Positions 1 through 40,044 of a stretch of 40,044 nt of DNA are shown here, piece by piece. The DNA comes from Methylocystaceae bacterium (GTDB lineage: Bacteria; Pseudomonadota; Alphaproteobacteria; Rhodospirillales; Terasakiellaceae): the NCBI GenBank assembly GCA_013373265.1, contig JABXIC010000138.1, positions 1-40,044 of the forward strand, given 5' to 3'. A model generated the notes under the pieces. The model did no database searches, was not told the origin of the DNA, and worked only from the letters and a program-made list of their open reading frames with translations. Position 1 is the first letter of the stretch; the number at the start of each line of letters is the position of its first letter. The position numbers and the translations under genes are program-made.

Positions 1-1045
1 AGCGATCAAAGATGATCAGGTCGAAGTCATTGAGCTTTTCTTCAAACAATTCCCGTACCGGAAAAGCGATGAGAGAAAGTTCACTCAAAGGGGTGAAATC
101 TTCTTTTTCAGAGGGGCGTAAAATGGTGAAATGTACCAGATCAACCGCCGGATCGGACCGCAAAATGTTGCGCCATGTACGTTGACCTTGATGGGGTTTT
201 CCTGAAACCAGCAAGACACGCAGACGATCATGCACCCCATTGATATTCAGCGCGACCTTATTGTTGCTGGTGCTGAGTTCATTGGGCAAGGGGTCTGTTT
301 CAATAACCAAAACGGAATTTCCGGCATGCTTTGGTGTGAAGGTTATTTCGCGTACATCTGATTGAGAAGGGGGAAAGAGTTTGATACTGCCATCAGGGGT
401 GGTCAAACGTACAACCGCATCTTTGTTGAGCTGGGCATTATCAAAGACACGCACGCGTATTTTAAGCGGTTCATCGACAAGCCCGTAACGCGGGGCATCA
501 ATGACTTCAAGGCGGCGGTCTTGATCAGTTTTCTTGCCCGTGAGTAAAAGGTGAAGCGGCCCCTCAAGGCCGGACAGGTTATCGGTGTCATGAATTTGCC
601 CGTCACTGATCAGGATGCTGCCGGCAAATCGATCAGGATCAATACCGGATAGGGCGTGACGCAAGGCAGTCACGGCGCGGGTGCCCAATTGGTCCTCTTT
701 GCCATCGGGCGTAATGTCAATAAAACGCACCTCTAAATCAGGGGAGAGAGACAAGCTTTTCTTTACTTCGGCAACGGCCTTTTCAGTTTGTGTAGGTCGT
801 TCTCCCAACTGCTGGCTGGAGGAATGATCCACTAAAACAATGGCGATATCTTTTAAGGGGCGGGTGTCGTTGCTGGTGATCTGTGGATTAAACAGGCATC
901 CCCACACCAACAGGCAGGCACCAAGGCGATACCATATGCCGCGCAAAGACCTTAAAGCGGATAAAAGGGCAATGATAACAATGACCAGACCTACAACCAG
1001 TAAGAGGGGGATGGGCAGGATGGGGCTAAAAGTTAGGTCTGTCAT
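1..1045 (-). CDS. VWA/GATase-like membrane protein, C-terminus cut off by window edge
   Basis: Open reading frame entering from the left edge; 348 codons are visible and the stop lies outside. Translation from the ATG at 1045 gives two N-terminal hydrophobic helices (about residues 6-32 and 42-54), then a von Willebrand A-like segment beginning IAIVLVDHSSS, where DHSSS fits the MIDAS pattern DxSxS, with ISDGQ further on. After this comes an immunoglobulin-like stretch and then the start of a region resembling the class I glutamine-amidotransferase-like domain found in such proteins. The ATG overlaps the stop of the upstream DUF4159 gene as ATGA, so it is translationally coupled as the fourth gene of the moxR operon. 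The family role is unproven; MoxR-linked VWA proteins are thought to act in chaperone-like maturation of envelope or metal proteins. Confidence 0.8.
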   Translation of the reverse strand, partial: MTDLTFSPILPIPLLLVVGLVIVIIALLSALRSLRGIWYRLGACLLVWGCLFNPQITSNDTRPLKDIAIVLVDHSSSQQLGERPTQTEKAVAEVKKSLSLSPDLEVRFIDITPDGKEDQLGTRAVTALRHALSGIDPDRFAGSILISDGQIHDTDNLSGLEGPLHLLLTGKKTDQDRRLEVIDAPRYGLVDEPLKIRVRVFDNAQLNKDAVVRLTTPDGSIKLFPPSQSDVREITFTPKHAGNSVLVIETDPLPNELSTSNNKVALNINGVHDRLRVLLVSGKPHQGQRTWRNILRSDPAVDLVHFTILRPSEKEDFTPLSELSLIAFPVRELFEEKLNDFDLIIFDR

Positions 1046-3708
1046 AATCCCAACCTTTGCATGATGGCAGGCAGATGAACTTGATCGCCTTTATAGTTGC
1101 CGCTGAGGATATACATCACCAGATTGACGCCAAAACGGTAGGCTTGTTCGCGTTGGATTTCTCCGCCGGGGACAACGGCATAAAGCGGGCGCAAACTATC
1201 GTCTCTGGCCCAGGCTTGTGCCCAGGCATTTTTGCCGATCAAGACAGATGAGACCCGATCACGTGTACTGTTTTCCGCAGCTTCAACCCAGACATCGTTA
1301 AAATCAAAACGACCGGGAAATTGTTTAATCAGATAGAAAGACCGTGTCAGCACATGGCTTTCTGATACGGGCTGCAAATCACCAATTTGCAGGTTTTTTG
1401 CAATCTTTGACAGAAGGGCTGGTTTGTCCTGCCCCATTGTGTCCATCAACAGGAAACCACCTGTTTGCAAAAACTGGTTAAGACGGTTTTGGGCTGTATC
1501 GCTGAGTTCTCTCTGGTCTTCAGTAATTGCCCAATAGATCATGGGAAAAAGGGACGGGTCATCTTTTTCTGGGTCAAACGCCATGGCAGGTGCCAGTTCG
1601 ACGGCAGTGCGTCGTTTTAAGATGGTGCCAAGTCCATCCAGCCCGCGTTGGACCGTTTCGTCTATTTGCTTATCGCCCGTAACCATATAAGCAAGGCGCA
1701 TGTGATTTGCCGCTGCCAGTGCCTTATCCCAATCGGGTTCGCTGAATGCCGGGTGGGTGATAAACAGCACCAAAAGACAAGGCGTGAGAACTTTGGAAAA
1801 GCGCAGCCATGTCAGTGTTGCGATCCAGTCGATGAGAGCGAGAATTAAAGCGATCAACAAACACCAAGGGGCAAGATTATGTTGTTGGTTTTCGCTAAAG
1901 CCTCTGATGCTGGCCCCTAAGGGAATATCCCCCAAAGGGGCGACTTGATCAATGAAAGGGCCAAGGTTAAAGGCGCGCAGTGCATTTTCCGTTCCATAAA
2001 GGCCCGGTGGTGTGGTGCTGTTGGGTTGAATAGATTTACCTTTGCCAATCTCCAAGGCCTTGGCCTGACCATGTGGGGCAACCAAGCTTCCGGTGCTGTC
2101 AAAGATGCGATAAGGGTATAGTTTGGCATCTGCATCTAAAATGGCACTGCCGGCAGACAAAGACAGCAAGCGCATCATCATCAGTTCAAACGTGCCGGAA
2201 AGGGGCAGGTTTGACCAATCCGGTGCGGCAGTGACATGAAACAGGATTTGCCAACCTTTGCCCCTCTGTTCTGCGGTGATCAGTGGTGTACCGTCTTGTA
2301 GCCGTGCCCATGTTTTTTCACTCAGGTTGGCATCGGGGCGGGCAAGGATTTGCTTTTTTATGACCACATCGGACGGAACTTCTAGCTCAAAGAAAGGACC
2401 ATTTTCCGAAAAAACGTTTAAGTTTGTTTTACGCTCCCAACTGAGGGCACCGCCCAGCGTGCGCAAGCCTTGCATCCATTGCACAGGGGACAGGTCATCG
2501 CGTTCTTCAACACTACGATCTGCCAGTTTTTGGGAGGCAAAACGCACGAAGATGCCGCCCGCTTCAATCCATTTTTTTAAGGCTGCGCGGTTTTCTGCTT
2601 TGATGGCTGTCTGGCTGGTGTCAAACAAAAGAGCGGTTTTGCGTTTCAGCAGGTCTTCCAGCGGGGCTTCCTGAATGGGCGCATGGGGTTTCAAACTTTT
2701 ACGAATATAATAAGCCGGATCAAGAAGGTTGGTGTTTGGGTGGTGGTTTTGGATGATGCCAACAGGACGATCCCGCCATTTTTCATCTAACAAAAAGCGC
2801 GCGGCCGGGGTGATGTAGCCACCGATATGTAAGGCGGCACTTCTGCTTTTTAATTCAGTTGGTATTTTTACTTTGAGGGTCTGTCCGTTTTGGGCATCGC
2901 TCAGTTTTTCTTTTTGTTGATAGATAACGGTGCTTTGGTCATCCAGAACTTGCAGATTGATCTCGGGTGTCGGCTTTTTATTGGCGCTGAGTACCCGCAC
3001 ATCAAAGCCTTGTTCGGTGCGTTTTACATCTGCAATCACGCTGGGCAGGGCTTCGATGCCATCATGAATGATTTCCAGATCACCGCGTTCGTGTAAGCCG
3101 GTGATAAAAGCGCTGTCGTTCTTGAGACCGTTTGAGAGCCAGATAATCCGTGGGGTTTGCGTGAGGGCCTCCAGTGTTTCATCAAGCTTTTTTAAGATGA
3201 CGGTTTTATCGCCAGCCCAAGGATGCGGCTTAAGTGTGGCTATATATGAACGCGCTGCTTGGAGGGTGGTAAAGGAGGAGGTGGTTACATTTTCCACACT
3301 GGCGATTACATGGACGGGTTGGTCATTTTGTTCAGCCTGATCCAAAATGATCTCAAGTTCTTTTTGTCGAATGGGCCAGCGGTCCATGACGGACCAGTCA
3401 TTGTCGATGACAAGAATAAGGGGGCTATCCAGATCGTTGCGCCCTTCAATCAAATTACTGACAGGCTGGGCCATGGCGAGGATAAGAAACAGCGCAATTA
3501 AACAGCGCAGGATTAAAACCCATAAGGGTGTCTTTGTCGCCAAAATCTGGTTTGAGGAAAGTTCCTGTAACAAACGCACGGCAGGAAAGCGGATTTTACT
3601 GGGCTTGGGTGGTGTAACTTTGAGCAATTGCCAAATTAAGGGCAATATCAACAAGGCTGCCAAAGCCCATGGCATGGCAAAACTGATATGTCCCAAAGCT
3701 TCCCACAT
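1042..3708 (-). CDS. BatA-like membrane protein with C-terminal DUF4159 domain
   Basis: 888 residues from the ATG at 3708, which overlaps the preceding DUF58 stop as TGATG. A start 30 codons further upstream is possible but would lie inside DUF58 and spoil the typical N-terminus (MWEALGHISFAMPWALAALL, a BatA-type membrane anchor followed by a PP-x-P-x-x-I-R-F-P motif). Order seen: N-terminal helix, a second helix near residue 60, a VWA-like domain whose MIDAS reads DNDWS instead of DxSxS, a long middle region, further hydrophobic segments around residues 620-670, then a DUF4159 domain beginning near DWDKALAAANHMRLAY with the hallmark QTGGFLLMDT. It probably sits in the inner membrane and works with MoxR and DUF58. 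Biochemical function is unknown. Confidence 0.88.
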   Translation of the reverse strand: MWEALGHISFAMPWALAALLILPLIWQLLKVTPPKPSKIRFPAVRLLQELSSNQILATKTPLWVLILRCLIALFLILAMAQPVSNLIEGRNDLDSPLILVIDNDWSVMDRWPIRQKELEIILDQAEQNDQPVHVIASVENVTTSSFTTLQAARSYIATLKPHPWAGDKTVILKKLDETLEALTQTPRIIWLSNGLKNDSAFITGLHERGDLEIIHDGIEALPSVIADVKRTEQGFDVRVLSANKKPTPEINLQVLDDQSTVIYQQKEKLSDAQNGQTLKVKIPTELKSRSAALHIGGYITPAARFLLDEKWRDRPVGIIQNHHPNTNLLDPAYYIRKSLKPHAPIQEAPLEDLLKRKTALLFDTSQTAIKAENRAALKKWIEAGGIFVRFASQKLADRSVEERDDLSPVQWMQGLRTLGGALSWERKTNLNVFSENGPFFELEVPSDVVIKKQILARPDANLSEKTWARLQDGTPLITAEQRGKGWQILFHVTAAPDWSNLPLSGTFELMMMRLLSLSAGSAILDADAKLYPYRIFDSTGSLVAPHGQAKALEIGKGKSIQPNSTTPPGLYGTENALRAFNLGPFIDQVAPLGDIPLGASIRGFSENQQHNLAPWCLLIALILALIDWIATLTWLRFSKVLTPCLLVLFITHPAFSEPDWDKALAAANHMRLAYMVTGDKQIDETVQRGLDGLGTILKRRTAVELAPAMAFDPEKDDPSLFPMIYWAITEDQRELSDTAQNRLNQFLQTGGFLLMDTMGQDKPALLSKIAKNLQIGDLQPVSESHVLTRSFYLIKQFPGRFDFNDVWVEAAENSTRDRVSSVLIGKNAWAQAWARDDSLRPLYAVVPGGEIQREQAYRFGVNLVMYILSGNYKGDQVHLPAIMQRLGL

Positions 3709-4589
3709 CAGCGCATGCCTCCTTGAGTGATGGATTGAAATAGGGCAAGCAAGGCAGATCCAGCCGGATGGTCGGTTGTATGGCGGTGAAAGCTCCATCC
3801 CAAACTATGGGTTAACTGGTTGAGAGCGTTTCTGCGTGCGTTCAGGCGGGCCCTGTAGTCTTCACGCACAGCTTGAACATTGCCAAAATAGATGCTGCCT
3901 TCATTTTCTAGACCTTCAAACTGGACGCGTCCGTCAAAGGGCAAGGTTTCTTCTGCCGGGTCCAGAACTTGCAATATATGACCGCGCACATGACGGCGGC
4001 TATAGCGTTTTAAGGCTTCTTCAATTTCATCCAAGGGAGATAGAAAATCACCGATGAGGACAAGTTCGGTATGGCGGGGTAAATGTTCATGGGCAGGCAG
4101 GCTTAGGTAAGATTCTTCATCACGCTTTTTATCCAGAATACTGGCCAGACGATGCAAGGCGGCACGTCCACCACCTGCCGGGTTTGGGTCCCCCAAGAGG
4201 GCGATTTGTTCCCCACCGCGCACCAACAAAGAGGCCAAGCCCAAGGTCAGGATTTGTGCGCGATGGACTTTTTGTGGACGGGTGCGGTTCTCGCTATAAT
4301 GCATTGAGGCAGAGGTATCACACCAGAGCCAGACCGTCTGGGCGATTTCCCACTCATATTCGCGTACAAAATGATGTTGTGTTTTTGCCGATTGGCGCCA
4401 ATCAATTCGCCGGGTTGATTCACCAACATGGTAGGGACGAAATTGCCAGAATGAATCTCCTTGCCCGGTTTTTCTGCGCCCATGAACACCTTGGGCGACC
4501 GTTGCCGCCACACGATCAGCCTCAACCAGTAAAGGGGGCAGGTTGGAGGCAGCTTCTTCGGCTAAATGTATGGTGTTTTGTGAGCTCAT
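3708..4589 (-). CDS. DUF58 domain protein
   Basis: 293 residues from the ATG at 4589, chosen because AAGGAT lies seven to eight bases upstream; a longer reading from 4613 would overlap moxR. The DUF58 signature is clear: HGRRKTGQGDSFWQFRPY (about residues 36-53) then IDWRQSAK. A VWA-like fold follows with an intact DTSAS MIDAS motif at residues 91-95. No membrane helix is obvious, unlike many DUF58 proteins. It lies just downstream of moxR (7 bp gap) and overlaps the next gene by one base, so it is operonic. DUF58 proteins accompany MoxR AAA ATPases; this one is inferred to be the soluble VWA partner of the ATPase. Confidence 0.9.
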   Translation of the reverse strand: MSSQNTIHLAEEAASNLPPLLVEADRVAATVAQGVHGRRKTGQGDSFWQFRPYHVGESTRRIDWRQSAKTQHHFVREYEWEIAQTVWLWCDTSASMHYSENRTRPQKVHRAQILTLGLASLLVRGGEQIALLGDPNPAGGGRAALHRLASILDKKRDEESYLSLPAHEHLPRHTELVLIGDFLSPLDEIEEALKRYSRRHVRGHILQVLDPAEETLPFDGRVQFEGLENEGSIYFGNVQAVREDYRARLNARRNALNQLTHSLGWSFHRHTTDHPAGSALLALFQSITQGGMR

Positions 4590-4596
4590 GATATCC

Positions 4597-5592
4597 TTAG
4601 GATTGTGGGGCAATTTGGGCGATCAGGTCATCAATGATATTGGTCAGAGAGACTCCTTCGGCACGGGCGGCAAAATTAAGGGCCATGCGATGGCGTAAAA
4701 TCGGTGCGGCCAAGGCGATGACATCATCAATGGAAGGGCTTAGGCGTTTATGCAGCACACAGCGTGCGCGTACGCCGGACATCAAGGCTTGGCTGGCGCG
4801 CGGACCCGGCCCCCAGGCGACATGGCGTTTGACATTGGCAATGTCTGATGTTTCTGGTCGACCTTGGCGTACAAGGGTGAGGATAGCTTCCAGGACACTT
4901 TCACTGACCGGGACATTGCGCACCAGTTCCTGTGCTTCTAACAGCTCTTCTGCTGTGCAGATGCGTTGGGCCGTTTTGGGATTGTTGCCCGTGGTGGACA
5001 GCAGGATTTCCCGTTCGGCATCGCGTTCAGGATATTGCACGTTGATTTCCATAAAGAAACGATCCAGCTGGGCTTCGGGCAGGGGGTAGGTGCCTTCTTG
5101 TTCCAACGGGTTTTGTGTGGCCAAGACATGAAACGGTTGGGGCAATTCGTGATAATGTCCGGCGACAGAGACACGTTTTTCCTGCATGGCTTGCAACAGG
5201 GCCGATTGGGTGCGCGGACTGGCGCGGTTGATTTCATCAGCCATCAGCAATTGGCAGAAAAGTGGGCCTTTGATAAATCTGAAATGGCGTTTTCCCTTAT
5301 CATCTTCATCAAGGATTTCTGAGCCGATAATATCGCCGGGCATCAAATCCGGTGTGAACTGGACACGGCGTTCATCAAGTCCCAGCACATGGCCCAATGT
5401 TTCGACCAAACGGGTTTTCCCCAAGCCGGGAAGACCAATCAAGAGAACATGTCCGGCTGATAAAATGGTCACCAGTGTTTCTTCAATTACGCGGTCTTGT
5501 CCAAAGATTATCGAGTTGACCTCAGCATGGATTTTGCCCATGCGTTCGCTTAAATTTTCCAGTGCCTGAACCGCTTTTGGATTGTCTTTCAC
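4597..5592 (-). CDS. moxR: MoxR-family AAA+ ATPase
   Basis: 331 residues from a GTG start; AAGGGTGA lies about ten bases upstream. Walker A is GLPGLGKT (residues 53-60), Walker B LLMADE (115-120), followed by the MoxR-typical INRASPRTQSALLQAMQE and the sensor region ATQNPLEQEGTYPLPEAQLDRF. Length and motifs are canonical. It is the first gene of a four-gene minus-strand operon with DUF58, DUF4159 and VWA proteins, a common alphaproteobacterial arrangement. MoxR ATPases are thought to remodel or activate partner complexes together with VWA proteins; the client here cannot be told from sequence. It diverges from the DUF1285 gene across a 183-base gap in which I see no convincing regulatory motif. 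Confidence 0.95.
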   Translation of the reverse strand: MKDNPKAVQALENLSERMGKIHAEVNSIIFGQDRVIEETLVTILSAGHVLLIGLPGLGKTRLVETLGHVLGLDERRVQFTPDLMPGDIIGSEILDEDDKGKRHFRFIKGPLFCQLLMADEINRASPRTQSALLQAMQEKRVSVAGHYHELPQPFHVLATQNPLEQEGTYPLPEAQLDRFFMEINVQYPERDAEREILLSTTGNNPKTAQRICTAEELLEAQELVRNVPVSESVLEAILTLVRQGRPETSDIANVKRHVAWGPGPRASQALMSGVRARCVLHKRLSPSIDDVIALAAPILRHRMALNFAARAEGVSLTNIIDDLIAQIAPQS

Positions 5593-5775
5593 GTTACGTC
5601 ACCCTTGTTTCGTCGGATTAACACACTATTTGTTAGTGCAGGAGTTTATTTACTTCATAGTAATTTACACTTATTACAAAGATATGATTGAAATCGTCTA
5701 ATACCAAACAAATATCTTTTTTAGCCTTATAAAAATGATAGATGACCACAAGAACTTGGGGGAGGAAAGAAATAT

Positions 5776-6318
5776 ATGGCGACTGCACCGCTACGACAGG
5801 ATGAACTACTGGTACAACCCATGTGCGGAGATATCGATATTCGCATTGCCAAGGATGGAACATGGTTCCATGAAGGGGGACCCATTGGTCGTAAGGAACT
5901 TGTCTGTTTGTTTTCAAGTATTCTTAAACGTGATGAATATGGTGAATATTGGTTACAAACACCTATCGAAAAAGCCCGCATCGATGTTGAAGATGCCCCC
6001 TTTGTTGCAGTAGAATTATTTGCTTGTGAATGTGGATGTGACCAAAAACTTTCCCTGAGAACCAATATTGATGAAGTTGTTTCTATAGGGCTGGACAATC
6101 CCATTCGGGTGGAACATGATCCTGTGACGGGAGAGCCTGCGCCTTATGTGATGTTGAAAAAAGGTGACGGCATGTTTCCCATCGAAGCCAAGATCAACCG
6201 TGCTGTTTTTTATGAACTGGTTAATCGTGGCGTGGAAGAAACAATTGATGATGAAGTGTATTTCGGCGTATGGAGCAACAACGAATTTTTCCCACTGGGG
6301 CAACTGGACGAGGATTAA
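5776..6318 (+). CDS. DUF1285 family protein
   Basis: 180 residues, preceded by GGAGG at 5761-5765, a good ribosome site ten bases from the ATG. The protein has the DUF1285 layout: GDIDIRIAKDGTWFHEGGPIGR near residues 18-39, then LFSSILKRDEYGEYWLQTPIEKARIDVEDAPF. No signal peptide or membrane segment is visible, so it is presumably cytoplasmic. The family function is unknown. It heads a plus-strand cluster with the CoA pyrophosphatase, DUF6111 and the CCA-adding enzyme, a recurrent neighbourhood in Rhodospirillales. Confidence 0.9.
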   Translation: MATAPLRQDELLVQPMCGDIDIRIAKDGTWFHEGGPIGRKELVCLFSSILKRDEYGEYWLQTPIEKARIDVEDAPFVAVELFACECGCDQKLSLRTNIDEVVSIGLDNPIRVEHDPVTGEPAPYVMLKKGDGMFPIEAKINRAVFYELVNRGVEETIDDEVYFGVWSNNEFFPLGQLDED

Positions 6319-6911
6319 ACCTGGAAGGGTTGATCGAGAAATTTTCCAATTTTACACCCAAACCGGATGATGTTCGTGGCGACCATGATTTAAATGGTTT
6401 CAGCCCCAAACCCCATAATCGTGAAGCCGCTGTGCTGGTTCCCATTGTGAAAAGAGAAGAGGGGTTGAGTGTGCTGCTGACAAAGCGCACGGACCATCTG
6501 TCTAATCATCCCGGTCAGATCAGTTTCCCCGGCGGTCATATTGAAGACCATGATGAAACACCTGAACATGCTGCGTTGCGTGAAACCGAAGAAGAAGTTG
6601 GATTGCCCCATGATTATATTCAGGTGGTCGGGCGATTAAATGCCTATATTACCCGAACCGGGTTTCACGTTGTCCCTGTTGTGGGGGTGGTTGATGTCCC
6701 CTTTCCCGTTACACCTGACCCTCATGAAGTCGCTGAAGTGTTTGAAGTGCCGTTGGCCTTTCTGATGGATCCGGCAAATCATCAAAAGTGTTCGCGTGTC
6801 TTTATGGGTAAGCAGCGTCATTTTTGGGCCATGCCCTATAAAGAATATTACATATGGGGGGCGACGGCGGGTATGATCAGAAACCTCTATATGTTCCTGT
6901 GTGAAGAATAA
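6270..6911 (+). CDS. CoA pyrophosphatase (Nudix hydrolase, NudL type)
   Basis: 213 residues from the ATG at 6270, which overlaps the DUF1285 gene by 49 bases; a TTG at 6330 right after a GAAGGG would give 193 residues and removes the overlap, so the true start is uncertain. The NudL/UPF0035 signature is present: LLTKRTDHLSNHPGQISFPGG, then a Nudix box GGHIEDHDETPEHAALRETE with EEVGL, one residue longer than the generic box as in CoA pyrophosphatases. The C-terminal part (TRTGFHVVPVVGVV, EVAEVFEVPLAFL) also matches NudL. The family hydrolyses CoA and derivatives to phosphopantetheine and 3',5'-ADP. It is probably cotranscribed with DUF6111 and cca. Confidence 0.88.
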   Translation: MEQQRIFPTGATGRGLNLEGLIEKFSNFTPKPDDVRGDHDLNGFSPKPHNREAAVLVPIVKREEGLSVLLTKRTDHLSNHPGQISFPGGHIEDHDETPEHAALRETEEEVGLPHDYIQVVGRLNAYITRTGFHVVPVVGVVDVPFPVTPDPHEVAEVFEVPLAFLMDPANHQKCSRVFMGKQRHFWAMPYKEYYIWGATAGMIRNLYMFLCEE

Positions 6912-6919
6912 GGTTTAAA

Positions 6920-7195
6920 ATGCGTTTTATATTGCAATACATCCTTCCCTTGGCTTTCCCGACAGCCCTTTACCTGCTTTGGGCGCTCTATCATAAGCGC
7001 AAAGCTGATAGTGGTGTGCATATCGATTTGAGCAAAGGCCCCTGGATTTGGTTGGCCTTGGCAGGTGTGTTGCTGACGGGTATGGGCCTTGCTATTTATA
7101 ATTTCACTACAGGTGAAGAACCGGGCGGGGTCTATCAGGCACCCCATATGGAAAACGGTGAAATCGTCCCCGGTCGTGTCATTCATAATGATTGA
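6920..7195 (+). CDS. DUF6111 family small membrane protein
   Basis: 91 residues with AAGG seven bases before the ATG. Two hydrophobic helices are clear (about residues 4-24 and 43-61), separated by a short basic and polar segment (HKRKADSGVHIDLSKGPW) and followed by a soluble tail GGVYQAPHMENGEIVPGRV. This is the arrangement of the alphaproteobacterial DUF6111 family, which has no known function. It starts 8 bases after nudL and overlaps the CCA-adding enzyme start by 8 bases, so the three are likely translated from one mRNA. Confidence 0.82.
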   Translation: MRFILQYILPLAFPTALYLLWALYHKRKADSGVHIDLSKGPWIWLALAGVLLTGMGLAIYNFTTGEEPGGVYQAPHMENGEIVPGRVIHND

Positions 7196-8393
7196 TATTA
7201 CGTCTCAAGACTGGTTTTGTGATGAACGCAGCCAGAAAGTCATGCATATCTTGGCTTCATATGGCAAAGAAGCTCGTTTTGTCGGGGGCTGTGTGCGCGA
7301 TGCCTTAATAGGGCGTGCGGTTCACGACATTGATATCGCGACACCTGAAAAGCCACAGGTCGTTGAAAAACTTTTACAGGAAAACGGCATTAAAACCATT
7401 CCGACAGGAATTGAACACGGCACCATAACTGCTGTTTGTGAGGGGCTTGTTTTTGAAATTACGACTTTACGCAGCGATGTCTCCACCGATGGACGCCGTG
7501 CAACGGTGGTCTTTAGTGAAGATTGGCTGGAAGATGCCGCCCGGCGTGATTTTACCTTTAATGCCTTAAGTGTCGGCTTGGATGGTGTGGTTCATGATCC
7601 GTTTGATGGGGTGGCAGATCTTCAGGCCGGACGGGTGCGTTTTGTCGGGGCGCCCCATCAACGCATTGAAGAAGATTACCTGCGTTTGTTGCGTTTTTTT
7701 CGATTTTCAGCCTATTTTGCCAAAGCTCCGATGGATGGAGAAGCATTGCAGGCTTGCATTGAACTGGCGCCCAAATTATCTGAACTATCGGGGGAACGCA
7801 TCACACAAGAGCTCTTGAAACTCTTGTCCTCCCCTAGACCGGCGAAATGGATTTCCTTGATGCATAATTTTGGCATCATGGCTCATTTGATCACAGGTAC
7901 ACAAGACAGCCACGCTTTGGAAATGATGTGTGCTTTTGAAGATAAACCCGATGGCTTGCGTCGCCTGAGCATCCTTTTAAACAAGGATGCTGATACGGTG
8001 GAACAGGTCATTGATCGTTTGAAATTATCCAAAAAACAAAGCAAGCGTTTGAGGGCTGCCCGTCTGTATGACGGGGTGATTTCAATGGATAATATCTTTG
8101 TGCAACTCTACCGCTTTGGCGCAGAAACTGTGCAGGACCGTTTGTTCATTTATTGGGCGGAAAAACAATTCAGCGGGCTTGGCCCTGCCGAGCAATCTTT
8201 GTTACATGAAATTGCACAGTGGAAGATGGACCCGAAAACTTTTCCGTTAAGCGGTAAAGATTTGTTAGAACGCGGCTTCACCAGCGGCCCCCAAATGGGA
8301 GAGGCCTTAAGCTGTGTTGAGGATTGGTGGTGTGAAAACCAATGTCAGCCTGACCGTGAGGCCTGTCTGACCTTTTTGGCTAGCCTATCCTAG
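7188..8393 (+). CDS. cca: CCA tRNA nucleotidyltransferase (class II)
   Basis: 401 residues from the ATG at 7188; an in-frame ATG at 7089 exists but lies inside DUF6111 and adds 33 residues unlike the family. The catalytic head shows GGCVRD (residues 33-38) and HDIDIATP, whose two aspartates bind metal; RRDFTFNALS and the downstream LRLLRFFRFSA motifs follow. The enzyme adds or repairs the 3' CCA end of tRNAs using CTP and ATP. The region after about residue 270 is helical and lower in similarity, as usual. The last nine bases overlap the convergent cbiA gene. Confidence 0.93.
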   Translation: MIDITSQDWFCDERSQKVMHILASYGKEARFVGGCVRDALIGRAVHDIDIATPEKPQVVEKLLQENGIKTIPTGIEHGTITAVCEGLVFEITTLRSDVSTDGRRATVVFSEDWLEDAARRDFTFNALSVGLDGVVHDPFDGVADLQAGRVRFVGAPHQRIEEDYLRLLRFFRFSAYFAKAPMDGEALQACIELAPKLSELSGERITQELLKLLSSPRPAKWISLMHNFGIMAHLITGTQDSHALEMMCAFEDKPDGLRRLSILLNKDADTVEQVIDRLKLSKKQSKRLRAARLYDGVISMDNIFVQLYRFGAETVQDRLFIYWAEKQFSGLGPAEQSLLHEIAQWKMDPKTFPLSGKDLLERGFTSGPQMGEALSCVEDWWCENQCQPDREACLTFLASLS

Positions 8394-9719
8394 ATCAATG
8401 ATATGTATGAAAGAAGCAAAGGTATTGTCTTTGCGTAGCCCGCAAGTGCCCACATCGATGTTGGATGCATTAACAGCTTTAAAAAGTGCAGGGCCTTCTT
8501 CTTTTAAGATGCTTGCGTAATGGAATTCATGCCCACGCAAAACACTTCCCTTTGTGGCAAAAGGTGTGTCTTCCAACAAGGTGACTTCGCGGTAGCCCAA
8601 ATGCAATTTGCGTTTATGAAACGATGTTTCAAGATCAAGGATGCCCGCCATAGCATGGGTGTGGCCTTCACCATCTTGTAGGGTTTTGCCCAAGGTCATG
8701 TAACCGCCACATTCCCCAAAAATATGTTTTTGTGCATCATGGGCGCTGCGCATTGCGTTGAGAAAGGCTGTGTTGTTCGCCAAAGTTTGGGCGTGTAGTT
8801 CCGGGTATCCGCCGGGTAAGTAAATGGCATCACAGCCATTTGACGGGGTTTCATCTTTCAGCGGGGAAAAAAAGCTGATCTCTGCACCTTGTTGTTGCCA
8901 ATGATCAATCAAAGCGGGGTAGATGAAGGCAAAGGCCTGATCTTTGGCAATGGCAATGCGTTGACCGAGAGGGGGTAGAAAGGGTTGTTTTTCTGTTTGA
9001 TCATTCAGGGTGGTCGGTGCGCATAAGGCGCTGAGTTTATCAAGGTCAATGTGATGTTCTAGAAAGTCGGCGGACTTTTCAAGAAAGCTTTCCAGTTCAG
9101 GATGTTCTTGGGCCAGAACAAGGCCAAGATGGCGTTCCGGCAAGGCCAGATCGGTTTGGCGGGGTACGTAGCCCATGACCTGAATATGCGGAAGATATTT
9201 TTCACAGGCATTCTTTAAAAGCTGCACATGACCGGGCCCACCGACTTTATTGAAGATCACCCCTTTGATATGGACTTCGGGGTCGAAACTGGCAAAACCA
9301 TGGATCAGTGCGGCGGCAGAGGCGGCTTGTGCGTTGGCATCAATCACCAGCACAACGGGCCAGCCTGTTCTGCGGGCGATATCGGCAGGGGATCCATCTT
9401 TATTCGAGGCCGCATCAACTGGCAACGTGGCCCCGTCAAACAACCCCATGACCCCTTCGCAGATGATCATATCTGATGTTTTGGCGAGGCCATCCAGTAC
9501 ACCAAACAGTGTGGCATCACGCATGGCCCAACCGTCCAGGTTGGGGCACATGCGTTTTGTGGCTGCACTGTGGAAGGCCGGATCAATATAATCCGGTCCC
9601 ACTTTTGCAGAAGAGACAGAGACACCGCGACGTTGCAGGGCACGTAATGTCCCCAGCGTGATAAATGTTTTACCACTGTTAGACGCTGGGGCTGCGATAA
9701 TCAGGCCACGGGTGTTCAA
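8385..9719 (-). CDS. cbiA: Cobyrinate a,c-diamide synthase
   Basis: 444 residues from a TTG start that overlaps the SCO gene stop as TTGA. An ATP-grasping P-loop-like motif is at the N-terminus (ASNSGKT, residues 12-18), followed by AKVGPDYIDPAFH typical of CbiA/CobB, and a C-terminal class I glutamine amidotransferase domain with the catalytic cysteine in GECGGYM (C337) and the upstream LPGGYPELH. It amidates the a and c side chains of (hydrogeno)cobyrinic acid with glutamine and ATP. CbiA is preferred over CobB because cbiD in the same cluster suggests the early-cobalt route, but the two cannot be told apart from sequence alone. It is the last gene of the cobA arm. Confidence 0.9.
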   Translation of the reverse strand: MNTRGLIIAAPASNSGKTFITLGTLRALQRRGVSVSSAKVGPDYIDPAFHSAATKRMCPNLDGWAMRDATLFGVLDGLAKTSDMIICEGVMGLFDGATLPVDAASNKDGSPADIARRTGWPVVLVIDANAQAASAAALIHGFASFDPEVHIKGVIFNKVGGPGHVQLLKNACEKYLPHIQVMGYVPRQTDLALPERHLGLVLAQEHPELESFLEKSADFLEHHIDLDKLSALCAPTTLNDQTEKQPFLPPLGQRIAIAKDQAFAFIYPALIDHWQQQGAEISFFSPLKDETPSNGCDAIYLPGGYPELHAQTLANNTAFLNAMRSAHDAQKHIFGECGGYMTLGKTLQDGEGHTHAMAGILDLETSFHKRKLHLGYREVTLLEDTPFATKGSVLRGHEFHYASILKEEGPALFKAVNASNIDVGTCGLRKDNTFASFIHIIDLG

Positions 9720-10327
9720 CGTATGTATTCACTTAGTTTTTTAGCCATTTCTTCCGGCGTAATACCATGATTAAAGTGTGTCAGGTATTTACCATCGGGT
9801 CCCATCAGATATTGAAAGGCGGAATGGTCCATCAAGTATTCATCCTCTTGCTTGCCTTCTTCCACCACTTTTTTGTAGTAGATTTTGTAAGCCTTGGCTG
9901 CTTGTTTGATTTGTTCCTGTGTGCCTGTTAGACCGATCAGGCTTTTATGGAAGTGTTTGATATATTCGCCCATGACTTCGGGTGTGTCACGTTCCGGATC
10001 AATGGTGATGAAAAGGGAAACCACTTTGTTGGATTTGCGCATGGGGAGCATCTCAAGGGCGGTCGCGGCTGTTTGTAAGCTTGTCGGGCAGACATCGGGA
10101 CAGAAGGTGTAACCGAAATAAACCAGTGTATAACTGCCAAGAAAATCTTTATCGGTGACGGTGTTGCCTTTATGGTCAACCAATTCAAAGGGGCCGCCGA
10201 TGGCAACCTGACCATCGCCTTGTGGGGCGGAACCTTCCAGCAATTGGGGCAAGCGAACGGTAATGCCGACAATTAGGAAAATGGCTGCGACCATAAAATA
10301 AAGTAGTATGCGTGCGCGTGAATGCAT
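9716..10327 (-). CDS. SCO1/SenC/PrrC-type copper chaperone
   Basis: 203 residues from the ATG at 10327, chosen because AAGGGGAAAAACG directly precedes it; upstream in-frame starts would overlap the previous gene. An N-terminal membrane anchor (residues 7-25) is followed by a thioredoxin-like domain with the copper-binding CPDVC (C76, C80) and the distal histidine H168 in YLMDHSAF, all three SCO ligands. DPERDTPEVM is another family hallmark. The protein is exported and membrane-tethered, and delivers or reduces copper for the CuA centre of cytochrome oxidases. It sits between a metal or thiol membrane protein and cbiA, rather than beside oxidase genes. Confidence 0.92.
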   Translation of the reverse strand: MHSRARILLYFMVAAIFLIVGITVRLPQLLEGSAPQGDGQVAIGGPFELVDHKGNTVTDKDFLGSYTLVYFGYTFCPDVCPTSLQTAATALEMLPMRKSNKVVSLFITIDPERDTPEVMGEYIKHFHKSLIGLTGTQEQIKQAAKAYKIYYKKVVEEGKQEDEYLMDHSAFQYLMGPDGKYLTHFNHGITPEEMAKKLSEYIR

Positions 10328-10344
10328 CGTTTTTCCCCTTTGCA

Positions 10345-11130
10345 TTATGCGATCAGGGTCCAAGCCAAATAAGCCAGAACACCTGAATTTAAAATTAATA
10401 ATATCGGCGCGAGGTCAGTAATGACCGTTCGCCATTTTTGTCCTGCCAGATGACCTGCAAACCCAATCATCATCAGGGCCGGAATCGTTCCCAAAGCAAA
10501 AGCTGCCATACCAAAGGCGCCAGCAACAAAATCTGCACTGGCCCCGGCGGCAGCCAAGGCACCATATAAAAGCCCGCAAGGTAAAAAGCCAAGACCAATT
10601 CCTAAAAAATATCCGTTTAATCCGGTGGGGCGGGCGAAAAAAGGTTTTAAAAGCTTTCCCATACCAATGGAAAGTGCGCTTTCTTTCGTTTGGTTTGATC
10701 CCAAGAAAGGAATATTGGGAAAGCTGACACCCAACCGTTTTAAGGCATATCCTAAAAAGAAGAGTGAGGCCAAAACAAGTAAACTTGCCGAAAGCCATTT
10801 CATCCCGCCAAATTCAATGGCTCCTTGCGCCAGTAGCCCGACCGCAAAACCTAGTCCCACATAGGTTGTCATCCGACCTAAATGATAGGGGATGAGGGCT
10901 GCACCGCTTAATCTTCTGAATTCGGACATTTTTTCCACAGGGATGGTTTCTAAGCGGGCGCTGACTTGGGATAAAACAAAGGGCGCGCACATGCTGATGC
11001 AGTGGGTCGCGCTGCCGACAAGACCCGCGATAAAAAGGGTCGCCAGTAAACTGCCGTTATCTTGTACCACCACTGTACAATGGGCGAGCCCGGCTTGCAG
11101 CATGGTCATGAGCAGAAGATCTTGTTCCAT
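10345..11130 (-). CDS. Sulfite exporter TauE/SafE (DsbD_2/UreH-like) membrane protein
   Basis: 261 residues. The family motif GSATHCISMCAP (H43, C44, M47, C48) ends the first helix region, YHLGRMTTY follows, and LGFLPCGLLYGALAAAGAS appears near residue 180; about six hydrophobic helices are seen. Proteins of this type are often annotated as TauE/SafE or urease-accessory UreH-like and are frequent beside cytochrome-oxidase copper assembly genes. The Cys/Met/His-bearing motif suggests transition-metal or thiol handling. The ATG abuts the cobA stop (TAAATG) and the SCO gene follows 17 bases on, so the genes are probably cotranscribed. The substrate is not known: copper fits the SCO neighbour, cobalt or nickel would fit the cobalamin neighbours. 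Confidence 0.85.
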   Translation of the reverse strand: MEQDLLLMTMLQAGLAHCTVVVQDNGSLLATLFIAGLVGSATHCISMCAPFVLSQVSARLETIPVEKMSEFRRLSGAALIPYHLGRMTTYVGLGFAVGLLAQGAIEFGGMKWLSASLLVLASLFFLGYALKRLGVSFPNIPFLGSNQTKESALSIGMGKLLKPFFARPTGLNGYFLGIGLGFLPCGLLYGALAAAGASADFVAGAFGMAAFALGTIPALMMIGFAGHLAGQKWRTVITDLAPILLILNSGVLAYLAWTLIA

Positions 11131-11898
11131 TTAGCTAAAACACTCCAGCAAATGATCACTCAAAGAAACGGTTGGACCGACAATGAGGATAGCAGGGGAC
11201 TTTATATCAGAGTTATCTAATTTTTCCAGACAATTCCCTAAGGTCGCATGACAGGTTTGTTGTTTATCCGTTGTGGCATTTGATACCACGCAGACGCGTT
11301 CATCGTGGTTGCGCCCTGCATTAAGCAACTCTGCCTGAATTTTATCAATATGTTTCATCGGCATATAAAAAACAATCACCGGGGAACTTTTGGCAAGGGC
11401 GTGCCAATCCACAACCGGAACATTGCCGCTTTTATCGTGCCCAGTGACAAAACTGATGACTTGATTGGATTGACCGTCACTCACAGGTATGCCTGCATAA
11501 GCCGATCCGGCAATCCCGGCGGTGATGCCGGGAACAATGCGCACAGGAATATTGTGTTCAAGAAGGGGCAGGGCTTCTTCTGCGCCACGGCCAAAAACAA
11601 ACGGGTCACCGCCTTTTAAACGTAAAACGCGTAACCCATTTTTGGCAAGTTCTATCAGGTGTGCAGTAATGTCGCTTTGTTTGGGGGAGGTGATGCCACC
11701 GCGTTTACCCATTGCTTCGCGCCGTGTCTGCGCAGGCGCTAAGGCAAGAATGTTTTGATCGACCAGTGCATCGTGAACGATGACGTCGGCATGTTGCAAA
11801 GCGTGATAGGCATATAGAGTTAAAAGCTTCGGATCGCCCGGCCCGGCACCTACCAGCCAAACGCTACCCGGTTGAAACTCTGGGAACGATATATTCAT
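11131..11898 (-). CDS. cobA: Uroporphyrinogen-III C-methyltransferase
   Basis: 255 residues from the ATG at 11898; a TTG at 11934 would add 12 residues without better support, and neither has a strong ribosome site. Motifs of the SAM-dependent tetrapyrrole methylase family are all present: VWLVGAGPGDPKLLT (13-27), VVHDALV-like (about 41-46), RLKGGDPFVFGRGAEE (93-108) and VPGITAGIAG (122-131). It converts uroporphyrinogen III to precorrin-2, the first step towards cobalamin and sirohaem. There is no CysG-type oxidase/ferrochelatase domain. It heads the minus-strand arm and diverges from cbiD across only about 50 bases. Confidence 0.93.
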   Translation of the reverse strand: MNISFPEFQPGSVWLVGAGPGDPKLLTLYAYHALQHADVIVHDALVDQNILALAPAQTRREAMGKRGGITSPKQSDITAHLIELAKNGLRVLRLKGGDPFVFGRGAEEALPLLEHNIPVRIVPGITAGIAGSAYAGIPVSDGQSNQVISFVTGHDKSGNVPVVDWHALAKSSPVIVFYMPMKHIDKIQAELLNAGRNHDERVCVVSNATTDKQQTCHATLGNCLEKLDNSDIKSPAILIVGPTVSLSDHLLECFS

Positions 11899-11950
11899 TT
11901 TTAAGGTGATAGCGCAAAAACGAGACGATGACAAATGATGGAAAATCGCT

Positions 11951-13033
11951 ATGTTGTTTTTTATGGAAGAAAAAGACGAAAATGAACAATTAAGAAAAGG
12001 ATGGACGACGGGTGCCTGTGCGACGGCTGGCGCGCGCGCAGCTTTTCATGCGTTGATGCATGGGGACTTTCCAGACCCCGTAGAAATTATATTACCACGC
12101 GGGCAAACCCCAAGCTTTGTGTTGAATCGTCACGGTCAGGAAGGGGATCATTATTGGGCATCCATTATTAAAGATGCTGGTGATGATCCTGATATTACCC
12201 ATGGTGCAGAAATTATCGTCCATGTGCGACAGTTGGACGCAGGCAGCGGTGTGGTCTTTAAAAATGGCCCCGGCGTTGGTCTGGTAACCAAGCCGGGTTT
12301 GCCCCTAGATGTGGGGGAACCCGCCATTAATCCTATGCCGCGCCAGATGATCAAAGAGAATCTGGCACTTGTGTCGTCTGCTTGTGATGTTGAAGTGACG
12401 ATTTCTATAAAAAATGGTGAAGAACTGGCAAAAAAAACCATGAATCCACGTTTGGGGATTGTGGGTGGATTATCGGTTTTAGGTACAACCGGGATTGTGG
12501 TGCCTTATTCTTGTTCAGCATGGATCCATTCCATTCATCGCGGCATTGATGTGGCAAAGGCCATGGGGTTGAAACATATTGCGGCTTGCACAGGATCGAC
12601 CTCGGAAAAGACTGTGAGCGGCATTTATAATTTTGAAGAAAGTGCTTTGATTGATATGGGAGATTTTGCGGGTGGTGTTTTAAAATACCTGCGCAAGCAT
12701 CCCATTGAAAAGGTCACTTTTTGCGGTGGGTTTGCCAAACTGTGTAAACTGGCGCAAGGTGAGATGGATTTGCATTCAGCGCGTTCGCGCGTGGATTTTG
12801 ACCAAGTGGCGCAATGGATGGATCAAGCTGGTGGCGGTTTATTATCACAACAGGTCAAAGGGGCCAATACGGCGCTGGAGGTGATCGAATTGGCAGAACA
12901 ACATCATATCGCTTTGGGGGATCTGGTTGCGCGTCGTGCAAAAGAAGTTGCACTTGCCATTGTCTCTGGTCATTGTGAAATTGAAGTGATTGCCATTAAT
13001 CGTAAAGGGGAGGTTGTCGGTCGTGCCAGCTAA
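11951..13033 (+). CDS. cbiD: Cobalt-precorrin-5B C1-methyltransferase
   Basis: 360 residues. The CbiD N-terminal signature LRKGWTTGACATAGARAA is at residues 15-32, with LGTTGIVVPYSCSAW and the CTGSTSEK motif later. Start at the ATG 11951, preceded by GGAAAA; an ATG four codons later lacks any ribosome site. CbiD methylates C-1 of cobalt-precorrin-5B and belongs to the early-cobalt (so-called anaerobic) branch, though it also occurs in alphaproteobacteria with mixed pathways. It diverges from cobA and overlaps the following cobK gene by 11 bases. Confidence 0.93.
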   Translation: MLFFMEEKDENEQLRKGWTTGACATAGARAAFHALMHGDFPDPVEIILPRGQTPSFVLNRHGQEGDHYWASIIKDAGDDPDITHGAEIIVHVRQLDAGSGVVFKNGPGVGLVTKPGLPLDVGEPAINPMPRQMIKENLALVSSACDVEVTISIKNGEELAKKTMNPRLGIVGGLSVLGTTGIVVPYSCSAWIHSIHRGIDVAKAMGLKHIAACTGSTSEKTVSGIYNFEESALIDMGDFAGGVLKYLRKHPIEKVTFCGGFAKLCKLAQGEMDLHSARSRVDFDQVAQWMDQAGGGLLSQQVKGANTALEVIELAEQHHIALGDLVARRAKEVALAIVSGHCEIEVIAINRKGEVVGRAS

Positions 13034-13775
13034 AAAGCTATTGATATTGGGCGGTACAGGTGAAGCCGCAGAACTTGCACGAGAGGTGGTACAGATGATG
13101 CCACAACTGGATGTCACAGTTTCCTATTTTGGGGTGACAGGGCACCAGCCGGAATTACCGTGTCACACACGCGTTGGTGGCTTCGGTGGGCCGGAAGGAC
13201 TTATTGCATATATGACGCAAGAAGGGGTTAATTTTCTGATTGATGCGACCCATCCTTTTGCCGAAAAAATTTCGATGAGTGCTTATGTCGCTTCAAATGC
13301 GTTGCAATGCCCGGTTTTAGCTTTCAAAAGGCCGCCATGGGTGCCACAGTTAAAAGATAAATGGCTTGAAGTGGCCAATATGGCCGATGCTGTCGAGGCG
13401 GTTGAGCGATTGGGAAAAGAGACTTTCTTGACCATCGGGGTTAAAGAATTATCGGCCTTTGCGGATATACCTGATGTTAATTTTTTGGTCCGTTTGATGA
13501 ATGAACCGAAAGAAAAGCTGCCTTTAACTAATTACAAAACCGTTATTGGACGTCCGCCTTTTGATGTTGAAGATGACCGCAAATTGATCCGTGATCATAG
13601 AATTCGCCTGCTGGTGACAAAAAACAGTGGGGGGGATCAGACCAAATCGAAGCTGGAGGCCGCGCGATTGGAGGGCATCGCAGTAATTATGATCGAACGC
13701 CCTGCACCGGAACCAATGGAAGAAACATTTGATTATAAATATGTTTTTCAATGGTTGAACGCCTACGGCGCCTAG
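13023..13775 (+). CDS. cobK: Precorrin-6A (cobalt-precorrin-6A) reductase
   Basis: 250 residues from a GTG at 13023, selected because AGGGGAGG lies about nine bases upstream and the protein then begins MPAKKLLILGGTGEAAELA, the nucleotide-binding opening of CobK/CbiJ; an ATG at 12990 would sit inside cbiD. Further family motifs are DATHPFAEKIS, FKRPPW and the C-terminal VTKNSGG. It reduces the C18-C19 double bond of (cobalt-)precorrin-6A with NAD(P)H. It pairs with cbiD, with which it is translationally coupled. CbiJ is an equally fair symbol if the early-cobalt route is used. Confidence 0.92.
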   Translation: MPAKKLLILGGTGEAAELAREVVQMMPQLDVTVSYFGVTGHQPELPCHTRVGGFGGPEGLIAYMTQEGVNFLIDATHPFAEKISMSAYVASNALQCPVLAFKRPPWVPQLKDKWLEVANMADAVEAVERLGKETFLTIGVKELSAFADIPDVNFLVRLMNEPKEKLPLTNYKTVIGRPPFDVEDDRKLIRDHRIRLLVTKNSGGDQTKSKLEAARLEGIAVIMIERPAPEPMEETFDYKYVFQWLNAYGA

Positions 13776-13878
13776 CTATGCAATAGAGTCAATGCTGCTT
13801 TGCACAAAATTATATTGCTGCAACGCAAAAAAACACTAATTCTAAGTCTCAAAGAGAAACAGTTTTGAGAGACATGAT

Positions 13879-14124
13879 ATGTTGTTACGTTATCCGATTA
13901 CATCATATGGCAGCCACAATGTAGAACTTACAGGTGGTTTGCTGACAAAATTTGAAGATTATATCATCGCTAAGTTCACCAAGATGGCTGAAAAACGCCG
14001 TATGGCGAAAGAACTGGGTATCATGAGTGATCGTGAATTGGCTGAATTAGGTTTGAACCGTCATGATATTGGGCTTGTCGTTGAAGGCAAATTCCAAGGT
14101 GGTCACGAACAACGCCTCGGTTAA
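13879..14124 (+). CDS. DUF1127 small protein
   Basis: 81 residues. The DUF1127 domain is in the C-terminal half (MAEKRRMAKELGIMSDRELA then ELGLNRHDIG, roughly residues 36-66), rich in Arg/Lys and ending in the usual D-R-E-L-A-D-(I/L)-G-like pattern. A GAGAG stretch lies upstream of the ATG. DUF1127 proteins are short basic proteins, some implicated in RNA binding or stress responses; I infer nothing more specific. The upstream 103 bases carry TTGC/GCAA repeats (13815-13829) but no certain promoter. Its stop is only two bases from the stop of the convergent kinase. Confidence 0.85.
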   Translation: MLLRYPITSYGSHNVELTGGLLTKFEDYIIAKFTKMAEKRRMAKELGIMSDRELAELGLNRHDIGLVVEGKFQGGHEQRLG

Positions 14125-14126
14125 AA

Positions 14127-15443
14127 TTATATCGGGAAACGCAATCGTGCACGCAGCCCATTTTGTGGTGATGTTGAAAGTTGAACATCACCACCATGGG
14201 ACCTGACAACATCGCTTACGATGGATAGCCCAAGGCCCACGCCGCCGGTTTGCACATTGCGCGATTGATCCAGTCTATAAAAGGGTTTGAAGACTTCGTC
14301 GCGCATGTCTTCAGAGATGCCCGGGCCATCATCGTCAATGGTCACTTCAATATAATCAGTGCGCTTACCAATACGTACAGACACATGTTCGCCATAACGT
14401 GCTGCGTTTTCAACGAGGTTGGTCACGCAGCGCTTAAAGGCATTGGGTCGGACCTGTAAAAAAATCTGCCCTTCGCAGTGATAATCTATGGTGATATTTT
14501 TGCGTCGAATGGTGGTAACGATGCTTTCGACCAGTTCAGACAAGTTCGTTTCTACCGTGTCTTCGCCACCTTCACCACGTGCAAAGGCAAGATAGCCTTC
14601 CAGCATATGTTCCATTTCTGAGACATCATCACTCAGGTCTTTTGTATCATCGTTTTGGCCCATCATGGCCAGTTGCAGCTTCATGCGGGTCAAGGGAGTA
14701 CGCAAGTCATGGGAAACCCCGGCCAACATGCGGGTGCGTTGTTCAATCTGGCGTTCAATCCGCGCTTTCATTTTTAAAAAAGCAGTTGCGGCTTGGCGCA
14801 CTTCACGCGCGCCTTCGGGTTTAAAGCGTTCCACATTTTGCCTTTTACCAAAGGCATCGGCCGCCACAGCCAGGCGCCGAATAGGGCGGACTTGGTTTCT
14901 CATAAAGATAATCGCAACACCAAACAGCAGTAATGAACTGCCCACCATCCAAATCACAAATACATAGGTGGTAGAACTAAAGAGTCTTTTTCTAAGGGCT
15001 GTAACTGACAAAATACCTTGGGTTAACTGTACCTCGATCGTAAGTGTTTTTGAATCTTCTGGCGCAATAATGTGATAAGGAAGACCAACGCGTTCATCCA
15101 AAGCAGAAAGAAAAAACGGGTCGGGAATGCTGCCTTGAATAATTTCTTTTGTGTTGGACATAATTTCGCCTGCGCGCAATGAAGCGGGCATATTAAAACG
15201 GTTGTGCGATATGTTTAAGGCGCGCCGGAGTTCTTCTTCTGTTGTTGCGGCACGTACCATATCAGCCACGGCCCCCACATCTCCGGCCAAACCGCGTGCT
15301 AGATACTGACTGACTTTATCCCAGTGGGCTTCGTAAAATACGTAGGCGGAGATCACTTGTAATAAGACCAAGGGGACAACCAAGATCATTAAGGATCGAC
15401 CTAACAGACTGCGCGGTAGAATACGTTTGATAAATTCACCCAT
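14127..15443 (-). CDS. EnvZ-like sensor histidine kinase
   Basis: 438 residues. Layout: TM1 about 17-36, periplasmic domain 37-158, TM2 about 160-181, HAMP 182-235, DHp with the phosphoacceptor H245 in AGVSHDLRTPLTRMK, then a HATPase with N-box NLVENAARYGEH, G1 DDDGPGI and G2 GGVGLGLSI. This is the EnvZ/OmpR-type class with HAMP next to the H-box. It starts two bases after the response-regulator stop, so the two form a coupled two-component system. The signal is not evident from the sequence. Confidence 0.94.
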   Translation of the reverse strand: MGEFIKRILPRSLLGRSLMILVVPLVLLQVISAYVFYEAHWDKVSQYLARGLAGDVGAVADMVRAATTEEELRRALNISHNRFNMPASLRAGEIMSNTKEIIQGSIPDPFFLSALDERVGLPYHIIAPEDSKTLTIEVQLTQGILSVTALRKRLFSSTTYVFVIWMVGSSLLLFGVAIIFMRNQVRPIRRLAVAADAFGKRQNVERFKPEGAREVRQAATAFLKMKARIERQIEQRTRMLAGVSHDLRTPLTRMKLQLAMMGQNDDTKDLSDDVSEMEHMLEGYLAFARGEGGEDTVETNLSELVESIVTTIRRKNITIDYHCEGQIFLQVRPNAFKRCVTNLVENAARYGEHVSVRIGKRTDYIEVTIDDDGPGISEDMRDEVFKPFYRLDQSRNVQTGGVGLGLSIVSDVVRSHGGDVQLSTSPQNGLRARLRFPI

Positions 15444-15445
15444 GA

Positions 15446-16135
15446 TCAGTTGGGACGCAGGACATAGCCCTGCCCTCGGATCGTTTGCAAGAAGCGTGGT
15501 AGTTTTGGATCATCTTCAATTTTGCGTCGCAGTCGGGTAACCTGTACGTCAATGGTGCGGTCATTGCCGGCAATACCGGACAATTGCGCCAGTTCTTCCC
15601 GGCTCAATATATTGCCAGCTTGTTGTGCCAAAATATTTAATAAACTCGCCTCAGAAGATGTCAGGTGAATAGGCGTGCCGTTGCGGCTAAGAATATGGCG
15701 TGTTGTGTCAAAGACCAATTCACCAAGTTTGATATGATCCAATGTTTCTTTTGGTGTTTCGCGCACGACTCTTTTTAAAATGTTGTTGATGCGCAAGACA
15801 AGTTCGCGTGGTTCAAACGGTTTGGTAAGATAATCTTCTGCTCCACATTCAAGGCCTGTGATACGGTCTTCACCTTCGCCCATGGCGGTGAGCATTAAAA
15901 TGGGGGTCGGGTTATCTTTTTTGAAATCTTTGGCAAAGTCCAATCCACTTTCTCCCGGCATCATTAAGTCAAGAATAAGCAGATCGAATTCCAGCAAACT
16001 CAGTTTTTTACGGGCATCGGCCGCATTTTCAGCAACACTGACACAAAAGCCGTTTTCAGAAAGAAACTTCTTGAGCAGGCGGCGCAGACGTTCATCGTCA
16101 TCAACCACCAGGATATGTGTATCTTCACTTGTCAT
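15446..16135 (-). CDS. OmpR-family response regulator (PetR-like)
   Basis: 229 residues: receiver domain with the acidic pocket DDD at 12-14, phosphoacceptor D56 in LLILDLMMPG, and K105 in LTKPFEP, then an OmpR-type winged helix with RTIDVQVTRLRRKIEDD and IRGQGYVL. All receiver residues are present, so it should be phosphorylated by the downstream kinase. The order MarR-family regulator, OmpR-type regulator resembles the petP-petR pair described in Rhodobacter capsulatus; that link is by analogy of order and family only. Confidence 0.93.
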   Translation of the reverse strand: MTSEDTHILVVDDDERLRRLLKKFLSENGFCVSVAENAADARKKLSLLEFDLLILDLMMPGESGLDFAKDFKKDNPTPILMLTAMGEGEDRITGLECGAEDYLTKPFEPRELVLRINNILKRVVRETPKETLDHIKLGELVFDTTRHILSRNGTPIHLTSSEASLLNILAQQAGNILSREELAQLSGIAGNDRTIDVQVTRLRRKIEDDPKLPRFLQTIRGQGYVLRPN

Positions 16136-16167
16136 GATGTGAGTATGCCATGGCTTTTTACAAATGA

Positions 16168-16662
16168 CTATTCCTGAGAGTCTTCATTTATATGGGCAAA
16201 GCGTTCTTTTTCATCGGTGATTCCGGTTAAGACCTTGCGAAAGCCCTCGACAGCATCGGCACCAGCCAAACGATAGGCTTCTGCAATGCGCTGGCTTTGT
16301 CGTTTGGACAGTTCATGTTCCAGATTCTGCCCTTTGGCGGTGAGATATAGTAATCTTTGACGACGGTCTGTTGAACCCGTGCGTTGTTCAATAAAGTCTT
16401 CGTCTACCAATTGAGAGAGAACCCGTGACAGGCTTTGTTTGGTGATGGATAGGATATTGAGCAAATCTTTGACTGACATACCCGGTTCACGTCCGACAAA
16501 ATAGATGACACGGTGATGGGCGCGGCCAAAATTGTAAGATTCGAGAACTTGATCAGCATCGCGGGTGAAATCACGATAAGCGAAGAACATCAGCTCAATG
16601 GCTTGTCTTAATTCTTCTTCGCGTAAAAACAGAGGATTCGCACGGCGTCGGATATCAGACAT
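16168..16662 (-). CDS. MarR-family transcriptional regulator (PetP-like)
   Basis: 164 residues. A winged helix-turn-helix is centred on MSVKDLLNILSITKQSLSRV (about 60-80), followed by LVDEDFIEQR and the wing TGSTDRRQRLLYLT, the usual MarR DxRxR element. The start is preceded by GAGAG. It lies 32 bases upstream of the response regulator in the same direction and diverges from ilvE. The intergenic palindrome at 16706-16727 is a plausible binding site for it, which would give autoregulation and control of ilvE. The ligand is unknown. Confidence 0.92.
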   Translation of the reverse strand: MSDIRRRANPLFLREEELRQAIELMFFAYRDFTRDADQVLESYNFGRAHHRVIYFVGREPGMSVKDLLNILSITKQSLSRVLSQLVDEDFIEQRTGSTDRRQRLLYLTAKGQNLEHELSKRQSQRIAEAYRLAGADAVEGFRKVLTGITDEKERFAHINEDSQE

Positions 16663-16694
16663 GGGGCTCTCTTTAGAATTTTATGTCAGCACTA

Positions 16695-16723
16695 TTGACA
16701 TATATGCCTGATTTGGATAAATC
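16695..16723 (+). promoter_or_regulatory. Candidate ilvE promoter
   Basis: A TTGACA at 16695-16700 is followed after 16-17 bases by ATAAAT/TAAATC (16717-16723), a fair sigma-70-type pair about 65 bases ahead of the ilvE start. The -10 region lies inside the palindrome at 16706-16727. Assigned by eye. Confidence 0.45.
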
Positions 16724-16729
16724 TGGCAA
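16701..16729 (-). promoter_or_regulatory. Candidate marR promoter
   Basis: On the minus strand TTGCCA (16729-16724) is followed after 17 bases by CATATA (16706-16701), a possible promoter for the MarR-family gene. It almost coincides with the opposing ilvE promoter and shares the same palindrome. Assigned by eye. Confidence 0.35.
16706..16727. promoter_or_regulatory. 22-bp inverted repeat, candidate MarR operator
   Basis: GCCTGATTT and AAATCTGGC are arms of a 22-bp inverted repeat with a four-base centre; eight of nine positions pair. It covers the probable ilvE -10 and the spacer of the opposing marR promoter. A second short repeat, TATGC/GCATA, lies at 16737-16752. MarR proteins bind such palindromes, so it is a good candidate operator; binding by this regulator is inferred. 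Confidence 0.5.
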
Positions 16730-16788
16730 TATCATTTATGCTTATGTGCATATAAAAGTAATATAATTACAACAGAAAGAATGAAACT

Positions 16789-17679
16789 ATGTCCAACCTT
16801 TCGTTTGATGATCGCGACGGTACCATTTGGCATGACGGGGAACTGATCGCCTGGCGTGATTCCAAAGTCCATGTTCTTTCCCATGCTTTGCATTATGGGT
16901 CTTCTGTCTTTGAGGGGATTCGTGTCTATGGGGGGAAGATTTTTAAACTGACAGAACATAGCCAGCGTTTGGTTGATTCTGCAACGGTGCTTGGGTTTAA
17001 GATCCCTTATACGGTGGAAGAAATTGACGCGGCGACGCAGAAGGTTGTGGACGAAAATAATATTGTGGATGGATATATCCGCCCTGTGGCTTGGCGCGGG
17101 TCTGAAATGATGGGTGTATCTGCGCAAAATAACACGATCCATCTTGCGATTGCAGCATGGCAATGGCCGTCATATTTTGATCCGGCGGCGCGTATGAAAG
17201 GCATTCGTCTGGACAATGCGATTTATCGCCGTCCGGATCCAAAGACAGCCCCTTGCAAGTCAAAGGCCGCAGGCCTTTATATGATCTGTACTTTGTCTAA
17301 ACATACGGCAGAAGCCAATGGTTATCATGATGCGCTGATGTTGGATTGGCGCGGTCAGGTGGCGGAAGCCACAGGGGCAAATATTTTCTTTGTTACCCAA
17401 GAAGGCGAAATTCATACCCCGATTCCGGATTGTTTCTTGGATGGAATTACGCGCCGTACTGTGATTGGGTTGGCAAAAGATCGGGGTTATAAGGTGATTG
17501 AACGGGGCATCATGCCTGAAGAATTGGGTGATTTTGAAGAATGTTTCCTGACGGGAACCGCGGCTGAAGTGACACCTGTTGCTGAAATTGGAAAATATAC
17601 GTTTGCCCCGGGTGATATTTCACGTCAATTGGTGGAAGATTACGATAAAACGGTACGCGGTCTTGTGCTGACCAAATGA
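16789..17679 (+). CDS. ilvE: Branched-chain amino acid aminotransferase (class IV)
   Basis: 296 residues of a fold-type IV PLP transaminase. The Schiff-base lysine is K159 in APCKSKAAGLYM; HALHYGSSVFEGIR (33-46) and EATGANIFF (193-201) are conserved branched-chain transaminase motifs, and DGITRRTVIGLA follows. Length is as expected. It converts branched-chain 2-oxoacids and amino acids with glutamate/2-oxoglutarate. Start at ATG 16789, with a purine-rich AGAAAGAA upstream. A single gene with its own promoter and terminator, divergent from the marR gene. Confidence 0.93.
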   Translation: MSNLSFDDRDGTIWHDGELIAWRDSKVHVLSHALHYGSSVFEGIRVYGGKIFKLTEHSQRLVDSATVLGFKIPYTVEEIDAATQKVVDENNIVDGYIRPVAWRGSEMMGVSAQNNTIHLAIAAWQWPSYFDPAARMKGIRLDNAIYRRPDPKTAPCKSKAAGLYMICTLSKHTAEANGYHDALMLDWRGQVAEATGANIFFVTQEGEIHTPIPDCFLDGITRRTVIGLAKDRGYKVIERGIMPEELGDFEECFLTGTAAEVTPVAEIGKYTFAPGDISRQLVEDYDKTVRGLVLTK

Positions 17680-17696
17680 AAATCAGATGGAACAGT

Positions 17697-17725
17697 AAAA
17701 AGGCCTTCCAAGTGGAGGCCTTTTT
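17697..17725. terminator. Bidirectional intrinsic terminator
   Basis: AAAAAGGCCT and AGGCCTTTTT flank a short loop, with CCA/TGG extending the stem after one bulged T. The T-run serves ilvE on the plus strand and the A-run (T on minus) serves the 81-residue gene that converges on it; both genes end within 20 bases of the hairpin. Confidence 0.85.
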
Positions 17726-17727
17726 AT

Positions 17728-17973
17728 TTAGCCGTGATCAATAACGCTATAGCAGGCGGTGATTTCTCTTTTCCAATCCGGGCAGGTTGATGTTTTGCAG
17801 GCCTCGCAGAGCTTCTTGATTATATTTTCAGCATCTTGGCGTGAGTCCATATAAAACAAGGGCTCAAAAGCATCTGCGCCTTCGTTCACACCGTATACAG
17901 TGACGCCATTTGTTTTTAAATTTGTGTCTAAATCAACATGCGGGCTGATGACATAGTCTATTTTTTTTGTCAT
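17728..17973 (-). CDS. Small cysteine-bearing orphan protein
   Basis: 81 residues that I do not recognise. Start at ATG 17973, with GAGGTG eight bases upstream. The N-terminal half is neutral to acidic (IDYVISPHVDLDTNLK, VTVYGVNEGADAFEP); the C-terminal half holds four cysteines as KLCEACKTSTCPDWKREITAC (Cys at about 56, 59, 64, 74), spacing C-x2-C-x4-C-x9-C, which could bind metal or form disulfides. No signal peptide or membrane helix. The good ribosome site and the shared terminator support a real gene. It lies 114 bases downstream of the solute-binding-like gene and may be transcribed separately. Confidence 0.65.
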   Translation of the reverse strand: MTKKIDYVISPHVDLDTNLKTNGVTVYGVNEGADAFEPLFYMDSRQDAENIIKKLCEACKTSTCPDWKREITACYSVIDHG

Positions 17974-18087
17974 GATGATAACACCTCTAGATGTTAATTA
18001 TAAGAGAGTATCAAATCTTATTAGTTGATGATATTACCCAGAAGTAGGGGGATATCACTACTCCTTTTGCCATTTTATGTAATCATT

Positions 18088-18849
18088 CTAATGAGTGGGT
18101 GGGGATTGTAAGAATTCGTCTTTATTTATTGTTTGAACGATTTCTTCTAAACGCTGCATGACGTTAACGGCGTCAGGGTAGTCTTTATGTAAAATGAGAT
18201 AGACATTCGTTTTTTTGAGGGAATCAAAGGTGATGTCTTCAATCGCGGCATCCGCCAAGACTTCAGCAGCAGGGAACGCATAATCAATGATGTAGTCAGC
18301 ACGACCATTGGCAAACATTTCAAAGGCGGCAGTGTGATTAGGTGCTGGATAATTGGTGATTTTGTTTTGTTTATTTTCAATATATTTGAGCGTCCCTGCA
18401 TAGCTATATCCGCGAATAGTGATCACGTTTTTACCCTTCAAATCTTCCTTAGAGGTGATGACAGGTACCCCCTTTTTATGGAAAACTCGAATTTCCACAC
18501 GGGCAACCGGGGTTTTACTGACCAGACAACATCCTTTTAAAACAGCATGCGCATTGACCAACATGGAAAACTTGGACGTGCCATTACGCAGATTGGCAAA
18601 CATCCTTTTAGCCGGATAGTCTTGCGGGTGCCACGGTATGCCAGCTTGCTTGAACAACGGTTCAGCAAGCTTAACTAAGGGATTTTTCAGCTTGCCATTT
18701 TTGTCTTTTTTGGTCGTCCAGACAGAGATATCAGGGTAAGCATATTCAATTTCTTCGGGCTGAGCGTGGCTGGGCGCGTTTAAAAAGAAAAGGCCTGCAA
18801 TAAAGCAGGCGGTGGCAGGAAGTAACGTCATTTTTTTATTCTGTTTCAT
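18088..18849 (-). CDS. Periplasmic solute-binding-like protein (SBP_bac_3 type)
   Basis: 253 residues with AGGAAA before the ATG. A signal peptide is clear: basic MKQNKK, hydrophobic core to about residue 24, then APSHA with likely cleavage after residue 29. The mature part resembles family 3 solute-binding proteins (YPAKRMFANLRNGTSKFSML, SKEDLKGKNVITIRGYSYAG, MFANGRADYIIDY). It follows the hybrid kinase by 13 bases in the same direction and no permease or ATPase is nearby, so it probably serves as a periplasmic sensing component for the kinase rather than for transport. The two adjacent cysteines in LKGCCLVSK are unusual. Confidence 0.8.
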   Translation of the reverse strand: MKQNKKMTLLPATACFIAGLFFLNAPSHAQPEEIEYAYPDISVWTTKKDKNGKLKNPLVKLAEPLFKQAGIPWHPQDYPAKRMFANLRNGTSKFSMLVNAHAVLKGCCLVSKTPVARVEIRVFHKKGVPVITSKEDLKGKNVITIRGYSYAGTLKYIENKQNKITNYPAPNHTAAFEMFANGRADYIIDYAFPAAEVLADAAIEDITFDSLKKTNVYLILHKDYPDAVNVMQRLEEIVQTINKDEFLQSPPTH

Positions 18850-18862
18850 CTGATGTTTCCTG

Positions 18863-21250
18863 TTATTTTTTTAAGCACGCATTGATAGTCTTAATTAAAG
18901 TAACAATGTTAATGGGTTTGGTGAGGAAGTCTTTAAAACCTTCTTTTCTGGCTCGTTCGATAATCTCAGGCCGGACATTGGCGCTGAGTGCAATAACAGG
19001 TATGTCATCACATTCGACATGGCGGCGTAATTCTTTTAAGGCGCTAAAGCCATCCTGGCCGGGCAGGTTCAAGTCCATCAAAATTAAATCCAGTGCCGTA
19101 TCGCTAACAACCATGGGGATGGCGTCTTCTGCTGTTTCTGCCTTTAGAAGTTCAACACCTTCAAACTGGTTGAAAATGTCACTCAATAATTTCATATTTT
19201 CTTTGTTGTCCTCAACATAAAGGACACGACATGGCATAAGTGGTTCACTTGTTGCATGCCTTTGGTATTGAATGGCTTCTGTTGAAGGTGTTTTGGGTTT
19301 GTGTAAAATCTTGAATTCAATCCAGAATGTACTGCCTTTACCGACTTCACTTTCAACGCCAATCCGACCTGCCATGAGTTCCACTAGCCGTCTTGTGATG
19401 GATAAGCCGACGCCCGTGCCTTCGGTTTCACTGCCTTCAGCTGCCAAACGATTAAACGGTGTAAATAAGTCTCCCATTTGATCAGCGGGAATGCCTTGTC
19501 CCGTATCTTTGAAATTGATCTTAAGCCAATTGTTTTTTGTACGTTCCATTGTGATGAAAACTTTACCGGATTTACGGTTATATTTTATGGCGTTGGAACA
19601 GAGGTTCATCACGATCTGGCTGAACCTTGTCATATCCACAGACAGTTCTACTTCGGCATCAATAGCATTGAAATCGGTAATGATTTCGACTTGATATTTT
19701 TCAGACAAGGGTTGTAACATTTGGACCTTGTCTAAAATAACGGCACTGGGGGAAATGGCTTCGAGTGAAAGTTGGACTTTGCCAGCTTCGACTTTTGCCA
19801 AATCCAGAATCTCGTTGATCAATGTTAAAAGATGGCTGCCTGCCCCCAAAATCTGCTGCACATATTTGGCTTGGGTTTCATCCAGTGCTTTTTTCGTGTT
19901 CATCTCTAAAAGTTGTGCGAAACCGAGAATACCATTAAGGGGCGTTCTTAATTCATGGCTCATGCTTGATATGAATTCCGACTTGGCTTTGTTGGCGGTA
20001 TCAGCAAGTTGTTTGGCGTGTTGCAGTTTTTCTTGATATATGATTTGTTCAGTAATGTCGCGTGCGGCGCCGTGATAACCTAAAAAGGTGCCGTTGGCAT
20101 CGTAAAAAGGTTTGCCATTTAATTCGACGATCATCGTATTGCCATTTGGCGCGTTTAAATGATATTGGAAATTTTCCAGTTTAAGCTCGTTGTTGATAAT
20201 TTCCTTGTAGAGTTGCCATTTTTCACGTTCTCCCTCCAAGTCATCGCGCATACTGATTTCCATACGGGATTTACCGATGACGTCTTCGGGTTTTAGGCCA
20301 GTGACTTCATAGCAGCGGCCTGATAAATAGGTGAACCGTCCTTGCGGGTCGACTTCCCAAAACCAATCTGATGCTGCTTCTGCGATATCGCGAAGTCTTT
20401 GTTCGCTTGATTTTAGTGATTCCTGAATATATTCGCGTTCAACAATCTCTTTTTGAAGATGTTGGGTGCGTTCATAGACACGTGCTTCAAGTTCTGAATT
20501 GATGGTTTGGACTTCTTCATAAGCGTCTTGCAGTTTTTTGTTACTGTCTTGCAGGTCATTGACGGTGCGGCGCAGTTTCTGCTCCATATGATCAAAATTC
20601 TTTTGAACAATGTCGATCTCGTCGTCTTCAGGCAATATGGTGGCGTGGTCGGTTTTATCGAATTCTGAAATCTCCGAGCTCAGGTTTTCAACGCGATTTG
20701 CCAAATCGATCACTCTGCGCGCAATCAATTTGTAGAAGACACCAAACATGAATAAAGCCACGCAAAATGTTTTGATGGCATTGCTGAGTAAAATCCTCAA
20801 CGCTTTGGATAGCACCCTCTCATAGATTGCATCAAGACTGGCAACGACTTTAAGGGTGGCGATGGTAAGAAGAGCATCACGTTTTGTATATTGCAGGGGG
20901 TATTCTTGCACGATGACATCGTGGGATGTTTGTTTGCCGACGCTCCATTTCTTTTGATTGGGGACTGTCGTAACTTCGACATATTCAATGTTGCGCAGTT
21001 TTTGGAGTGCTTCAATAGAGAGACTGATCTGTTCTTCATCAAATGCCCAGACACTGCTGGATATGGTGGGTACATTGACGCTGACGCTTTTAAACGTATC
21101 ATCTAAATCGTTCAGTTGTTGTTGATAGTCTAAAAACAACTGAATACCGGTGATAAAGAAAGTGATAAAAGAGCTGAAGGCAATAATCAGCACCATCAGC
21201 TTTTTGCCGATCTTATTACCCTTTAGAAAAAAAGAAGGTGACGGTGCCAT
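18863..21250 (-). CDS. Hybrid sensor histidine kinase (periplasmic sensor, PAS, HisKA, HATPase, receiver)
   Basis: 795 residues from the ATG at 21250, which has AAGGAACAAT directly upstream; an ATG nine codons earlier lacks this. Order: TM1 17-41; periplasmic domain 42-150 with SSVWAFDEEQISLSIEALQ, of the small CHASE-like type; TM2 about 152-175; a HAMP-like linker; a coiled coil 220-285; PAS 286-400 ending in GYHGAARDITE; HisKA with H432 in SSMSHELRTPLNG; HATPase with NLCSNAIKYN, DTGQGIP and GTGVGLS; and a receiver with D726 in LILMDLNLPG and K778 in FLTKPI. All catalytic residues are intact. It is followed by a solute-binding-like gene. There is no DNA-binding output, so a separate histidine phosphotransferase and regulator are expected elsewhere. 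Confidence 0.92.
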   Translation of the reverse strand: MAPSPSFFLKGNKIGKKLMVLIIAFSSFITFFITGIQLFLDYQQQLNDLDDTFKSVSVNVPTISSSVWAFDEEQISLSIEALQKLRNIEYVEVTTVPNQKKWSVGKQTSHDVIVQEYPLQYTKRDALLTIATLKVVASLDAIYERVLSKALRILLSNAIKTFCVALFMFGVFYKLIARRVIDLANRVENLSSEISEFDKTDHATILPEDDEIDIVQKNFDHMEQKLRRTVNDLQDSNKKLQDAYEEVQTINSELEARVYERTQHLQKEIVEREYIQESLKSSEQRLRDIAEAASDWFWEVDPQGRFTYLSGRCYEVTGLKPEDVIGKSRMEISMRDDLEGEREKWQLYKEIINNELKLENFQYHLNAPNGNTMIVELNGKPFYDANGTFLGYHGAARDITEQIIYQEKLQHAKQLADTANKAKSEFISSMSHELRTPLNGILGFAQLLEMNTKKALDETQAKYVQQILGAGSHLLTLINEILDLAKVEAGKVQLSLEAISPSAVILDKVQMLQPLSEKYQVEIITDFNAIDAEVELSVDMTRFSQIVMNLCSNAIKYNRKSGKVFITMERTKNNWLKINFKDTGQGIPADQMGDLFTPFNRLAAEGSETEGTGVGLSITRRLVELMAGRIGVESEVGKGSTFWIEFKILHKPKTPSTEAIQYQRHATSEPLMPCRVLYVEDNKENMKLLSDIFNQFEGVELLKAETAEDAIPMVVSDTALDLILMDLNLPGQDGFSALKELRRHVECDDIPVIALSANVRPEIIERARKEGFKDFLTKPINIVTLIKTINACLKK

Positions 21251-21267
21251 ATTGTTCCTTATAGTTT

Positions 21268-21286
21268 CCCACACCATAATTGTGGG
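21268..21286. promoter_or_regulatory. Inverted repeat in hybrid-kinase leader
   Basis: CCCACA and TGTGGG flank seven bases, 18 bases upstream of the kinase start. It could be an operator or an mRNA hairpin near the ribosome site. No direct evidence of function. Confidence 0.3.
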
Positions 21287-21356
21287 TTATAATATCAAAT
21301 AAAGACCCTCGCTGTAAGAAAATTTTGTTTTTTTATTTGTTTTCAATTATTTATAT

Positions 21357-22586
21357 CTAATTTGCCAGCAGCCCGGCAATTGCACCTGTTAAGGCAGTTG
21401 CTAAAGTCGCTGATAAAACAGATTTCATCCCAAGTGAGAGAATTTCAGCGCGGCGTTCCGGGACAAGGACGCCAAAGCCGCCGATCATAATTCCCAAACT
21501 TGGCAGGCTGGCAAAACCGCATAGACCGTACAGCATGATGATATTGCTGCGTTCACTTAAACTTAGCTTTGCCATGTCGAGATAAGCAACGAATTCAGTC
21601 AAGACCAAACGTGTGCCTAACAGGCGTCCGCCTTCCAGCGCTTCTTGCCACGGCATTCCCATAAGCCAGGCCAGTGGTGCAAAGATATAGCCCATGATCC
21701 CTTGGATGGAGAGACTCTCATGAAACAAGGAAAGCACGATATTGCCCAAATGAACCAGTGCCACCATCACGATTAACATGGCGATGACATTTAAAATCAA
21801 GTTAATGCCTTGGGCGGTGGAATTAACCACAGCTTCCATGGCACTATTGGCTTCAGCTGGCGGGGTGATGACTTCGCCTTGCGTGGATTCGCCTTCATCA
21901 GGGACCATGATTCGGGCAATCATGATTGCGGCCGGGGCACTTATTAAAGAAGCAGTCAGGATGTGACCCAAGACGTTATCAATAATATTGCCCAAAATGG
22001 CGGCATATAACACCATGACGGTGCCAGCGACTGTAGATAGGCCACAGGTCAGCACCATAAACAGTTCGGATCGGCTTAATTGAAGCAAATAGGGACGGAT
22101 GAAGAGAGGAGCTTCGACCATGCCAACAAAAACGTTGGCAGCGGCACTGACACCTACTGCACCGCCAATGCCCATCGTGCGTGTGAGAAGCCAAGAGAAA
22201 CCGCGGACCACCATGGGCAGGATTTTCCAGTAAAATAAGAGCCCTGAAATGGCACTCATGACCAGAATAAGCGGTAGGCCGCGAAAGGCAAAAATCCAGG
22301 CCGCACCGGGATAGGGTTCTTGAAAAGGCAGTGGGCCACCGCCAATAAATCCAAAAACCAGTGATGTGCCTTTTTCCGTGGCGTCCTGTAAGGCCAGGAC
22401 AACGCTGTTGAGGCCGATAAAAGCACTTTGAAAAGGTGGGAATTTCAGCAGTAAAAAGGCAATTGCCAACTGAAGGCTCAATCCGGTAAACGGGACTTTC
22501 CAAGAAACGGTTGTACGTTTTTCGCTGAAAAGCCATGCGATTAAACAGATTGCGAACAGGCCAAAGAGACTTTGAATAATATACAT
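21357..22586 (-). CDS. NupC-family concentrative nucleoside transporter
   Basis: 409 residues with many hydrophobic helices. The family signatures are seen: FVFGFIGG-like LVFGFIGGGPLPF (about 75-88), WKILPMVVRGFSWLLTRTMG, then GAVGVSAAANVFVGMVEAPL, FMVLTCGLSTVAGTVMVLYA, and LGTRLVLTEFVAYLDM near the end. CNT proteins import nucleosides with sodium or protons across the inner membrane; substrate range cannot be told here. The ribosome site is weak. It precedes the hybrid-kinase gene on the same strand but has about 100 bases between, so a separate unit is likely. Confidence 0.93.
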   Translation of the reverse strand: MYIIQSLFGLFAICLIAWLFSEKRTTVSWKVPFTGLSLQLAIAFLLLKFPPFQSAFIGLNSVVLALQDATEKGTSLVFGFIGGGPLPFQEPYPGAAWIFAFRGLPLILVMSAISGLLFYWKILPMVVRGFSWLLTRTMGIGGAVGVSAAANVFVGMVEAPLFIRPYLLQLSRSELFMVLTCGLSTVAGTVMVLYAAILGNIIDNVLGHILTASLISAPAAIMIARIMVPDEGESTQGEVITPPAEANSAMEAVVNSTAQGINLILNVIAMLIVMVALVHLGNIVLSLFHESLSIQGIMGYIFAPLAWLMGMPWQEALEGGRLLGTRLVLTEFVAYLDMAKLSLSERSNIIMLYGLCGFASLPSLGIMIGGFGVLVPERRAEILSLGMKSVLSATLATALTGAIAGLLAN

Positions 22587-22701
22587 ATCACTACGCCAGA
22601 TAATTGACTTTCAAAAGCTTTGCACATTTTTTGCGGACTTTGCAATTGTTTACAGCTTATTCAATTGATCGTGTCTGATGTTGTTGATACATAATAGGTG
22701 T

Positions 22702-22771
22702 CCTGCGCGGATGCAGGCTCGGGTGTACCCGACGTTGACACGTTTTTTTGGATCCCCGCCTGCGTCGGGAT
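22702..22771. repeat. Structured palindromic intergenic element
   Basis: Dense small inverted repeats: CCTGC/GCAGG (22702-22717), CGGGTGTACCCG (22720-22731), CCCG/CGGG (22755-22769). In addition GCAGGC at 22713-22718 pairs with GCCTGC at 22758-22763, and CCCGACG at 22728-22734 pairs with CGTCGGG at 22763-22769. GGATCCCCGCCTGCG recalls REP-like palindromes dispersed in alphaproteobacterial genomes. The GNAT ribosome site (AAAGG) follows immediately. Only one copy lies in this window. Confidence 0.5.
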
Positions 22772-22782
22772 AAAGGCAATTT

Positions 22783-23277
22783 ATGCAGTGGACCATTTAC
22801 ACCGAAGAGGAATACCCGACACCTGAGGATGATATCCTTGATCTCATTGCCAGTGCATTGGGGGCAGATTGGACAACAAAATCATCCCATCAACTGCGTT
22901 TGGGCAATGAACAGTATAAAAACTTGTCATTGGTTGCTTTTTTAGATGGCAAACTTGTGGGGACGGTGCGCTTGTGGCCCATTCAGGCCGGGAATGCAGG
23001 CGACGCTTTGTTGCTGGGGCCATTGGCTATTCATCCGCCGTTACAGGGTAAAGGGTTGGGTCGCGCCATGCTCTATAAAGTGATTGAACTTGCAAAAGCT
23101 GCCGGACATGGTGCGATTGTACTGGTCGGGGATGCACCTTATTATGAACGGGTGGGGTTCAGTTCCAACCCAACATGGTTTATGCGCATGCCGGGGCGAT
23201 ATGATCAAAACCGTCTTTTGGGCTATGAACTGCAAGAAGGTTACCTGACGGGCAAGGACGGGGTGATCACCCGTTAA
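22783..23277 (+). CDS. GNAT-family N-acetyltransferase
   Basis: 164 residues. The acetyl-CoA pyrophosphate loop is QGKGLGRAM (88-96), after the beta-strand motif LLLGPLAIHPPLQ; IVLVGDAPYYERVGF is the conserved C-terminal motif of YhbS-like GNATs. The ribosome site is AAAGG, five bases after the hairpin cluster. Substrate unknown. It does not obviously share an operon with its neighbours. Confidence 0.85.
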   Translation: MQWTIYTEEEYPTPEDDILDLIASALGADWTTKSSHQLRLGNEQYKNLSLVAFLDGKLVGTVRLWPIQAGNAGDALLLGPLAIHPPLQGKGLGRAMLYKVIELAKAAGHGAIVLVGDAPYYERVGFSSNPTWFMRMPGRYDQNRLLGYELQEGYLTGKDGVITR

Positions 23278-23358
23278 AAAAGGTTCATCCAAGCGTCTTT
23301 AAACTGTCATGGGCTGCATGGTTACGTCTTTCGATTCTTTTGGAAGAGGTAACGGGTT

Positions 23359-24441
23359 TTGCATATTCTAATAGTGACGGATGCGTGGCATCCCCAAGTC
23401 AACGGTGTGGTACGGGTGCTGGATACGTTGCGTACCCGCTTGATGGATCGTGGTTTTGAAGTGACGGTTATCTCTCCTAACGATTTTATTACCATCCCCT
23501 GTCCGGGATATGCAGAAATTCCGTTGGCGCTTTTTCCGCAACGAAAAATACGCGCCCGTTTAAAACGTATGCGCCCTGATGTGATCCATATTGCAACGGA
23601 AGGGCCCGTCGGTTGGGCCATGCGTAAGATTTGTTTGAAAAAGGGCCTGCCCTTTACCACAGCCTATCACACCAAGTTTCCGCAGTATGTCCATGAACGC
23701 GCCCCGATTTCGCTTGAAAGATTATACGGGTTGATGCGCAAATTTCATGGACCGTCTGAATGTGTGTTTGCCCCGTCACATACGGTGGCAGAAGAGCTGG
23801 AGAGTTTTGATTTTAAAAACGTGTTTAAATGGTCCCATGGGGTGGATACAGATACCTTTAGTCCGCAGGAAAAAGACTTTTTTGATCTGCCACGTCCCAT
23901 CCATATGTATATTGGGCGTATCGCGGTTGAAAAGAACCTGCCTGCTTTTCTTGATCTGGATTTACCCGGTTCAAAAGTGGTGGTCGGTCCCGGTCCCATG
24001 CGTGAAGAACTGATGGAAAAATATCCTGATGTGTTGTTTCATCTGTCTTATTCAGACCGGGAACTGGCCTTATGTTATTCTGCAGCTGATGTATTTGTTT
24101 TCCCCAGCTTGACCGATACCTTTGGCTTGGTTATGGCAGAAAGTCTGGCCTGTGGCGTGCCGATAGCGGCTTTTCCTGTATCAGGACCTTTGGATGTGTT
24201 TGGACAAAAAGGGGCGTGTGATATGTCTTTTGGTGCCTTGCATGAAGATTTGGCTGAGGCGGTTAAACTGGCTTATAACAAGTCCCCACAAGCCTGTCGT
24301 AAACATGCGATGAATTTTTCTTGGAAGCAGGTGGTGGACGAATTTTTAGACAAAATCGTCCCCATTGACCCTGCTCTCAAAGATAAACGTTGGAAGGTGC
24401 GCAAACGCGCGGCACGCTTTACAGTTAAGAAGGCGTCTTAA
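23359..24441 (+). CDS. GT4 family glycosyltransferase (mannosyltransferase-like)
   Basis: 360 residues from a TTG start with AGAGG ten bases upstream; MHILIVTDAWHPQVNGVVRVL is the N-terminal hallmark of the MgtA/SqdX-like GT4 group. The C-terminal half has MYIGRIAVEKNL and the nucleotide-sugar motif PSLTDTFGLVMAESLACGVPI, where the first acidic position is D253 and the second is E261. This subgroup transfers mannose or related sugars to lipids such as diacylglycerol or inositol derivatives; the acceptor is not evident. Its last 17 bases overlap the convergent formate dehydrogenase gene. Confidence 0.87.
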   Translation: MHILIVTDAWHPQVNGVVRVLDTLRTRLMDRGFEVTVISPNDFITIPCPGYAEIPLALFPQRKIRARLKRMRPDVIHIATEGPVGWAMRKICLKKGLPFTTAYHTKFPQYVHERAPISLERLYGLMRKFHGPSECVFAPSHTVAEELESFDFKNVFKWSHGVDTDTFSPQEKDFFDLPRPIHMYIGRIAVEKNLPAFLDLDLPGSKVVVGPGPMREELMEKYPDVLFHLSYSDRELALCYSAADVFVFPSLTDTFGLVMAESLACGVPIAAFPVSGPLDVFGQKGACDMSFGALHEDLAEAVKLAYNKSPQACRKHAMNFSWKQVVDEFLDKIVPIDPALKDKRWKVRKRAARFTVKKAS

Positions 24442-27124
24442 CCACTTTTGCCGCACAGGTTTTAAATTCCGGTATCTTGCCATAGGGGTCAAGCTCGGGG
24501 TTGGTCAAGAGATTGGCGGCGGCTTCACGGAAACAAAACGGGATAAAGACCATTCCCGGCGGCACATCTTTATCCGGTCGGGCATGGATATCGACCTGAC
24601 CGCGTCTTGTGCTGACCGTGATGATATCGCCGGCATCCAATCCCATGCGTTTGAGTTCTTTCGGGTTGAGGCTGGCAACGGGGGTGGCTTCAAGTTGATC
24701 CAGCACTTTGGCCCGACGTGTCATGGAACCGGTGTGCCAATGTTCCAACATACGCCCGGTGGTCAGGACAAAAGGAAAGTCCTTGTCCGGCACTTCATCC
24801 GGGGCGATTAAATTGGTGGGTACAATGCGGCCCCTTTTACTTTCTGTGGGGAAACCATCATCAAAAATAACCGCTTGGTCATGGGGGTACGTGGCGCATC
24901 CTTCTTGTTCCAGACGTTGCCAGGAAATACCGTCAAGGGAATGCATGGCTTGCATCATTTCCCCATAGACATCTGCGGGGCCTTGATAGGTCCAGTTCAG
25001 CCCCAGCTGTTTGGCCAGTTCAATAATGATCCATAAATCTTGCTTGGCGCTTCCCGGTGGGGTGACGGCTTGTCGGCCCATCTGGACTTGGCGGTTGGTG
25101 TTGGTAAAGGTCCCCGTTTTTTCTGCAAAGGCGCTGGCGGGTAAAATCACATCGGCGTACATGGCGGTTTCTGTTAAAAAGATATCCTGCACCACCAAAT
25201 GATCCAGCATAGACAAAGCTTTGCGTGCCTTCGTCAGGTCAGGATCAGACATGGCGGGGTTTTCCCCCATGATGTACATGCCTTTTAAATCTCCATGTAA
25301 AATAGCATGTATGATTTCAACCACCGTCAAGCCATTTTCAGGGTCAAGTTTGCTGTTCCATAGGCTTTCAAATTTGCTGCGGTTTTGCGCGATGTTTTGG
25401 TAATCCGGTAACACCATAGGGATGAGCCCCGCATCTGAGGCCCCTTGCACATTATTTTGTCCACGCAAAGGGTGCAGTCCGGTACCTTCGCGTCCAATAT
25501 GGCCTGTAATCAAGGACAGGGTGATTAGACAGCGCGAATTATCGGTGCCATGCACATGCTGGGACACCCCCATTCCCCAAAAGATGATGGATCGTTTTGC
25601 GGTGGCGTAGAGACGGGCGATGGTACGGATTTCGTCCGCATTAATGCCGCAAATGGGGCTCATGGCTTCGGGGCTAAAGGATTTGACGTTTTGGGCGAGT
25701 TTTTCAAAATCTTCCGTGTAGGCGTTAATATAGGCCTGATCGCATAAACCTTCTTCGATGATGGTATGGATCATGGCGTTGAGCAGGGCAACGTCCGAAC
25801 CGGACTTAAACTGTACCATATGCTCTGCAAACCGACTGAGGGCTTGGCGGCGCGGGTCCATGACGATCAGTTTTGATCCGTTTTTGACAGCCTTCTTGAT
25901 ATAAGTGGCTGCGACCGGATGATTTTGTGCCGGGCGCGCCCCGATGATGATGATTACGTCTGATTTCAGCGCATCCATAAAGGGGGCCGATACGGCAGCA
26001 GAGCCGATGGCTTCCATCAATGCAGCTACGGATGAGGCATGACACAAGCGTGTGCAGTGGTCCACATTATTGGTAGCAAATCCGGTGCGCACCAGTTTTT
26101 GAAAAAGATAAGCTTCTTCGTTGGACCCTTTGGCAGATCCAAAGCCTGCAAGTTCATTGGGTTGGAATTTTTTAAATCCATTCGCGGCCATTTCCAGGGC
26201 TTCATCCCAGCTGGCTTCGCGGAAATGGGTCAAAGGATTGGCAGGGTCAATCTGTTCTTTAACCGCGCCTTTACGGCGGATTAAAGGCGTGGTTAAACGT
26301 TGTGGGCTATGGATATAGTCAAAACCGAAACGTCCTTTCACACAGAGCTTTTCTGCATTGGCCGGACCATCACGTCCATCAACTTTAATTAAGCGCCCGT
26401 CTTTGACATGGTAGGTGACCTGACAGCCCACTCCACAGAAGGGGCAAAGGGAATCAACGGTTTTATCTGCTGCATCCGTTGCAATAGCCATACCCGTCAC
26501 AGGATCGCGCGGCAAGAGTGCCCCTGTGGGACAAGATTGGATACATTCTCCACAGGCCACGCAGGTGCTGGTATCCACCAGATCATTCTGATCAAATGAA
26601 ATCATGGATTGTGCGCCGCGATGTGCCATACCCAAGACATCGTTGCTTTGGATATCCTGACAGGCACGTACACAGTTGGTGCAATGAATGCAGGCGTTTA
26701 AATCAACAGCCAAGGCGGGATGGCTATAATCGTTATCAATTTTTGCTCGCGCTGGAAAACGTGAGCCATCGATACCGATTTCATCAGCCATTTTCCAAAA
26801 ATGGGATTTCGGATCCGGGCATTCGTCCCGTGCGGGTTGGTCCGCCAGCAAGAGTTCCATCACCATTTTGCGCGATTTGACGACTTTGTCTGAATGGGTC
26901 TGAACCTTCAATCCTTCGCTTGCTTCACGCATACAGGAAGCCGCTAAAGTGCGTTCACCTTCAACTTCAACCACGCACAGGCGGCAATTGCCATCGGCTT
27001 TGTTGTATTGATGATAACCGGAACACAAGTGTGGCAAGGTGAGCCCTTCACGCTTGGCAACGTTGAAGATAGTCTCCCCGTCTTGGGCAGTGACGCTTTG
27101 ACCATTGAGTGTAAAGGTGATCAT
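24425..27124 (-). CDS. fdhA: NAD-dependent formate dehydrogenase alpha subunit
   Basis: 899 residues. N-terminal [2Fe-2S] domain with C34, C47, C50, C64; the region where related enzymes carry a His-Cys3 cluster lacks the cysteines (C102 only). Two [4Fe-4S] clusters follow (C145-C155, C188-C198), then the bis-pterin-guanine Mo/W domain with its own cluster (C227, C230, C234, C261). The metal ligand is Cys361 in HCTRLCHASS with H362, not selenocysteine. The C-terminal molybdopterin dinucleotide domain includes TTGRMLEHWHTGSMT. It oxidises formate to CO2 and passes electrons to the flavin subunit. The ATG overlaps the beta-subunit stop as ATGA. Resembles Fdh1A of Methylobacterium; tungsten or molybdenum cannot be decided. 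Confidence 0.92.
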   Translation of the reverse strand: MITFTLNGQSVTAQDGETIFNVAKREGLTLPHLCSGYHQYNKADGNCRLCVVEVEGERTLAASCMREASEGLKVQTHSDKVVKSRKMVMELLLADQPARDECPDPKSHFWKMADEIGIDGSRFPARAKIDNDYSHPALAVDLNACIHCTNCVRACQDIQSNDVLGMAHRGAQSMISFDQNDLVDTSTCVACGECIQSCPTGALLPRDPVTGMAIATDAADKTVDSLCPFCGVGCQVTYHVKDGRLIKVDGRDGPANAEKLCVKGRFGFDYIHSPQRLTTPLIRRKGAVKEQIDPANPLTHFREASWDEALEMAANGFKKFQPNELAGFGSAKGSNEEAYLFQKLVRTGFATNNVDHCTRLCHASSVAALMEAIGSAAVSAPFMDALKSDVIIIIGARPAQNHPVAATYIKKAVKNGSKLIVMDPRRQALSRFAEHMVQFKSGSDVALLNAMIHTIIEEGLCDQAYINAYTEDFEKLAQNVKSFSPEAMSPICGINADEIRTIARLYATAKRSIIFWGMGVSQHVHGTDNSRCLITLSLITGHIGREGTGLHPLRGQNNVQGASDAGLIPMVLPDYQNIAQNRSKFESLWNSKLDPENGLTVVEIIHAILHGDLKGMYIMGENPAMSDPDLTKARKALSMLDHLVVQDIFLTETAMYADVILPASAFAEKTGTFTNTNRQVQMGRQAVTPPGSAKQDLWIIIELAKQLGLNWTYQGPADVYGEMMQAMHSLDGISWQRLEQEGCATYPHDQAVIFDDGFPTESKRGRIVPTNLIAPDEVPDKDFPFVLTTGRMLEHWHTGSMTRRAKVLDQLEATPVASLNPKELKRMGLDAGDIITVSTRRGQVDIHARPDKDVPPGMVFIPFCFREAAANLLTNPELDPYGKIPEFKTCAAKVVKTPS

Positions 27125-28578
27125 GCGAAGTCCTCCGCAAAATAGGTGAGGGCACCGCGTAACGGATTGGGGGCGGCTTGGCCTAATCCGCAGATGGAAG
27201 AGGATTGCATCACAGCGCTGAGCTCCATCATCAGGTCTTTATCAATATTGTTTTGGTCCAACATCATGGATATCTTTTCACAACCAACGCGGCAGGGGGT
27301 ACATTGACCGCAGCTTTCATGGTCAAAAAAGGCCATCAGGTTTGTCACGACCTGTTTCATATTATCCTGATCAGATAAGATCACCAGTGCGGCAGAGCCT
27401 ACAAAACAGCCATATTCTTCTAGGGAACCAAAGTTTAAAGGTAGGTCGGCGAGTTTTTCCGGCAAGATGCCACCGGAGGCTCCGCCGGGCAGATAGGCTT
27501 TAAATTGATGTCCGTCCAGCATACCGCCAGCGTAGTCTGCCACCAATTGGCGTGCGCTTATATCGACGGGGGCTTCATAGACACCAGGATTTTTTACCCG
27601 TCCGGAAACGGAATAAAAACGTTTACTGCCTGCCTCAATACCATTTTCTAAAATATCCTGCACCCGCCAGAGTGTTTCTACATTGTTGATCAGGGTGGGG
27701 CGACCAAACAGGCCATTTTGTGCGGGAAAGGGGGGCTTGATGCGCGGCAAGCCGCGTTTGCCTTCCAGACTTTCCAGCAAGGCGGTTTCTTCCCCACAGA
27801 TATAAGCTCCGGCCCCACGTCTTAAATGAATGGTGCGATCCGTCTTGATCTTGGGAATTTCGGTTTCCAGAATGTGGCGTGCTTGGGCATATTCATCGCG
27901 CAGATAGATATAGATGTCTTTGGCGTTGATGACATGGGCAGCGATTAACATGCCTTCCAGCATTTTATGCGGGTTGGTTTCTAGACAGTAGCGGTCTTTA
28001 AAAGTGCCCGGTTCGCCTTCATCCGCATTGACGACAAGGACGCGATTATCCGGTGCATCCAACAAAAAACGCCATTTGCGTGCCACCGGAAAACCAGCGC
28101 CGCCGAGACCACGTAGGTTGGCTTTTTCCAATTGATCCAACACATGTTCAGGATCAGGTAGAGGTTTATAGGTGTAGTTTTCATAAGGGATATAATCGGG
28201 AACGGGATCGGGCTTGGTTTCGTCTATAAAGACAGGAGCTTGGGCGCATTGTCCGACGCACGGCACACCGTAACCATCAACCTTTCCAAACAGGCTGCAC
28301 GTAATACTGTTGCATGCTTTCTGTTTTGGGACAGGCCGATCAATATAAAAATGGGCATAAAAGCTGGCGACTTCATACACTTGGGCTTGAGACAGGCGCA
28401 TGGCTTCGGCCAAGGCGGCAATCAGGTCTTTGCTCAGGCCATTAAAATGGTCCTGCACGCAGTGAAGGTTTTCAATCAACAGGTCGCGTTGTGTCAGGTC
28501 ATTGCCAAGAAGGCTGATGATCTGGGAGACAAGGGACGTGTCACTCTGACGACCTTTGGTGAAAAACTGCTTTTTCAT
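27121..28578 (-). CDS. fdhB: Formate dehydrogenase beta subunit (NuoE-NuoF fusion)
   Basis: 485 residues, with AAGG ten bases before the ATG. The N-terminus (residues 1-130) is a NuoE/FdsG-like domain with cysteines CNSITC and CVGQC; the rest is NuoF-like, with GLGGAGFPVARKW, NADEGEPGTFKDR (NADH/FMN site), RRGAGAYICGEETALLESLEG, and the [4Fe-4S] motif SCGQCTPCRVGC with a distal ICGLGQ cysteine. The protein is shorter than fused beta subunits I know of, mainly because the two cysteine pairs of the NuoE domain are only 12 residues apart. It transfers electrons from the alpha subunit to NAD+. The start is 16 bases after the lrp-like stop. Confidence 0.9.
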   Translation of the reverse strand: MKKQFFTKGRQSDTSLVSQIISLLGNDLTQRDLLIENLHCVQDHFNGLSKDLIAALAEAMRLSQAQVYEVASFYAHFYIDRPVPKQKACNSITCSLFGKVDGYGVPCVGQCAQAPVFIDETKPDPVPDYIPYENYTYKPLPDPEHVLDQLEKANLRGLGGAGFPVARKWRFLLDAPDNRVLVVNADEGEPGTFKDRYCLETNPHKMLEGMLIAAHVINAKDIYIYLRDEYAQARHILETEIPKIKTDRTIHLRRGAGAYICGEETALLESLEGKRGLPRIKPPFPAQNGLFGRPTLINNVETLWRVQDILENGIEAGSKRFYSVSGRVKNPGVYEAPVDISARQLVADYAGGMLDGHQFKAYLPGGASGGILPEKLADLPLNFGSLEEYGCFVGSAALVILSDQDNMKQVVTNLMAFFDHESCGQCTPCRVGCEKISMMLDQNNIDKDLMMELSAVMQSSSICGLGQAAPNPLRGALTYFAEDFA

Positions 28579-28594
28579 GCCATACCTTTTTTGT

Positions 28595-29059
28595 TTAATC
28601 TAGTTTGATGCCTGTTTTTTTGCAGATGGTGCGTAAGGCAAAACTGGAGCGAATGCGCGCCACACCGGGCAGGCGTGATAAATACATACGGTGAATATTC
28701 TCATATCCTTCCGGTCCGGCGCAAGTGATGCGTAATAAATAATCCGCATCCCCTGACATGAGGTAACAATCACGCACGTCCGGACATTCAATCACGGCCT
28801 TTTCAAAGGCATCGACTGTGTCTTCCCCCAAATTGGCAAGGGTGATTTCTACAAACACATTGGTTGGTTTGCCCACAGCGGTTTGATTGATCAGCATGAC
28901 ATAGCCATCAATGAAGCCATCATCTTCCAGACGTTTTACTCGACGTAGACAGGCTGACGGGGAGAGGTTGATCTTTTCAGCCAAGTCGGCATTGCTCATC
29001 CGGCCATCGCGTTGGAGGTGGGCTAAAATCTTACGATCGGTGGTGTCTAACTGTTCCAA
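28595..29059 (-). CDS. Lrp/AsnC-family transcriptional regulator
   Basis: 154 residues from a TTG; the ribosome site is weak. The helix-turn-helix is MSNADLAEKINLSPSACLRRVKRL (about 20-44), followed by a RAM ligand-binding domain (VFVEITLANLGEDTVDAFE, DCYLMSGDADYLLRITC). It diverges from alanine dehydrogenase, so it is likely an AldR/Lrp-like regulator of ald, responding to an amino acid. Unusually, the formate dehydrogenase genes follow on the same strand only 16 bases later, so they could be cotranscribed with it. Confidence 0.9.
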   Translation of the reverse strand: MEQLDTTDRKILAHLQRDGRMSNADLAEKINLSPSACLRRVKRLEDDGFIDGYVMLINQTAVGKPTNVFVEITLANLGEDTVDAFEKAVIECPDVRDCYLMSGDADYLLRITCAGPEGYENIHRMYLSRLPGVARIRSSFALRTICKKTGIKLD

Positions 29060-29096
29060 AGCAATAATATTCTGTATAATTGATTTATAACAGCAT

Positions 29097-29114
29097 ATTA
29101 TTCATTAGAATGAT
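29097..29114. promoter_or_regulatory. Candidate Lrp/AldR operator
   Basis: ATTATTCATTAGAATGAT is an 18-base imperfect palindrome (arms ATTATTC and GAATGAT, six of seven pairs) in the middle of the lrp-ald divergent gap, in an AT-rich stretch typical of Lrp sites. Binding is inferred. Confidence 0.4.
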
Positions 29115-29222
29115 GATTTGGCAACTAAAATTAACAGCACATTTTGTCACACTTGAATTAAGCTCATGAGAGTAAAATATTTAGGGATGAATACCGTTAC
29201 AGGTTTTTAAGGAGGTGTTGCC

Positions 29223-30335
29223 ATGTTAATTGCTGTACCCAAAGAAATAAAAAACCACGAATACCGTGTGGGTCTGACCCCAAGCTCCGTTAGAGAGCTC
29301 TGCGCACATGGTCATAAGGTCCTGGTTGAAACAAATGCCGGGGCTGGCATTGGCTGCGAAGATAGTGATTATCAAGTTGCCGGTGCAGAAATTGTTGCCA
29401 CCGCACAAGAAATTTTCAGCCGTGGTGAAATGATTGTAAAAGTCAAAGAACCTCAAGCCGTCGAATACGAACAACTCAGTGAAGATCAACTTCTTTTCAC
29501 GTATCTCCACCTTGCTCCCGATCCTGGTCAAACCGAAGGTCTGGTGAAATCCGGGGCAACTTGCATTGCTTATGAAACCATTACCGATGCCTATGGCGGT
29601 TTGCCGTTGTTGGCGCCTATGTCGGAAGTGGCGGGACGGATGTCTATTCAGGTCGGTGCGTCTGCTTTAGAAAAAGCTCATGGTGGTCGTGGTATGTTGC
29701 TGGGTGGTGTGCCTGGTGTGCTACCGGCCAAAGTCGTTGTGATCGGTGGTGGTGTTGTCGGTACCAATGCGGCACGTATGGCGATGGGTCTGGGCGCAGA
29801 TGTAACTGTGCTGGATCGATCTCTTAAACGTTTGGCTTATTTGGATGATATGTATGGGCCGAGACTGAAAACCCAATATGCGACAGTGGATGCCACTGAA
29901 GAACTGGTCTTTGATGCTGATTTGGTGATCGGTGCGGTTCTTGTTCCGGGGGCCGCTGCGCCTAAATTGATTAAACGCGATCAATTGTCTTCCATGAAAA
30001 AAGGTTCCGTTATCGTGGACGTGGCAATTGATCAAGGGGGGTGTTTTGAAACTTCCAAAGCAACCACCCACGCGGACCCGACCTATATTATTGATGACGT
30101 GGTGCATTACTGTGTTGCCAATATGCCGGGTGCGGTTGCGCGGACGTCCACTTTTGCGCTCAACAATGCGACATTGCCCTTTGCGCTGGCGTTGGCAAAC
30201 AAAGGTTGGAAAAAGGCCTGTGCAGACGATCCCCATCTGCTTGCTGGGCTGAACGTCCAAGGCGGTCAAGTGACTTATAAAGCAGTCGCTGATGCTTTGG
30301 GTTACAACTATGTCGATCCGAAGGGTCTTTTATAG
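29223..30335 (+). CDS. ald: Alanine dehydrogenase
   Basis: 370 residues, preceded by AAGGAGGTG, one of the strongest ribosome sites in the window. Catalytic K75 (VKVKEPQ) and H96 (TYLHLAPD) are in place, followed by the [13 protein letters not shown] dinucleotide-binding loop and [13 protein letters not shown] carrying the catalytic aspartate. It interconverts L-alanine with pyruvate and ammonium using NAD+. Divergent from the Lrp-like gene, which probably controls it. A strong terminator follows. Confidence 0.95.
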
Positions 30336-30369
30336 ACTCTGAAGTTATTTGAAGTTGCCTCAACCTATA

Positions 30370-30406
30370 AAGCCGTCCTCCAAATCCGAGGACGGCTTCT
30401 TTTTTT
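30370..30406 (+). terminator. Intrinsic terminator of ald
   Basis: An 11-bp perfect stem AAGCCGTCCTC/GAGGACGGCTT with a seven-base loop (30370-30398) is followed by CTTTTTTT. It ends ald and separates it from the convergent chemoreceptor gene. Confidence 0.9.
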
Positions 30407-30430
30407 GTGAAGTGATGAATTTCTAAACGA

Positions 30431-31810
30431 TCAAACTTTGGTACGCCTCCTCATGCCTTCAACAAAGTTTGAAACTTCTTGCGTTAGTTTTTCGGATTGT
30501 CGAGAAAGCGAATTGGCTGATTGTAGCACCTGGTCTGCTGCTACCCCATTTTGTGCGGATGCTTCTGATACACCTGCAATATTGTTGGTCACTTCCTGCG
30601 TTCCGGCTGAGGCCTGCTGTACATTGCGGCTAATTTCAGCGGTTGCAGCGCCCTGCTCTTCGACGGCGGCGGCAATGGCTGTGGAAATATCGTCAATTGA
30701 ACCAATGGTTTGGTAGATATTTTGAATTGCCGAAACAGAATTGTCGGTTGCCGATTTTACGTCGCCAATTTGAAGAATAATATCTTGTGTTGCTTTGGCG
30801 GTTTGTTGGGCGAGGTTTTTTACTTCGCCTGCGACAACGGCAAACCCTTTACCTGCTTCACCCGCACGTGCCGATTCAATAGTAGCATTTAAGGCCAAGA
30901 GATTGGTTTGATCTGCAATGCCATTGATAAGATCAATGATTTCTGAAATCTTTGCAACGGAATGGCTTAACCCTTCAACAGCTACGTTGGTCTCTTGTGC
31001 CTGTGCAACGGCATTTCGTGCGACTTGCGATGATTCAGAAACTTGACGGCTGATTTCCAGAATGGAAGAGCTAAGTTCTTCTGATGCAGAGGCAACAGTT
31101 TCAACATTTGATGAGGCTTCTTCGGCAGCATTCGCCACCAAATTTGCTTGCTGGGAACTTTGAGTTGCCGCCGCGGCCATGCTGCTGGAGATATTTTTCA
31201 TATCTTCTGCGGAGGCTGAAACGGATGAAACAACTTTCCCAACATTTTCTTCAAAATCATTTGCCAGTTCATTGAGTACACGTGCATTTGTTTTTTGGAC
31301 TTCTTCAAAATAAACATCAATGACCAGACCAATATCAAGAACGACCGCTTTTAACACGGCTTTCATAATGGCACTCTTTTGGGCTATGATTTTCTGCTTA
31401 TTTCCAAAAAGCATACTTAGTGTATTTGGGGAAAATTCTTCATCTAGTTTCTCAAAAACACGTTCCATGACAAGTTCGTATCCGCCAATGTAGTATTCGG
31501 GCTTTAATGCAATACGTTCATGTGCTTTGGCAATTGTGTAAGCGCTTTTTCGATAATCCTCTCCAAAATTTCCTGCAAAAATATTATCTAGCCAGTGTTT
31601 CTTCTGGGCTTCACGAGCATGGGTCAAAATTTCAGGAGATGTAAATAATGATTTTAATTCCGGATATTGAATGACGAAACTATAAAATTCATCAAGTATT
31701 GGCTCGATATTTTTCTCGACAACACGTCGGGCGAGTAACAGATGTTCTTTCGTTTTGTCATCTATTCTCAAAAAACCCATGCGAAAGTCTAAACTTGAAA
31801 CTTGTCCCAT
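30431..31810 (-). CDS. Globin-coupled, soluble methyl-accepting chemotaxis protein
   Basis: 459 residues from the ATG at 31810, chosen because AAAGGGTGACA lies just upstream; a GTG nine codons earlier is less likely. Residues 1-165 resemble a globin-coupled sensor: [19 protein letters not shown] matches the HemAT region, where the conserved proximal histidine is H97. The rest is a chemoreceptor signalling domain with the hairpin [32 protein letters not shown]-type tip (about residues 296-330). No membrane helix is visible, so it is cytoplasmic. It is predicted to sense O2 or another haem ligand and signal to CheA. No C-terminal CheR/CheB tether pentapeptide is seen. Confidence 0.88.
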
Positions 31811-32083
31811 ATTGTCACCCTTTATGCCTAGTGCCACATTTCGCTTGTAGATTGTCTTTCTTCTTTGTTTGTGTTGAAAAACGTTAAAGACAAAATCTAT
31901 ATCCTCGGCCCCATTATTTATTCACCCTTTCGGGTTCATTTGTAAGCTATAAGGATGGGGAGAAGGGGTGACCTTTTCAAGTAAAAGGAGTTATCTTTAT
32001 TCAATTATGGTTGATTTTTTTTTGAAAAAAACCATGAAGTTGCAAATGTTTATGACATTTTCAGCTGTTTGGATGATGGGACG

Positions 32084-33262
32084 TTAAGCAAATTGTCCTG
32101 CGCAATATCCAGAAGACCAAGCCCATTGAAAGTTGTAACCTCCAAGATGTCCGGTCACATCAATGACTTCACCGATAAAGTAGAGGCCGGGAACTTTTGT
32201 GCTTTCGAATGTTTTGGATGAAAGTTCGTTGGTGTCGACACCGCCGCTCATGACTTCAGCGGTGCGATAGCCTTCGGTGCCGCTGGGCTGGAGCTGCCAA
32301 CGGTTGACGCCATCGCTTAGGGCTCGAAGTTTCTTATCCGATAAATCGGCGAGCTTGCCGCCACAGTCATTAATCTCGACAAGGCGTTGCGCCAAGCGTT
32401 TGGGCAGGATTTCTGCCAATATACTTTGTGGTTCCTGCTTGGGATTGGATGTTTTGGCTGTCTTGAGTTTATCAAACATATCCGTATCAGGCGCCAGATT
32501 GATCATGACCGCATCACCTGGTGTCCAATATGATGAGATTTGTAAAACGGCAGGTCCGCTGATGCCTTTATGAGTAAAGAGCAGCGCTTCGCGAAAACTG
32601 GTTTTATTACAGCTGATCTCGACTTCAAGGGAAATCCCGGCAAAGCCGTCCAGTTTGTCGTGGGTTTCCTGATTAAAGGTGAAGGGAACCAAGGCAGGGC
32701 GGGGGTGAATAACATTGAGGCCGAAAAGCTCTGCCTGTTTCAAACCAAAGTTGCTGGCCCCGATTTTGGGAATGGACAGGCCACCTGTTGCAATGACCAG
32801 ATGTTCACATTCAATTTCGTCTTCACCCGTCATAATCAGGAAGCCGTTGTCACGGCGACTGACGCCCTCAACCTTGGTGTTGAGCTGAATTTCACTGCCT
32901 GCTTTGCGGCATTGACCTTGCAGCATATCAATGATCAATTGTGCGCTATCATCGCAAAACAGTTGGCCGTGATCGCGTTCATGATAAGCGATGTTATATT
33001 CGCTGATCAGGCTGATGAAGTCCCAGTTGGTGTAGCGTTTCAAAGCGGACTTACAAAAATGCGGGTTTTGCGAAATATAGTTTTTCGGTTGGATGTCCAT
33101 ATTGGTGAAATTGCATCGTCCACCACCGGAAATACGAATTTTTTCTGCCAGTTTTTTGGCATGGTCGATTACCAACGTCTTGCGCCCACGTTTGCCAGTT
33201 TCAATCGCACACATCATACCGGCGGCACCGGCACCGATAATCAAAACATCAACTTTTTTCAT
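32084..33262 (-). CDS. HI0933-family FAD-dependent oxidoreductase (BaiN/RdsA type)
   Basis: 392 residues from the ATG at 33262; a TTG at 33310 would add 16 residues without a better ribosome site. FAD-binding motif VDVLIIGAGAAGMMCAIETG is at the N-terminus, followed by KIRISGGGRCNFTN, the family hallmark, and EVMSGGVDTNELS and GEVIDVTGHLGGYNFQWAWSSG at the C-terminal end. The family consists of flavoproteins of largely uncharacterised reductase function. It is an isolated minus-strand gene between the chemoreceptor and the Fe-ADH-like gene. Confidence 0.9.
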   Translation of the reverse strand: MKKVDVLIIGAGAAGMMCAIETGKRGRKTLVIDHAKKLAEKIRISGGGRCNFTNMDIQPKNYISQNPHFCKSALKRYTNWDFISLISEYNIAYHERDHGQLFCDDSAQLIIDMLQGQCRKAGSEIQLNTKVEGVSRRDNGFLIMTGEDEIECEHLVIATGGLSIPKIGASNFGLKQAELFGLNVIHPRPALVPFTFNQETHDKLDGFAGISLEVEISCNKTSFREALLFTHKGISGPAVLQISSYWTPGDAVMINLAPDTDMFDKLKTAKTSNPKQEPQSILAEILPKRLAQRLVEINDCGGKLADLSDKKLRALSDGVNRWQLQPSGTEGYRTAEVMSGGVDTNELSSKTFESTKVPGLYFIGEVIDVTGHLGGYNFQWAWSSGYCAGQFA

Positions 33263-33384
33263 TTTTGCGGGGCTTTCGTTTGTGTGGATAGGGGAGGCGA
33301 TGACGCCCAAGTAGCACTGTCACTCTACTTTATTCAAGAGACATTTAAAAACTGCTTTGGATTTCTGCAGGTTTTTGACATAGG

Positions 33385-34512
33385 ATGGGCACATATATTG
33401 TAGCGGATTGGATTATGGTGGATAACTTTTCAGCGAGTGGCGTACCGGAGTTGATGTTTGGACGCGGTGTGTTTGAAACACTGGGGCAACATACAATCGG
33501 CTATGGGGTGCGCTTGTTACTGGTTGGGGATCAGTTTCTGCAACATCATCCCGGATTGTTTAAAGACGTCGAAGATCGGCTTGTTCAAGCCGGGCATGTG
33601 GTTCAACATGTGCTGGCAGGTGAAAAACAAAGTGATGAAGCGGCAGCCGTTATCATTGAGCGCCATAATATTGAAAATTTTGATCTGGTGGTTTCCATCG
33701 GTGGCGGGCGCGCCATTGATACGGGTAAAATTGTCGCCAAGAAACTGCCTCATATTGCGGTGCCGACAACGGCAGGCACAGGTGCACCCATGAATGGTGT
33801 TATTTTTGGCGGTCAAGGGGCCCATGAAGAAACGCAACGGCGCTCTTTACTGCCGAGCTTGGTTGTGGCGGACCCGGCATTTATCGATGAAATGGACCGG
33901 GATGATTTTGCCGCACGTGCACTTGGCGTTCTGATGTTGTTGATTGAGGCTTATGTCTCCCCCAAAGCATCTGTTTTATCCGATTCCTTGGTCTGGTCTG
34001 GTTTGGAAGCCTTTGCCAAAGGGTTTGTGTCAGGCGTTGAAGGCGATAACAGCGGGCGTGATGAGGTTTTCTTTGCTTCATTAATGGCAGGCGTGGGCAG
34101 TGGGCAGGCCGGGTTTGGTTTGACCCATCGCATGGGGGTGCTGGTTGAACAGATGAGTGACCTGACCTATGCGCAGGCCTGTTCAACCCTCTGTGCAGAG
34201 ATTTGTGATTTTCAGATTCAGTTGTTAAGTGATCGTTTGCCCGATAGTGAAGCCATGGACAAATATGCCATGGTTGGGGAACTCTTGGCATCGCGCCCGT
34301 TTGAAGATCGTGAAGAAGCGTACGCTTCATTGATTGGTACGTTACGCCGTTGGGTGTCGCGCTTGGAAATTGCTAAAATTAAGATAGCAAAAAGAGATCA
34401 GAATGAGATTCAAAAACGTATCATTGCTGATTGGGACGATGTGGTTTTGCCCGTACGTTTGGATGGTGAGGATATCCACGAAATTTTATTAAGGCGCAGT
34501 GCGAACACTTAA
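33385..34512 (+). CDS. Iron-containing alcohol dehydrogenase family protein lacking most metal ligands
   Basis: 375 residues with the family fold: FGRGVFETL near 25-33, the NAD(P) loop VVSIGGGRAIDTGKIVAK (102-119), and VPTTAGTGAP (126-135; usually TAGTGSE). The usual metal site is degenerate: aligned to the DALTHAIEAY motif, Asp is G181 and His is L185; H248 (GLTHRM) is kept, but the following His, normally in PHG, is Y262. Whether it has alcohol dehydrogenase activity is doubtful. The start is uncertain (an ATG at 33415 is also possible; neither has a good ribosome site). The last 24 bases overlap the convergent response-regulator-like gene. Confidence 0.8.
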   Translation: MGTYIVADWIMVDNFSASGVPELMFGRGVFETLGQHTIGYGVRLLLVGDQFLQHHPGLFKDVEDRLVQAGHVVQHVLAGEKQSDEAAAVIIERHNIENFDLVVSIGGGRAIDTGKIVAKKLPHIAVPTTAGTGAPMNGVIFGGQGAHEETQRRSLLPSLVVADPAFIDEMDRDDFAARALGVLMLLIEAYVSPKASVLSDSLVWSGLEAFAKGFVSGVEGDNSGRDEVFFASLMAGVGSGQAGFGLTHRMGVLVEQMSDLTYAQACSTLCAEICDFQIQLLSDRLPDSEAMDKYAMVGELLASRPFEDREEAYASLIGTLRRWVSRLEIAKIKIAKRDQNEIQKRIIADWDDVVLPVRLDGEDIHEILLRRSANT

Positions 34513-35973
34513 AGGAAGTAAAGTTCCTTGATCGGTAATTGCCCGCTTGATTTGTTCAGGGATCAAGCCACGCGCTGATGACAGGTTGACGCCGCGCAAA
34601 TTGGTGCGATTAAGATTGGCCCCGCTTAAATTAACCCCGCGTAACGTTGCGCCTTCAAGGTTCGCCCCTGTTAAATCAGCGCCTAGGAGATTGGCTTTAT
34701 CCATGCGGGCTTCGCGCATATCGGCTTTTGCAAGACGCGAAACGCGTAAATCAGCACTTGAGAGTAAAGCCTTTTTAAAGGTTGAACCTGTCAGGTCTGC
34801 TTTTCTGAACACAGTGTTGGTGCAGTTTACATCTTCAAAGTTGGATTGTGGTAAAATGGCGCGGGTGAAATCCGCTTCATCAAGTTCTTGACCACGAAAA
34901 TCAGAATGCGGTCGGTTGGCTTGTTGCCCGCTTTTGCCGCCACTGTTAATCCAAAGTTTATGGAGGTCGAGACATTCTTCCAAATCCATAATTTCTTCAA
35001 ATTCATCACTGTCAGGCCCCGTTTCTTCAAAAGCAACCGGGGCTTTTTCTTTTGGTTCAGGTTTTGCTTCGGAGTCTGTTTTGATCTCGGTTTTCGTTTT
35101 TGATTTTTCTTTTGATTGGCCGTAGTCGATATCGTCTTTAGACGCGGTCATACGATCTTCAGAAGTAAAATCATAACTGATCTCTTTTGAGGCCGGGGTT
35201 TCTTGAGAGGTACCAAAGTCAAAGGGGCGATCAGATGATGTACCGGCCGCGGACGTATTTTTAAATTCAGGACTGCTATAATCTAACACGCCGCCATCAC
35301 TTTTGGTTGTGGTGGTGCTATTGCCCCAATCAAAATCTTGGGAATCGTCATTTGTGCGGTTATCTCTGGTCGAAGATTCGGAAAGGCCACCCGATAGAAC
35401 AGGAGAACTGTCTAATGAACTTCGCCCGGGTGTGATCGGCGTTTGATTGCGTGTGAACGAATCTGTTGAAAAATCATCTTGCGACAATCCGCTACGGCGG
35501 TCTTTTCCACCGAAATGGGGATCGTCGCGGGAACGTCTTTCCGGACCGAAGTAATGTCTGACACAGATAAACCGTCTTGGTTTTAAAATGACCGCGCGCG
35601 AGAAACGTTTTATCTTTTCCGGTTGAATGGGTTTGCGCAATGCCCCTTCGATTCCGGCGCGGCAGGCTTCGCGTAGCAGGTTTTGTGAGACTTTTTCGAG
35701 TAACATTAGAACGGGTGTTTTATAAAACGCACCCTCATTCATTGAACGAATTTTTTGGATCAGGTTTATGCCTGATATATTCGGGAGTTTGAGAGCAACC
35801 AAAATGACATCGGGCTTCATTCTCGGGATGTGTTTTAACGCCTCTTCCGGAGAGGGTGTCGCAACAAAGTCACCGATATCTGCGTCCAGATACGTTGTTC
35901 TGGCGATATCGATAACTTCGGGGTCCGTGTCACACATCAACACTTTGTATTTGCTGAATTCAAAATCAGTCAT
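34489..35973 (-). CDS. Pseudo-receiver / pentapeptide-repeat protein
   Basis: 494 residues in three parts. Residues 8-130 form a CheY-like receiver: acidic D15 and D17 and K114 (LRKPI) remain, but the phosphoacceptor position is A60 (DVILVALKLP), so it is unlikely to be phosphorylated normally. Residues 131-160 carry paired basic motifs GPERRSRDD and GGKDRR. Residues 161-330 are low-complexity Ser/Thr/Asp/Lys, probably disordered. From about 333 a helix-like DLEECLDLHKLWINSGGK leads into a run of about twenty pentapeptide repeats of the A(D/N)LxX type (about 355-468). Function is not known. It lies 104 bases upstream of nothing obvious and downstream of motB on the same strand. Confidence 0.82.
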   Translation of the reverse strand: MTDFEFSKYKVLMCDTDPEVIDIARTTYLDADIGDFVATPSPEEALKHIPRMKPDVILVALKLPNISGINLIQKIRSMNEGAFYKTPVLMLLEKVSQNLLREACRAGIEGALRKPIQPEKIKRFSRAVILKPRRFICVRHYFGPERRSRDDPHFGGKDRRSGLSQDDFSTDSFTRNQTPITPGRSSLDSSPVLSGGLSESSTRDNRTNDDSQDFDWGNSTTTTKSDGGVLDYSSPEFKNTSAAGTSSDRPFDFGTSQETPASKEISYDFTSEDRMTASKDDIDYGQSKEKSKTKTEIKTDSEAKPEPKEKAPVAFEETGPDSDEFEEIMDLEECLDLHKLWINSGGKSGQQANRPHSDFRGQELDEADFTRAILPQSNFEDVNCTNTVFRKADLTGSTFKKALLSSADLRVSRLAKADMREARMDKANLLGADLTGANLEGATLRGVNLSGANLNRTNLRGVNLSSARGLIPEQIKRAITDQGTLLPLSVRTAP

Positions 35974-36077
35974 TTGGTCATTTGTATAATTAGGTTACCT
36001 CAAGAGATAAGTTCCATCATAACTCGTTATCAGATCAATTCAACCGGAAGCTAAGCTCTTTCGTATTATTTTAACTT

Positions 36078-36941
36078 TTATTGAGGTTTTGGACCAAAAA
36101 CACTTTCTAATTGATTTTGAACATTGTTGGCATTCTTAGCTTCTTTTGCGCCCAAAACCAATGTGATTTCAACACGACGGTTTTTCGCCCGGTTTTCTGG
36201 ACTGTCGTTGGGCACAAGCGGACGGCTATCGCCATAACCTTGCACAGCCATACGATCAGGGGGAATGTCGGTGTAATTTAAGAAATGATGTACGACAGAA
36301 GTCGCCCGTGCGGCTGAGAGTTCCCAGTTTGACCGATAAGGACCACCTGCACCCAGTGGGATGTTATCAGTGTGTCCGGCAACAATAACATCACCTTGTG
36401 ATTTTTTAATAACACCGCTTAATTTATCCAGTAAGTCGGCAAAGGCAGGTCCGACTTGCGCTGAACCGGAGCCGAAGGCAATTTCACTGGGGAAGCGAAT
36501 TTTTACTTCGTTACCGTTTTTCTCAACTTCGACCCCTTGTTCTGCCGCTTCTTTTGCGATGATTTTCGCGACTTCATTTTCTACGTCAGTGGCTTGTTGT
36601 TCAGGACTTTCTTGCGGGTCAACCTGAAATGACTCTTCATCCGTCGTATCCGGGATATCCATAGAAACAGTGGGTGTTGGCACATCGGTGGGAGAGACAT
36701 TGCGCGCGACTTTACGTTCCAACTGACCATCAATTTCAATGACGCCTGCCAGTCTGTCTTGTTTTGAAATACCAAAAGCATTGCGCATGGCGCCCGCCAT
36801 TTGTTTGTATTTCACTACGTTCATTTCAGAAAATGTTAGCAGAAGCACGAAAAGAACAAGCAGCAAGGACATCAGATCGGCGAAAGTCGCCATCCAAGCT
36901 GGGGAACCCGTCGGGGGGCATTTCTTTTCTTCTTCAGCCAT
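36078..36941 (-). CDS. motB: MotB/PomB-type flagellar stator subunit
   Basis: 287 residues. A single helix (about 21-39) contains the ion-carrying aspartate D22 in ATFADLMSLLLVLFV. A linker rich in Pro/Glu follows, then an OmpA-like peptidoglycan-binding domain with VVAGHTDNIPLG and RVEITLVLG. It starts 17 bases after motA and forms the stator with it, anchoring to peptidoglycan in the inner membrane. Ion specificity (H+ or Na+) is not evident. Confidence 0.92.
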   Translation of the reverse strand: MAEEEKKCPPTGSPAWMATFADLMSLLLVLFVLLLTFSEMNVVKYKQMAGAMRNAFGISKQDRLAGVIEIDGQLERKVARNVSPTDVPTPTVSMDIPDTTDEESFQVDPQESPEQQATDVENEVAKIIAKEAAEQGVEVEKNGNEVKIRFPSEIAFGSGSAQVGPAFADLLDKLSGVIKKSQGDVIVAGHTDNIPLGAGGPYRSNWELSAARATSVVHHFLNYTDIPPDRMAVQGYGDSRPLVPNDSPENRAKNRRVEITLVLGAKEAKNANNVQNQLESVFGPKPQ

Positions 36942-36957
36942 TTTTCAGCTTTCGGTT

Positions 36958-37722
36958 TTATTCGCTGTCTTCTTCTGCCGGTTTGCCGCCGGGGAGATAT
37001 ACGCCAAGCAGCTCTTGCAAAACCATCGGGTTTTGTGAGGCATGGATTTGCATAACGCTTTCAATAATCAAAGCGCGTGTATTTTTTGTGTTGTCGATTT
37101 TGATTTCAAGCTTATCTGCCAAGGGAATGGCAATCAGGTTGGCCAAAACCGCACCGTAAAACGTTGTTAACATCGCAACCGCCATGGCAGGGCCGATGGC
37201 TGCCGGATCAGACAAGTTTGCAAGCATCTGCACCAGACCAATCAACGTCCCGATCATACCAAAGGCAGGTGCCATGTCGCCCATGCCGCGCCAAAAGCTT
37301 TCACCTGCCATTTCGGCTTTAATCGCCATGTCGACTTCTTTGGTGATACTTTCTTTAATGACTGCGCCATCCATACCATCAACGCACATGCGGATACCAC
37401 GGGCCATCAGTTCATTTTCCACCGTAACGCTTTCCAGACCCAAAAGGCCCTTTTGGCGTACGATCCCTGCCAGTTCAATGGCAATGTCATAAACACTGCG
37501 GGGATCATCCGGTGAATTTTTAAAAGCGATCTTGCCGCCGATTTTAAGCGCTGCAATACAGTCTTTGAGTGGAAACTTCACAAGGGTGGCGGCCATTGTA
37601 CCCCCAAAGACCACCATGATAGACGGTACGTTGATAAATGCGCCTAGGTCACCGCCCAACATGATGGAGACGATGATAATGGCCATACCCAAGCCGATAC
37701 CTATAAGTGTCGCGAGATCCAT
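36958..37722 (-). CDS. motA: MotA/PomA-type flagellar stator subunit
   Basis: 254 residues with four predicted helices (about 5-22, 30-47, 150-168, 180-200). It matches the short PomA-like group: GGDLGAFINVPSIMVVFGGT at residues 23-42, the cytoplasmic charges near R89 and E97 that contact the rotor FliG, and MAPAFGMIGTLIGLVQML with the conserved proline at 152. Proton or sodium flow through the MotAB complex drives flagellar rotation. First gene of the mot unit; the 189-base gap upstream separates it from hrpB. Confidence 0.93.
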   Translation of the reverse strand: MDLATLIGIGLGMAIIIVSIMLGGDLGAFINVPSIMVVFGGTMAATLVKFPLKDCIAALKIGGKIAFKNSPDDPRSVYDIAIELAGIVRQKGLLGLESVTVENELMARGIRMCVDGMDGAVIKESITKEVDMAIKAEMAGESFWRGMGDMAPAFGMIGTLIGLVQMLANLSDPAAIGPAMAVAMLTTFYGAVLANLIAIPLADKLEIKIDNTKNTRALIIESVMQIHASQNPMVLQELLGVYLPGGKPAEEDSE

Positions 37723-37840
37723 TAAACTTTTGCCGTTCTTCTTGTTTCGCTTACAGTCTGCATTATCTTACCTGTGAATTCTTACCAAGTCCCTAATGGA
37801 AACCAGAACTCAACTTTTACCTTACGAGTATCCATTCGGG

Positions 37841-37874
37841 CAACAAGCATCTCGTGAAAAGCATGTTGTTTTTT
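37841..37874 (+). other. Hairpin with T-run in motA-hrpB gap
   Basis: CAACAAGC (37841-37848) and GCATGTTG (37861-37868) pair with one mismatch and are followed by TTTTTT on the plus strand. No plus-strand gene precedes it here, so it may end a small RNA or be fortuitous. Confidence 0.3.
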
Positions 37875-37911
37875 AAGAGTTACGCATATTCCCTTAAAAA
37901 AATATAGTAAA

Positions 37912-40044
37912 TTAGCGCAAATGACGTTTGGTTTTATGTGTGGGCATGGCTTCTTGCGGGTTATCAGGCCATGGGTGCTTGGGGTAACGCCCTTTCATTT
38001 CTTTTTTGACCGAATCGTAGCTATTTAGCCAAAATCCAGCCAAATCTTCAGTAATTTGTAAAGGTCGTCCTGCAGGTGAAAGAAGATGGATTTGTAAAGG
38101 ACATGTCCCATTGTTGATGGATGGTGACTGAGGTTGCCCAAACATTTCCTGTAATTTGACGCTTAGAATCGGCTTTTTGATGTTGGTATAGTCCAATCGA
38201 ATGTTTGATCCACTGGGCACTTTGTAATGTGTTGGGGCGCGTTGGTTTAAAGTCTGTTGTTCTTCCCAATTTAAGCAAGACAGTAAAGCTGCTGAGAGGT
38301 CAATTTTTTTAAGATGCTCTATGCGACTACACCCATTCAGATAAGGGGCGAGCCATGTTTCAAGGCTATCACACAAACCTGTTTCACTCATATCCGGCCA
38401 GATATCATCATTTTGACGCAAAAATTCGACACGTTGGCAGAATTGCTCACTTTCTGGCGTCCATGGTAGAACGTGAAGACCAATATCACGAATGCCTTGA
38501 CACAAAGCGCGTTTGATCTGTTCAGGGCCGGTTATTTTGATGGGCTTTTTCTTTAAGGTAAGCGCACCAAACTTGGTTAATCGATTGGCTTGTGCGCTTT
38601 GTGTGCGCTTATCCCAACCAATGTCATCCATTTCTATGATCTGATCGGCAAAGGTATCTTCAATGTCTTTCTGCGTCAAAGGGGCCGCACTGAAAATCCG
38701 CCCGTTTGTGCGGCTGCCGTCAAGTTGGGCAACAACCAGATAGGGCTGCGTTATCAAAGGATCATCTTCGTTCAATTTTGCGCCCATGCCGGAACTCAGT
38801 TTATAATCGGTCCCGCCTTTTTGGCGTTGTTGGGCTATTCTGTCGGGATAAGCCAAGGCCAGTATTGGTCCTGTTTCCATTGAATTGGCGCTTTTATCCA
38901 AAGGAATTTTCAGTTTGTATTTCAGGTTTTTTGTTGTTTCGCGTGCCCGCATTAAGGCCCCTTTTGAAAGATTGGGGTCTTTGGCTTGGTTTTGTAGACA
39001 CGATACGGCATGACGCAAATCACTGTCTTTTTTACCACGAAAAAGCGGACCGTCATGAAGCACGGCAGCAATATCACAGGCTAAGGCGGCTTCTGCTGTG
39101 CCGAGGTCGTGAGCCTGTAAAACCATATGCGCAATGCGGGGGTGCAGGGATAATGCAGAAATTTTGCGACCATGTGGCGTGAGCGATAAGGTGGCATCTA
39201 ACGCGCCCAATTGCTGCAGAAGAAGCTGGGCAGCTTCAAAGGTTGCCGCAGGGGGGAGGTCCAGCAAGCGGATGTCGCTTGGATGTTTGGCCCCCCATGT
39301 GGCAATTTCGATGGCAAAGGGTGTGAGGTCACAGTCTAAAATTTCTGGACTGTCGCGTTCGGCTAAGGATTGGGTTTCGGCTTTGGGCCAAAGTTGGTAA
39401 CACACGCCGGGTTCCATACGTCCCGCACGGCCTTTGCGTTGTTCGGCACTGGCTTTAGACACCCGCACGGTTTCCAGTTTGGACATGGCATTGGCCGGGT
39501 CAAAGCGTGACACCCGCTTTAAGCCGCAATCGATTACAACGCGAATGCCTTCAATGGTTAAGCTTGTTTCTGCAATCGTGGTTGCCAACACGATTTTGCG
39601 TTGGCCCTTTGGTGTGGGTAATATGGCTTGATCTTGTGCCTGTTGGGGGAGGGAGCCATAAAGCGGGGCAATCAACAGGTTGCTGTCTTTGCCCAAATGG
39701 TCTTGTAAAATGGACTGTGTTTTACGGATTTCGCCTTCACCGGGCAGAAAGACCAGAATATTACCGTTTTCTTCCTGCAAGGCGGTTTGCACGGCGCGGG
39801 CCACACCTTGCGCCAGGCTGAATTTATCAGGCCGGGCAAGGTTGCGTGTTTCGACAGCAAAGGCACGTCCTTGGCTGGTAATACGTGGGGCATTGTTGAG
39901 GAAAGTCGATAGATTTTCACCATCAAGTGTGGCCGACATCACCAGCAATCTCAGGTCTTCGCGTAAGGCCTCTTGGGCTTCCAGACAGAAGGCGAGGCTT
40001 AGGTCACCTTGAAGGTTGCGTTCATGAAATTCGTCAAAGATCAC
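37912..40044 (-). CDS. hrpB: ATP-dependent helicase HrpB, N-terminus cut off
   Basis: 710 codons visible; the gene runs off the right edge, so the Walker A region lies outside. It begins with the DExH box IFDEFHERN, followed by LLVMSATLDG, helicase motifs FLPGEGEIRKT, ATTIAETSLTIEGI and motif VI QRKGRAGRMEPG. The C-terminal half (HPRIAHM, GALTLKKKPI-type segments and the final PSGSNIRLDYT) is characteristic of HrpB, which usually runs about 800 residues. It is a DEAH-type RNA helicase of uncertain role. It may be transcribed in the same direction as motA but with a 189-base gap. Confidence 0.92.
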   Translation of the reverse strand: MIFDEFHERNLQGDLSLAFCLEAQEALREDLRLLVMSATLDGENLSTFLNNAPRITSQGRAFAVETRNLARPDKFSLAQGVARAVQTALQEENGNILVFLPGEGEIRKTQSILQDHLGKDSNLLIAPLYGSLPQQAQDQAILPTPKGQRKIVLATTIAETSLTIEGIRVVIDCGLKRVSRFDPANAMSKLETVRVSKASAEQRKGRAGRMEPGVCYQLWPKAETQSLAERDSPEILDCDLTPFAIEIATWGAKHPSDIRLLDLPPAATFEAAQLLLQQLGALDATLSLTPHGRKISALSLHPRIAHMVLQAHDLGTAEAALACDIAAVLHDGPLFRGKKDSDLRHAVSCLQNQAKDPNLSKGALMRARETTKNLKYKLKIPLDKSANSMETGPILALAYPDRIAQQRQKGGTDYKLSSGMGAKLNEDDPLITQPYLVVAQLDGSRTNGRIFSAAPLTQKDIEDTFADQIIEMDDIGWDKRTQSAQANRLTKFGALTLKKKPIKITGPEQIKRALCQGIRDIGLHVLPWTPESEQFCQRVEFLRQNDDIWPDMSETGLCDSLETWLAPYLNGCSRIEHLKKIDLSAALLSCLNWEEQQTLNQRAPTHYKVPSGSNIRLDYTNIKKPILSVKLQEMFGQPQSPSINNGTCPLQIHLLSPAGRPLQITEDLAGFWLNSYDSVKKEMKGRYPKHPWPDNPQEAMPTHKTKRHLR

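Follow-up and report, generated by a model that had tools for sequence, protein, structure and literature searches.

Known effectors and the case considered here

The Cle proteins (CleA-E) of Caulobacter crescentus are the closest described relatives of the protein analysed here. In these proteins, a CheY-like receiver is directly followed by an arginine-rich region, defined as a tandem [Y/F]xGP[D/E][R/K]R (Nesper et al. 2017, PMC5677366). This region was found to be needed for c-di-GMP binding and, when grafted onto another protein, sufficient for it (PMC5677366). CleA D67A is functional, and CleD, which has Glu at the acceptor site, is functional as E70A (Nesper et al. 2017, PMC5677366); Cle proteins thus work without phosphorylation, and loss of the acceptor Asp is affordable for them. 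The paper also surveys 302 peptide-bearing proteins, of which 91% consist of a single receiver plus the peptide; the extra domains named there are cNMP-binding, hemerythrin and adenylosuccinate synthetase, with no pentapeptide repeats, and in the part consulted none of the Cle genes is placed behind motAB (PMC5677366).

A gene behind motAB is described here that encodes a receiver and such a peptide, joined to pentapeptide repeats. The case that its product is a Cle-type CheY-like c-di-GMP effector with a tethered beta-helix output, co-encoded with motAB and acting at the flagellar motor, is judged to stand at about an even balance.

Anatomy of the fusion

The fusion gene lies in a stretch of 40,044 nucleotides, called the window, from a genome that its named relatives assign to Terasakiella. 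The following features were identified there.

34489..35973, minus strand: whole ORF, 494 aa, ATG start, intact; pseudo-receiver, Arg-rich peptide, disordered linker, pentapeptide repeats
35581..35952, minus strand: CheY-like pseudo-receiver, residues 8-131 (Pfam PF00072, predicted fold, alignments)
35794-35796, minus strand: acceptor-site codon, Ala60 (alignments)
35494..35553, minus strand: Arg-rich peptide of Cle type, YFGPERR-x6-FGGKDRR at residues 141-160, where a c-di-GMP dimer is predicted to bind (motif definition and CleD profile match)
34999..35490, minus strand: disordered acidic linker, residues 162-325 (composition and AlphaFold2 pLDDT)
34906..34998, minus strand: N-terminal cap ahead of the repeats, residues 326-356, HKLWINSGGKSG (family alignment, model helix 331-343)
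34576..34905, minus strand: right-handed quadrilateral beta-helix of 22 pentapeptide repeats, residues 357-466 (PF00805, model, Foldseek)
34492..34575, minus strand: C-terminal cap, residues 467-494, GLIPEQIKRAITDQGTLLP (conserved residues)
36078..36941, minus strand: motB (PF13677 4.1e-17, PF00691 4.9e-17), upstream of the fusion gene on the same strand, at a distance of 104 bp
36958..37722, minus strand: motA (PF01618 5.3e-24), upstream of motB

A preliminary description had read the protein as a pseudo-receiver, a Ser/Thr/Asp-rich linker and about 20 pentapeptide repeats, and Pfam, AlphaFold2, Foldseek and composition all bear this out. The AlphaFold2 model, built on a 21-sequence alignment, shows a confident receiver (pLDDT about 85-93), disorder over residues 151-321 (pLDDT below 50), a cap helix and a confident beta-helix, with most of the repeat region above 90. 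At its 3' end the fusion gene overlaps by 24 bases (34489-34512) the 3' end of a convergent iron-containing alcohol dehydrogenase gene.

The linker (164 aa; S 28, D 21, T 20; net charge -16) varies from 17 to 450 aa across the fusions, and within Terasakiella invariant columns make up 3% of the linker, 44% of the receiver, 40% of the peptide and 56% of the repeat domain. After removal of duplicates, 56 distinct receiver-linker-repeat fusions were collected from one order, throughout which they occur. The order of domains, whose conservation in homologues had been the point to check, is fixed in all 56 distinct proteins, so that the fusion is not due to chance.

The pseudo-receiver

Response_reg was matched at residues 11-122 of the fusion protein (Pfam, E 1.5e-15), and the predicted receiver fold matches CheY4 4hnr in Foldseek with a TMt of 0.92. 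Alignments place Ala60, within 'VILVALKL', at the phosphoacceptor position, as first reported, while D15, D17 and K114 are retained and the switch Thr/Ser position is Leu92. R101, in the predicted helix 97-106, is nearly invariant among mot-linked proteins and is a candidate counterpart of CleD R113.

The acceptor column of the 56 fusions holds G in 27, E in 10, D in 8, A in 4, S in 4, Q in 2 and N in 1. Homologues with an intact receiver Asp had been named as evidence against a pseudo-receiver; they do occur (8/56), but the Asp is missing in 48/56, including every mot-linked copy. With Ala60 the protein lacks the phosphoacceptor Asp of a phospho-dependent response regulator, and the Asp-bearing fusions include none that is mot-linked.

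A Cle-type peptide behind the receiver

Just after the receiver, YFGPERR occupies residues 141-147 and FGGKDRR residues 154-160 (sequence PRRFICVRHYFGPERRSRDDPHFGGKDRR). The first copy fits the Cle motif exactly, and the second has Lys for Pro, which counts against a Cle-type effector. From Y141 to F154 there are 13 residues, the same as from CleD R156 to R169 and the same as the spacing of the CleD peptide. With a profile of 13 fusions, the best match among 177,635 distinct PDB sequences was the CleD peptide 6sft_A (E 3.4e-4, next 0.18). Since the members of this profile had been picked for having the motif, the search was repeated with all six Terasakiella sequences, unselected, and CleD 6sft again came first in the PDB (E 0.0019, next 0.065). 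The single short peptide sequence gave no match in the PDB, and CleD was recovered by profiles only.

By motif definition and profile match, the paired basic motifs are a tandem Cle-type Arg-rich peptide, which is predicted to bind c-di-GMP. Its Cle-like position and 13-residue spacing, together with CleD as top PDB match, count for a Cle-type effector. The preliminary description had noted the GPERR/GKDRR pair, which is indeed present, but had missed its identity as a known ligand-binding motif. Because the pair is of Cle type, the pseudo-receiver module most likely senses a second messenger and is more than a constitutive adaptor. Of the earlier proposal, the non-phosphorylated pseudo-receiver with a tethered beta-helix is borne out.

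In the source genome the GPDRR peptide, in one or two copies, is also carried by the further receiver proteins L086, L087, L088 and L092 (contigs C66, C262, C25 and C183). L086 has the tandem peptide (YHGPDRRRRKEPAPNGVERR) and a long C-terminal region, and L092 has a cyclic-nucleotide-binding-like N-terminus ahead of the receiver.

The pentapeptide-repeat domain

Pentapeptide PF00805 was matched from residue 357 on (Pfam, E 1.7e-24). In one register 20/27 five-residue units fit the repeat pattern, against 0-2 in the others, giving about 22 pentapeptides at 357-466. H338, W341 and G349 of the N-cap are invariant in a 15-member family alignment; G469, L470, Q474, T484 and L486 of the C-terminal cap are conserved in the family alignment, and the length of the domain is nearly constant across the fusions at 134-140 aa. 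NCBIfam gave no named family, only weak Qnr/HetL/PipB-type repeat and generic receiver matches, all below cut-offs.

Foldseek matches of the beta-helix model include NP275-NP276, HetL, MfpA and QnrB, and this shared fold would fit a DNA mimic that acts, like Qnr or MfpA, on gyrase or another DNA-binding protein; the preliminary description had mentioned DNA mimicry among the known uses of such helices. The repeat domain is near neutral rather than acidic (net charge +2; family median -1), and mimicry is therefore not favoured. The Qnr model scores 33.5 bits against a cut-off of 240, MfpA likewise falls far below its own, and no link to gyrase or resistance genes was seen; a DNA mimic is accordingly considered highly improbable.

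Flagellar surroundings

The genes motA and motB lie upstream on the same strand in 28/28 of the Terasakiella (6) and Thalassospiraceae (22) proteins, within 423 bp in 27/28 and with a 2.5 kb insertion in the remaining one. In the window no terminator-like site was found on the minus strand between motB and the fusion gene, which allows co-transcription, though it is not demonstrated. Within family f4, the gene adjoins flhA, flhF and an flhG-like gene in genus g4, but fliI and fliJ in genus g45. The motAB linkage and these flhA-flhF-flhG and fliI-fliJ contexts count for action at the motor. Further in favour of a Cle-type motor effector, the source genome has 47 GGDEF matches and one FliM with the CheY-binding motif LNQDEIDSLL. 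Its two PilZ matches both lie in frames longer than 700 aa, so the search turned up no small brake of the YcgR type.

Against a motor role count the half of the fusions (28) that have no flagellar stator gene nearby, motAB being absent in the available stretches, some of them short, and the carriers without detectable FliM: FliM was found in 250/297 genomes of the order but not in the carriers G027, G041 and G280, drafts that may be incomplete. The connection to the stator genes proposed in the preliminary description thus holds in Terasakiella and Thalassospira but is not conserved beyond them. The carriers without FliM, the non-flagellar neighbourhoods in f19, f22 and f23, and the Arg-rich peptide on four other receiver proteins of the source genome would suit a c-di-GMP effector whose target is outside the flagellar motor, such as a polar or envelope process, with motAB adjacency reflecting shared regulation only. 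That reading is unlikely in view of three different flagellar neighbourhoods and of a motAB linkage without exception in two families.

Five MotB-plug matches on contigs C215, C295, C277 and C183 of the source genome indicate that several stator-like sets may coexist, and the fusion protein may serve any of them. A FliMN_C protein on contig C263 (L159), with adjoining SctR/SctT-like frames, seems to belong to a type III secretion system.

Descent and erosion of the peptide

The repeat-domain tree tracks taxonomic families, and descent is therefore mostly vertical. Spread by plasmids was considered and rejected, as no plasmid record has the whole protein and only the repeat region gave matches.

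Of the 56 fusions, 16 have the tandem peptide and 2 a single copy; in 23 (22 from Thalassospiraceae, one from Terasakiella) only YFGP is left of it, and 15 lack it. Every Thalassospira copy has lost the second half, two Terasakiella species have the peptide half or wholly eroded, and f22 and f11 lack it altogether. The tree has only a midpoint root, but since the tandem form occurs to either side of it, the peptide is probably ancestral, with later losses in Thalassospiraceae and in f22 and f11.

Since some eroded copies keep the motAB link, the family as a whole cannot have ligand binding as its common function; either these copies turned constitutive, or the stator link is independent of c-di-GMP. 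A ligand-free scaffold has accordingly been weighed, in which the pseudo-receiver would dock constitutively, the beta-helix would bind a second partner and the peptide would be a vanishing ancestral remnant. The absence of the tandem peptide in 40/56 fusions, the persistence of the receiver and of a repeat domain of constant length, and the motAB link kept by Thalassospira without the tandem peptide all suit this scaffold. In 4/6 Terasakiella species, however, the tandem peptide is intact beside a nearly unconserved linker and is apparently held there by selection, and the scaffold is regarded as a doubtful, though serious, contender.

Two observations concern other receiver-pentapeptide proteins. 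In G041 (family f17), a genome without a FliM match, the receiver-peptide-pentapeptide fusion L045:3838-4986 has both the acceptor Asp and the tandem peptide. G009 (family f5) carries three receiver-pentapeptide paralogues, L038, L039 and L040, one with a linker of about 450 residues containing repeated 'VPIEG' units.

Proposed mechanism

For the Cle-type motor effector the following sequence of events may be envisaged. A rise in c-di-GMP would lead to binding of a nucleotide dimer by the Arg-rich peptide, as motif and homology suggest, and the receiver would dock on FliM. Through the linker of about 165 residues, the rigid beta-helix would come to lie at or close to the interface of rotor and stator, and there it may alter how the MotAB complex encoded directly upstream engages or how much torque it delivers. 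In a more specific and only tentative form, the protein would act as a c-di-GMP-gated stator clutch, in which the FliM-docked receiver swings the beta-helix rod into the MotAB rotor-stator gap, so that braking would occur without PilZ. If the effector reading is true, c-di-GMP motor effectors of the Cle class include proteins with a large structured output domain, and the control of motility by second messengers is a further role of pentapeptide-repeat proteins.

Comparison with known systems

With Qnr and MfpA the fusion has in common the right-handed quadrilateral beta-helix, but its repeat domain is not acidic, is joined to a receiver and scores far below the family cut-offs. Pseudo-receiver response regulators likewise have the acceptor Asp replaced, whereas in the fusion this loss accompanies a predicted second-messenger-binding peptide. 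YcgR, the PilZ flagellar brake, resembles the fusion in the role proposed for the latter, namely to change motor output in response to c-di-GMP where rotor and stator meet; however, Pfam matched no PilZ domain in the fusion protein and the c-di-GMP site is different, so that the two are alike in working only. The open literature searched yielded no paper in which pentapeptide repeats, receivers and the control of motility come together. The Cle proteins have the receiver and then the tandem Arg-rich peptide at the same spacing, with phosphorylation dispensable in Cle and the acceptor lost in the fusion, and both are alphaproteobacterial and in a flagellar setting; the Glu at the CleD acceptor site parallels the A/G/E/S/Q/N residues of the fusions. 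The C-terminal regions of Cle proteins are variable in length and sequence, whereas the fusion has a long linker and a 22-repeat beta-helix. In conclusion, the fusion looks like a variant of the Cle class with a pentapeptide-repeat output, a build new to the searched literature.
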